A stretch of DNA of 64,000 nucleotides from Theocolax elegans (lineage: Eukaryota > Arthropoda > Insecta > Hymenoptera > Cerocephalidae): NCBI GenBank assembly GCA_026168455.1, contig CM047426.1:3899501-3963500 (forward strand). Direction: 5' to 3'. The translations under genes and the position numbers were made by a program. Shown here one piece after another: positions 1 to 64,000 of the stretch (positions within the stretch are counted from its first letter, which is position 1; each line of letters starts with the position of its first letter). The notes under the pieces were generated by a model. The model worked only from the letters and a program-made list of their open reading frames with translations. It was not told where the DNA came from and searched no databases.

Positions 1-412
1 TACTGTCATAATACGTGCCGTGACGATACGTGTTTTATTAGTGCTTAGCATTATTTTTTGTTTTTTTTGTGTGTGAGTGTCAAAGAAATGTACGCGTGCT
101 AAGCTGTCATAATACATGTATAAACTGTCATATTATAGTTATAATACATATATATATCACAATACTGTCATAAATGTGTTGTGATAATATACTACAAGCT
201 TGTATAATGCTTAGAATATTCTTCAACTTTTTTTCTTCGCTGTGAATGTCTCAATGTACGTATAAGTGAGCTAAGCTCCTATAATACATGTTCATAATGT
301 CATAATTACATAATTACTGTCACAATACATGCCGTGACGATAGATGTTTAAGTAGTGCTTAGATTTTTTTCCTTATTAGTGTCTTTTATAATAAAAAAGA
401 GAGAGAGAAACG
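1..412. repeat. 3' flank of receptor gene with degenerate direct repeats
   Basis: No gene is seen here. Imperfect copies of a motif like ACTGTCATAATAC occur near 1, 112, 163 and 316. The longer stretch containing GCCGTGACGATA and GTGCTTAG is present at about 1-55 and again at 316-372. A related motif recurs at about 60,180. The repeat is decayed and its origin is unknown. Confidence 0.5.
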
Positions 413-523
413 TCACTTCACCTCGCAAACTCTCGTGATGTTAGAGTCTTGTTGTTGATGATCAGTTTGCACCGCGTTGAATTGCACTAGGACCAATTCG
501 TACGTCACAATCGTACCGGCGAC
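413..523 (-). CDS. Gr64f: Sugar receptor exon 10 (C-terminus)
   Basis: Encodes VAGTIVTYELVLVQFN and a short hydrophilic tail ending CEVK, with TGA at 415-413. The acceptor is TTGTTACTAG. TYELVLVQF is the diagnostic last-helix motif of insect gustatory receptors. Confidence 0.93.
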   Translation of the reverse strand, partial: VAGTIVTYELVLVQFNAVQTDHQQQDSNITRVCEVK

Positions 524-3500
524 CTAGTAACAAAATTGTCATTTTTATTTTTTATTAATATTACTTTTTTTAATAAAGAAAAGGCGATTAATACGACATA
601 TTTGATTTTCTAGTCGTAATGATCGAATTTTCTTTTTTTTGGTATTGGATATATGGTGTTTAAGCGAATGTACTTACAAACGTACTTACTGTCAGTATCA
701 AACTTCGTGTAATGGAAAAAAATTTCATTCCCGTTAGGCTTATGTGATCGGTTGTCACTTGGGTTAAGAATCTGCGGACCTGTTGAGCATAATTTATTAA
801 ATTTTGCTTATCAAGTTTTGAACTTTTATGAAGGGGTACATATTTAAAATTTAAATTTCCCGCGTTTTTTTTTTTAATAAGAATTATCGACATTATAGTT
901 ACATACGTGATGAAATTGCTTGTAAACGATAACGGATTAATTTTTGTGAAGAAAAATAAATCTAACCTTAAAAGAAATTTGAACGTATATATAGAGTATA
1001 AGACGATAAAATGTCGAGTTTATTGTAAAATATCAACATTATAGCAAATTTATATTTTCGGTTAACCTCAAAATTATTAAATTTCAACAAGAATATATGG
1101 TTTAAAATAAGGTAAACGTTATACCCTGATAGTTTAATAAATATTTTATTTTTTAAAGCTTTTCTTTTAATTAATTAATTCGACGAATTTACTAATTCAT
1201 TTGATTTATAGGTTAGGATATATTACAAAATAATTAATCTAACGCATTAACGATAAGAATTAATTGAAACTTTAAATTTAAAATGACAGATTCGAACATT
1301 CTCTTTGTTTTACTCTTCAATTATTTATAAATATTACAATGGCGGGAAATTCGGATTTACGATTAACATTATAATTCCAAATACAATTCTAAAATGATTA
1401 ATAGATTAAAAAAAATATTCGGAATGATGTAAGATATTTACTTCTGTCGAATAGCTCGAACTGCAAACACTGTACAATATTGGTGCTGGTAAAAGAGATT
1501 CATCGTGTACCGTAGCCGCGTACAACGAAACTGCAGCTGTCCTCGATAGAAGAAAACCAAAAGAAAAACAGAAGTATACCGTTTGAATTGCATTTGGCAT
1601 TGGTCTACAAAAAATAATTTAACAATTAAAATTTCAATGTTTTTAAGGGGGTTTAATTTTTATAATTTCTACCTTACCGACTGAAGATAAATAAAAAAAT
1701 ATATAATAGACCTACACTTAACATTATTAAAAATGAGATGTTAGTATATCATACTTTAGACAGAAATACATTAATTTTTGTGAAAAAATAATAACAAATT
1801 TCGTGCAAAGGGCAACGAAGTTTTAAATTTTACAAATTAATGCTCTCTGAAAATAACCTCAAAAAAATAAGAGATTTCTCAAAAATTAATTTCAAATTTT
1901 TCATATACTAATGGAATATTAGTAAACAAAGGATAATTAACACTTAGAATTTTATAAATTCTTTCAATTGCTCGATCGGTAAAGTAGAGATATGGATTAA
2001 TTAAACAATTTCATGACAAATATTACTTGAAAGAGTTAAGTAACTGAATGCAGATGAAATAAAGATTCGTCGAGAAGGACAACAAAACGATGTCGGATAT
2101 CTGTGAATCCACGCGTCGCGTCATCGTAGCCAATCGATTGAAGTCGATCCTCGCCTCGGCCCACCACCATTCCGGCATCGCCTTTACAATGAAACAGTGC
2201 TAAATTCTTTGTTAGCCGTTTCCGTGCAATTCTCACATTTTCGTGTTTAAAAAAAAAAATTTACAGGCAAACACAAACGGAAGATCTACAAAAAAATACA
2301 AAGAGACGTTATATATACCTTCCCCTTGATCGAATACAATCTTTGATTCAATTGCCGGAATTGATCAGTCAAAGCAACGCTGACCAGGATGAGAAAAAGA
2401 TCCATAAAGTTCCAGGAGAATGTACTCAAAAAATTGACGAACTGCACGACGAATCCTTTCCAGGATGCAAAATTGGATTCGGTGAACATCTGTTGATTAA
2501 AAAAAAATATTTATTATCGTTAATGGCAATCGAGGGATTGTGTATTAATATTTTTAAATACCTGCGGAAATTGTAGGGAAAAATAAGTGGCGAGAATGTC
2601 GGTGTTACCCCGAAGACTCGCGCATTCTAAGGCGCTCACGTAACCGGATAGTATCGACAATGTATGCTCCACTATGAGTGTGTAAAAGATTTTAAGAATT
2701 TTTTTTAAAACAATAAAGCATAAAAACAATATTTTGAAAAAATTTTTTTTCGAAACCCAGCTATTGAAGAAAAACATTATGAAAATCAATTTTTAATGAA
2801 AAATTTCTTTCGTAACACGGTTTTCAAAGGAAATTCTCCGAATAGACTGGCTTTTTTTAAAAATAAATTTTATTAAGAAAATATTTTTACCAATTAACAA
2901 CCAGATTTTTGAAAAAAGAGATACCCTGTATATCAAAAGGCTATTTACTCAAAATTTTTTTCTTTTTAAAATCAAATTTAATAAAATATCCTTTTTTAAT
3001 CAATTAGATCTCTCCAACGAGTGTAGAGAGATAGTCGTCTCCCTCTGGTGGTGGGAAAGCCACCAGCCAGAGCGCGAATTTTTAGACCGTATCGCGAGTT
3101 ATTTGTTACAAAATTTTAACGTTCGGTAAATGTATATGTATAATAATATCGGTCTCTCCGAACCAAATGCTTATTTTTAGATTATTGCAGGCCTATCGTA
3201 CTCTTTGTCCACTATGGTTGGTGGAATTTCCCAGAGCACGGCCTTTAAAATAATTAAAGGCGTTTCGTCCTCGATCTCCAGTTTGGACTCCTCAGTAAGG
3301 AACTGGAGATCTTACCTTAGACGCTGTCGCAAGATGATATGCGACGCCAGCAAGATGCTGCGGCTATATATATAGAAAACAGACGACGATCTCTCCAACG
3401 AGTGTAGAGAGATAGTCGTCCTCCCTCTGTGGTGGGAAAAGCCACCAGCCAGAGCGCGAATTTTTAGACCGTATCGCGAGTTATTTGTTACAAAATTTAA

Positions 3501-6500
3501 CGTTCGGTAATAGTATATGTATAATAATAATCGGTCTCTCATCCGAACCAAATGCTTTACTTTTAGATTATTGCAGGCCTATCTATATATATAGCCGCGA
3601 GAACATCTTGCTGGCGTCGCATATCATCTTGCGACAGGCGTCTAAGGTAAGATCTCCAGTTCCTTACTGAGGAGTCCAAACTGGAGATCGAGGACGAAAC
3701 GCCTTTAATTATTTTAAAAGGCCGTGCTCTGGAAATTCCACCAACCATAGTGGACAAAGAGTACGATAGGCCTGCAATAATCTAAAAAGGTAAAGCATTT
3801 GTTCGGAGAGACCGATATTATTATACATTTACAATTAATGCTCTCTGAAAATAATCTCAAAAAAATAAGAGATTTCTCAAAAATTAATTTCAAATTTTTC
3901 ATATACTAATGGAATATTAGTAAACAAAGGATAATTAACACTTAGAATTTTATAAATTCTTTCAATTGCTCGATCGGTAAAGTAGAGATATGGATTAATT
4001 AAACAATTTCATGACAAATATTACTTGAAAGAGTTAAGTAACTGAATGCAGATGAAATAAAGATTCGTCGAGAAGGACAACAAAACGATGTCGGATATCT
4101 GTGAATCGACGCGTCGCGTCATCGTAGCCAATCGATTGAAGTCGATCCTCGCCTCGGCCCACCACCATTCCGGCATCGCCTTTACAATGAAACAGTGCTA
4201 AATTCATTGTTAGCCGTTTACGTGCAATTCTCACATTTTCGTGTTTTAAAAAAAAATTTACAGGCAACAAACACAAACAGAAGATCTACAAAAAAAATAC
4301 AAAGAGACGTTATATATACCTTCCCCTTGATCGAATACAATCTTTGATTCAATTGCCGGAATTGATCGGTCAAAGCAACGCTGACCAGGATGAGAAAAAG
4401 ATCCATAAAGTTCCAGGAGAATGTACTCAAAAAATTGACGAACTGCACGACGAATCCCTTCCAGGATGCAAAATTGGATTCGGTGAACATCTGTTGATTA
4501 AAAAAAAATATTTATTATCGTTAATGGCGATCGAGGGATTGTGTATTAGTATTTTTAAATACCTGCGGAAATTGTAGGGAAAAATAAGTGGCGAGAATGT
4601 CGGTGTTACCCCGAAGACTCGCGCATTCTAAGGCGCTCACGTAACCGGATAGTATCGACAGTGTATGCTCCACTATGAGTGTGTAAAAATTTTAAGTATT
4701 TTCTTTTTTTTTAAACAATAAAGCATAAAAACAATATTTTGAAAAAATTTTTTTCGAAACCCAGCTATTGAAGAAAAATATTGTGAAAATCAATTTTTAA
4801 TGAAAAATTTCTTTCGTAACACGGTTTTCAAAGGAAATTCTCCGAATAGACTGGCTTTATTTAAACTAAATTTTATTAAGAAAATATTTTTACCAATTAA
4901 CAACCAGATTTTTGAAAAAAGAGCTACCCTGTTTATTAAAAGGCTATTTACTCAAAATTATTTTCTTTTTAAAATCTTTTAAAATCAAATTTAATAAAAT
5001 ATCCTTTTTTAATCGATAATTTTTTCAAAAAACGCGTTTTTGAAAAATTATTTCGTACTAATTTTCTCTTCTTATTTCCTTTAAATTAATGTAATATTAT
5101 AACTGATATATCATATTTCAACACTGCATAATTTTCTAAATTATATACCACGAATTTAAAATATTATACGTTTGTAAAAACCTAAAAACAAATGAACATT
5201 TAAGAAAAACAATAATTCCAATAAGTCTCATTTTACACCCATCACAAAGTATAAAAACAATCTCTATAAATTCTTCAAAGAAATTTCGCACTCGTATAAA
5301 AGATTAAAAAAAATATCTTCTTAACAGAAAAATTCCAGCCGCACATATTTAAAAAGATAAAAAATATCTGTATACCTAACGCGAGAACCATGACAACGAC
5401 GCTGAGAATTTTAAATTTTAAAGCGAGATTTATCGAGGTGGAGGTACGTGGATGATGCCTTGCAGCCAATTCCCGTTCCATGTTTTCCCAGGAGACCGCG
5501 AAAACCGGCCACTGCCTTGCGAGTTTGAGGAAGAGGAGGGTCGTTATGCCCGCGGTGAACGAGAACACTAGATTGCCTGGAAATTTCAAGATACATCCAC
5601 GTGATCCTTGAGAATTATGTTCCTCTGTTATATTGGATTTTGTAGGTTAGGTGGTGCTGAGAGAATTATGTAAATGGATCTGTTGATTGATTTCAAAAGG
5701 TATTATGTTGAAGCGACGTTGATTTTGTTTGGTGTATTTGGGTGATTTAAAGGTATAGAGTAAAGTAAAGAAAATAAAAAAAAATTTTTTTGCTTTTCAA
5801 CTTAATGAGCTAAAATTTTTGTTGTATTTTTGTAGTAAAAATATATAATTTTTTGGAAATTTTCAGTAAGACAGAATCATTTTAACCAAAGTAATGCAGA
5901 AAAATGAAAAAAATATGTGTTTGATGGCAAATGATCCTTGTGGCACATCAGATTTTGGATATATTAGAAATTTTTTTCTGATTATTTTTTTTTTTATTTT
6001 CTTTTTTATTTTAACGTCGCTTTTTTTATGCTCCCAAACCGGTGCTAATCAGCGACGGAGGTCATACGATGTCTTGGAGAAAGCACTTGTTGAAAATACA
6101 TTCGCCAGTGGTGCTTGTATCAATCGGCCGGGCCGGGAATCGAACCTGGGACCTCCAGATTACGAGCCCGACACCCTACCGACCGAGCCATCTCAGGCCT
6201 TTTTTCTGATTATTCTTTCAAGTAGTTGTTTAAACTTTACACAGGCTTTTTTTAATTTAATATTATTTTGTTTATTAAAAAACATATGTTATTCTGAATT
6301 TACTTTTTTTATGCAAAAATAACAATATTTCATGTACATTGTACTATTTATTAAATTATTTTTTATCTAATAAACAAAAACACTGTTAAAAAAATAAAAA
6401 GCCTGCGTAAAGTTTAAACAATTACTTGAAAGAATAATCACAAAAAAATTCAAATGAATCCAAAAATTGATGTGCCGCGAAGACCATTTGTAACTGTACA

Positions 6501-8911
6501 TTAATTGTGCATATATTAAAATTAAAATTTTCTCTTATTATAGTTTATGAAGAAATATTAAATTTTACGCATTATGCGTAAAACTCATTGGCATATTTAA
6601 TTCAACACATTATTGATAAAACTCTTTAAAATATTTATTTTTATGTATATGATAACTAAAACTCGAATTCACGCATAGTTTTGTATAAATGCGTAAACCA
6701 TCGTACTTTTCATTGTGCTCTAAAACTACGTACAACTCGCAAATATTTCATTACTAATGCGTAAAAAATAATTTTTTACATGAGTAGAGTATTTTTATTG
6801 TCGTACGCACAAAACTCGCTTTTACACATCGTTGCACTGCATCAAAAATTGAATATTTTAGTGTAGTACGGTCCTTAGTAGAAATCTGATTATAAATGTA
6901 AAATACCGAATAAATGAGATTATAATAAAGTTTTATTTAACCTTCAAATGTTGAATTTCTATTAGGGGTATAATAAGTTATTTTACACATACTATCTTGT
7001 TTTTTTTAAAAGCGAGTATTACGATTTGATACAGTGTGCATAAAATGCGATTTCATGTAATTATTTTTTTAATAATTACATTTACGCTCATTGTATCAAA
7101 AGATACACATGTGAAAATTCATTTTCTACAACGACAAAAAGTACTAATTTATCCCTCGACCGTAAAATTAATGACTATGAATATAAAATATTTATCAAAA
7201 AAATGCTATTATAAACATTTTATTTTGCATTCTGAAACACGGTCTTAAAATAAGATTTTACGATAAAAGAAACTATTATTTAATATGTGACTAGTATCAT
7301 AGTGTAACAAATGTTTCAATAATGTACTATGATACATGATTTACCGCATCCAAAAACAATACGTAATGTCGAATTTTCCGGCTTTGTTCATGAACAATAA
7401 TAGACAATATTCCGTGATGAAAAACCGTGCGTTACATATAAAATTTTACAGTTTCGTATGCATATTAAAAAAATTCTTCTATTACTGAAATATTTATGAC
7501 ATACTACAAAGAAACATTGTTATAAACACTTATAATATAGCTTAAAATACAAATTTTACGCACACTGAGATTAAATCATTCAAATCGATTTTATAGTTAA
7601 CATAATTTTTTTATTTTAAATGGAGCGTATAGAAAATTAGAAAACAGTATACTATGATATGAATTTTCCACACGAAAAAGTAGAGCATAAAGTCGTATTT
7701 TACGACGCATTAATATGCAAATAAAAAACAATTGTACAGATATCTATAGTATTAATTGCACACGAGAAACTGAATATTTCAATATAATTAAAATACAATT
7801 CAAAATTTTTCCCACTTAAAAACATTATGTAAAATCGTATTTTAGGGTTTACCATATAAAAATAGTAGTTTTTGTAACAAGTGCGTAAAAAGTTACAAAA
7901 TGTACAATACTATTATTCATGACACGTGGTTTTCCGATACACTAAACGAAAAATCACAGTTTAAACAATGAGTAAAATCCGATTTTTCGCACATTTCGAC
8001 CTAATCATTAAAAACAATACTCTTACTTGTTTTGCTGGACGTAATTGACGTGGTAGCCAGCCGATATATACTGAAAAATGTGAGCACGATCGATCCAACG
8101 GTCGACATGCAGCAATAGAGAATCTTGAAACTCCTCCAAGTAAACCTAATAAAAATAACAAACCCAAGAACAATAAAAATGGAGTACAATATCTAAAAAA
8201 AAAATAAAAAGAAAAATATGATACCAACTTTAAACCACTTGCATCTGTAGCGTTAACCCCACCTACGGGAAAAACGGCAAAAATTTGCGCTAAAATAATG
8301 ATTGGCCTGAGGGCGCAATGCAAACTCCTCGTTCTCTCGACGAGGTTGGCACCCGAATTCGAAGCGCTGGGCCTCGACGCTTCAAACAAACAAATTTTAC
8401 GTTTTTTACGATAATTTTTTGTTTTGCTATTCTTTATTATTATTATTAATATTAAAAAAAAAATTTCACCCCGACGGTCTGAAAAGTGTACTTTATTTCC
8501 CGGTAAATTTACTAAATTCCCTTTACTCCCTGTAAATTTCATTTCTTCGAAAAAATTTCTATTTTGCGATCAGGGTGAAAAGTCTCGGGACCATTGTTTG
8601 CCTCGCTAAAACTCTTACTACCTTGATGCATAAATAAATATTAATTTCTCTAAAAGTTATTTTATTATTAATACTAAACAAAAATTTTTATTTCTTTAAA
8701 AATTATGTTATTTTTCTTCATAAGAGAGGAATTAAAAAAAAAATTTTTTCCTTTAAATAGTTATTTATTATTATTAATGATAAAAATAAATGTTAATTTC
8801 GATCAAAGTTAAAAAAAGAAACTTACCCTCGATCGGCATCGAGTCCATCTTGAGGGTCTCGTACCGGGCGCGTTTGGGTGACTCCTGGGACCTGAAATGT
8901 AACTGCGACAT
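413..8911 (-). CDS. Gr64f: Sugar gustatory receptor (Gr64-type), 10 coding exons, with exons 5-7 duplicated
   Basis: This gene encodes a seven-transmembrane ligand-gated ion channel subunit of the insect sugar receptor clade (Gr5a/Gr61a/Gr64 family), acting in the dendrite membrane of sweet-sensing neurons. I chained ten exons by GT-AG sites and phase: 8911-8827, 8379-8229, 8145-8027, 5576-5376, then either cassette B (4672-4563, 4490-4320, 4179-4025) or cassette A (2671-2562, 2489-2319, 2181-2027), then 1604-1442, 779-690 and 523-413. Either choice gives 1,356 bases, 451 amino acids plus stop, normal for the family. Family marks are RPIIILAQIFAVFPVGG in the first membrane region, WNFMDLFLILVSVAL, MPEWWWAEAR, RTAAVSLYAA, ISLTGMKFFSITRSLIL and the closing TYELVLVQF. 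The start ATG at 8911 follows a good acceptor at 8921. The specific symbol within the Gr64 group cannot be decided from sequence alone. Intron 3 carries a SINE. Confidence 0.93.
690..779 (-). CDS. Gr64f: Sugar receptor exon 9
   Basis: Encodes 30 residues, VRRFLTQVTTDHISLTGMKF and on to SLILT. It is phase 0 at both ends, with acceptor TATGCTCAACAG and donor GTAAGT. Confidence 0.92.
1442..1604 (-). CDS. Gr64f: Sugar receptor exon 8
   Basis: Encodes residues 331-385: PMPNAIQTVYFCFSF, LLSRTAAVSLYAA, HDESLLPAPILYSV and SYSTE, all typical of sugar receptors. The acceptor is ATTTTTTGTAG. The donor GAA|GTAAAT ends in phase 0. Confidence 0.92.
2027..2181 (-). CDS. Gr64f: Sugar receptor exon 7, cassette A
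   Basis: Intact copy encoding AMPEWWWAEAR and the following membrane segment. The acceptor is ATTGTAAAG and the donor is AA|GTAATA. It is the cassette nearest exon 8. Confidence 0.93.
2319..2489 (-). CDS. Gr64f: Sugar receptor exon 6, cassette A
   Basis: Intact 171-base, phase 0-0 exon encoding the same 57 residues as cassette B. Splice sites are conserved (AATCAACAG acceptor, AAG|GTATAT donor). Confidence 0.93.
2562..2671 (-). CDS. Gr64f: Sugar receptor exon 5, cassette A
   Basis: Intact copy with the same acceptor and donor as cassette B and the same amino acids. If spliced after exon 7B the reading frame shifts and meets TAA within 23 codons, so it can only be used when cassette B is skipped. 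Confidence 0.92.
3259..3324 (-). ncRNA. Type III hammerhead ribozyme, copy 1 (sense to the receptor gene)
   Basis: Read on the minus strand the order is: stem III strand GCGU, cleavage C, stem I UAAGG/CCUUA closing a 14-base loop, core CUGAGGA (fits CUGANGA), stem II GUCC/GGAC closing another 14-base loop, core GAA, then ACGC pairing back to GCGU. All invariant core bases are present. Cleavage is predicted after the C at 3320. Loops I and II are complementary (GATCTCCAGTT with AACTGGAGATC). Activity is untested. Confidence 0.85.
3637..3703 (+). ncRNA. Type III hammerhead ribozyme, copy 2 (inverted copy)
   Basis: Same design as the copy at 3259-3324 but on the plus strand and with a five-pair stem III: GGCGU/ACGCC. 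Stem I UAAGG/CCUUA, core CUGAGGA, stem II GUCC/GGAC and GAAA are all intact. The predicted cut is between 3642 (C) and 3643. It is antisense to the receptor gene. Confidence 0.88.
4025..4179 (-). CDS. Gr64f: Sugar receptor exon 7, cassette B
   Basis: Encodes residues 280-331: AMPEWWWAEARIDFNRLA, then the membrane segment IVLLSFSTNLYFICIQLLNSF. The donor is AA|GTAATA. There is one silent difference from cassette A (GTC/GTG Val). Ending in phase 2, it can join exon 8 in frame but not a second exon 5. Confidence 0.93.
4320..4490 (-). CDS. Gr64f: Sugar receptor exon 6, cassette B
   Basis: Encodes residues 223-279, from MFTESNFASWKGF through the membrane segment WNFMDLFLILVSVAL to QLNQRLYSIKGK. 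It is phase 0 at both ends, with acceptor TTAATCAACAG and donor AAG|GTATAT. There are two silent differences from cassette A (ACC/ACT Thr and AAG/AAA Lys). Confidence 0.93.
4563..4672 (-). CDS. Gr64f: Sugar receptor exon 5, cassette B
   Basis: Encodes VEHTLSILSGYVSALECA and on to SLQFPQ, about residues 186-222. The acceptor is ACACACTCATAG and the donor is CAG|GTATTT. It differs from the cassette A copy by one silent change (CTG for TTG, Leu). Confidence 0.92.
5376..5576 (-). CDS. Gr64f: Sugar receptor exon 4
   Basis: Encodes about residues 119-186: the segment NLVFSFTAGITTLLFLKLA, then WPVFAVSWENMERELA and the next membrane segment ending VVVMVLAL. The acceptor is AAATTTCCAG and the donor is G|GTATAC. 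It leaves one base, which combines with TG of either copy of exon 5 to give Val. Confidence 0.92.
6011..6199 (-). mobile_element. tRNA-derived SINE in intron 3
   Basis: On the minus strand the head is tRNA-like: an A box (TGGCTCGGTCGG) followed by a B box (GGTTCGATTCC). The acceptor and T stems pair only partly, so it is not a functional tRNA. The tail ends TGGGAGCATAAAAAAAGCGA. The same tail occurs at 24,581-24,720 and 47,457-47,496. Confidence 0.8.
6440..7990. repeat. Intron 3 AT-rich DNA with recurring TGCGTAAAA/TTTTACGCA words
   Basis: Within this intron the word TGCGTAAAA or its complement recurs many times at irregular spacing (for example near 6565, 6575, 6692, 6758 and 7558). No gene is seen. 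The same word is frequent at 12,400-12,900. It is probably a strongly decayed tandem repeat. Confidence 0.4.
8027..8145 (-). CDS. Gr64f: Sugar receptor exon 3
   Basis: Encodes about residues 79-118: FTWRSFKILYCC followed by the second membrane segment and SITSSKTS. The acceptor is TTATTTTTATTAG and the donor is GTAAGA at 8026. The codon split with exon 4 (A|GC) restores Ser. Confidence 0.9.
8229..8379 (-). CDS. Gr64f: Sugar receptor exon 2
   Basis: Encodes about residues 29-79 and contains the first hydrophobic signature RPIIILAQIFAVFPVGG, which is strongly conserved in sugar receptors. The acceptor is TTTGTTTGAAG. The donor consistent with phase is the weaker AA|GTTGGT; the nearby GTATCA would break the frame into exon 3. 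Confidence 0.88.
8827..8911 (-). CDS. Gr64f: Sugar receptor exon 1 (start codon exon)
   Basis: Encodes residues 1-28 plus one base of codon 29, a hydrophilic cytoplasmic N-terminus starting MSQLHF and ending MDSMPIE. The donor is GTAAGT at 8826-8821. The exon itself probably begins at 8921, after TTTTTTTACCAAG. A second acceptor-like TTTCAG lies at about 8894 inside the exon, so a later Met (at MDSMP) is an alternative start. Confidence 0.8.
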
Positions 8912-9082
8912 CAACCGGTATCTTGGTAAAAAAACCGAAAATACGTATTTTTCCCATGTAAGAAAAAGGAAAAAAAGAGAAAACAATAAAAATTTTCAAT
9001 CGCGTACGTGGCGATCGCGAAAATGCAACTGCGTCGACGAGGTGGCGGAGGAGAAGGAGAAAGCGCAAGATAAACTCGTTAC

Positions 9083-9180
9083 CTGAGAATCGAGGGTTTG
9101 ATCTTGGTAAACACGGATAATTCAATAAGCTTCGCTACGAAGGATTCCAAACGCTCGTTTAATACCTCGTCTATAAACTC
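9083..9180 (-). other. Possible 5' UTR exon of the sugar receptor gene
   Basis: CTCAG|GTAACG at 9083/9082 is a good donor on the minus strand and could splice to the acceptor at 8921, ten bases before the ATG. The 5' limit is not visible. Without transcript data this is only plausible. Confidence 0.3.
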
Positions 9181-9183
9181 GTG

Positions 9184-10680
9184 TATGTGTCTATGTATGT
9201 ATAAGTGATAATACTTCGAGTTTCTTCGAGTCGCGTATATTTCCCTTTTCCAACTCTGTATGTGTGTGTGTGCGAGCGCGTGAGTGTGCACACGATGGAT
9301 TTCTTCGTCTTCGTTTTTATTCTTTCATCGCAGTGGAAAGTTTTACTGTCTAAACGGGTGAAGTTGGTTTTATTTTTAAAGGGGTTGTGCGATTGTTTTG
9401 AAATGGGTTGGAAAGTGATTTATAGTTAAATTTTGGTATTGATGAAATGAGTAATAAATAAATTAAATTTTAAGGGTTGTGTGTAAGGGTTTTTTTTATT
9501 GGGGTTGATCAGGGGTGACAAAATGATAGTGAATAAGTAATGATATAAGTTTTAGTCTTTAAAGGGATGTGTCGTAAAGATTAGCTTGTCCTTCTTTAAA
9601 GGGGTTATCAGTAATTTTACAATGGGGGTATAAATTAAATAATCATGATTTTGTTTTATTAATAAATAAATAAATAATTAATAATTGAGAAATCATAATT
9701 AAGTTTTTCTTTGTAAAGGGGGGTTTACAAGGGTTAAAAGAGGTTGATAATTGATAATTAATAAGCAATAGTTTTTTTTCTTTGAAATGTTATGTCATAA
9801 AGAATTGTTTGATTTTATGAAAGGGTGGTTACAGTAATTTGGCAAAGAATAAAAGGAACTGATGATCCTTTTTATTCAAATGATAATTAAAAATTAATTA
9901 CTAAAAGTTTTTATTTTGAAAGGGGTGAGTCATTAAAGTCAGCTTGATTTTATAAAGGAGTTGATATAGCAATTTTATCAAGAATAAAAGGTATTAAATC
10001 CAAATAATATCTTTTTTCTTATCGTTAAATTAACAATTATTAATTAATGAATAATAATTGAAAGTTTCTCTCTTTAACAACTGCGTCATAAATTCATAGA
10101 TCGATTTTTTAGGGGTTGATTATTTTTTTATACGACACAACTGTAATTAATAATAAACTCAAAATTAACAATTTATAATCAACAAATACTAATCAATAAT
10201 TTATTAAACGTTTAACAAAATAGCAATTAATTATTTTTTTTTTAATAATTAAAAGTATTATTAATTTTCCATTAGTATTAATACAAAAGCTGATAATATG
10301 TTGTCGAAATGATGATTTAGATTGAGATTGCAATATCGATTGGATAATAGACTTAATATCCCAAATTCTAGTGGGCGAATAATATTTGCAAGAAAACTTC
10401 ATTCATATGTACATAGAATTAATTAACGCTCGTAAAACAACTTTCATAATAATTTCCGCGAGATATTATTATAATTAATGTTACAATTTGATACTTCGAA
10501 CGGTCATTGTATAATTACGAAAACTTTCCTAATTTAATTTATTTTCTAAACGATGAGGAAATCAATATGTTGAAGTGGTTGGTCGGCTCGTTTGAAGTAA
10601 AAATAGTGGGAATTTTTTATTATTTTTATCAAAGCATGATATTGTTGGGAATAAAATAATGTATGTTTATTACTGGTAGT
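9184..10680. other. AT-rich intergenic stretch
   Basis: Contains a short (TG)n run at about 9258 and, from about 9480 to 10,130, several loosely similar segments (AAAGGGGTTG..., with TTTGTAAAGGGG-like words). No gene is recognised. Confidence 0.4.
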
Positions 10681-11720
10681 GAAATTTCTAATATTGCTGT
10701 GTGTGTGTGTGTGTAAAATTATTTGAAAAATGGGATATTAACTATAAATATGTAGTTGAAAAACTTGAAAGTTTGAAATTCTTTTTGTTTTCGATATTAC
10801 AGATAGCGAATGACGTCGCTGTTTGTGAATGATTTTAACAAATAAAAATAGTGAATTTTTATATTCGTTATTCCTAGAATTGAATATCTTACTTAATTGA
10901 TAGTGTATTCACTATTTAAACATTCACTACGTAAAATAGTGATACATATCAATGTCACTAATATAGTCAAAGAATATATTGATTCACTATTACTGAAGGC
11001 GAATAATTAAAAATGTATTAAAATCTACTATTCAAAAGTTCTAATATGAAGAATGAATAGTTAATATTTATACAGCGTTGTAATATTTTCTGAACGACTA
11101 GTAATAGTCAGTAAAATTTTAAATATAAAAACTACTTGAATAATAAAATTTCACCAAAACATGAAAATTGTATAGTCACTATTTTTGGTAGTGAAATCAT
11201 TTTTCACCATTAGAATAGTGCAATTTTCAGTTTTTCAATAAGTCAATCAAAATTTGTCGCTTTCTATACTAAAAAAATGAATTATCAACATTTCACTAAT
11301 AAATAATGAATAATCATTATAATATACAATATTTAATAGTAAATTTTCATTGTGTTATACTACATCATTATATAGATAATTTAGAAATACTGCACTACTA
11401 AATAGTGAATTAGCATTAATTTTTACAGTATTAAATAGTGAATTTTCAATTACTGCATTACTAAATAGTGAATTATCGAGAAGTTTATTTCCTATTTCAA
11501 AAAGTAAAATAGTCATTAGTGATATCTAAAATGAATATTGCACTAAATTATTTAGGTTTTACATTAAAAAAGAAAGTAAACTTTTCGATTGGTTGCTAAA
11601 TTGATACTATCAAATGATAAAAAAAATAGTATATCCACAATCGACAATAGTAACAACAAAACATATAGTGTTAAACTATTAAAATAATGAAAAAAAATCA
11701 CTAATAAAAAGTGTTTTAAA
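10680..11720. repeat. Region dense in TAGTGAAT/ATTCACTA words
   Basis: The words AATAGTGAAT and ATTCACTATT recur many times on both strands without fixed spacing. A second cluster is at 17,840-18,000. There is no coding potential. Confidence 0.5.
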
Positions 11721-13727
11721 TTACCTTTTCTTTAAAAAATTGAATATTAACTATTTTAAAAAAAAAGTACAATATACACGCTTTATTAAATCCAAAAACG
11801 TCGTCGTTCTACAGCTTTAAAAAAAGCTCCGTTACTACTCCTTGTAATTATGTAATATTCCGTTAAATATATAATGTAAAAATTACCTGTGACCAAAAAT
11901 TAAATGAAAAGAAAATTTTACCCAACATCACTCCGAGCAGTCGATGATCTCTTCGTGATCGTCCATAATGGAGCTTGCAAGCTCGATGATTTAGCAGGCT
12001 CGATGCGATATGATCTCATTGCGATGTTTCCACTCGTCCGATCGGCATATTTTTTTTCCTTTTTTTGTTTGTTATTCCTAGCGCGCACGGATATATCCCG
12101 AGCTTAAAATATTAATAATTCTCTGTCTATCGATTTTCAAGCTAGTAAACAAAGTGCATATATATACCTACCGCTCTTCAATTATATACGTATATGTATG
12201 TATATGTATATAGGAATTTATTAAAATCTCGTTACGTGTTTTTCTGCGCAAATCACTCGATCGACCATTATTGCATTTTCCACTTTCTCTCTTTCACTCA
12301 CTCACCTGACTGAATAAAATAATTTTTCTTTTTTTTTTGTTTGGGTAACGAGACTTGTTCTTTATTTTAGTCTTGGTATTTTCGGTGGAAAGAGATTATT
12401 GAAATACGAATTTTACGTAGCAATCGAATGAAAGTGCGTAAAATTGGAGAGATTGCGTATTATTTAAAATTTTACGAATCATTGGAAAGAAATGTGTAAA
12501 TTGTAGGATTACACATTATTCGAACTGTACGTAAATTACAATTTTATGAATCATTAGAAAAATTGCGTAAACTGCTTATAAGTGCGTAAAATATAAGTTT
12601 ACACAATGTCCAAACAGTGCGTCAAATACAATTTTACAAATCATTTGAAAAAAAAAATCGTAAAAACTAAGGTTACACGTTTATAAATATTGCGTAAAAT
12701 AGTTACATTTCTACGTGTATTTTATAACAAAAGCGTAAAATACTTGTTCATGCATCTTATAGTCCAATTGTAAAATCATTCCCATATTTAACTAATTTTC
12801 GTTTTCACTCCTACTACTCACACGCTCTTGTTCAACGATGCGTAAAATATAATTTTTAAACGCAATATTTTTTTTTAAACCACCCGATAAACGAAAAAAA
12901 AAATGTTAAATGCACAAAAAAATGTAACAAATACTCGTTCAACATTTAATCCACATACCACCAATGATCACTAAAACCAAAAACAAATTCATTATCAATC
13001 ACCATTATCACTTCTCTATCTATACCTCTCCTATCTCCATCCACTCGCAAAAAAAGCATCGTTCACATCGCTCGATCAAATGTTGAATACACACGTGAAG
13101 AGAGAGAGAGAAAAAAACAACAAAAATCGAGATCCATCGTCGTTGCCGCGACTGTACACCCCCATTCGACGTATATATGAAATTTCACCGAAAGTCCTGA
13201 TGTGCGGGACGATGAACAACTGAACCGTCGTAATGTGCGATGCGCTAACTACCGATTAATCTTTTCCTATACCCCACACCTACACGTATACATGGACACA
13301 CGCGTACATGTGTAATGTACATATCAATGCTTCACGAGACCATTTAAAATTGCTAAATGAGAAACTACAGGAAAAAATTGCAAGCGTGGATAATATTGGA
13401 TGTTAAGCTCTAAGATAAAGTTTATATTATTATTATACGAACTATGAATTATATTATTAAATGGGTATATTGTTTTTTCTTCTTTATATTGCATTTTTTT
13501 CTATTTGATATATAAATAATTTTATCTTTTTTATGTTCTTTTTTGTTCCTTTTCTTTACTATTTTTTGTTTTTTTTAATCTTCTTAAATTTTATTATATT
13601 GAATAAATTGTAAGGATTTAGTTTACGTTACTATTTCAATTTTAAGTTTCTGCTTTGATATGACCTGTCTCACTAACAGGAAACTATGTTTACCAGTGTA
13701 AGAGAGATCAATGTATACTTCTTTTGA

Positions 13728-13771
<44 letters not shown>

Positions 13772-14230
13772 ATATTATACGCAGCGACGAGTTCGTTGAT
13801 CATTATTTGCTATTGTTGATGCCGCGACGTTCTTGATATTTTGGACTTTGAGACGGAAAATTCACCGAGTGATGCAATCAACATTCGTACATTCATATTT
13901 GGTGAAGTATATAGGTGGTGTAGGTAGGTGGTGGTGTCGTAGTAGAAAAATTGATACAATTTTATTAGGTTTAAAAATAGCTGTTTTTTTTCAAAATCGG
14001 TGGAAAGTGGATAGTTACAAAATAATTATTTTTAACGTCAAAACATTGAAAATTGCCAAATTTCATAAGTATGTGCGTGACTGATCTTAATCGAGCGAGG
14101 ATTTAGCGTTTGTCGCACTTCGATGGTTTAGTGAATCGCACAGCTTGTCGGATTTTATTAAAAACAGACAATCGCACGTATAATACTGCACATTCCCTGC
14201 TGGAAATGTGAACTAAAAATTAGGAATTAA
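11721..14230. other. Non-coding stretch, no gene recognised
   Basis: Holds a slightly GC-richer segment (11,920-12,060) and another at 13,110-13,310 that I cannot assign, a TGCGTAAAAT-rich part (12,400-12,900) and a TAAA microsatellite (13,731-13,774). Confidence 0.4.
13731..13774. repeat. (TAAA)n microsatellite
   Basis: About eleven uninterrupted TAAA units. Confidence 0.95.
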
Positions 14231-14252
14231 AAGTAGTCAGTTAATAGGTTAA

Positions 14253-14646
14253 ATGAAACGCTTTTCCCACTGCGTTCGTCCATTTAATAGATTGCCGTAA
14301 CCTCCAAATATTTTGACTTCACCTTCTGGCCATACATGTACTTAAAATCCAAATTTTTAATCAAATTGGATCGTTTACTCGAATACTAATACTAATTTAC
14401 TCTTAATTCTGCATTTAAACCAGTCATTTTAAAGTATCATTCAGATTTACAATATTTCCAATTTATTTTCCAAATCTATTTAAAGTGTCATTTAAATAGT
14501 TAGGAAATAGGTATAGTTTCGGTGTCCATTTTATCAAATAATCCGATCTTTTATGGGTTGAAACAAGGACTTAAATGAACATATCGTAATCATTAGCTGT
14601 TTTGAATCTAAGAAATGGGCGAATTAAAGAGAAAAAAGCGTTTCAT
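14253..14646. mobile_element. TTAA-flanked MITE
   Basis: 394 bp with inverted ends ATGAAACGCTTTT at both termini and TTAA directly on each side (14,249-14,252 and 14,647-14,650). TTAA target duplication is characteristic of the piggyBac superfamily. No transposase is present. Confidence 0.7.
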
Positions 14647-14883
14647 TTAACAGTGGTAACAAGCTAGCAGAAGTAGCTATAAAATACGTTAATTTTGTTA
14701 ATAACCTATTATTTGCCAATTTTTAATTTTCTGATTTCAAGCAGGGTTCATGCTCATGTATAAATGCATAAGAAAAAACACGCGAAGACGTACGATACTT
14801 TCGATATTGTTACATTCGATTCATAGCCACCTTGGATCTTCGTATGTTGTACTATGCATTCAATATGCAATATTATGCCATAG

Positions 14884-15370
14884 CTTTATACATTCAAAAC
14901 CAAGTCGGCCACCGCCTGAGATATCGCATTTGGCGAAGCACACTTGACGCAGGTGTTGCATCGTGACGGTTCGGCCCGGAGACTGTGCGGAAACGCGAGG
15001 TCAGCTGTACCCATAACAAATGCTAGCTTGCAGTAACTGCAAAGTGACGAAGCATCACCGCAATCTGCCCAGCAATCCCAAAACTGCAAGCTAATGATTC
15101 TATAAAATCATAAGAATTTAACCAGTATCGAAAAAGTACCGCAAAGATCACGCGGCTGAAAGATGCTAAGTTGCACTTCAGCTACTAACACGAAAGTATC
15201 TGACAAACTTCGGATCGATGGAGATCCCAGAGAGAAATCGACGAACCTCGAGAACGATCGGACGTGTCCAAGAGACTGATCTCGGAGACCAAAACAAACG
15301 TTTACACACTCATCACTCCTTCCTTTGAATATAAGAAGAATAAAGCATTTTCAAACGGGACTTAATACAA
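14884..15370. other. GC-richer island of unknown nature
   Basis: About 480 bp distinctly richer in GC than its surroundings, ending with AATAAAGCATTTTC, a possible polyadenylation signal on the plus strand. No protein match or splice structure is recognised. It could be a solo LTR or a fragment of an unidentified element. Confidence 0.35.
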
Positions 15371-15489
15371 ATTGTCATTAATTATAATTTGGTAATTGTC
15401 AACCGATCCTTCGATACCGCTTATTTGATAATAGATATAGAAAGCTAACTGCAATTCCGATTCTTACGCAATATCTATTTGTTCCGTAC

Positions 15490-15890
15490 GTAACAATATT
15501 CAATGTACTTACAATACACATCCAATACACACTCCATAAACAACCAATACTCTTTCAATATACATTCTATACATATACAATACACATTCAATACACATCC
15601 AATACACATTAATACACATCCTACACATATTCGTATCAACAGACACTCATAAATAATCACATAACTAATAGTTACACAATACACTCTCGTAGATCAGTAA
15701 ATAAGTAAACATCCAATACTCATCATTCATTACACATTCAGTACACTTCCAATACACATTGAATACATATCTAATACATATCCAGTACACATTCAGTACT
15801 TTTCCAGTACACATTCAATACACATCGAATCCGTATCCAATATGCATCCAATACACGTATACACATACATATACATCCAGCACACTCACA
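15490..15890. repeat. 12-bp minisatellite, unit like AATACACATCCA
   Basis: Degenerate copies of a roughly 12-base unit (AATACACATTC/AATACACATCC) fill most of the stretch, with interruptions. Confidence 0.8.
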
Positions 15891-16654
15891 CCCATACACA
15901 CAAAAAAAATAGAAACATATACATACAAATACGTACACGAGACGCCAAAAACTGAAACACACAGTTTTGTATAAAATAGAATCAATATCAATTATATTTG
16001 TACTGTTAAAATTATATTTGTTTGTTTTCGCGCTTCTATTCGATCACAAAGCGATATTTTCAGATAGATAAATCCTAGAATGCTCATATTTTATTAGTCG
16101 CCAAATATAGAAATTCATATACGAATTTAAAATGATTAAATGGACGTATTATATTCTCGTACTTATATCGATTACTTATCAAAAAGACAATGATTATTTG
16201 ATATTTTTAAATAAATTCAAAATTTAAACGATTGTTTACATTCGCTCAACATCTTTTTACGTATACGCGTCTATACTCTATACCCGCATCGTTATTTTTT
16301 TTATCGTAATAAATAAAAAAAATTAAATATATCCATAAAAAAATGTAAATATGTATATAATCGATAAATATAAATATTTTTATAGACATTAAGTTATTTT
16401 TAGTTTTCTTTTTTCATAAATTCGTGTAGTTAAATGGTGATAATGTTTTTATAATTAGGCAGCTATGATTTACGATATTCCTTCCATGTGTATTCAGTAT
16501 ATATATATATAAATGTGAAAATAATCATCATTTTTGTAATTATCAATAGATAAAAGCTTTAAATCTATTTCGTTATTATACGTGTTATTTTTACCTCTTA
16601 CATTTTATGTTCATTTTTTCACCTATATATTTATTTTAAGAAACAAAAGCGAAT

Positions 16655-16870
16655 ATTCAAATTTCCCGCGTTTACGCATAATTAATATGGAAGCACAATT
16701 TTTACAAAAATTAATAATTTATATAAAATAAAAAATAAATTTTATAGTAATTAATATACCGATCATCTTTAAAAGACAATAATTTTGTAGTTTTCCTAAA
16801 ATTTGTATATAAAATAATTGTAAAAATTGTACTTGATCGGCAATCATTTGTAAGCGTGGGAAATTTGAAT
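16655..16870. mobile_element. MITE with ATTCAAATTTCCC ends
   Basis: 216 bp bounded by inverted ATTCAAATTTCCC(G/A)CG. Similar sequence (AAATTTCCCGCG) occurs near 859 inside the receptor gene. No coding sequence. Confidence 0.6.
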
Positions 16871-17309
16871 TATTGATTGGTTTTGATATCCGTTTGTATA
16901 TACTTTTAATAAATCTTAATTAAATTTTGTTTTTTTATTCTTCCCAATCACAAATGTAGATTTGTCCGAAATTTCTTTTACTTATTACTACTGAAAAAAA
17001 AAACTAAATCTTTACCTCAAATAACTGTGTTATTTAGTATATGTACTTTTTCGTTTTCGTTAAATTTAAATGAAACAGAAAATTCGATAATAATTTAAAA
17101 ATAAGAAAAAAATTAAAAACAAAATAAATAATTTACGTGTAAAATAAAATAAAAATTTCAAATTTTTTTGTATTTGAAAAATAATGTGTTACATCTTATT
17201 TTAACTGAAACAATCAGTTTTTAATACAAAACATTTTAATTTTAATATTTCTTCAAAAACCATGTGACATTTCATATCGTCCGTCAAGTCGATCCTAATC
17301 AATTTTTAA

Positions 17310-18150
17310 AATTTGTAGGTTAGAAATAACACTACTTTATAGCACGAGCAGTACTCTTTTCTGCGTATTTTTAAAAATAACCTTTTTTAGCAATATATAT
17401 AGACGTAAGTTATATAAAAATTTAGCTACTTGGATATAAGGAGCTACATTCTAGCTCACAAAGAACTCTTGTCTACGTAATTTTAAAAAATTACATTTGA
17501 ATTCCATAATAAAACTATATAGTAATTATTAAATTTTTGAGGTTAGGAATAGCGTTACTTTATAGTTCAAAAAGAGCTCTTTCCGATGTATCGCTTTTTA
17601 AAAAAATTATGTGAAGCTTCTTAAACTATGGAAACGGGCACAAAAAAGTTTCTGAAAAGAAGTGTACTTTGGAAAAGTACATAACCTGTTTTAAAATTAA
17701 AAGATTTAAATAAAATACAAAAAAAGAAAGTTAAATTCATAGATGCGCGAATTATGTTTTTATCTGATGTAAACGTAAATCATATAAAAATTTAACCATG
17801 TTTTGAGATTAGGAAAAACTATCTTCTACTTTCTAAATGTGAATTAGTGAATAATCACTAAAAATATAGTGATAAGTCTGTCACTATCACAAAGTAGTGA
17901 ATTGTTACTAATTCAATTAGTCAAAATTTACTATTTTAATAGTGAATATTCACTCATTTCGTGACAGTGACCGACGTATCACTATTTCATTTTTAGAGAG
18001 TAACTCAAAAAAAACTCTTTCTATGCGTTTTTTAAAAAATTATGTTTTTACCTAATGTATACGTAAATTATATAAAAATTAATCCACATTTAATATTTCG
18101 AGGATAGGAAGAACTAATTTCTAGCACAAAAAGAACTCTTCCTCTACGAG
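17310..18150. repeat. Decayed tandem repeat
   Basis: Segments resembling AAAGAACTCTT, TTTTTAAAAAATTATG, TATATAAAAATTTA and TTTGAGGTTAGGAA follow each other in the same order at about 17,318, 17,430, 17,550, 17,800 and 18,010-18,140. A TAGTGAAT-rich patch (17,840-18,000) is inserted in it. Confidence 0.5.
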
Positions 18151-19973
18151 CCGTCAATTTCGCACCCCAAAAAAAATAGCATCCACGATAAAGCAATCGA
18201 CATCGAATAATCGCAATAACGCGACCTCGTACATATTAATATTAAAAAAAAAAGAATCGAATTGTATTTTTTATTCTTCACTGACTCTCTCTTGATAAAC
18301 TGCCGCACGTAATTTAGTTATAGAGTTGATATTTACGCGGGAGATCTAAATTACCGTTATTAGTGCCGTCGTGTCGTTTAAGTAAATATCAAACTGTTGG
18401 GTGGCGGAGGAGGTGGGGGGAGGAGTACACCTCATTCCGTTCGCTTTTCAGGAAGTAAACATCTCGCAATTATGAATTTAACTGAGTCTACGTAAACGTT
18501 TACCTATTACATTGTAATCGCAGCGAGAAAAAAAGTATAGTAGTCGTTTTTGTATCGATCATTCGTAGACTCGCCTCTGTGTTGTGCTTCTTTTTTTTAT
18601 ACGCGTATGGAAAGGTAAAAAAAATGGAAGTTTGATGAAATTAAAATTATTGATGAATGAAGAGGGTTTGCTTTTAATAATAAAAAATTTTATGTTTTTC
18701 TTTAAACATGTGACACGAAATATATTCTTTATATAAAAACATTGTAAATAAATAAAATTATTAAAAATCATTATGAGATACACTAATAGGTCAAACCAAA
18801 TAAAATCATTGTAATCGTGAAAAACTGTAGAATGCCATCAAAATAATCAAATATGTTCAACAGTTACTCTAATTTAACATTTATCATAAATTATATAAAA
18901 ATTATAAATTATATAATAAATATCTAAATTCACGATAAACATATATCAAACATCAATTTAATTCACGAAAAAACGTATTCAAAAAGATGAAAAATAATCA
19001 AAAACGAATACAGTTTTTCAATAATTATTACATACATATTGTACTGAATAACGATCTTAAATCAACAAAAATCATTAATATTTGTATAATCAATACAAAT
19101 TATCAAATATCACTTTAAATATTCGAAAAGCAACAAACAAAATTCTAAATCTTCAAATATCGTCAAAAAAGATAGTAATTTATAAAAATTATTATGATAG
19201 ATATTGACTAAATAACAAAAATAAAAAATATCAATGTAATTCACTACAACGTATTTTAAATTAACAATATCATCAAAATTTATCCTATTTTATCCAATTT
19301 AAAAAATCCATGGACATGTTTAGTCAGCGAATAAAAAAACGATCGATTATATCTACCTTATCGACTTAGCAGGATAGTATAGCTGACTGTTACCGACAGA
19401 GCATTATGTATTGATTATTATACGTCTGTCTACCGGTAAAATTGCTCAGTCGATAACAATCAGTATCCCTCTAAAACATATTATGCAAATTTAGTTTCAA
19501 ATTCTTCGTGTACTTGTATTCTATTCGTATGTTAAATTTTATAGGAAGAAGTATTTAACGATTTATGGAGTACCATTCCTTACTAAAATTTACGATAATT
19601 TTCGTACACTTTGAGGTTATGTTTAATAAAATAATAAAATAGGAGTTTATATGAACATTTCAATGAATGTACGTATTTTTATTATAATAAACAAACGAAG
19701 GATTGGGAACCCATTTATCTTCAATTATGTCCAATATCGGGAATGTAGTAATCTCGAAAATTCGCGTGAAAACCACTTAAATAACAATAGTCCTTTATTT
19801 TCCAAAGTACCCTAGTAAAATTCAAATCCAAAACTTAACCATTTGAACAAAAAGGACCATTAAATATTTGTAATTAACGTATAGAAAATTGTTTCACTTA
19901 ACCTCAAAATCCTCAATTTCAACTAAAATATAATTAATAAAATATTACTTATGTCGACTGTAGTATAACTAAA
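18151..19973. other. AT-rich intergenic stretch
   Basis: No gene is recognised. A GC-richer patch with a GGAGGAGGTGGGGGGAGG run is at about 18,405. A lone CCCTAGTAAAATTCAA MITE end is at 19,810. Confidence 0.35.
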
Positions 19974-20172
19974 TTAATTAATACTTTTATCGGTCTTACA
20001 GTCAATTATATGGGCAATCAGATTGCCCCTACTTATAATCACCCCCAAAGAATCTATAAAAATAAAAATAAAAAATATAAAAAATAAAAACACTAACTAA
20101 ACATAAAAACAAATTATTAATAAAGCAATCTGACTGCCCCCCTGCACCAAAAATCTACTAACCCCAAATATG

Positions 20173-20216
20173 ATGTCCGACGTTTCGAGCTCGCTGCTGC
20201 TCCTCATCAGGGACTG
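20173..20216 (-). ncRNA. Type I hammerhead ribozyme of Penelope type
   Basis: On the minus strand: GUCC, core CUGAUGA, stem II GAGC/GCUC with an eight-base loop, core GAAA, then C-GUC and GGAC pairing back to GUCC. Stem III is only AC/GU with no loop, the minimal form known in Penelope-like elements, where pairing between two copies is thought to rescue activity. The predicted cut follows the GUC ending at 20,179. Confidence 0.75.
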
Positions 20217-20509
20217 AAATGAAAATCTATTCCACACGATATTTAAACCCTCAAAAAAGCCTCCCCACTCCAAGGACCCACCCTAAATAAATTCACACCA
20301 ATAAACTAAGCTAAGTTAAGATAGGATGATAAATCTTATTTAATTTACTTGACTCTAACAATAAATTAACATTCTTATCATTCTTAAATATATGAATATT
20401 CTCAAGACTTTCTCTTTTAAATTTATTCATAATATTTTGTTCTAAAATTTCTACATTTTTAAAATCAAATGAATGAACAAAATCAATGAATCAATGAAAA
20501 AACAATGCT

Positions 20510-20686
20510 CTTTACATTGGTCAAACTAGTAGATATTTGAAAAAGAGAATTTATGAACATAAATATAGTTTGAGGAGTGTATCTGTCACATCAGGTTTGA
20601 AAGAGCATTGTTTAGATTTTGTTCATTCATCATATTTGGGGTTAGTAGATTTTTGGTGCAGGGGGGCAGTCAGATTGCTTTATTAA
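20510..20686 (+). pseudogene. GIY-YIG endonuclease fragment (Penelope-like)
   Basis: Reads LYIGQTSRYLKKRIYEHKYS and on to KEHCLDFVHS before running into the inverted arm and stopping at 20,684. LYIGQT and the KRIYEHK helix match the GIY-YIG core of Penelope elements. Truncated at the N-terminus. Confidence 0.75.
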
Positions 20687-20836
20687 TAATTTGTTTTTAT
20701 GTTTAGTTAGTGTTTTTATTTTTTATATTTTTTATTTTTATTTTTATAGATTCTTTGGGGGTGATTATAAGTAGGGGCAATCTGATTGCCCATATAATTG
20801 ACTGTAAGACCGATAAAAGTATTAATTAATAAAATA

Positions 20837-20837
<1 letters not shown>

Positions 20838-20900
<63 letters not shown>
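20838..20900. repeat. (TA)n microsatellite
   Basis: About 31 TA units directly next to the Helitron-like end. Confidence 0.97.
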
Positions 20901-20901
<1 letters not shown>

Positions 20902-20937
20902 TAGGGGGGCTTCGCCCCCCTGCGCGCTTCGCGCGCC
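20901..20937 (-). mobile_element. Helitron-like 3' terminus with double GC hairpin
   Basis: On the minus strand, hairpins GCGCGC-GAA-GCGCGC and GGGGGGC-GAA-GCCCCCC are followed by CTAG and then T of the (TA)n run. Helitrons end with a GC hairpin plus CTRR and insert between A and T, so the geometry fits. The 5' end (TC) and any Rep/helicase gene are not identified. Confidence 0.5.
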
Positions 20938-22455
20938 AACCCCCTATTTTTAATTTCGAAAAAGGTTTTTCGTAATAAATTTATTTAAAATAATGTTTTA
21001 AATTGTATTATTTTTTCACTACCATGGACACCTTAGAAATTAAACCGATTCACACAACACCTTGGAGGTACTGTTATAATGCATTGGGTTTTATACCAAA
21101 AATTTAATTTTTTTTTAAATACGATTACAATTTATAAATAAAAGTTTTTACCAAAATTTAGTATAATGAAATCAGAATAATAATAATAAAAAAATAGAGA
21201 CATTAAATGTTAACTGTAAATTTTAAACTATATGAATTCCTATAAAGCTTAAATTTATATTTTAATAATTATAAATGTTAATGAAAAATTAACTTACCAA
21301 AAATAGTAAAGTGTATATACTTACTAAATTGTAGTATTTAGTAACAACTTATGAAAATTTTGGAATATTTTAAACGGATCTAAATACAACTTCACCTCCT
21401 AAAATTAATTTATTTAATGACGAAGGATCATCGCTAAAAGTTCTATGACATTAATATTTTGTACTTTTAGAGTAATAAAACTTTATTCTTTAATAAATAA
21501 ATTTTTTTATTAATTTTTATTAATTTTATAGAACTACTTATATAATTTTAGTGGCTAAGTATACTTAATTGTAGTATTTAGTAAAAACCTATTAAAATTT
21601 TAGATTATTTTAAACGGATCTAAATAGAACTTTACCTCCTAAAATTAATTTATTTAAGTCATTGCCAAGAGTTCTATATGTCATTAATATTTTGTACTTT
21701 TAGAGTAATAAAACTTTCTTCTTAATTAAATTAATTTTTGTATTAGTTTTAAAGAATTATTTATAACATTTTAGCGGTAAATAAATAAAAACCTGTTTCT
21801 TCCATTTCTCCCGTGATTCGTAATTTGCACCCTCTTTTAAAATTTTCGTTTTAATCCATAATTATATACAATTTATTTTTACTATGCAGAGCCCAAATAT
21901 TTATTTTGATTATTATAAACAAATTCATTTTTTAAATATCCTTCTGTTTCTAATAAATACATACTTGTTTATTTAAAATATTGTTTTATATAAATATACG
22001 TAATCTACTTACTTATATATCCATACTATTTTTAAATTTTGATTTGAATAATATTTAAATTAAATACTACTAAAATAATAATTTTCGAAAAACTTTTGAA
22101 ATGTAATTCGTATTTTACATTGCCACTGTTAAAATTTGAATTTTCTTTTGCCATCACTGTTTATAATAGAATTATCTTAAAAATGCAATAATTTATGTAT
22201 TTAATTTTTAATTTATTGTATATTTCACATATAAATATTTGGAAAAGTGTATGTTATACTTGATTCATATTTATTTTATCTTCGAAAATTTGTGCATATT
22301 TTTAAAAACGTTACATTAAATTTTAGGTCTGTTTCTATTTTATGAGTTTTATCAGGAATTAGTAAACTAATACACATTCTTTCAAGTTATATTCACAACT
22401 TTTTTTTGCGCACGGAAAAAATACATATATTATCTATTCTTGAAAAAACAAATAA
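20938..22455. repeat. AT-rich DNA with a two-copy direct repeat
   Basis: Segments at about 21,310-21,540 and 21,560-21,770 repeat the same order of words (TTGTAGTATTTAGTAA, TTTTAAACGGATCTAAATA, CCTCCTAAAATTAATTTATT, CATTAATATTTTGTAC). This may be interior of the Helitron-like element. No coding sequence. Confidence 0.55.
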
Positions 22456-22459
22456 CACG

Positions 22460-22486
22460 TACACACACACACGCACACACACCACA

Positions 22487-22549
<63 letters not shown>

Positions 22550-22562
22550 CACACACACACAC
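22460..22562. repeat. (CA)n microsatellite
   Basis: A long CA run with few interruptions, followed by TATA-rich DNA to about 22,790 and a short (GGC)n run at 22,848-22,865. Confidence 0.95.
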
Positions 22563-22869
22563 TTATATATATGACATATTTAATATAACATTATATCATA
22601 TAAAATATCATATATAACATTATATATATATAACATATATAGATAACATCTCTATATGACATATATATATATATATAACCAATATATATATATATTAAAT
22701 ATATATATGACATAAATATAGGACATTATATAAAATAGATATATGACATATATAATAACATCTATATAACATATATATGAAAATATTATAAAAACTAATT
22801 TTTTAATATACTATGTTGAATCCTGATTATAGACAGGCGCGGCTGGGGCGGCGGCGGCGGCGGCGAAAT

Positions 22870-24340
22870 ATTATATATTAAGAGAGATATCTATATTATA
22901 TATATATATGGGTGGTTCTCTGTGAAATCGAAGATGAAAAAAATGAATATTGCTATAACTGTGAGAATATGTTTAGAGGTGTCTAGTAGGTCTCTTGAAT
23001 TTTTTCAGATTTTTTCGGGGCCATTATTTTAAGTTACAGAGAGACAAAGTTGACATTTTAGTACTTTTCTGTATTCTATGCCCATTTTCATGAATTTGTA
23101 GCTCCCATGCATTTTTCACTATAAACATAAATATGACTTTTTTTGTAAAGTTTTCTGAACTTTTCGATAAAAATACTTTTAAAGATATAAATGTATGCTG
23201 TCATACTCTTGTAAGCCATTTAAACATTAAATAGTGAAAATCAGCAATTCTGCTCCGGACTCTGAAAACCAAATACTGTCTAAAAGATGTCTTTTTATAG
23301 TCAAAAACTGCCTATAAATTCCCAGAAAGGGTCTAAATCATTAAGATCACTTATGGTCAAAATATCCGGGAAGTGTCCGAAATATTAATAGAAATGTATA
23401 TTTGTTGCCTTATAACGATAAATCTGTTAGCATGATCAGTGCAGAAAAATTCGTGTAGTTACCTCGGAGTGGTAGAAAATCATCTCCACTTTTTTCAGCA
23501 TCAATCTAATCTCCTGTAAGTTGTTAAAAATTCAAATATTATTATACAATTATAAAAACTTAATTTTTAAACATTTATAATGCTGGATTTTTAGTTTTAC
23601 AACCCTTACAAGAATTATGAATATACGTACATAAAATCGCAAATCTCTTTCATTATATAAATTTTATCAGTTTTGTTCTCAGTTTTCGGAAACATGATAT
23701 TAGTACGTATACAAACACATACACACACGCACATATATATCCAAAGTACGCAATCAAACAATTTCGATAACGCCACACGCTGATATAAATAAAAATCTGT
23801 CGCAATGCAAATTTACCGAATAATTGAGATTATTTAAATCAGAATCTCATCGCTCTACCATCGTTCCGTCGAAATTCAACAAACAAGATATTTTACACAC
23901 TCGCGCATACACACACTCGCTCAAACACATATTATCTCGTGCACACTCATACATTCACGCTCACACGCACATAAAAAATTACTTACTCACATACTCATAC
24001 ACTTACACACCTAAAAACACCATCACGCACACACACACACACACACACATAAAAAAATATTCACATATATAGTCACTTAAGCACACAAAATACTCTCACA
24101 CACACATGAAACATACTTATATACTTAAACACTCAAACACATGCACTCACATACTCATACAATTGTGCACTTAAATACATGCACTCACACACTTACACAC
24201 TGTTGCACTCATCCACATATAAACAAACTCATACTCACACAATTACCAATTTGTAATCAATTATTTTGTGGAATGCCCCAAATTTCAGTTACAATTCTAC
24301 TTATTTCGGTGTTACAGTCAAAATTAAACACTGATTCTCT
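22870..24340. other. Non-coding stretch with CA-rich low complexity
   Basis: 22,900-23,600 looks like ordinary or transposon-derived DNA without recognisable ends. 23,880-24,240 is dominated by ACACAC/CTCACAC words. No gene is recognised. Confidence 0.35.
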
Positions 24341-24357
24341 ATGAATACATATTTTAA

Positions 24358-24390
24358 CTTCGAAGAGGTGGAGAAGCAGGCTCGAAACGT
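24358..24390 (+). other. Degenerate hammerhead-like motif
   Basis: GAAGAGG, a GAG/CTC stem and CTCGAAACGT resemble the core of Penelope-type hammerheads (CUGANGA ... GAAAC), but the CUGA box is damaged (TTCGAAGAGG). Probably a dead Penelope-like fragment. Confidence 0.3.
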
Positions 24391-24580
24391 AATTAGAAAA
24401 TTGACGATCGCGGTCGTGATATTCAACGAGTGTATATAGTATGGTGTCTATAGTTTAGGGATAATAATTTAAGTGTTGCGACTTTTTAAGAGCAGATTTC
24501 CCAAGAAGAAAATTTTTTATTTTGTTATTCATATTCATTTTTTGATTAATTAACAGAGATTTATTTTTCATATTATTATT

Positions 24581-24720
24581 TTAACGTCGCTCTTTCTATG
24601 CTCCCATATCGGTGCTAATCAGCGACGGATCATACGATGTCTTGGTGAAGAAAGTACGAGTTGAAAAAATACATTCCCGAGTGTGGTGCTTGTATCAATC
24701 AGCCGGCCATCGCGGGCCTC
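24581..24720 (-). mobile_element. SINE copy lacking most of its tRNA head
   Basis: Matches the tail and middle of the SINE at 6,011 (TTAACGTCGCTCTTTCTATG, GTGCTAATCAGCGACGG, CATACGATGTCTTGG) but diverges where the B box should be. Confidence 0.75.
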
Positions 24721-24739
24721 ATAACGGAGATTTTCTTAG

Positions 24740-26087
24740 GCCAGATATATTAATATACGGGAGTGATTATAAGTCTGAACGGTGTCCAACATTTTTTGGC
24801 AATATTTTTTTCACTTTTCGTATTTTGTCCGATTTATATTAGTAATTTTTGAGGCGTCGAGTCGTTTTATATATTTGGGAACGAGTGTTACAATTTGACT
24901 GTCAGACCGAAATGAGTGCGAATTGTAACTCGCTCTAACACATATAAACACACAGTCACGTACATTTACGCACACACACTCTTACTCACGCCCAAATAAA
25001 TATACACACACACACACAGAAACGACACGACAATACAGACACTCAAATACGTCGTATAAACACACAGACGCGCCGCACACACACATATGTATAAAGGCAT
25101 CAAAGTCGATGTATATATATTATATACCGTTTGTCACGCGGCGCGTATCGGTTTTCGATAAATCGTTTGCCTGACCACCGCACCCGATATCCAAGTTCAA
25201 AGAGCACAAGTAGAACGCGATAAAGGAGGAATGGATCGCGTCTATAGGGAACGATTTAATGGAGAGCAAATAGTTCAGGTAAACGCGTGATTGAACCTTC
25301 TTTTCTCTCTCTTGTCTCTTTATGTGGACACGATCATTTTCTGGGTTGTACAGATTGGAATTTATATCTTCACGATTCCGAGATAATTATTTTGTATTAT
25401 TGCTTCTTTTTTTTTCTTATAGGGTGGAAAGTTTATCCTATAAGAGTAAGGTATAATTTATTTTATCTTTTATATGTGGGATGAGTGTTGTAAGAGCGTA
25501 ATATAATTTTAAACAATTTTTTTTATAAAAATGCTATTAAATATGTGTGTAATAATATGTGTTCACGGAGAGGGAAAGTTAGTCATAAAATTTGTATTAA
25601 TTTCTTTTTGTTATATGAAAATTATGTACCAGCAGTTATTTTCTTACTGCTTGGTACATCACTTTTCTGTACCGATAGTAGCACGTGTTTTTTTAGTGTT
25701 AAGCATTCAAATTTTCAATACCCCTACTCTTATTTTCTATAGCACAGCACGAGAATTCCAAGTGCCAACTATATAGAACGTATTTTTCGTATGTTAATTG
25801 TAGACAACAGAACCAATATTTTGTGTACTACTACAAAAAATTATGGATGCGTTCGTGATAGACAAATTGAAGCAATAGGATCTCATTAATTTGTTTGTTT
25901 ATACTTGTACAAAGATAAACATAACCTGAAATATATATATCTTAATCACATAATGGTTTGACAAAAACTTTGTATACATCTATATGTTCACTATCTGTAA
26001 TAATAAGAAAATAATTAGTATATAATATTAAAGTTTCTATTACATTACTTAATATATATCCAGGAAAAGTATACAGTAGTACTTTCC
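24740..26087. other. Intergenic stretch with CA-rich part and possible exon
   Basis: Low-complexity CACACA at 24,935-25,085, then a GC-richer patch (25,120-25,280) and AT-rich DNA. Apart from the candidate exon at 25,231 nothing is recognised. Confidence 0.35.
25231..25278 (+). CDS. Possible first coding exon of an unidentified host gene
   Basis: ATG after AAAGGAGGA opens 16 codons (MDRVYRERFNGEQIVQ) ending at a donor CAG|GTAAAC. The patch is GC-richer than its surroundings. No family is recognised and no partner exon was found, so this remains speculative. Confidence 0.22.
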
Positions 26088-26375
26088 GAACTAAAAGCTT
26101 TACTTTTAAAATAAAACATGCACTTTTTGCTGTTTGTCCACTATGATTGCTGGAATTTCTTAGAATACGACCTTTTCAAACAAATTTTTTTGGCGTTTCG
26201 TCCTTGATCTCCAGTTTGGACTCCTCAGCAAGGAACTGCCGAGCTTACCTTAAACGGCTCAAATTAACAAAATGTTATGCGGCTGTATATATAGAAGAAA
26301 AACGACGATATCCCTAGCGAGTGTAGGGAAATAGTCATATCCATCTTGCGGTAGGAAAAATGAGCAGCCAGATTA
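26088..26375 (-). mobile_element. Diverged copy of the hammerhead repeat
   Basis: Shares with 3007-3830, in the same order, the words TTTGTCCACTATG, GGCGTTTCGTCC, CCAGTTTGGACTCCTCAG, TATATATAGAA and GCGAGTGTAG. It is clearly older, with many substitutions. Confidence 0.8.
26192..26256 (-). ncRNA. Type III hammerhead ribozyme, diverged copy
   Basis: Core CUGAGGA, stem II GUCC/GGAC and GAAA are intact. Stem I is UAAGG/CCUUG with one wobble. Stem III GCCGU/ACGCC has one mismatch. The cleavage base is U. It may be weakly active or dead. Confidence 0.65.
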
Positions 26376-26732
26376 TTGTTATTAAATAATTTATTTTTAG
26401 GAATCCCGTTCAAAAATGATTTCAAATACAAAAAAACGACTTATTTCCGGAATGTTGGACTTTAATTATTATAATTTGTCGATTAATAGAAAAGAAGACA
26501 CGGTATACTTAAGATGACAATATAAAAATGTTATGATGTGATTTAAAGGAACTAGTCTGGGCTGAAATTGAAAAAAAACTACTTACTCACTATTAGTAAT
26601 TAATAATATTTTTCATAACAACTAGAAACATTTCTTACTTTTTTTATATTATATTTGTTATATTTGATATTATTATTAAATATAATTTACAATTTTTGAC
26701 CAATTTATATGTAACATTATTACTCTTATTAA

Positions 26733-28053
26733 TTATGAGACTTCGTACTTTTATTTTTTTTCCATAATGGACTTACTACAGGATATCTCAGGAACCACTT
26801 AATCGAATAGGCTAAAATTTGAAGAAAAGGTTTAATTTTAGGAAAAGATGGTTTAAATCCACTTTAATGAAACATAATTTCAATAAAAATCTGAATGTTT
26901 ATTTAAAAAAATTATTTAGTAGTTCTTTTATACAATTTTTTGACTTTTTAAAATAATTTGAGAGGATAGAAACGAAGGTGTGGAAGAAATAAATAACGGG
27001 AATAAAGTTAATGAAATAATCGTTTAACCTTTAGACTGCCGGCATTTTTGCCTTATAAATTGATATTTTTGATGTGCAAAATTTATACATAAAAACACCT
27101 CATATTTCTAGAGTAGTTGTCAAGGTCAGAGGTGGCTCATATATGAGCCAGTCCGGCTGGCAACAGTCGGGTGAATGTTAAAAATTTAAAAATTTTTAAA
27201 TTACAGAATTTTCTTGATATTACAATGTAATAAGGCCCCAAAAATACTCCTTTAGTTATCAATAAAACCGTAAGCATCCCAACTATCCCTAGCGAGGGGG
27301 TGAAAATTTCGAAAATTTATTAGTAGGCTGGTTTGGATTTTTTCTACGATGTTTTCTCGTAAACACACTGTAACATGTGTAAAGCATACCCTGAAGTTTG
27401 TCCCAACCTATGGAGGTGCCAAAACTACCCCTAGCGAAGGGTAGTTTTGGCATCTCAATTGATCCCGGAAAAATTTAGGACATATTTCACAAATTTTACA
27501 GGTTATTTACTAACAAAATTTCAGTAAAAAGTTCAATAACGATGACAAGTTCAATAACGAGTTTTTAAATATTTCACCCCCGCGCTACAGGTTGTTTGAA
27601 TACCTCGATCTGAAAATAGTTTCAGCTGTATACTTTAGAGATCAGAGAGCCTACTTATTGAGAAAATTGCATCAAAATATCTATATCTATTATTAAAGCT
27701 ATAATTTTATTACTGTCCCATATATGAGCCATGCCGGCAGTCTAAAGGTTAATATATTCACAGTTAGAATGACATTTAGGCGGCCGTTACAAGTAGGTGT
27801 GATCAACACCGGCGTCTCTTTCGCTCTGTCTCGTATGTCGCTACGTGGCAATTAGTACCACCGAATTCCCCCTTCTACTCACTCGGCTAGGAGCGTATCC
27901 GCTAATAATAATTTGGTAAAAATAATATTTTTATTATAATATTAACACAATCTAAACGATACTGTTAAACTTTCAGCCTACTCGTTAAAGTGGTTCCTGG
28001 GATATCTGCGGTAAGTCCATTATGGAAACAAATCAGAGTATGGAGTCTCATAA
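26733..28053. mobile_element. Outer TTAA-flanked foldback element
   Basis: Inverted ends of about 90 bp (TTATGAGACT...TCCATAATGGACTTAC...CAGGAACCACTT) with TTAA on both sides (26,729 and 28,054). Without the nested insertion it is about 0.6 kb. No transposase. Confidence 0.7.
27028..27748. mobile_element. piggyBac-like MITE nested in the outer element
   Basis: 721 bp with perfect 18-bp inverted ends CCTTTAGACTGCCGGCAT and flanking TTAA duplications (27,024-27,027 and 27,749-27,752). CC-starting ends and TTAA targets are the piggyBac signature. Confidence 0.85.
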
Positions 28054-28185
28054 TTAATTAAAATAGTTACTTTACAAATCAACTGGACACAAAATTTTAC
28101 ATAAAAGTTAATAATAATATATTATTTATTTAAAAAATTTATATCTACTTTTCCATTATAATTTTTTAAATTGTTAAATTTGTTA

Positions 28186-28299
28186 CCTTAGTAGATATTC
28201 AACACTTGAAGGTTAAATAAAATTCTAATTTTGCCATTTCTTAGGCATTAATTTGATATTTTATGACACTCGGCCATTTTTATTAGATTTCTACTAGAG
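28186..28299. mobile_element. CCCTAG-family MITE
   Basis: Ends CCTTAGTAGATATT and TTTCTACTAGAG. The interior AACACTTGAAGGTTAAATAA and TTTTATGACACTCGGCCA match the MITEs in the 48-kb and 61-kb repeats and at 63,251. Confidence 0.75.
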
Positions 28300-28630
28300 T
28301 AATTGTTGTGTTCAATTAATTTAGTACCTAAAAAGTTCTGCAAATCCAGCAGACGAAACGTTGTACAATTATGTTAAATAAATAATTGTTCATTTATTTA
28401 ATATTTATCCTCGTCAACGATACCTTTTGTAATTTAGAGGGTGAAATCAACAAATTATTTAAAATAAATTTTGAGTGATGGAACGTAACCTCAAATTGTA
28501 CAAAAATTAAGAATTTTCCAACAGGTAATAGTAGAAAATAGGAAGCAATAATAAAAGATCTATAAAGATGTATTAAGTATGAATTAAGGCTAATTACGCT
28601 AATTTAATGACTTCTCTCGAATTTCCTGTA

Positions 28631-28896
28631 CACTGAGAGAAAGAAATATTTGTGAGAAAGTAATCGTGCATTTGTTGCTATAAATGACTTGTCATAAAAT
28701 GATATTTCTTAAGTATTAACGCTCAGTTCTTAACTGTTAAGATTTTATGTTAATAGAAACGAATGAAAGTTTAACTGTTAAGAACTGATTGAAATAATAC
28801 TTAACTGTAAAGAAATATTCATTTGCCCATATTTAAGTCATCAGATCTTAACAGTTAAGAAACGTCATTTGTCTCAAGTATTCCTTTCTCTCAGTG
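28631..28896. mobile_element. MITE with CACTGAGAGAAAG ends
   Basis: 266 bp bounded by inverted CACTGAGAGAAAG(G)AAT. The interior repeats TTAACTGTTAAGA several times on both strands. TA precedes the left end, which suggests a Tc1/mariner-type origin. Confidence 0.75.
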
Positions 28897-28899
28897 TGT

Positions 28900-31300
28900 C
28901 TTTATCCGTTGCTTACGCTTTTCGTCATAAAAAAGTCGATTCTCCCCATTGCACTATTAAAAATAGTATTGTTTTGTAAAGTGAAAATCGTTGAATTCTA
29001 AAGTGGATAGATTATTTATAAACGATACCAATTATTAGAATTATAATAAACTAGTGTCAATTTATGTTATATTTTACGTTCATTAGGTAAAAGGGATAAA
29101 ACCTCAAGTATAACCCCTTCTAAAATTCATTTTCAATAAATTAAATTAAATATATAACAATGAATTTATTATCATATAGTTCTTGCAGAACTAACTTTTT
29201 TTATTATTTCTCTCCTTAAAAGAAAATGAAATGTTAAAAATTGATAAATGTAACAATTATATTATTGTTAAGGGTATATATTGATGTCGAGGTTAAATGA
29301 TAAATAAATACAACAACTTCTCACCCAAACTACCCCAAAAGTTCACTTTATTAACTTGAAACGGGGGAGTAAAATTGTATTTTACTCCCTAAGGATAAAA
29401 ATTGTGCTTTATTCGCTACAAAGTAAAGTTGCATTTTATGTCTTTAGGGAGTAAACGTGCTTTTTACTTTTCCCGATAGTCACTTTTTATAGTCTTCGCA
29501 TTTTTAGTTAAGACTTAAAATTTTTTGATGAGTATAGCATAATAAATATGGAGACAAAAAATTTATTAAAACCAAGAAAATTTTTTACTTTCTCTTACAA
29601 TATTTTGCCATAAGTAGAACGTTGTATATTTTAAAATAAAATTGTAGAAAGTCGTAAGCCAAATAAAGAAAAAAAATAAGAAAAAAGTATAAGTATAATT
29701 TTTTTTTTTTGATAAATAATAAATTAAAGTTATTGTAAGTCGAAAGTTTGAAAAATGTAAAAAAATTGTATTAAATAGTAAGAAGAGTTACGTATAACTA
29801 ATGCAAAAATGAAGAAAAAGTAAATAAGCTTAAAAATTTACAAAATCGGATTGAATGTTACCATATTTCCTAGGTGTTTTAAATTTTCTTACTTTTCATT
29901 TTTCTCTCCCTATAGGAAATAAATGTCAATTTTAACGCCGTTCGTGCATAAATAATTATTATTTACTTATGTTGATCAACAGTTTGTCTGCCTGGCATTG
30001 TTTTGCTGAACACAAAAATTAGTAAATAAGACAATTTTAAATAAATGAATAAAAATTGTACTTACTTTTATACGCATGTAGAAAACGTTTTTTAACAAAC
30101 AAAACATTTTCAAGTGATACGAAGAAAAAAAGGAAAATCTTTATATATGTATAAGACGGACATGGAAGCGTATATAATCTTATAGTAGATGATCTTCTAT
30201 GTACCACGCTCCACTTGACGATTATTTCGAGTGCCGACAAGATATAAAGAAAGAAACGTTTTACTTCCCAAATGGTATAATAGAAATGTGATAATATTGG
30301 GATAGTCGTTCAACATCGATATCGAATCCCCTCAAAGTATAAAACCTTTCAACCGCATCTTACGCACAAATCGTTCGAAAATGAAATATTTTATATTTCA
30401 CTTCGATCTTCAAAACACTCGCGATAAATACATGAGAATAACAACAGCGACGAATTATTAGAATGAAATATATACATGGTTTAAAATTAGTTTTATAATT
30501 ATTGATAAATTTTTTTTTAGATTTTATTTAATTTAATAAGTTTTTTTTGGGAAATTGTGTAATACAATACTACGAAACTTCCGATCATTGATCGTTATTA
30601 TAGAAGATAATGTATACATAAAATTATTGATCTGTATAATAAGTTATTTTAGTTTTTTTCAATTACTTATTTCTAGCATTTTACAAATTTTTATTTGCTG
30701 TAAAATATTAGATAATTGCTCGTCTTTATGGAAAACTGGAATATAAATAAAATTATTAATATAAATATTAATAAATATTAATAAAGTGTGACAGAATTTT
30801 ATCATCTACCAAAAAATATAAAAAATTACGTATTAGAGCATGGTATATTATATAATATGGTATATTCACTGTTATTAATTTTCTTTTAAAATTTATAAAG
30901 AAAAACAGTATTAATTTTTTTGTACATTTACTTTTTACTGTGTAAGTTTAGATTGTTAAGCATTTTTGTTAAATAAGTAATAATTAAATATAATGTTCAT
31001 AATAAACTTTTAATTTTTATTTTCAATAATTTCCATTATTTTACTATAGTAACAATGGTATGAATTGTTAAATCATTCCTCGTCATTATAGGAAACTAAA
31101 ATATAAATAAAATTATTGATATAAATATAATGCTTATTTTAATTTTCTTATTTTATATTTTCTTATTTTATATTTTTTTATTTTGAAAAAAAATTTTCGT
31201 AATTTTTAAATGAATTATATTATTTTACCAAAGTTTCTATGGTGTGAAGTGTTAGATTATTGCTTGTCAGTATAGGAAACTAAAATGTATAAAAAATCAT

Positions 31301-31335
<35 letters not shown>

Positions 31336-31480
31336 GTTTATTTTAATCTTTCTATTTTTTATTTTTTTTATTTTTCTTTTTTGTTTTTGTTTGAATAAAT
31401 TCACACTCTTGAAGTTGTTTTTATACTTACCTATATCCAATCTTGTAAACTAAAATAATATTTAACGTTATTTAAATAAA
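28900..31480. other. AT-rich intergenic stretch
   Basis: Contains one dispersed repeat (29,317-29,483) related to 42,969-43,190, with CGGGGGAGTAAAATTG and TTTACTCCCT words, and a (TA)n run at 31,305-31,332. No gene is recognised. Confidence 0.4.
29317..29483. repeat. Dispersed repeat with GGGAGTAAA/TTTACTCCC words
   Basis: Shares CTTCTCACCCAAA, GAAACGGGGGAGTAAAATTG and a GATAGTC end with the copy at 42,969-43,190. The inverted GGGAGTAAA/TTTACTCCC pairs suggest a MITE. Confidence 0.55.
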
Positions 31481-31835
31481 CTGGTCCCTTGGCACAGTGT
31501 GTATACGTATACGCAAGTACACCTCCAAAGTTGGCACTAGACGTAGGGGAGCTTGAGTTTCTGGGATCTCAAGCGTGGTGGTGCAAACGCACGGCTATCC
31601 CTAACGAGGCTCCCGGTGCTCAGAAAATGGTCTTCTTGACACCGGTCGAGCAGGGACAACCTTCGCCTCTCTAGCCCAGGTGATCGAAGTGATCAAACGG
31701 CTCCCCGAGGGCGTAGGTCGCGTTTGGGTGGGGGATATAACGGGTACCGATTTCGAGTGTCGGCGCAGGTTAGGTCCCTGAATTATCGGCGACGTTCGTC
31801 GATAGGACCAAGTCGACTAGCCGGATAATTCCGAA

Positions 31836-31896
31836 TGGTAGCGCAGTGGTGAGGCTTCTGCCTCGCGCTCCCGGGATCGTGGGTTCGCGCCCCGAT
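31836..31896 (+). other. tRNA-like segment (SINE or LTR component), copy 1
   Basis: TGGTAGCGCAGTGG resembles a pol III A box and GGGTTCGCGCCCC a B box, spaced as in tRNA. A complete cloverleaf is not formed, so I treat it as a tRNA-derived repeat. Repeated at 33,101-33,160. Confidence 0.55.
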
Positions 31897-32711
31897 ACCT
31901 TCGATGTTTTTTTTATTCCTTATATTCAATCCGTACCCCGTTACACGTTATTTAAATACAACTTTTTTTTTAAATAAACATCATCTGCGTTGCTAAACAT
32001 CCGTTTTCGATAATAGACATATTCTTTAGAAATATGACAAGTATTCGATATCTGGTAAACGAAGCGGTAAGATTTTCCTGAACTGCATACAACCGCGAAC
32101 AATAAACTCCATTTGGACACCCATAAATTTAATCGTGCGAGATTCATAACCTCGACAATTCGATAAATGGGATTATTGCGTTGAGAAAGAAAAAGGAAAT
32201 ATATTTATATATGTATATTGTATATATTTTAATTTTTGAATTCTTTACTCGCTTAGAAAATTCTTTAAAAGGGGTGTCACAGTCAAAATTTATCCTATCT
32301 ACCTTACCGACAAACGCGATAATTGCTATAATAAATATGTAAATAAAACTATATGTAAAAAATAATCTAATTCTATATAATCCAAAATAATCTGCAATAA
32401 TCTAGAACTGCTTGTTTAATTTGAAACTAAAATATTATTGCAATTATTTTATAATCTTACTAAAAAAGTCAAATCTCTCCACCAGCTTGTTGAGATTAGG
32501 TTCGCAGATTTTACTCGATAATGCAATATCTTACTTTCAAATTTAGCACATAATTAATGCAATAATTTTACATTTCTCACATAAAATTTGTCATATTGAA
32601 TAAACTCACAAACCAAATGGAACAAGAATTTTGATAAAAGGCCGCTTGCCCGTCTAGATATACGAAAAAATTGGAAAAATTATACTGCCGGTAATAACGT
32701 CATCCCCTTAA

Positions 32712-33023
32712 GGGGAGTCCGTAGAGTATAGTTGAATATATCACCACCCGAAAATTTGCGAGAAGAAGTAGCGCTGCCGTCAGGTAGGCTGAGTTGATAT
32801 TCGACAACAATTTTGAACAATTAAAAAAAATAGAGTCTTTACCACACCACAAATCAAAGTTGAGCACCATAGCTATTGATGTAATGATTCATTACATATT
32901 ACTTAGCTGATCGAAAAAGTCAGTATTTTCGACGAATAGTGAGAAGTACGAAGTGACTTCGGTATGTGTTCTCAGAATTGATTCGTACTTCTCACTATTC
33001 GTCGAAAATACTGACTTTTCGAT
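32712..33023. mobile_element. Truncated TTAA foldback element
   Basis: The left end GGGGAGTCCGTA after TTAA (32,708-32,711) and the central palindrome match the full copy at 34,529. The right part is replaced at about 33,023 by GGCGCAGGTTAGG, so a rearrangement breakpoint lies in the palindrome. Confidence 0.7.
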
Positions 33024-33100
33024 CGGCGCAGGTTAGGTCCCTGAATTATCGGCGACGTTCGTCGATAGGACCAAGTCGACTAGCCGGGATAATTCCGAAT

Positions 33101-33221
33101 GGTAGCGCAGTGGTGAGGCTTCTGCCTCGCGCTCCCGGGATCGTGGGTTCGCGCCCCGATACCTTCGATGTTTTTTTATTCCTTATATTCAATCCGTACC
33201 CCGTTACAAATGGCGCCCAAC
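33101..33221 (+). mobile_element. tRNA-like segment followed by a primer-binding-like site
   Basis: Second copy of the tRNA-like segment (33,101-33,160), then AATCCGTACCCCGTTACA and, two bases on, TGGCGCCCAAC at 33,211-33,221. This matches the start of the tRNA-Lys-type primer site used by the Gypsy elements at 50,526 and 59,245. It suggests the end of an LTR and the start of an internal region of a non-autonomous element. Confidence 0.45.
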
Positions 33222-33386
33222 TCAAAAACCCACTTGCCAGAAGAGACGAAGTAGTTTATCTTCGCCTGGCTCATCTTGGACCGAAGTCGGTCATAAACTC
33301 CCATCCCCACCACCACAGTCCCGGTGGATTTCCCCGCGAGAACGTCAAAAAGTGCGGAGGTATGACTGTAGGAGAAAAGCCTGTGG

Positions 33387-34800
33387 GTCCCTTGGCACAG
33401 TGTGTATACGTATACGCAAGTACACCTCCAAAGTTGGCACTAGACGTAGGGGAGCTTGAGTTTCTGGGATCTCAAGCGTGGTGGTGCAAACGCAGGCTAT
33501 CCCAACGAGGCTGTGCTAATGTTTTTTGACACGGTCAGCAGGGACAACCTCGCATTCTAGCCAATGAGTATCAACTCCAGGGCTAGGTCGCTTGATGGGT
33601 GAAGGGTACGATTCTTCGGCGCAGTAGGCTGAATTATCGCGACGTTCATGATATAGTACTAATAATTCCGATTTTAAGCAGTGGAGGCTTCTGCTCGCGC
33701 TCGGTCGTGGTTTGCGCCCCGTCTTGAGTTGTGTTTATACTATATATCAATCCGTACCCCGTACACGTTATTAAATACAACTTTTTTTTTAAATAAACAT
33801 CATCTGCGTTGCTAAACATCCGTTTTCGATAATAGACATATTCTTTAGAAATATGACAAGTATTCGATATCTGGTAAACGAAGCGTAAGATTTTCCTGAA
33901 CTGCATACAACCGCGAACAATAAACTCCATTTGGACACCCATAAATTTAATCGTGCGAGATTCATAACCTCGACAATTCGATAAATGGGATTATTGCGTT
34001 GAGAAAGAAAAAGGAAATATATTTATATATGTATATTGTATATATTTTAATTTTTGAATTTTTTACTCGCTTAGAAAGATTCTTTAAAAGGAGTGTCACA
34101 GTCAAAATTTATCCTATCTACCTTACCGACAAACGCGATAATTGCTATAATAAATATGTAAATAAAACTATATGTAAAAAATAATCTAATTCTATATAAT
34201 CCAAAATAATCTGCAATAATCTAGAACTGCTTGTTTAATTTGAAACTAAAATATTATTGCAATTATTTTATAATCTTACTAAAAAAGTCAAATCTCTCCA
34301 CCAGCTTGTTGAGATTAGGTTCGCAGATTTTACTCGATAATGCAATATCTTACTTTCAAATTTAGCACATAATTAATGCAATAATTTTACATTTCTCACA
34401 TAAAATTTGTCATATTGAATAAACTCACAAACCAAATGGAACAAGAATTTTGATAAAAGGCCGCTTGCCCGTCTAGATATACGAAAAATTGGAAAAATTA
34501 TACTGCCGGTAATACGTCATCCCCTTAAGGGGAGTCCGTAGCGAGAAGAAGTGGCGCTGCCGTCAAGTAGGCTGAGTTGATATTCGACAACAATTTTGAA
34601 CAATTAAAAAAAATAGAGTCTTTACCACACCACAAAATCAAAGTTGAGCGCCATAGCTATTGATGTAATGATTCATTAGATATTACTTAGCTGATCGAAA
34701 AGTCAGTATTTTCGACGAATAGTGAGAAGTACGAAGTGACTTCGGTATGTGTTCTCAGAATTGATTCGTACTTCTCACTATTCGTCGAAAATACTGACTT
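33387..34800. repeat. 1.9-kb tandem duplication, copy 2, with a deletion-rich part
   Basis: Repeats 31,483-33,023. Between about 33,500 and 33,760 it lacks many single or few bases relative to copy 1 (for example CCGTACACG for CCGTTACACG), unlike the near-identical remainder. Confidence 0.8.
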
Positions 34801-35002
34801 TTCGATCAGCTAAGCAATATGTAATTAATCATTACATCAATAACTATGGCGCTTAACTCTGATTTTGTGTGGTAAACACTCTATTTCCTTTAAATGTTCA
34901 TAATTATTGTCAAATATGAACTCAGCTTATCTGACGGCAGCGCCACTTTTGCTCGCAAAATTTCGGGTGGCGAATTTTTGAAGCTATCGGTACGGACTCC
35001 CC
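34529..35002. mobile_element. TTAA-flanked foldback element (full copy)
   Basis: Nearly the whole 474 bp is one palindrome: GGGGAGTCCGTA to TACGGACTCCCC, with TTAA on both sides (34,525 and 35,003) and a central hairpin around 34,690-34,810. No coding sequence. Confidence 0.85.
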
Positions 35003-35009
35003 TTAAGAA

Positions 35010-38000
35010 GAAGTCAGAGTCTATATATAAAAATACTCTCTTACCGACATTTTAGCACTTTTCGTTATTTAATTACAATTATTTGATATTTACTAGTTGT
35101 TCTTATCATCTCGTATTTTTCGATTCATAACAAAATGTGCAGTGACGCTGATAATTACATAAAACTCAGAAACAAATTTTTAATAACAGAAAATATATAG
35201 TATAGGAATCTACAAGTACCTACGACATCCCCTTGAAAGGATATCTCAATTAGTTTTAGAGTTACTCTTATTTTAGTATAGGTTCATGATTGTACTTATA
35301 AAAATCCATATTTTCTTAAAGTTCAATATATTTATTCAGTCTAAATTTTTTTATTTATATTTCTTATTCCGCCTAATTTAACTTTATAATCTCAGTCGGA
35401 CATTACCTTATAATTCCGAATTCGGTAGAACAAAAGAGCAATGCGAAAGAAAAATATTATAATTCCAAATGTGAAGCAGGATAAGATAAATTCAATAAAT
35501 AAAACACATGGAAAATTCAATATATTTATATATATATGCATGTGTATGTGTATATATATATTTATATTGGCTTGAGTATTTATTTTCATGTTTTCCTTTC
35601 AGCGCTCGTCTTGACGAACAATAAAACACTAGAGACTAGCGACTTGTGTTTTTTTTTCTTTTCTTCTTCTTCAGACGTAAAATCATAATAAAAAAAATTC
35701 AAAGTCTTAAAACGTAATATCGAGACATACTGAAATTTCGATGTCATGGACGCGTTTTGCTTTTTTTTTACTAATGACTGGATGTATACAAATCACCATC
35801 GCTTCCTAGCGCTTAAGCAACGTTATTATCATTCTTTATTTTCCATTTTAATTGGCACGCTCAATGATTGTTCATTAATGTATTCTCGATCGCTGAGCTC
35901 GTCAATCGATTACGATAAATTTTTTTTCTTTCTTTTATACAGTTCGTTTATCAATGTGCTGTATATATATGCAGGTTTGCAAATTTTTCATTTCGTTTGT
36001 GTAAAATAAAACGATTCTTTACACATATACGTATTTTTTTTATCGTACATATATACATCTATGACACGTATTGTTGAAAATTAATTTTCTGAAAAATTTA
36101 TATATATTACAGAAACGAGACAAGGAAAGGAATAAAGAAGCGACAGAACAATAAAATTTGCATATCGAAGCACATTGATAAACGAGCGTCGATTTGTTGT
36201 AAATCCTATATATGTAGTAGAAATCGAAGTATTTTTTTTTTGGTTAAAAATGATTTTTCACCTAACCTCAATTTCTACTAGGGAACAGAAAATTTTACGT
36301 ATTTGTGTATGTATACGTCGTTAAAACATTTTATCGCATTTTGTATAAATTGTACAACAACGCTCGGTTTTCGCAATGTACTGTGTATAATTAATGACGA
36401 TGACTTCAATTGACGAAGAATTTGGTTGACGAGCTGCAAGACGGATGATAGATTCGCACATAGAAATTTTTTGAGAAAACGAAGAGAGCAATCGTCGAGT
36501 ATTTTTTTAACGTGGATATGTGTAATGTGTATATAAATGTGTAACTATATTTTAGAAATTTTGTTTCATTTTTTAAAAATTCCATTTTTCTTTCATGTTT
36601 GTTGAAATTAACGTGTTTGTTGTTACGGTCAACCTTTGCAGGACTGAGATTTGGTTTTTCTGAAAAAATGAGTTTTGGTATTATAATTTAACTGAAACGA
36701 AATTGTTGACGAAACATCAAGGTTGGCGTAAATACTTGTATTATTTTCTTTGAATATTTTATATCGCCAATAGTGGCGAGTCGGTATATGTAGGTATCGA
36801 TTATTATGGTAGTTCATTTTATTCAAGTTTAATAATGAACTTGAAGAGTAACTATAAATATAACCTAAAATTAATTTGAAGGAGTGAAAAATTAAAAATT
36901 TATATCAACTAATGAAATAAGAAAAGTACATTCTAGAACGTTTTGTAACATATTAAGATTTTGGAAACCAGATTGTTGAATAGAATAACATTATGGCTAC
37001 ACATTTCATCCGCCATTTTAAATAATCGAAATCCGATATCACATTCGTAATTAGCAATCATCATGCTAAAAAAAAGTTAAACGAACTCAATAAAATATAC
37101 ATAAAATTTTTTAAATAAAGATACAGCCTGACAAATATCTTGCTTGATTAATCATAATCGACTAATCCTCTTTAAACAAAAAAAAATTATACTTAAATAA
37201 ATATTACATTGAATATCTTAAAAAATATATTTACTTGAAACAAATACGATATCTAAAATTTTCTCAATTAAATTTCATACAAATATTATTTTTATTAGTA
37301 CTACTCTATAACATATTCTGACAAAATGACTGAAACCTTTTTTTTTAATTTTTTTTAAAAATGAGTAACAAAATGTTGGCTCCTTTGAGTCCTTCAAAGG
37401 TTCTTTGTAACAATCAAAGAAAATGCTCACAATTCACAAAAATAAAACGATACATCCACATGCACATTTTATGATATAATAGTACACTTTCCTATACACA
37501 TATACGCAAAAATCTATTTACAAACGAAAATATATATATATGAAATATCTAACGGACATATATATATATATAGAGACATACTTTCCCACAACATCACTTC
37601 GTCTCGTTCTGTCGCATAAATTACAATATTACATTTCTTTATCCATAATCCTGTACTTCATTAAAAAAAGAACAAAGTTTCCACATCAAATTAATCGCAC
37701 GCTGTACAAAATCGAAGAAAAGTTTGAGGATCGATATCTCGTTTTTTTTCGAACGATAATTTATAGTTTTGTTTGTTACAAAATCCCTAACGACGTATAC
37801 ATACACCTAAGGTCACAACTCGAAAACCTCCGTTTTTGTTTTTGTTACTTCTTTTCCTAATTTCCTTAAAAGTTTGTGCACATTTTTCTTATCCTTACCA
37901 AAGTGACGGTATATATACGCATACATATTATTTCACGACTTTGAATCTGAATCCAATGAAATTATGTGATTATCCGAGCTAACGAAAAGTAATTGCATTC

Positions 38001-39120
38001 ACTAACAACGATGGAAGTTGCGAAGAGAGGTAAAAAAAAAGAAGGGAGAACGACGGATCGTTATTAACCTTAAGTGTGTGTGCGTGTATCGATTTTTATG
38101 GACAGTTTGTGCTTCATACCTTCTAGTGAAAAAGTCACACTGGGTGCGAAAAAGTTTCTATTATTGAAGACAGGAATACGCATGTGAAAAAAGTGGACAC
38201 GTTGGATATAAAAAGCGATTTTGCACTAAAAAATAGTTTCTTACTCGAAAAGGAATTCTTCGGGATGTCGAACTCAGAAAATGGTTTTTTACATTTTTTT
38301 ATAAAGAAATGAATACATTTTTTAGGAAAATCCTAAATTTCAGGCCCTTAGGTATATTTTAAATAATGTACTAAAATTATTCCAAATTTTTAAATCCATA
38401 ATTTGATTACGATGTTTGAGTCAAAACTTTATATCTTTTTGACTTACAAAAATGTATTATTGTCATTACCAATGTCCTCTCAAATAGAATGTTAGACGAT
38501 TTTTCTAATACCAAGAGGATTCTATTGAAATCAAGATCTCACTACTCTAAATAGAAATCAAATTTTGTGGGTTATAAAAGAATCATTTAATATCAAGTGT
38601 ATTTCCTTTTGAACCCTATTTGAGACGACAATCCTCTAATTACTAGAATACATTTTTGAGGGTGCAATTACCGACCAAAGTTGTTCTCTCAATTATTTTT
38701 AACAAAAATGATTAAAAAAAAGTCAAGTTTTTTCTTATAATTTAAGCTATTCGTATGAGTTTTGTTCAGATTTTTAATTCAATATTTTAGCTATAATTTT
38801 TGGGTTGGAAGGTGCAGATTCCTGTAATTTGAGTCCGACATCCTATTAAATATGATCCAAGAAGAAGTCTAGTTTGATATTAACCCTTTGAGTGACACTG
38901 TGTGCATGATCGAAAATAAGTCGTGCCAAAGTATTGCATAGTTAATTTTCTCTTCATGCCATTTTTAGTACGAAAAGTAAAAAAAGCTGCACCACCCAAA
39001 AATTTAGAATATTCTGTTAATCAAACTGTACGATGACTCCTTATGACCAACGCTAGGAAAGTTGATTTACATAGATTAATATACAAAATCAAGGATATTG
39101 TTATAAAATCTTACAATAAT
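35010..39120. other. AT-rich intergenic stretch
   Basis: I see no gene or clear element apart from a lone MITE-type end (TTTCTACTAGGG) at about 36,283 and short TATA runs. Confidence 0.4.
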
Positions 39121-39180
39121 AACCAGATATAAAATAGATTGCGACCTCATCGATATACAGGACGTTTAGTAACGGTAGAC

Positions 39181-39525
39181 ATGGACGGCAATGATGATGC
39201 TAATTTTACATTCTCTTTAAGTAAGTTATCTTTCTCAGATGGTGCATCCACTAGTTATAGTGCATTCTCTTCAAGTAAGTTATCTTTCTCAGATGGTGCA
39301 TCCACTAGTTATAGTGCATTCTCTTTAAGTAAGTTATCTTTCTCAGATGATGCATCCACTAGTTATAGTGCATACTCTAGGCGCCCCGCCGTGGATTTGG
39401 GTAATTATCCAGAAAATGATTCACGCGCTCACGAAGTCAACCTCAGTTCCTCAACCAATGCTATGACCTCTACAAATATTAACGTACCATCAGCACGGGC
39501 TTCAGTCAAATACAGTGTACAATGA
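39181..39525 (+). pseudogene. N-terminal open frame of the LINE, with Ser-rich 18-residue repeats
   Basis: From ATG at 39,181 (MDGNDDANFTF) the frame stays open to TGA at 39,523. It contains three copies of an 18-residue unit SLSKLSFSDGASTSYSAF and a Ser/Thr/Asn-rich tail. Its place before the endonuclease suggests ORF1, but no zinc knuckle or RNA-binding motif is visible. Confidence 0.5.
39211..39372 (+). repeat. 54-bp minisatellite, three copies
   Basis: Three almost identical 54-base units starting TTCTCTTTAAGTAAGTTATC. The period is a multiple of three, so the frame is kept. Confidence 0.92.
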
Positions 39526-40404
39526 TGATTCCCAAGTATGAGTTAAACCTCTTAGTGATTGTAATATTACTAATCAGCCGACCTTCTTTCACGCACATTC
39601 TACTACGCTTACCCCTAGCGGTTATACTGATAGTATATCTAAGAGTAGTGTTAACCCTGTTACATCTAGTGTCTTAGGACAACATCATTCAACTAAACAG
39701 GATATTATAGAAAATAAAGGGTGGATAATATTAAATGGACTAACTGAAGGAGATAGAGGGGGATTTTATATTTTTAGGTGCATGAGGGAGCTCAGTTATA
39801 GACTATGTAATTGTAAATGATAAAATGTGGGAAAAAGAGATAAATTTCAGGGTAGGGGAGAGGATTGACTCGGATCACGCCCCGCTAGATCTGGAAGTCT
39901 ACTATGAAAAAATGGAAACAGTGAAAAAATTGAAAGCGAGGTGGAACAAACACAAGAACAGGATATGACAAAAGAAATAATTACATGGAACGAGGAAGAT
40001 AGGCAAAAGTTTAAGGAAAAAACGATGCATAACGAGGAAGAAATAAGGGAAAGTGATACGATAGAAACAATTTGGAAGCATGTAAAAACAATTATACAAG
40101 ATGCGGTAAACAAAAAGACTATAAAGATAAAAACCTGGAAAATAGGTATGAAACGTTGGTGGGACAAAAATTGTGCAACGGAAAAAAGAAAAGTTAAAAA
40201 GGCACTACAAGATTGGAAAAAATGTAAGATAAATAAGGAAGTATACATAAAAAAAGGAAAGGATGGAAAAACTTGTGTAGGGAAAAAGAAAAAGAATTTT
40301 GTAAAGAAGAAGAAGAGGAATTAAAAGACTTAAAAAGCGAAAGTGTGATATGGAAATTCTTAAATAAATCAAGAAAAAAAAAGAGAAAAAAGAAAAATTT
40401 GGGA

Positions 40405-40762
40405 TGGTAAAAACATCCCAGATGATTGGAGAACTGCTATCATAGTACCGCTGTACAAAAAAGACAACGTTAACGAGGCTAAAAACTATAGAGGGATATC
40501 TCTTCTATCAACGGCTTACAAACTCTATACAGAGGTACTTAGGCAAAGGTTAGAAAAAGAAGCGGAAGAAAAGAATTTATTGCCTGAAGGACAAGCAGGA
40601 TTCAGAAAGGGACGATCGACAATTGACAACATATACATTTGGAATTACATAGTACAGAAAGAAATGGAAAGAAAAAAACCTGTGTATGCAATGTTCGATG
40701 ACTTGAAAGCCGCTTTTGAAAAAGATGTAGAAAGAAAGAAACTTAAGTATGAAGGAGAGTGA
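40405..40762 (+). pseudogene. LINE reverse transcriptase fragment
   Basis: Reads PDDWRTAIIVPLYKKDN, AKNYRGISLLSTAYKLYTE and LLPEGQAGFRKGRSTIDNIY, the first RT blocks of Jockey/I/R1-type elements, then jumps to KAAFEKDVERKKL and stops. The catalytic YADD block is absent. Confidence 0.8.
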
Positions 40763-41779
40763 GCACGCATGGAATGTATATACTTTATCTTAGCATGTAA
40801 TAACCAAGTCCCTTTTCTAGGCCAATTAGGCTGAAATAAATAAACTATATATTATAATAACAACCAGATTTCTTCTTGGGTCATATTTAAGAAGAATCCC
40901 ACTTGAAGTGAGAAATTGTTTTTTTCAGTGTGACACGTTTGACGAACTTTCGAGGTAAACAATTTGTTTGGAATAGAAGTTTTATTTTACGATTTTACGG
41001 GATGAAATTATTCATCAAATATTTTTGTGGACAAAAATGTGGTGTGACTAACCGCAAAACGATTATTTTTTAGTAGAGAAGATACATTTTATTTTACCGT
41101 TTTACAACCCTTCAGTAGAAATCAAATTATTTAATAAAAATTTGTTTGGTCAATAAGTCGATAATTAGTGGCTAAAAAATGGTTTTGACTAGTAGAGAAA
41201 AACGAACGATAGATAATTTTCTTTGATTTTATTTTACTCGAACCAACAGTTTAGTATCTGGTTTACTTTGTGCGTGAATCCGAGTGGCGTCACATATTCT
41301 CGCAACCGATTATCGATTAGTAAAATTGTGCAGGAAAATAACTGACTGATAAATAATATACTCTGAGATTTCTATTTTCTGTGTATCACTGGCGTATACG
41401 AAGTTATGTAATTTTAGTAATTCTAGAATTTTATATAAAAATTGAGAATCAGATTTGACAATTTTGACATACTGGTTATTGAAATTTTTCCTAAACGAGG
41501 GATTGACTTGGAGTACGTGTTAAAGCATGAAATCAAATTAAAGAATTATTTTAAATATTTTGAGGTTATGTTCATTCCTATTAAATAGAAGATTGCAGGA
41601 AGAAACATCGTTCCATGCAGGTAGTTATCGATATTTAGGGCCAGATAAGTAAAACAAAATGTATTTACTGTTGTGCAACATTTCAGTTTTAGTAATGCAG
41701 AAATCAGACATTGATGAATGACTGGCTATTCTTTTCCTGTCAGATTTCTTGCAATCCTGAATTATAAATCGACTTTTGA

Positions 41780-41975
41780 CAAGTGTACAATGCAATAATT
41801 GCACTTATGGAAAGAGTAAAATGTAACAATTGTTTTTAAAGTGTGAAATACAATAATTGCATTTTTCAAAAGGTAAAATGTGAGGATTGCACTTTCTAAA
41901 ATTGTACAATATATGAATTGCTCTTTTCAAAAATGTAAAATATAACAATTACACTTTTCAATAAAGTGTCAATAG
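41780..41975. repeat. Degenerate tandem repeat of about 48 bp
   Basis: Four to five units with the words GTAAAATGTAACAATTG and CACTTTTCAA in order. Confidence 0.6.
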
Positions 41976-43049
41976 TTAAAAGTTGTTGATTTACACATTC
42001 TCAACGTCAATTATTACATCATATGCTTAAAGTGTAGTATCGTCACTCGCTCGATTCGAGGAAAAGTTAGCTAAAAACAACTCTTCGAAAAAAAGGGAGA
42101 GAACGGTCGATTCTCGAGAATCGAGGATGACGTAAGGACTCTCGGAAAACAAAAGGGCCAATTAGGAGACTCGATATTGCGATGCAGCGAGACCTGACGT
42201 ATTACGTGAGAGTAGTGAAGGCAATACCGTTTTTGAGAATCATCAGACTGGGTATCGTTTTATCGACTATTAGTAAATAATTAAAAAAGAAAACAATTAA
42301 TATTCACAATTTTGAAAGAGTAAAAAAAACAATTTGCGTATACAAAAACAATAGTAATGAGATTTAATAATTTTTTTATTGATTAATTTTCTAAAAATGT
42401 CAACTTATAACGATTTGTTTTTGTAGCAACCACTTACGCGTTAGTCTCTCTGCACGCGGTGATATTTTACTGCAAAGTGAATGAAATGATCATCACTTTG
42501 TGGTTATTCATCCATTAATCGTGAATTATTTATTTCGTCCACCACCTTTCCTAATCTCGACTCGTAGCGTGGAAAACTGACATTCACAATTCCCTGTGGA
42601 GTTATTTTCAACAGTGTCCTTAAGTGTATATCGAATTACTGTAAAAGCGGGAAAACGAAAACGTATTCCTTTTTTTTTGCGAAAATACAGTATTGCCACC
42701 ACTGGTATTCAAAAAGAAACAGAAAATTTTAAATAAATACAATTTTCTATTTGCAATTACGTGTACTGTTATCGTGTAAAGAAAAATATGATGTGCATGA
42801 CAATAAAGTATTATATATACAACTATGAAATAAATTGACCTATCAGTCGACACTTATATTCTTTGGAAAAACAATATTATTCGTAAGGTGGGCAAAGTAA
42901 AATTACACGAGTCTTACTAATATAAAATTCATATTTACTATACATACTTTATCACCGAACGATGCATTCCTTCTTCACCCAAATCACCTGAGAAACCCAC
43001 TTTATTGATTTCAAACGGGGGAGTAAAATTGTATTTTCTTCCCTAGGGA

Positions 43050-43146
43050 CCCTGGTAGAAAATTATTTAGTTTTATCATAGCTTCGATTATTTAACAGGG
43101 AGAACTACGTAAATCTATATAAAACTAGATAAATTTCTACTAAGGG
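43050..43146. mobile_element. Short MITE nested in a dispersed repeat
   Basis: 97 bp bounded by CCCTGGTAGAAAATT and AAATTTCTACTAAGGG (imperfect inverted ends), interrupting the GGGAGTAAA repeat whose uninterrupted copy is at 29,317. The ends belong to the CCCTAGTAGAAAT family. Confidence 0.65.
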
Positions 43147-45293
43147 AGTAAAAGTATTTTTACTGCCGGATAGTCGTTAAAATAAAAATAGTAACCAACA
43201 CATCTTTAGTTAAAAATTGAAGTTTTTTAAGTACATAATTGTCAAAAACTATAATAAAACCAAGAAATTTTAAATTGATCACAAAAAAATATTGAATTGT
43301 CATTGTTATCAAGTAAAGTAACATTCTTCGGAATGATTTGAGTGAAAAATTGTATGAACAATTAGGGAGTGAAAAGATACAACTTAGCAACTTTTATCCG
43401 CGGGAATAAACGTCTACTTTACTCCCTCAGTTTACAAATAACTATTACTTAAATTAAAAAGAAAAGAAATTATTCGTAAGAATCCTAAACAAGAAAATTA
43501 GTATCTTATAACCATTTGCATTCAGATTCAAGTCATGGATACAACTAAGAGAAAGAGAAGAAAAGAAGGAAAAAAAAAGAAAAACTTTCCGTTGGAAAGC
43601 GTATCGATTCGATGAAACACATTGATTTACCACAATAATACTATTATAGGTATAGACTTGGCTTTGAAATAACAACCAGGTCGTTCATCACTGAGATCGT
43701 TCAATCAATTGATTCACACAGGGGGAAGAGAGAGAGAGAGAGATAACGAAAAGGAAATAAAACACGTGTAATATATATACATGTATATAATGTTAAAAAG
43801 AAGAGACGCTTTGTACTATCACGTAATCGCAGATCCATTTTCGCTTTTCCTCTCTTACGCTTTATTTCCCTTACCGTCACACGTGATCGAAAAATCGTAA
43901 TTGTCATGAATAATCGGGATCGTTGAAAATTATTTGTTTTTTTTGCAAAAAAATCAACGCGTATCCGCATTTTGCACCAACTGATTTATTTCGTAATGCG
44001 AAGGAATCGAGATCATGTACCTATATGTACAAAAAAAACTGGGAATTGTAGATGGAAAGAAAAACGTATGTATCGCTCGAATCCGACGAGTATTTCCGTG
44101 AATAATTTTACATTTTAATATATATTTGTATAAACGCGATACGTCAATCAAAAGGATTTACTTATCAAACAAAAACTGTATCAACGGTATATCTCAGTGT
44201 TAATAGATTTGAAAATCGTTGAAACGTGAAGTTTTAATGTAGACATTTATTTTTTCACTACTAAAAAAAGGTGTATTTACATATATATGTCTCGTTCTCT
44301 CTCACATAAATATATGTCTAACCGTTGTCGAGAAAGAGACAGAGAAGTCACTATACAGAGAAGCGATTGTATTAAAATTGACAAAAGCCCTATTTCTCCG
44401 TCCATGTGTATAGGATTCAAGGTGATAAAATGACGCGTGGACACATAGCATGAGAATCGAAAGAGAGAGAAAATATCGTCCCCCTTTTCATCCCTCTCTC
44501 TCTCTCTCTCTCTATCTTTCTGTTTAACGTACGTATGTATATATAGGTGGAAAATGCGAGCATTAAAGCTACATCGATCTCGTGTTTTAATACTACAGTG
44601 TCATCGATAAAAGCGTGAAAGTTTGCATTTTCTTTCGGTAGGGGAAAAGAAAAAAAATATATGTCAACTATCTTTGTGTAAAAGAAGAGTTTCATTTTTT
44701 TGTGCAAAAATGTCTGCTCAAACTAGTCTTTGGCATTCGAGTGTGTGAAAATTTATTCATCGATCGATCGATCGATTAGTAGCAAATCTCTCTCTCTCTT
44801 TCTTTCGATTGTTTTTTTTGGCAGCGACGTGCAACAAAAAATAAAAAAGAAGGAGTTGACAAGTCGATTCACACTTACATCTTGGTACTTGATTAACAAA
44901 CAATTCTATCCGCGTGGTTGATTTTTTTTACAAAAAAAAATATATATATGTATTTATATGTATAACCTAGTGAAATATGATACGTGCCAATATGAACGTT
45001 CCTGCATTCGATGTCGAACGAGAAATATGGATTCTCGTTATGTCCTATACATATATTTATGGAACAAATGAAATACGTAATGTACAAAGGACGATGGTTG
45101 TGTCTGTGTGTTTGTGTTTTTTCTTTCTTTATCGGCGCTTCCTATTTACAAGTGTTGCGTATATCGCCATCGCTACGATATTTGTCACCCCATGCGTTTC
45201 TTTGATGCCGATGACATGTTTACTCGGTCATTACTTCTTTTTCCATTTTTTTGTCCGTTGCTTTTACGTTCATGGTCGAGTGTATCTACTCAC

Positions 45294-45404
45294 CATTCGT
45301 TCATTCGATAACCAAGACTGACTGGTGATCCTGTCAGCCAGCGTGATGCTGTGTGGGTGTAGGTTCCGTTTGACTCCTTCCGCCACTCGTACCGGCTGGT
45401 ACAT
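45294..45404 (-). CDS. Candidate internal exon of an unidentified host gene
   Basis: 111 bases between an acceptor (AAACTGTTACAG) and a good donor (ATG|GTGAGT). It is clearly GC-richer than its AT-rich surroundings and open in phase 0 for 37 codons (MYQPVRVAEGVKRNL ... ITLADRITSQSW). A second frame is also open. I do not recognise the protein family and see no neighbouring exon. Confidence 0.35.
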
Positions 45405-45602
45405 CTGTAACAGTTTAAGTATGAATGTTTTAATGAGTGTAAAGCGTAGGGGAAAAAAATTTTTGAGTAAATTAATGTTACAAATATGCGGGGTTAAATT
45501 TACTATATTTTGTGATATATTAGGGATATACTTGATTTACAGCAAATATCACAACAATGTTAATATTAATGTCTTAAATTAACGATTAGATACAACTCGA
45601 TT

Positions 45603-45845
45603 TTAATCTTTATCAGCTAAAAGTCTACCTGCAGCGTATATCAACTCAACCTTTTCTTGACTTTTAAAGTATGCAATATCATGCTCCTTGTTAGCTACGT
45701 CAAAAGGATGAATACCAGAATCTCCTCGAGACAAATTTTTACTTAATTTTGTTCCTAGTCCGCAATATTGATAACCGGGTAAATGGAGTTCAAAGAGTAA
45801 TTTATTGATGATTTTGTTGATCAAACCACAGTCGCGTTTCTATCG
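45603..45845 (-). pseudogene. Virus-like phospholipase A2 domain fragment
   Basis: The short reading frame carries LHLPGYQYCGLGTKL (calcium-loop type YxGxG, with Leu where Pro is usual) and a KEHDIAY catalytic helix, the pattern of the parvovirus VP1 phospholipase A2 domain, also found in virus-derived elements of insect genomes. It lacks a proper start codon and stops soon after the domain, so it is a relic. It lies head to head with the ATPase relic starting at about 45,950, suggesting one ancient insertion. Confidence 0.65.
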
Positions 45846-45949
45846 ATCACTCTTTAAAGTTCAGCTTCAGACTGATGTCTAAATCTATATAAACTCTCTA
45901 TTTATAGTCAAAACAGTCAGGAACAATTGAGATGCTTGGATTGGACTCA

Positions 45950-46132
45950 TGGATTTCGAAGACTAGCTTGTTAAGCTACCAATAGCTAATTTTGATGTTA
46001 TTTTAGAGCAAGGTAGAAGATTAAAAAGTCATGGAAATTTATTTCCAGATTGTATAAGAGCTATATCTTGCGGTCCTTCTAATTGTGGAAAATTCAATAG
46101 TCTTTTTACTCTTATAATTCATACATATATAT
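45950..46132 (+). pseudogene. Virus-type packaging ATPase relic, 5' part
   Basis: Shows the Walker A region as GPSNCGKF, with Phe where Thr or Ser is required, preceded by a conserved HG-LxPDCIRA stretch. There is an in-frame stop near the beginning, and the frame is cut by the foldback element at 46,133. The family is the HerA/A32-like ATPase of Maverick/adintovirus-type elements common in insect genomes; the assignment is from motif only. Confidence 0.6.
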
Positions 46133-47066
46133 GGGATATTCCACACGAAGTGGTCCGATCAAAATTTTAATATGCACCAAATTTTGGGTACACATTGAAA
46201 ATATTTTTCTGAATACAGAAAAAAATTTTTAGGTACTGGAATCTATTTGCTCAAAAGTTATTCTAACCGTCAAAAAGTGGATTTTTCCAAGTTTTTTTCA
46301 ACACCAGCTGGGTTTATCACTATTTAACTCAAAATCTATCAACTTTTACTATAGAACATTATATGTAACATTCGTTGCTAATTGTGTCTGGAATTTATTC
46401 TTCTGGGTTAGAATTTCTAATTTCAAGGTGAATGTTATATAAACTACATTTCAATATTCAACTTCAAAAAAGTGCAAGTGCGCCACGATTAATTTTTTTA
46501 TCCAAAAGTCTAAAAGAAAGCTTGAAGCAATACCTTTCAAATGGTCTGTAGCATTTTTATGGCCTCCAATTCTGTAAAAAGTATGATAATTTAAAAAACA
46601 CGAATTTTTTTTTTAAATTTAAATGGGAATTACCATGTTAATTTTTGTGAATTTTTTCTCTATCTTTAAATTATCATAACTTTTTACAGAATTGAAGGCC
46701 ATAAAAATGCTACAGACCATTAGAAAGGTATTGTTCCAAGCTCTCTTTTAGACTTTTGGATAAATAAATCAATTGTGGCGCACTTGCACTTTTTTGAAGT
46801 TGAATATTGACATGTAGTTTATATAACATTCACCTTGAAATTAGAAATTCTAACCCAGAAGAATAAATTCCAGACACAATTAGCAACGAATGTTACATAT
46901 AATGTTCTATAGTAAAAGTTGATAGATTTTGAGTTAAATAGTGATAAACCCAGCTGGTGTTGAAAAAAACTTGGAAAAATCCACTTTTTGAGGTTAGAAT
47001 AACTTTTGAGCAAATAGATTCCAGTACCTAAAAATTTTTTTAGGACCACTTCGTGTGGAATACCCC
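46133..47066. mobile_element. Foldback MITE inserted in the ATPase relic
   Basis: 934 bp, an almost perfect inverted repeat of two arms of roughly 400 bp around a short centre near 46,620. Ends are GGGATATTCCACACGAAGTG and its complement, flanked by TATATA. No open frame of its own. Confidence 0.88.
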
Positions 47067-47262
47067 ATATATATAAATATATCAATGGTGTATGATTTGA
47101 AAATGTGCACGTATATTCAAAATCTCTGAATAAACCAAATTATACGATGATGAAAGATTTACTGTGTCTCGTACATGGTGTAAAATATTTTCCTTTTAGT
47201 GAACTTGATGCAGTAGTAAATCCAGAAAATGCACCTCCCAATTCCATAATAATTTTTTATGC
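47067..47262 (+). pseudogene. Virus-type packaging ATPase relic, 3' part
   Basis: Continues the ATPase after the foldback insertion: FENVHVYSKSLNKPNY and later PPNSIIIF, a Walker B-like strand whose acidic residues are lost. A stop codon lies just before FENV. After about 47,262 homology fades. Confidence 0.6.
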
Positions 47263-48170
47263 AAGAAGGACAACGTTGATGTCAATCACTTCTTCCACAA
47301 TGACTACCTCCGAGCTTTTGATTGGTGGATCCAGAACAGCGTGCTTAACTTGCTCTACCTCATCTCTCTCTCTCTCTTTAAGGAATTGTCTGCCCTCCAT
47401 TGCCCGATCTCTGACACTAATCGATCTCTGTTATAAATTTTTTTTTTGTATTATTTTAACGTTGCTCTTTTTATGCTCCCAACACCAGTGTTCAACCACA
47501 ACGCATTATTCAACCACATGGCATTAAGATTAATTAAATTGAGATGAATGAAGATTAAGATATTGGGATAAAGAAGAAAAAAGATCGGACCTGTACAGGG
47601 CCACGTCATTTTTCAAATGCTAAAGAACAAAATTGTTCCAAACAATTCTTTTATGACCTACTATTATAAAGACTCTTTTAAGAGCTATATATTTAATACG
47701 TATGGGAAAAAATCAACTATAAGAAAATCCCGCACGCCATTTGGCAAATTGCCAGTCAGCAATCAAGAGAACAAGAACCACGTATCCAATGAGTGAGAGA
47801 GTTGTTAGCAGAAAGAAGAAAAAGAGAAATACTATTCCAGTCTCGCATCAAGAAGGAGACCAACATCTTGTATCCAAAGAAAGTCTTCCCCATCACGTAC
47901 TGAACATTGATGGAGAAGAGAACCATATCTTAAACAGCTCCTTTCAGAGCTACTTTTTTAACTGGATAAATTTTATTTTTAAAAATATGTAACATCAGCT
48001 CATTTCAGAGCTACTAACCTAACCTTCAAGCCCATGCACGCACGCTTTATTATTGCTTGACATAGTAATAGCAATTTTTACTATGCAACATAGTAAATTT
48101 TAAAATTGTTTTTTGAATTCTTATCCAATATAATTGTAGATTTTTTAATTTCATTCATATTCAAGTATAT
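47263..48170. other. Stretch with no recognised gene
   Basis: Contains a SINE tail fragment (47,457-47,496). The reading frames here are short and unlike any family I know; some may be further debris of the virus-like insertion. Confidence 0.35.
47457..47496 (-). mobile_element. SINE tail fragment
   Basis: TTAACGTTGCTCTTTTTATG followed by CTCCCAACACC matches the tail of the SINE at 6,011. Confidence 0.6.
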
Positions 48171-49114
48171 ATCCCAGGTTTATTATCATACCAATTTTTA
48201 CTTTAAATTTTCTTTCCGTGTAAAAATGTAGATGGCATCATAGTATAATGTTATTTTGATACTTCTACTAGGGTATTGGTCATGTTACATTAACTAATCC
48301 AAATTATAAATAGTGCTTAAAATTATAATGGTAGAATCTTACGGTGATATTTCTATCAGGATGCTAGAATGTAATAGTAACTAAATTGAATACTACCCTA
48401 GTAAAATTTAACATTTGAAAGTTAAATAAAACTCTAATTTTGCTATTAATTAGGCATTTATTGGGTATTTTATGACACTTGGCCAATTTTTGGCTTAAAA
48501 AACGTTACATTTATGGTCAGATGTCTACTAGGGTATATGTATTAAAAAATATTTGACATTGCCTCAGTATATCCCAGGTTTATTATCATACCAATTTTTA
48601 CTTTAAATTTTCTTTCCGTGTAAAAATGTAGATGGCATCATAGTATAATGTTATTTTGATACTTCTACTAGGGTATTGGTCATGTTACATTAACTAAACC
48701 AAATTATAAATAGTGCTTAAAATTATAATGGTAGAATCTTACGGTGATATTTCTATCAGGATGCTAGAATGTAATAGTAACTAAATTGAATACTATCCCT
48801 AGTAAAATTTAACATTTGAAAGTTAAATAAAACTCTAATTTTGCCTATTAATTGGGCATTTATTGGGTATTTTATGACACTTGGCCAATTTTTGGCTTAA
48901 AAAACCGTTACATTTATGGTCAGATTTCTACTAGGGTATATGTATTAAAAATATTTGACATTGCCTCAATAAGAAAATTTTAGTAAAATTTGTAATCAGT
49001 CATAGCCACATCGTATAAATTAAGTTTAACATGCGTGGACTAGAATTCGCTACAATTTAATGATAAAGATTCTAATTGTTCAGTCATTTGGCTGTATGAA
49101 AAAATAGTAGAATT
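48171..49114. repeat. Left 0.94-kb flanking repeat: two 400-bp units plus a tail
   Basis: Units start at ATCCCAGGTTTATTATC (48,171 and 48,571, period exactly 400). Each contains a 138-bp TA-flanked MITE (for example 48,396-48,533, CCCTAGTAAAAT to TCTACTAGGG). The tail ends GAAAAAATAGTAGAATT at the LTR start. The same block is at 61,219-62,163. Confidence 0.92.
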
Positions 49115-50522
49115 TGCGACAATATTAATTGTCGCGAGCTGTGGCGCGAAATTCGGGGAAAGGTTCGACGGTTAAAACAATCCGAGAGAAAAACAACTCT
49201 CGGAAAAATGTTTAACGGTCGCCTTCCCCGTAGAAGAGGCGAAGTGGCGAGGATAGGTTCTTCACTATTGGTCCGACCGATTTCGGGGACCAATAGGGCG
49301 AGGTGTCGGGTTGAGCGATCGGTGCGGCGGCGAAACCGCGACGCCGATAATCGGCGCTCAATAGTCAGTCTGTACTTGCATGCCAAGGCAGAACCTTCGC
49401 TCCATTGCTTCGCCGTGTACTTCGAGTCTCCAGCCATTTTCCCAGGTCACCGTGTCGCGTGTGTCGGGAAGTGCAGTGAGTGAGGAGAATACCAGCCGAA
49501 TCAGCCGTGTCCACCGTCGTCCTTCCTTGGGGTTGAGGAAGGCCTTCCGGGTCGAGTCAGCAGATCGGCCGGCGAGTGTGAGAGTGAGAGAGAGGGACGA
49601 CCGTACGAGTCCAGCCGAGGAAGTCACGGGTCGAGTGGACCTCCCCGTGGCCATCTGTGCCGAATCAGCTTTCAGGGAGCACCAGGAAAGGCCGCCGCTT
49701 TCCCAGGCCGTGTCCAGGGTAAGCATAACCTTTATTCCCAGCGTGCTCGATCGCGAGGTAGGCCGGTTAACTCGGTACAACTCGGTCGTTTCCCCGAGGT
49801 GGTGCCAAGGCAAATTGCCGCCGCGAGAGATAGCGTGTGTGAGAGAGAGAAAGAGAGAGAGAGAGAGAGTGTGTGTGTGAGAGAGAATAGCATCGCGTAC
49901 GGGTTAGTGTAGTGCCGAAGCGGATAGGCTTGTGCGTGTGAGAGAGAGAGAGAAAGAGAGCGAATACGAATATTATTTGCTGTTAGCCGATTGCGGTAAC
50001 GGCAACGTATTCGTGCGCGCAGCATTACGCCGTCCCGAGTAATCGCGTGGGTGAGAGATACACCGAGGAGATAAAGCCGCGCTACCGTGAAACGGCAGAG
50101 CGAGTGGACTCGCCGCCTTTCACCGGTAACGCGTGTGAGCGAGAGGGAGATAGACAGTGTGAGCGTGTGAGAGAGAGAGAGAGAGAGCACGTGTGTGTGT
50201 CGCGGGCGAGAATATTGTCACGACGAGAGTGTATTACCGTTGTAAATACTTAGCGCGCGTGCAATTAAATATTTATTATTTTGTACAAATAAAGAGGGAT
50301 ATATTAAAGATTATTTATTGTTTAATCGGGTGTTATTATTTATTTGCTCGGTAATAATTATACACCTTCCTATCCCGAAGAAGGTGACGCCAGTATCCGG
50401 AATTCCCTCTGGGAATAAAAGCCCGGCGGAAAATCAGTAAGTATAAGTAGACTTACATTCTACGACGCGGAACGGGAAATTTTGTTGCCGATCTTTCGGT
50501 TGGCGCAAAATACCGTGTCGCA
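49115..50522 (+). repeat. 5' LTR of Gypsy-type element 1
   Basis: 1,408 bp bounded by TGCGACA and TGTCGCA, an inverted 7-mer as expected for LTR ends. It contains GA-rich runs and AATAAA at about 50,288. A primer-binding site follows after three bases. No matching 3' LTR exists in the window. Confidence 0.75.
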
Positions 50523-50525
50523 GAT

Positions 50526-50544
50526 TGGCGCCCAACGTGGGGCT
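50526..50544 (+). promoter_or_regulatory. Primer-binding site of element 1 (tRNA-Lys type)
   Basis: TGGCGCCCAACGTGGGGCT is complementary to the 3' end of insect tRNA-Lys(CTT), which ends in ...GGGCGCCA. It lies three bases after the LTR. Confidence 0.8.
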
Positions 50545-50733
50545 ACTGGTTACTGGCAATTAATTATTATTGTGTGGCGCGAAAATTGTGTTAGTTAGTG
50601 CGTACGCGATCGAGCAAAATAATATTATTTTTAATAATATATTGTGTGTGTGGCGACATTGTGTGTTAGCGCGTGTAATACGAGAGCGGTGTTCGGTGAA
50701 AAGGGGCTACACGAGTAATAAACCGGCTCGAGC

Positions 50734-53439
50734 ATGCAAAGCCACATGCAAACAATGCTCGACCTCATGGCGTCCCGAGAACGAAGGACGGTCAAGAGGA
50801 GTGTTTATTTACTCGGTGATGACGCCGTGTATGAGAGCCTACGTGAGCGGTGGTTGCAGCGTAGTGGGGAAATGTCCGTACTGCGTGATCGGTTGTTGCG
50901 CGCTATGCTGCGGGAAATAGAGCCGTCGAACACGCAAATCCCGTGGTTTGAGTGGGATGCCGAAGGAGGGGAGAGTGACAGACCGCGCGGAGACGTAGAG
51001 CCGTCGAGAGAGGGCGAAGGGGTAGATCTCTCGGGTAAAGTGAAGAAGAAGAGGGGGCGGCCGCCTAGAGCAACGGTGGTAAGCACAGGCGACAGCGCTG
51101 CTTGACGAAGCGGCCGGTCCTCTCGAGTCGAGCGAGGGGAGGGGAGGGGGTAAGCAGTCCCCCCGCACACCGTCGGCTGGTTATGCGTTAATGCAGCCGC
51201 AACAGGTAGCAGTCCCCGTGGCCACGTGCGAGAGTGAGCCGTACACGTGGCGAGAGCGTGATGAGTACGTGCCGGTGGGAGAGGGAGCGCTCAGGCTACC
51301 CCCCACAACAACCACCACTACTGTTTCCAGCGCGCGCACCGAAAGGTCGCCGCCGGACTAATTGCATTTGGTAGGCACGTAGCATCTACCGAGACGACCT
51401 CCAGCTTTCTCACATCTGGGCCGAGAGTAACGGTTCGGGAAGAGTTAACCGAGGTTCTTCGGCAAAACCCCGCCGAGTGGGAATATATTTCCCGGCGAGT
51501 GACGAGTGGCGTTGGTGCCAGTGCCGCTCCGAGAGTATGTGAGCAACGGCACGGGGGTGACAGAGCGGGAGGCTAGGGGGGAGGAACATCGTTCCCCAAC
51601 CTTGGCAACACCGCCGTAGACAAGCACCGGCTTGCGAAGCGGCGGAGGAATGGTTTACTCCGACGCAGTTTGACAGGAGTGGGGGGAGAGTGTCTCCTCA
51701 ATCCCCGTCGAGCGCAAGCAGGTCTACCGATGTGTCCTCGCGGGTGAGTGAATCGCGGCAGTACCAGCGCGAATTAGAGGCGGCAAATCGCGGGCTCGCG
51801 GAGTTATCGCACCGCGATAGTGAAAAACGGGTACGCCGCGAGAAGCCAACGAGCCGGCGTGGTTCGGTTGCTGGATCATGGGGGAGCGAGAGTGCTCCCC
51901 GGTTTAGCGACCGAACGAGTAGTGAGAGTGAGACAGACGACGGGTGGTGCGAGCGCCCACGTGCGAAGCGGCGCAAACCCCGTCGGGAGCTGTCTGCTGT
52001 GGCGAGCGGAGAGGAGTCGGGGGAGGTGGCGCCTCGTGTGAGTGACACGCGCGCCAAGGAGTTATCCCCACCTCGGTCCGTTAGGAGCTCCAAGCGGACT
52101 GAGGAGGACAAGTCCCGACTTGTGCGCCTCCTGAAGGATTGGGGTTTAAGCTTCAGTGGCGAGGGGAAACCGGAGGAAGCGGAAGATTTTTGCGATCAGC
52201 TGAACGATTGCCGCTCGGGATCGACTGCGTCCCCGACTGTTTGGATGCATGCACTGCATTGCATTTTCAAAAAGCGGGCGGCGCGCTGGTTTCGAACGGT
52301 GAAACCGGAGCTGCGCTCATGGACCGATTTCGAGCGGGAATTCCGAAATCAGTTTGTGAGGAGATACGATAGCGGTGATCTTTACGAAGATCTTTTACGC
52401 CGCACGCAAGGTAAAGGAGGAAAGCGTGAACTCCTATATACTGAGCGTTAAGTATCTCCTCTCCCGCTTCACTCATCCCCCGCGGAGTGAAGAAGTGGTG
52501 CGGATAGTTTACCGTAACCTACACCCGGACTATCGCCGCGCAATGAGCGGACCGCGTGGTAATGGATCTCCGTGACATTGAGCGGTACGGACGACGGTTT
52601 GAACGTCAAAAGACGCTCGACAGTCGATACGTACCGCCCCCGCCGGCCGAGGAAAATGCATCTGCCGGGTGCGGCTTGTCCGACGGCGCCAAAGGCGAAG
52701 GTTGCGGCGGTAACGGTAAAATCTGGCAACCGAGAGCAAGAGTAAGAGCGCGCGCAAAGAAAAGGCCGAGCCGAGTCGAGTTGACTGCAACGACAAGAAG
52801 TCGAAGCAGTCGAAGAAAAAGAAGAAAAAGGCCGTGGCGACGGATAGTGACTCGAGTGCAAGTCAATCCTCGCGTGAGAGTGAGAGAGCGCGCGTTGCCG
52901 AGTTAAATGCTAAGGGAGCCCCACGTGTGAATCAGCCGAGAGCGAACGGTGGTGCCAAAGCACAACCGTCGTACGCGCACGTGGCGGCGCGTTGGTCCCC
53001 ACAGCAAGCGGGGAAACCCGTGCGAGAGCAACATGGCTACCGAGCGTCTGCTTCGGCTGGCTATAGCCGGCCTGGAGGCGGGAGCTCGGGTCCGACGGCA
53101 CGCCCGCGCACCCCGCCGCAAGGTGGCGAGTTCGTAGGCGCTTGCTATACGTGTCAAGCGGTAGGTCACCGTGCGTCGGAGTGCCCGGAGATCGTGTGTT
53201 TTAAATGCCGGGGAAAAGGCCATACCGCTCGAGAGTGTCCTTCTATAAAGAAAGTGACGAGTGTATCGTGCCAATTGTGTAACGCACCGGGAGTCACCGC
53301 CCGTGATTGTGTGAATCGGGAATGCCCGGCTTATTCTATCCGGCGGGAAACGGGCGGGCGGGGGAGCAGAGAAAGTAAAATCTCTGTTTCCCCTGGCGAG
53401 CCGTGGCGTCAAACAACTGACAGTGCGGGAGGAGGGTGA
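50734..53439 (+). pseudogene. gag: Gag of Gypsy-type element 1, frameshifted
   Basis: Starts with a SAP-like N-terminal segment (LRDRLLRAM, IPWFEWDAEG) homologous to the Gag of element 2. The capsid-type domain at about 52,110-52,560 carries LLKDWGLSFSGEG, ARWFRTVKPELRSW and YRNLHPDYRRAM. Then comes DSRYVPPPP and, near the C-terminus, two CCHC knuckles (CYTCQAVGHRASEC, CFKCRGKGHTAREC) and a third with Val for His (CQLCNAPGVTARDC). The frame breaks near 51,100, 52,415, 52,555 and 52,680, so it is dead. Codons are GC-rich, unlike element 2. Confidence 0.85.
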
Positions 53440-54682
53440 CGTTGCGCGCCCCGAGGATGTGTGACAGGCGCGCGTGCGAAAAGCGGGAAAAGCGTGGTGA
53501 GGCCGAGTCGGGCCGAGTAGACGAGAGAGCCGAGAGGGGGGAGCGGCGCAGCCGAACTGAGCCGAGTGAAAACCCGGTTAATACCGAGGAGGCTCGTTTG
53601 GCCGATATTGAGAAGCGCTTGAGTATCGAGCATGGGCGCGCGGTGGAAGAAGCGCGTCGGCTGCTTGCGAAAAATGCAGCGAGGGAGGGAAAGCGAGTTA
53701 TTCCCTCGAGTGTATGGGGAGAACCCATTCGGGCCTTGACAAGTGGGGAGCCGCGAGATCAAGGTCGTGTGTTGCCGAAAGGTGATGAGGAGGGAGCCAA
53801 GCCGTGCGCTGATCGAGAGGATCGGCGGCGCGAGCGTGTGGTGACGGATGACCCGGAAAGCGAGGAGGAAGTTATCGTTTCAGGTGTTCAAACCGAAAAC
53901 CGTAACTTTCTTTGCATCGAAATGGGAGGGGAAAAATACAAAGCTCTCCTCGATCCCGGTGCAACTCGCTCGTTCGTCGGCCCGCGAGTGGCGGAACGGT
54001 ATTCGAGTCGTCTGGCGCCGAGTCGCTCTCTGTTTCGTACAGCTACGGGCAAAATGAACCGTATGCTCGGAACATTGAGAGCGACCGTGACAATCGATAA
54101 TTTGTCGGAGGTTATCGAGTTTTGTGCTGCACCGTCCCTCGAACACGACGTAATCCTGGGAATGGATTTCGGTCAAGTGTTCGATATCGACGTGCGGTTG
54201 GGACGTGGTGTTTGGCGTTTGAACGACGGCGAATGGCACGAGTTCTTACGTCCAGACGGGAAGGCGGAGAGGGCGTATGTTTTCGCCGAGTGCGCCGGTA
54301 TTTCGGAGTTAGAGAAAACCGAGCGCGAGCGTGTTAGCGAGCTCGTGGAGCGGGTTTTGAGCCGACAAGCGACAGATGTTCCCGGGGTCACGCACCTCGC
54401 GGAACATCATATCGTGGTGACAGATCTCACTCCAATTCGTCACAAAATCCGGCGGATGTCTCCGCGGATGCTGGAGGTGGCGACGGAGGAGGTTGAACGG
54501 CTGTTCAATGAGGGAATCATTGAACGGTCGGCGAGTGACTACAGTAGCGCGCCCGTCCTTGTGAAAAAGCAGGACGGGACGTACCGCTTCTGTGTCGACT
54601 ATCGCGACTTGAATCGAGTCACAAGGAAGGATGAGCATCCTATTCCTAATATGGACTCGATTTTAGACAAGTTGCGAAAGTC
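53436..54682 (+). pseudogene. pol: Pol of element 1: protease and start of reverse transcriptase, truncated
   Basis: One long open frame overlaps the end of gag, implying a frameshift for Gag-Pol. The protease lies around residue 170 and has LLDPGATRSFVG, with Pro where Ser or Thr is normal in the catalytic D-S/T-G triad. The Gypsy reverse transcriptase begins with MSPRMLEVATEEVERLF, SSAPVLVKKQDG and RFCVDYRDLNRVT and ends abruptly at MDSILDKLRK, before the catalytic FADD block. RNase H and integrase are absent. At 54,683 the sequence turns into the antisense of element 2. Confidence 0.88.
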
Positions 54683-55866
54683 AATACAGAATCGAATGGA
54701 GCCATCGGATTTGCGGACAAGAACTGGTGCACTACTCCAATCACTGGCTGATCTCTCAATCACACCTAACTTCAGCATCTTCTTAACTTCTTCCTGAGCC
54801 ACCTCCAGCATCTTGGGAGACATCCTCCTCGTACGATGCTTGACTGGGGAGGCATTCTGCACATCAATAGAATGCTCCGTCCAATCAGTCATTCCCAACT
54901 TCTCCGGATTATACTCAGGAATCAGCCTCTGCACCAATTCTTGTACTCGAGCCCTCTGATTATCCTGCAATTCGGATATACCAGAGCACTCACCATGGAT
55001 ATTCGACGACTGCCTTTCAGCATTATCGTCGAATGTTCTCCATTTCCCTTCGCTAACTCTCCATTGATTCCGTCCCAATCGAACATCGAAATCAAAGGCC
55101 TTGCCAAAATCCATCCCAAGTAACATGTCAGTGTCTAAATCACTGACTACGTTGCAATGGATTTGGCCCACCTGACCGTCAACTTCTAACATGATGTCGA
55201 TTGTCCCCACCGCACTAACTGTACCACCACTAAAATTTCTAAGTACCGAATTATTAGTTCTAATTCTACTCTTGTACCGCTGCGCTAATTTTAGACCCAA
55301 CTAAAGACAACGTAGACCCGGAATCGATCAAAGCCCTATACGTAATTCCTCCTAATTCGACGTTAAGAAATTTACGATTATCCTGCATTAATCATAGGAG
55401 ATTCCCTGTCTAGTTCCCTCCTCAATTGATGGATCTGGTGTCTCTTTGTTACGAGAAAAGATTTCCGAATTCGTAACATTAGATTCCGTTGATTCTAACC
55501 CCAATAGAATATCAACCCCCTGATTAATTATATTTAATCTTGAATAATCTAAATTCTCTTCCCGATTACTAAATCTTTTCTCGTTAACCTGAGTCCCGCC
55601 ACCATCAATTGATTTCCTAGCTGGCCTAACCTTCTCTGAAACTCGCACCATAGATTCTGACTTCCCTACGTTACCTCACTATTAGGATTAGGAACAGATG
55701 AATCCGAATCGCGATCTAATCTCACTACCTCAGGGAGCACCCCCTCCGTACTAACCTGAGTTTCCCTATCACCCTCCGTACTAACATGCTTTCGTTTGTT
55801 ACCCTCCGCACTACGATCAGACACGTCCCTAATAATTTCCTCGACTAACTTCACCTGTTTAGACAC
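54676..55866 (-). pseudogene. pol: Pol of element 2: linker, protease and start of reverse transcriptase, broken
   Basis: On the minus strand: a Glu/Ser-rich linker (55,866-55,388) with stops, an aspartic protease with normal IDSGSTLSLVG (about 55,330-55,300) followed by a frameshift, then LLGMDFGKAFDFDVRLG and the reverse transcriptase start MSPKMLEVAQEEV, SSAPVLVRKSDG and IRFCIDF, where it is cut at the junction. Catalytic RT residues, RNase H and integrase are missing. Confidence 0.85.
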
Positions 55867-55898
55867 GTCCCTAATAACTTTATCTATATCGGTCCGTT

Positions 55899-58238
55899 TT
55901 AATGTTTGTCGAGAGTCAGAGGACCTGTCTGTGCTCTCGCTTGCCCGTTTCCCAAAAAATTCCGGAATTCTTTACAATTCGGACAATTTTTAAATGTGAC
56001 ACCCACCTTGTCGCAGACTTGACAGTGAATGTCCGGCACCTTCATCAACGGGCAATCCTTTATATGATGGCCCGTTTCCCGGCACCGAAAACATTTCCTA
56101 TCCGGGCATTCCGCACTTCGATGTCCAACTCTCTGACAATTAAAACAAGGACCGTGAAATTCCCTACTACGGTTGTTTGTACTCGGCCTAATATTGTCCC
56201 TACGATCAGTAACTCGAAAAGGCTTAACTCTGCTCGGAGACGGAGGAGTAGCCGCTACACTGGCATAAGTCACTCGACTATCTACCATTTTTCCCACCTT
56301 CTTCTCGGTTTTCGCTATCGCCGCAGAAGATGGTTTAATCTCACTACTCGTCTTCTTTTGAACCATCCTCTGATCTTTATCCGATCCAGAGGACGATTTC
56401 ATCATTTTCTGGTTGTGTTTCTTATCTACGTTAACCTCCGGACTCTTAATTTCCGCCTTTGCCACCTTGCCCTTCGAAGTGGCCCCTTTAAAAGCCGCCT
56501 CTGGAATCCACATCTTCTCCTTTGGCGGTGGCGGAACATAGCGACTGTCTAACTCCTTCCTTCTCTCGAATTTTCGTCCCCACTTCTCAATATCGTCTAA
56601 CGTGTCCAGATATTCATCTTCCATGGCCCTCCGATATTCCGGCAATAAATTGCGGAAAATCATCGGAACCAGTTGATAATCTGGCAGTGGTCTCCGTAAA
56701 TGCCCTACTATCAAACGGATGCAGGAGAGATACTCCGCAATCCCTTCACCTTTGGCCTGAGTACGGCGTCTCAACTCCATCAAGATGTCCTCACGATCCA
56801 GGATTCCTAGGAAGCGATGTCTAAACGCTTTCTTAAATTCCTTCCAGGAATTAATCTGGTCCTTCACTGACCGGTACCAACGCACAGCCATCTTGGACAT
56901 CGTACAAGGAATCGCACTCAAAAATTCGCGATCCGTGTACGCCGTACTCTCGAAGCAATCCTCCAGTTGCGCAAGATATTCTTCCGGTCCCTCCTTGCCT
57001 TCACCAGAGAACTGAATCCGCCAGCCTTGGAGTAGTTTGACACACTCAGTACTTCTGCGTGTGTCAACCGCCTCCCTACGGCCAACGCGGTTCCTGGTGA
57101 CCCTACGAACAGCGGAACCATCCGATTCTCGCGCACCGGAATCGGAATCTTCGTCCCTTCTCCCTACACGCCCTACTGCAGCCTTTCTGGTCTTTTTTCT
57201 AGATTTCCTCCTGGATTTACACAATTCCTCCTCCGAACTGCAATCGGTATCTGAAACTCCATTCGTCTTCCCTCCGCTCTTCTTTGGCCGATTTCCATTG
57301 CTAAACCCTAATTGGACGGGTTGTAACAATGTTTGGTTCTGAGGAGTCTCGTTTTGTGAATCAGGAGTAATTTCTGTCCACAACTTACCCTGATCTCCCA
57401 ATTTCCGAATTGTGATCATTGAGTCTCTTTGCTTACGCGACTGTTCTAACAACGAGTCGCGTATTTCATGATAATTACGAACTTCTTGTTCGTTCTCATC
57501 ACATACTACCCTACGCTCCCTATTTTCTCTAACATCCCTACTCGTATCTTCGCCCGACGGTCCCGACTTTTGCGCTACATTTAAATTAGCTAACTTTTGA
57601 TCTATGATCGCTGATAATGAGATCTTTAGCTGTTCCCCAAGGATCTCTCGAACGACATCCGTAATCAAATGTTTCATCCTGGCCAAGTCTTCATCTTCAC
57701 TCTGCACTGGAGTCGGATCTCGTGGCCGAACAAATTCACCAGACACAGATGGGATCGGCTGACTCGACGGATTGGATGATTCCCCGACCACGGACATCAT
57801 CGCTCGAGAATCCCTTGGTGGAGTAACACTGGTCTTCGTTGACTTCATATCTCTGACAGATTTTTCGGACACCTTTGACTTGTTCGTCACTCTCTTGGGT
57901 CTACCTACTCTCTTGCTCGTATCAGTCGCCGAACCTTCATCAGAAGCCTCCGTGATGGACTGGATTGCACTCGTCTCAGGATTATTATCCTGTGACTCAC
58001 GAGGACTCTCCTCGTCTTCCGCAAACCAGGGAATTCCTGCTTCTGGTGCCAATTTCTTCATATCAGCTCTCAATAATCGCTCTTTTAGTATACCCAACGT
58101 CCCAACTACGCTAAGTCCCCTCGATTTTAATTCATCCGTTACCGCTTTCTGAGACATCGCATTAATCGTGATGTTCATTTTCTGCATTTCCCGATTTTCC
58201 CCTAATAACCTCTTCATGGCTTCTTTGTACGAGTTCAT
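55899..58238 (-). CDS. gag: Gag polyprotein of Gypsy-type element 2, intact
   Basis: 779 residues from a true ATG (MNSYKEAMKRLLGENREMQK). A SAP-like motif sits at about residues 50-85 (ELKSRGLSVVGTLGILKERL). A long charged linker follows. The capsid domain is at about residues 400-570 (LLQGWRIQFSGEGKEGPEEY, WYRSVKDQINSWKEF, FRNLLPEYRRAM, DSRYVPPPP). CCHC knuckles from about residue 695 are CFNCQRVGHRSAEC and CFRCRETGHHIKDC, plus a third, CQVCDKVGVTFKNC, with Val for His. It would form the particle and bind the element RNA. No frameshift is seen, so it is younger or better kept than the element 1 copy, from which it is well diverged. Confidence 0.9.
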   Translation of the reverse strand: MNSYKEAMKRLLGENREMQKMNITINAMSQKAVTDELKSRGLSVVGTLGILKERLLRADMKKLAPEAGIPWFAEDEESPRESQDNNPETSAIQSITEASDEGSATDTSKRVGRPKRVTNKSKVSEKSVRDMKSTKTSVTPPRDSRAMMSVVGESSNPSSQPIPSVSGEFVRPRDPTPVQSEDEDLARMKHLITDVVREILGEQLKISLSAIIDQKLANLNVAQKSGPSGEDTSRDVRENRERRVVCDENEQEVRNYHEIRDSLLEQSRKQRDSMITIRKLGDQGKLWTEITPDSQNETPQNQTLLQPVQLGFSNGNRPKKSGGKTNGVSDTDCSSEEELCKSRRKSRKKTRKAAVGRVGRRDEDSDSGARESDGSAVRRVTRNRVGRREAVDTRRSTECVKLLQGWRIQFSGEGKEGPEEYLAQLEDCFESTAYTDREFLSAIPCTMSKMAVRWYRSVKDQINSWKEFKKAFRHRFLGILDREDILMELRRRTQAKGEGIAEYLSCIRLIVGHLRRPLPDYQLVPMIFRNLLPEYRRAMEDEYLDTLDDIEKWGRKFERRKELDSRYVPPPPKEKMWIPEAAFKGATSKGKVAKAEIKSPEVNVDKKHNQKMMKSSSGSDKDQRMVQKKTSSEIKPSSAAIAKTEKKVGKMVDSRVTYASVAATPPSPSRVKPFRVTDRRDNIRPSTNNRSREFHGPCFNCQRVGHRSAECPDRKCFRCRETGHHIKDCPLMKVPDIHCQVCDKVGVTFKNCPNCKEFRNFLGNGQARAQTGPLTLDKH

Positions 58239-59225
58239 CGCGAAAAATTGTTAAAAGAAACAAAAATTAAAATAAACCCTACTAAATAAGAAACCTCAGC
58301 AAAGCTAGTTTGGGAAAATATAATACAAAAAATGCTAAAGCTGTAACGCGAACCGTGTACACGTGTCGGACGTAAAGGGACCCGAATTTCACTCGTGCCA
58401 AATAAAGGGAATATAATAAATAATAAATAAAATAAAATATTGATATTATATTATTCTGGAGATTACCTTCCTTGAATCTTCCTACAAAAGGGGAAAAAAC
58501 AAAATAAGGGAAAATATATATCCAAAACGTTATCACCTCCGGTTGCTCACTTTGGCCCTTTGCCAATATGGATGCTTGGAAAGAATAAAAATGAATAAAT
58601 AATTAAATTCCCTTAGGTTTCTCCGCTACTAAATACTCTGTCCAAACCTGAAAACGCGAATCCCAAAATCGACCCGAATTCCAGATAAAACTACTACACC
58701 ACCCAAAAGAAAAATAAATTACTATAATCCCCACTGAAATAAATAATAAACACACGCACAAAATAATAAATAAAATAAATAAATAATAAAATAATAATTT
58801 ATATAATTGGGGATATACTCGGCACGAGTGAAACCACAACACACACTAAATATAACTGCCGCAATGATTGAGGATTGTCTTTACAATCCTGATTCAAAGC
58901 AACAAAAATTGACAGCAGCCCACAAAAAGCGCTTGTCGTCACAATAAAAATAGGGAAAATAACATATATTTATCAAATAAATAAATAAATGATCACACAC
59001 AAAAGTCCTCACTAACGTTGGTCAAACGGACACTACTATTCAAAAAAATTTCGATTTTCAGACACAAAATGGCCACCAAAACCGACGCCAACTAAAATTA
59101 AAATGGCGAATCCGTGCGTCTTCTCAAATAAAAACCCACTCAACACGGAATTCACTACTCCCGAATAAACCCTACGGATACAATTATTGGAGCCAAGGAA
59201 TTTTAAAATAGTTAAAAATTCAACA
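58239..59225 (-). other. Untranslated leader of element 2
   Basis: About 1 kb between the primer-binding site and the gag ATG, AT-rich, without open frames of note. Such leaders usually hold the packaging signal. Confidence 0.55.
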
Positions 59226-59245
59226 GAGCCCCACGTTGGGCGCCA
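59226..59245 (-). promoter_or_regulatory. Primer-binding site of element 2 (tRNA-Lys type)
   Basis: On the minus strand TGGCGCCCAACGTGGGGCTC, the same primer complement as in element 1, one base after the LTR end CGTCGCA. Confidence 0.82.
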
Positions 59246-59246
59246 A

Positions 59247-60071
59247 TGCGACGTTACCAAATTTTTGGTTAAGTTAATTAACCGTTTCCCGGTGGAAACG
59301 CCGAAAATATTAACAAATAAAATAAACCCTGCACGGCCGACTCTCTCAGAGGAGATCCCGTCGAATTTACAGTGGACCGGTTTCCACTGTACTCTATAAT
59401 AATTTTTAGTTGGCGTAAATACACTTGTTTTCCCGCACAGAAAATTAATAAGCGGATTCCTTGCGGAATCCACTGTCACCACTACCACGAGAGAGATTCG
59501 TGAAACTTAATATTTATTAATAACGCGCGAAAAAAACCAACGTAACGCGACGTAATTAACAAATAAAACCCAATGAACCCAACGATAGAAAAGTAATCAC
59601 TCCCGAAACAACCACGTTTGACCAACAGTAAAGTAATAGATATATTAGACACCACAATAATAATTGAATCACTTACCAATTAAGTAGATTAATTCAAATA
59701 TTATATATACAAATAACAATCCAATATATCTAGTATATATCTATATATATCTATGAGTAATTATTGAACAATTCTCAATCTTTGATCCAATAAAAAGCTG
59801 CTCAAAATACTTTCCAAAATATATATAAATCCTCACAATGACTATCAATGATCGACTATATCAAAAATACACTGCTCTCTCTATCACTAAGGATACTCTA
59901 CTCTTCGACTCACGATGCTAGACTGCTCCCTTTCCGGAAACTACCCTCCGTAACCGAAAATTTAAATACTCTCTCCTTTTCGCACTTGTTGTCCCAGTTC
60001 CTTATCTCTCTCGTGTCACCTGCGGGAGATAAGTCATTATTCGACTTATCTCCATGTAATTACATGTCACA
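59247..60071 (-). repeat. 5' LTR of element 2 (provisional limits)
   Basis: The inner edge (..GTAACGTCGCA) is fixed by the primer site. The outer edge is tentatively TGTGACATG at 60,071, because GCGGGGGGGCACC, a polypurine-tract-like run, lies directly outside it. A TATTTAAATTT promoter-like word is at about 59,965. A larger LTR cannot be excluded. Confidence 0.45.
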
Positions 60072-61100
60072 GGTGCCCCCCCGCTACCGTATAGTCCTTA
60101 CTAATATCAAAATTGACAACTCATTTACATAAGTTATCATTGTCCCAACTATTACAGTAAATATACGTGTATTACGGAATTACTGTCATAATACTATTTT
60201 ATACAGTAATTCCATACACGACACATCGTCCTTACTATAGAACATTTAGTAATATCACCAAAATCTCATTGGCGCGAGATTTGAATTTCTTATTTACTTA
60301 TATATGTTATACACGTATAATATATATACCCGAACGATCCCCACTATACGTGTTCCGAAACTCCCTACTTATCGATACATATATCCCTACGTCGATAAAA
60401 GCGCGGACCGCCTAGTTACTATGCGCGCGCTTGAATCTCGATCGATTTAAGATGGACGCAACTGAGCTCGAACCGGCACGTAAACAACGTGCTTCGCGAC
60501 CGGTTCACCGCGTGCGCGCGATCCCCACCGGCGGGGACGACGATAACCGTTCCGCGGGTGTTGTGCGCGTGTAAAGTGTGTGCGCGTACGTATACTCGCG
60601 TGTATACGCCGTGCGCGAGGACGACAACGAGTTCTCCCCACCAACGCTCCACGAGGTACTACACACAGCGAGAAAGGTAATGTTTACATCATTGTTTATT
60701 GCATATTTGCAATAAACAATGATGCAAAACTCCCAATATAGGTAAGTATTGGTATAACCTTTTACCAAATCCCTCCGTTATCTTATTTTAACTTATCTTT
60801 CCCCAATAATTAATTCCTGATTTTCCTTATCCATTTTCCCCATTCAACACACAATATTTATATATTTTTCTTTTACAGATGCTGGTGTCTTGGAGTAGCA
60901 GATCACCCCGGGAACCCCGCCTCCTGCAGCAGAGAACCCCGGAGCAGCCGACCAACAACTCCTCGACGGCATCCCCAATACTGTTCCTGGATAACCTCCG
61001 AACCAGGTAAGCGTACTTCCAATTATAATATATCGATAATAATAACACCTACTAATATTTATTATTCCTTTTTAGGTGCCCCCAATGATGACACCATCAC
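60072..61100 (+). other. Unassigned segment with apparent spliced exons
   Basis: Between LTR 2 and the right repeat. On the plus strand it shows a GC-rich block (60,390-60,674) ending AAAG|GTAATG, a GC-rich block (60,880-61,006) between TTCTTTTACAG and CCAG|GTAAGC, and a third block starting after CCTTTTTTAG at 61,075. ATAAAAG at about 60,397 could be a TATA box. A short frame MDATELEPARKQ (from 60,452) and another starting MLVSWSSRSPRE (from 60,880) are possible, neither recognisable. It may be a small host or element transcript. Confidence 0.4.
60687..60724. repeat. Perfect 17-bp inverted repeat
   Basis: CATCATTGTTTATTGCA and its exact complement are separated by TATT. It lies in the putative intron just after the first donor site. 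Confidence 0.95.
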
Positions 61101-61218
61101 AGCATTTATTGGGTATTTTATGACACTTGGCCAATTTTTGGCTTAAAAAACGTTACATTTATGGTCAGATTTCTACTAGGGTATATGTATTAAAAAATAT
61201 TTGACATTGCCTCAGTAT

Positions 61219-62163
61219 ATCCCAGGTTTATTATCATACCAATTTTTACTTTAAATTTTCTTTCCGTGTAAAAATGTAGATGGCATCATAGTATAATGTT
61301 ATTTTGATACTTCTACTAGGGTATTGGTCATGTTACATTAACTAATCCAAATTATAAATAGTGCTTAAAATTATAATGGTAGAATCTTACGGTGATATTT
61401 CTATCAGGATGCTAGAATGTAATAGTAACTAAATTGAATACTACCCTAGTAAAATTTAACATTTGAAAGTTAAATAAAATTCTAATTTTGCTATTAATTA
61501 AGCATTTATTGGGTATTTTATGACACTTGGCCAATTTTTGGCTTAAAAAACGTTACATTTATGGTCAGATTTCTACTAGGGTATATGTATTAAAAAATAT
61601 TTGACATTGCCTCAGTATATCCCAGGTTTATTATCAAACCAATTATTACTTTAAATTTTCTTTCCGTGTAAAAATGTAGATGGCATCATATAGTAGAATG
61701 TTATTTTGATACTTCTACTAGGGTATTGGTCATGTTACATTAACTAAACCAAATTATAAATAGTGCTTAAAATTATAATGGTAGAATCTTACGGTGATAT
61801 TTCTATCAGGATGCTAGAATGTAATAGTAACTAAATTGAAAACTATCCCTAGTAAAATTTAACATTTGAAAGTTAAATAAAACTCTAATTTTGCCATTAA
61901 TTGGGCATTTATTGGGTATTTTATGACACTTGGCCAATTTTTGGCTTAAAAAACGTTACATTTATGGTCAGATTTCTACTAGGGTATATGTATTAAAAAA
62001 TATTTGACATTGCCTCAATAAAAAAATTTTAGTAAAATTTGTAACAGTCATAGCCACATCGTATAAATTAAGTTTAAAATGCGTGGACTAGAATTCGCTA
62101 CAATTTAATGATAAAGATTCTAATTGTTCAGTCATTTGGCTGTATGAAAAAATAGTAGAATTC
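61219..62163. repeat. Right 0.94-kb flanking repeat: two 400-bp units plus a tail
   Basis: The counterpart of 48,171-49,114, with unit starts at 61,219 and 61,619 and the same tail, here continuing past AGAATT into unique DNA. A partial unit (61,100-61,218) precedes it. Confidence 0.92.
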
Positions 62164-64000
62164 TATAGGAACAATATAATAGAGTAAAAAATATGTTATA
62201 CAGACTAAATTAAATGTAATGTAATCCGTCGTCAACGAAATGTTCAATATATACGCATTAACCAGAATTCCCGATTATTTTATGGTGAATGATTAATCAT
62301 TCAGGCATATTCTAACGAAATATCCAGCTTATGGCCGACGTAAGTTCATATGATCCGTTTAAATGTTTAAGCCATGATTTTGAGGTTAAAGGTATTTAAA
62401 ATAGTAAAATTTAATTATGAAAAAAATCTGTATTATTAAAAAATGATGAACAAGCATTTATAATTATTTAAACTAAAATCTCTTGAAAAGTTCTTCTATC
62501 GTTAAAATTATTTGTTATTAACAAATCACCATGAAATTTATCGAATTAGAAAATTTTTTGAAATTAATTATTCGTTATGTCATTAAACTTTTTCGATAAA
62601 TTTTTCTACGATAAATCACGGATATTAATGAGCAATTATTATATCTACCTAATAAATACAAAAAAAAAACAATTAATCACTAAATTTTCTATTTATTATC
62701 TATAATTATCAAAATTATGCATATGTAACAGTTGATAAAGGAATACACACACGTGCTCATTATAATTGCAATTATATTGAATTTAATTAAGTTAAATATA
62801 TTATATTCGATCGGACTAATATTACTATATAAAATCCAAATGGAATCCTATTTCCGAAGCAAATGCGCGTGACGTTTTTATTGAACAAACAAACCGATGC
62901 CATTGATTTCATCAATTATGTATATATATATTATTATTTTAGAAAGAGGGAGAAAGAGAAAATGATAATAAGTAATTCAATACATCTTACTTCTTTTAAT
63001 AAAACGTATATAATATGAAATATCATATTGAATTATGTCATCGGATATTTAAAGTTTTATGATGTCGTATATATATATATAGAAACTGTTTTTACCTTCC
63101 TTTTCTCTCTTTGTCTTTTAATATGGGTTTTGTTTCCATCAACGTTCAGATTTATGGCATAAAAGCTCAAAAGCTACAAAATTTCCATATTTTTACGAGT
63201 TTCGCCATTTTTAAACGGTAAAGTGATATCTTAATTTGGATTCCTAATTACTCTAGTGAAAATTCAACATTTGAAGGTTAAATAAAACTCTAATTTTGCC
63301 ATTTATTGGGCATTTATTTGGTATTTTATGACACTTGGCCATTTTTTGGCTTAAAAAACGTTACATTTATGATCAGATTTCTAAAAGGGTGATATCACTG
63401 ATAATTCCGAACCTTGTTATTTTTTTAATTAATTTATTTATCAATTATACATTAATTACTAATTATTACTTTTCTTGACTTTGATTGTTTTTCTAATATT
63501 TTAAATTAAATAAATAGTTCTCAATTAATCATTAATTATTAATTATTGCTTAAATTTATCACTATTCTAAAGATGATATTTAATGATCAAATACTGAATT
63601 ATTTATTAATTATTAATTATGTTTACTTTGATTAATTAATAAAAAAAAAATGAAATATTTTATTAATGCGAAACGAATACTTTAATAATATTTAAAACGT
63701 AATTATTTATTTAGAACTATGTAAATATTATTTATTATTCATTATTATTTTTCACATTTCGATATTTCGTACGCAATTAAAATATAAATGACAAAATGTT
63801 TTAATATTAACATATATATATGCGGGTATTATTAGTTCACCTAGGCCGAAGTACCACCAGAAATACCTTAAATTCAATCTGACTGCTCGGTCATTGAACA
63901 TCTATAAATATTCATGTATAACTTTATAACGCCCATATTATAATATACATGGACGTAAATAGATTTTTACAGTAAAATGAAAATAAGAAACAATCTATAA
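62164..64000. other. AT-rich stretch, no gene seen
   Basis: Apart from one MITE (63,251-63,389) I see only AT-rich DNA with TAATTATTAATT words in 63,410-63,660. Confidence 0.4.
63251..63389. mobile_element. CCCTAG-family MITE
   Basis: Ends CTCTAGTGAAAATTCAAC and TTTCTAAAAGGG (degenerate) with the family interior AACATTTGAAGGTTAAATAA. 139 bp, the same length as the MITE inside the 400-bp units. Confidence 0.75.

Follow-up and report, generated by a model that had tools for sequence, protein, structure and literature searches.

The stretch of DNA analyzed here (the window, 64,000 nucleotides of Theocolax elegans contig CM047426.1) carries one insertion of a dispersed family that is probably a retrozyme of the non-LTR type whose ribozyme is a type III hammerhead; its RNA circle would serve as the template for repeated reverse transcription, primed on both target strands, by a putative Penelope-like enzyme. 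We lean toward the more detailed view that the chromosomal scars go back to single circles, made by the ribozyme and reverse transcribed again and again on both target strands from two fixed internal sites. Penelope-type machinery would then mobilize an animal retrozyme whose ribozyme is of the plant type (type III); its 11-bp loop-loop lock could give a pseudoknot when the fold is active or, alternatively, an inactive hairpin.

The window insertion lies inside a gustatory receptor gene and spans positions 3007 to 3837 in direct and inverted units of the hammerhead element. A full unit of 381 bp (3007 to 3387, ribozyme on the minus strand) is 97.7% identical to a 388-bp unit of another locus, L048. 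It is followed by a second, partial direct unit on the same strand that lacks the ribozyme (3388 to 3583, 95.5% identity to unit positions 1 to 194) and by an inverted partial unit on the plus strand (3582 to 3837). The outer end of the latter, near unit position 122 to 131 (its exact position is ambiguous), nearly coincides with the second of the two start sites described below; the left end of the insertion is atypical for the family. The period of 381 bp given in the earlier note is real in the window (3007 to 3388), where it derives from 1.5 units, but units elsewhere mostly measure 387 to 389 bp. Trehalose_recp exons are also present in the window, and a gag protein encoded there had no relatives in the protein collection searched. 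An old single-armed relative of 72% identity spans a unit junction on the minus strand at 26082 to 26372; its ribozyme (approximately 26185 to 26262) has an intact hammerhead core and a broken helix III.

Both of the type III hammerheads with complete cores reported in the earlier note were recovered. The plus copy (3636 to 3704, predicted cleavage after 3642) has the core CUGAGGA, GAA, A15.1-U16.1, and C17, with stems III, I, and II of 6, 5, and 4 bp. The minus copy (3257 to 3327, predicted cleavage between 3320 and 3319) has the same core, but a missing base reduces its helix III to 4 bp. Against the type III profile RF00008, the minus copy scored 31.5 bits (E value of 1.4e-4 in a 1-kb search) and the plus copy 35.5 bits (E value of 1.2e-6 in a 121-nt search). 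The invariant core and the type III arrangement of the three stems place the sequences in RF00008, although both score below its gathering score of 48.5. Counting against the motifs, Rfam at gathering returned nothing in the window, and no hammerhead was listed in a whole-window search at an E value of at most 1. Gathering is a weak test here, however, since it also missed all 14 phage loci with hammerhead-like cores that a general core pattern had found (type I by eye). A type III descriptor matched one site in the window, whereas 60 first-order Markov sequences gave no match; the short helix III keeps the minus copy from fitting.

In the plus copy, loop 1 (3651 to 3661) and loop 2 (3679 to 3689) hold 11 complementary bases, with a predicted duplex energy of -18.1 kcal/mol that none of 5,000 shuffled pairs equaled. 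The predicted lowest-energy fold of the isolated ribozyme is a nonhammerhead hairpin (-28.0 versus -12.9 for the hammerhead). The predicted circle has a far lower energy than its shuffles (z score of -6.2), while its paired fraction is similar (0.58 versus 0.59). Covariation was assessed on 51 distinct gap-free sequences, including some indel-shifted ones: the 22 most divergent of these showed no excess of pairing over shuffles, and inspection of the table revealed no pair replaced on both sides by a different standard pair. A two-sequence fold contained 4 double changes compared with a mean of 5.1 in shuffled columns, and its energy was below that of 200/200 shuffles, which do not keep dinucleotides. 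Among the young full units of the fetched loci, the ribozyme was no more conserved than the remainder, and a search for Pol III boxes gave none that was convincing. We count the hairpin preference, the shuffle-like paired fraction, the lack of covariation, and the lack of extra ribozyme conservation against the explanation proposed here.

The window insertion is flanked by a direct duplication (copy A, 1829 to 3004; copy B, 3828 to 5017, directly after the element) with 1,149 of 1,195 aligned columns identical, 22 mismatches, and 24 gap columns. We considered this 1.18-kb repeat as a long target duplication and dropped the idea because copy A opens with target uninterrupted by the element; moreover, 16 other loci have target duplications of 11 to 18 bp. 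The duplication of approximately 1.2 kb is probably an allelic or assembly effect: copies A and B look like an empty and a filled allele, which may have been brought together either through unequal exchange or through misassembly of haplotypes.

In its own genome (658 Mb), a pattern for the catalytic strand had 1,579 matches and its reversed control none, and both younger and older copies are present. Two family patterns found no relatives in viral contigs, and a pattern search of prokaryote genomes likewise gave none. A loose core expression fits 98 of 100 full units, drawn from 19 of the 20 fetched loci. The description of a retrozyme-like tandem family in the earlier note is supported: the units (43.6% GC) are noncoding, as judged by a listing of open reading frames, form arrays that carry hammerheads with intact cores, and are inserted at dispersed sites with target duplications. 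Such a unit of approximately 388 bp is too short for the reverse transcriptase and GIY-YIG endonuclease of a Penelope-like element as such.

The structure of the insertions was mapped on the 20 fetched loci. In 18 of these, a tandem array is followed by an inverted array (L057 and L058 have one arm only), so that the inverted unit seen in the window is the usual architecture of the family rather than a local oddity. Among the first 100 cores listed, neighbors less than 1.5 kb apart were oriented minus-minus in 20 cases, plus-plus in 6, minus-plus in 19, and plus-minus in none. Target duplications of 11 to 18 bp flank 16 of the 20 insertions, while duplications of at least 11 bp occurred in 1 of 400 mismatched flank pairs. 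The 31 outer-end junctions fall on two start positions approximately 34 nt apart (14 at unit positions 98 to 105, 16 at 128 to 140, and 1 at 151), and 15 of 18 insertions have one of each (P = 0.004). Both ends are of one kind in L063, and probably also in L055 and L061; together with L057 and L058, we count these exceptional loci against the proposed explanation. Microhomology of at least 2 nt was present at 20/31 junctions (null, 0.169), and 7/32 strand ends had ATT directly after the nick (background, 0.04; P = 2e-4). Alleles were uniform within an insertion across both arms, with 4 of 126 cells mixed compared with a permuted mean of 73, and 4 of 81 cells differed between arms; this uniformity would speak for monomeric circular RNA in an indirect way.

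These footprints, namely, two internal start sites with a spacing of 30 to 40 nt and extension of both strands, match those of Penelope-type integration. In PMC11167929, both strands were cut and extended by the purified Penelope protein, with a preference for ATT; synthesis began at two neighboring internal positions on the RNA, and the 30 to 40 nt between them correspond to the genomic tail. PMC3846280 describes rotifer Penelope copies with inverted pLTRs, a 31-bp tail on one of them, and duplications of 8 to 10 bp; head-to-head arms are a further shared feature. Unlike Penelope-like elements, which have a minimal type I hammerhead, the family has a type III ribozyme, no reverse transcriptase or endonuclease frame in the unit, and common microhomology. 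The last point counts against the parallel, since the in vitro starts reported in PMC11167929 were at sites without homology to the cut DNA, as do its reports that ribozyme mutation had no effect on insertion in vitro and that ribozyme activity required protein.

Among retrozymes, the metazoan non-LTR type described in PMC7229834 shares noncoding tandem units of a few hundred base pairs, a GC content below 50%, a hammerhead per unit, and no LTRs noted, but has type I ribozymes, and the words “inverted” and “head-to-head” are absent from the main text of that paper. The plant LTR retrozymes of PMC4918200 share the type III hammerhead and, by prediction, a ribozyme blocked in the circle; their units of approximately 700 bp in LTRs and duplications of 4 bp differ from the units and duplications found here. 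The contrast drawn in the earlier note, with type III typical of plants and type I of animals, agrees with PMC7229834 and PMC7761336. Its suggestion that a type III family would be unusual in an insect needs correction, since PMC7936874 already reports type III motifs from termites, D. pseudoobscura, and other Diptera, those in termite genomes being isolated. The hammerheads of termites, flies, and delta-like RNAs in PMC7936874 resemble ours in their presence in insect DNA, a 5-bp start of helix I, and Watson-Crick pairing between loops 1 and 2. In those ribozymes, however, helix I contains an internal loop plus an additional hairpin, and the contact involves 4 nt (GCCR/YGGC); the family described here has plain loops, two of 14 nt that are complementary over 11 bases, within a tandem mobile unit.

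In the mechanism that we propose, the sense strand would be transcribed and cut by the ribozyme to a monomer of approximately 388 nt, which would be closed into a circle. The footprints suggest that AT-rich DNA is then opened by a putative Penelope-like enzyme with a staggered cut, in many cases immediately ahead of ATT, that leaves 3' overhangs. The insertions bear the footprint of the next steps, in which each target 3' end primes on the RNA at one of the two internal sites, as a rule a different one on each side and in many cases with 2 to 6 nt of matching sequence, and one monomer, presumably circular, is copied up to approximately 16 times from both sides. In the insertions, the position in the unit at which the two arms are joined varies, and fill-in of the overhangs leaves the target duplication.

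Alternatively, Penelope-type two-ended integration might use a linear template, a multimer transcribed from an array already in the genome, with the ribozyme as a passenger or end trimmer only. Unprocessed RNA was indeed the main in vitro substrate in PMC11167929, and L054 and L060 carry mixed alleles. Yet a mixed source array should give mixed copies, while 122/126 cells are uniform and the arms agree in 77/81, an argument that weakens if source arrays are themselves uniform; we regard a linear template as unlikely. LINE-style twin priming for the inverted arm was dropped after the 20 loci had been mapped. Self-priming (snap-back) of one growing cDNA, as PMC3846280 infers from palindromes at inverted junctions in rotifer Penelope copies, could also yield inverted arms, and in L045 and L062 the arms do meet at almost equal unit positions. 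Their differing meeting positions in the other two-armed loci, together with one outer end of each kind in most insertions, which is unexpected from a folded copy, make this very improbable.

A further alternative is ordinary satellite DNA with an incidental ribozyme, its spread and homogenization being due to unequal crossing-over and gene conversion; tandem arrays and within-locus uniformity are expected from conversion too. However, this explanation is already strained by the target duplications, and it is hard to reconcile with the fixed outer ends and the microhomology of the dispersed insertions or with uniformity even in loci with just two full units, leaving it very improbable. More improbable still is the idea that the copies were left by an infectious RNA agent, viroid-like or delta-like, instead of a resident retroelement: the small structured unit and type III ribozyme recall the delta-like agents of termites and toads (PMC7936874), but no second, opposite-strand hammerhead fitted the descriptor in the window, and copies of different ages coexist in the genome.

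The reading that we prefer, repeated copying of circles by Penelope-type machinery, bears on a proposal in the Discussion of PMC7229834, where Penelope-like elements were suggested as the route of animal retrozymes back to DNA, given the type I hammerheads and tandem arrangement that the two have in common as well as their coexistence. Here, start sites, both arms, joins, and target choice can be read from the insertions and match the behavior of purified Penelope protein in vitro, and the proposal therefore becomes testable in one species. While type III motifs in insects were already known, a mobile tandem variant, with two ribozyme loops complementary over 11 bases, is new. If our reading is true, Penelope-type machinery would be identified as the mobilizer of an animal retrozyme.

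In the window element, 3007-3387 is a complete unit; an incomplete one in the same direction follows at 3388-3583, and 3582-3837 is part of a unit in inverted orientation. This agrees with the direct and inverted units that the earlier note had described at this locus. The two hammerheads for which it had claimed a complete core in type III order were likewise recovered, at 3327-3257 on the minus strand and 3636-3704 on the plus strand, by stem order and by RF00008, which scored them at 31.5 and 35.5 bits when short segments were searched, both below its gathering score of 48.5; whole-window Rfam searches listed no hammerhead. Run over the window, a type III descriptor gave a single match, and over 60 Markov sequences it gave none; the minus-strand hammerhead does not pass it. 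A third copy (26082-26372), 72% alike, keeps the core with a broken helix III. Compared with this copy, 53 of 59 positions are kept in the ribozyme region (3264-3322) and 170 of 249 in the rest of the unit (p = 4e-4); for a narrower stretch picked post hoc (3263-3304), the counts are 40/42 and 183/266.

In the 658-Mb assembly containing the window, the unit has at least 301 matches, a lower bound because 39 of 1,632 candidates were scored. The pattern CTGANGAGTCC, 10 to 24 bases, GGACGAAACGCC, which represents the catalytic strand alone and is no proof of type III by itself, occurs 1,579 times (reversed control, 0), and about 100 listed matches feature three common loop 2 forms, AAACTGGAGATCGA, AAGCTGGAGATCGA and AAACTGGGGATCGA. 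Among 100 full units (63 distinct) from 19 of the 20 fetched loci, a loose core expression fits 98. The exact 67-nt ribozyme string is present in 54 of them. Across these units the ribozyme is no better kept than the remainder (minor-letter share, 0.0094 versus 0.0104), as expected if copies drift once inserted. Most of 20 further short stretches from older relatives, chosen from matches of the old window copy at 26082-26372, have a recognizable core. One older relative (L064, 1-991; 72-81%) is likewise two-armed, with the core intact in one arm and CUGA changed in the other.

A direct array meets an inverted array in 18 of the 20 loci, the exceptions with one arm only being L057 and L058; L045, L048, L056, L059 and L061 have internal irregularities. 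Arms span 0.3 to 16 units (17 loci measured) and join at varying unit positions, near-symmetrically only in L045 and L062. Among the first 100 matches listed, all on C1, neighboring cores within 1.5 kb were oriented -- 20 times, ++ 6 times, -+ 19 times and +- never; therefore, as far as examined, an insertion turns the 3' side of its sense strand to the target at both ends. The one-armed insertion of L058 (2049-7300) holds about 13 direct units, and 23 nt of other sequence separate the last from the second target-duplication copy.

Repeated copying of one RNA circle from both ends of the target would predict uniform alleles within and across arms. Using nine substitutions, each common to at least two loci and some adjacent and thus not independent, we found 4 mixed site-by-locus cells out of 126 (14 loci, each holding two or more full units), against a mean of 73 and a minimum of 54 with permuted labels. 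For the nine loci whose two arms each contain full units, the arms disagreed in 4 of 81 cells. Units are 0.0088 apart within loci versus 0.018 between them, and within a locus the distance is 0.00878 in the same arm and 0.00869 to the other arm. Alternatively, within-locus gene conversion after insertion could mimic such one-template uniformity.

Target duplications of 11 to 18 bp, overlap with the element included, flank 16 of the 20 loci; only 1 of 400 mismatched flank pairs reached 11 bp. Matches in L055, L057 and L061 (6-8 bp) are at chance level, and L052 was excluded from the count since its best match lies off the junction, though a junction match is visible. With unit numbering from window 3007 and the 388-bp unit of L048 as reference, 31 junctions fall at unit positions 98-105 (14), 128-140 (16) and 151 (one, in L050, scored as the second kind). 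One outer end of each kind was found in 15 of the 18 two-armed loci (p = 0.004), and in 14 of the 15 with duplications (p = 5e-4). At these two start sites the RNA reads ...GUAAC and ...UUAUAC. Microhomology of at least 2 nt marks 20 of 31 junctions (null, 0.169; p = 4e-9), and of at least 4 nt, 8 of 31 (null, 0.019). ATT, a motif adopted from PMC11167929 ahead of the test, directly follows the nick, whose exact position is uncertain by the length of the microhomology, at 7 of the 32 strand ends (p = 2e-4 against a background of 0.04), and any base plus TT does so at 13 of them (background, 0.127). Duplications are 76% AT and flanks 67%.

The window element lies inside a minus-strand gene which, because of its Trehalose_recp exons, we infer to be an insect sugar-type gustatory receptor. 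Both copies of the flanking duplication, A and B, carry, on the minus strand, the exons matching Trehalose_recp profile positions 190-301 (2026-2498 in A, 4024-4499 in B); these encode identical protein, and 3 of 366 nt differ between them. Copy A starts with the uninterrupted target. On its right the element ends near unit position 122-131 and copy B adjoins it; on its left it ends at unit position 1, which matches neither start site. We read A as the empty and B as the filled allele, joined either in the animal or in the assembly only, the exon pair being either a real duplication or a haplotype misassembly. Elsewhere in the window are two LTR-type retroelement remains with gag, zinc knuckles and aspartyl protease (51561-54797, plus; 55899-58250, minus) and a 54-bp tandem repeat (39209-39378; 3.1 copies, 96% matches).

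Loops 1 and 2 of the hammerhead (14 nt in both) are complementary over 11 bases (-18.1 kcal/mol, a strength that none of 5,000 shuffled pairs reaches), and the common A-to-G change in loop 2 (36/100 units) keeps a G-U pair; the ribozyme shows no formal covariation. A stem I-stem II pseudoknot is predicted in about 40% of hammerheads, according to the consulted parts of PMC3088659. The loop bases are alternatively predicted to form a nested hairpin disrupting stems I and II, which is the minimum-energy fold (-28.0 versus -12.9 for the hammerhead without pseudoknot) and is also present in the predicted circle; this resembles the blocked ribozyme of plant retrozymes (PMC7229834, in part). The predicted circle is much more stable than shuffles (-126.2 versus -86.8; z = -6.2), with a paired fraction not above theirs (0.58 versus 0.59). 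At the window, the minus ribozyme and its own inverted copy form perfect 81-nt arms whose sampled positions pair in the folded locus, so this ribozyme copy may be silent.

In agreement with the earlier note, the consulted parts of PMC7229834, PMC7761336 and PMC4918200 assign type I hammerheads to animal and type III to plant retrozymes. Type III motifs are described in termites, Drosophila pseudoobscura and other flies in the portions consulted of PMC7936874, where none of the hymenopterans searched has that type III architecture, and what we consulted of PMC7761336 refers to insects that have type III elements, on the basis of work in preparation. Among the papers listed by full-text searches, with preprints and most subscription journals outside, we recognized none as describing an insect type III tandem retrozyme or two-armed retrozyme insertions. 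Hammerhead-like cores, judged by eye to be type I, occur in 14 phage contigs; at the gathering score, Rfam found a hammerhead in none of the 14.

On Penelope elements, the consulted parts of PMC11167929 stress starts non-homologous to the cut DNA, whereas microhomology is common in the T. elegans family; they also report in vitro insertion without need of a ribozyme, and ribozyme cleavage only with the protein. The same parts describe a purified protein that cuts and extends both strands, favors ATT and uses two adjacent internal RNA start sites, whose spacing corresponds to a 30- to 40-bp genomic tail. Rotifer Penelope copies have inverted pLTRs, one with a 31-bp tail, and duplications of 8 to 10 bp (PMC3846280, in the parts consulted). 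The T. elegans retrozyme-like family bears each such footprint.
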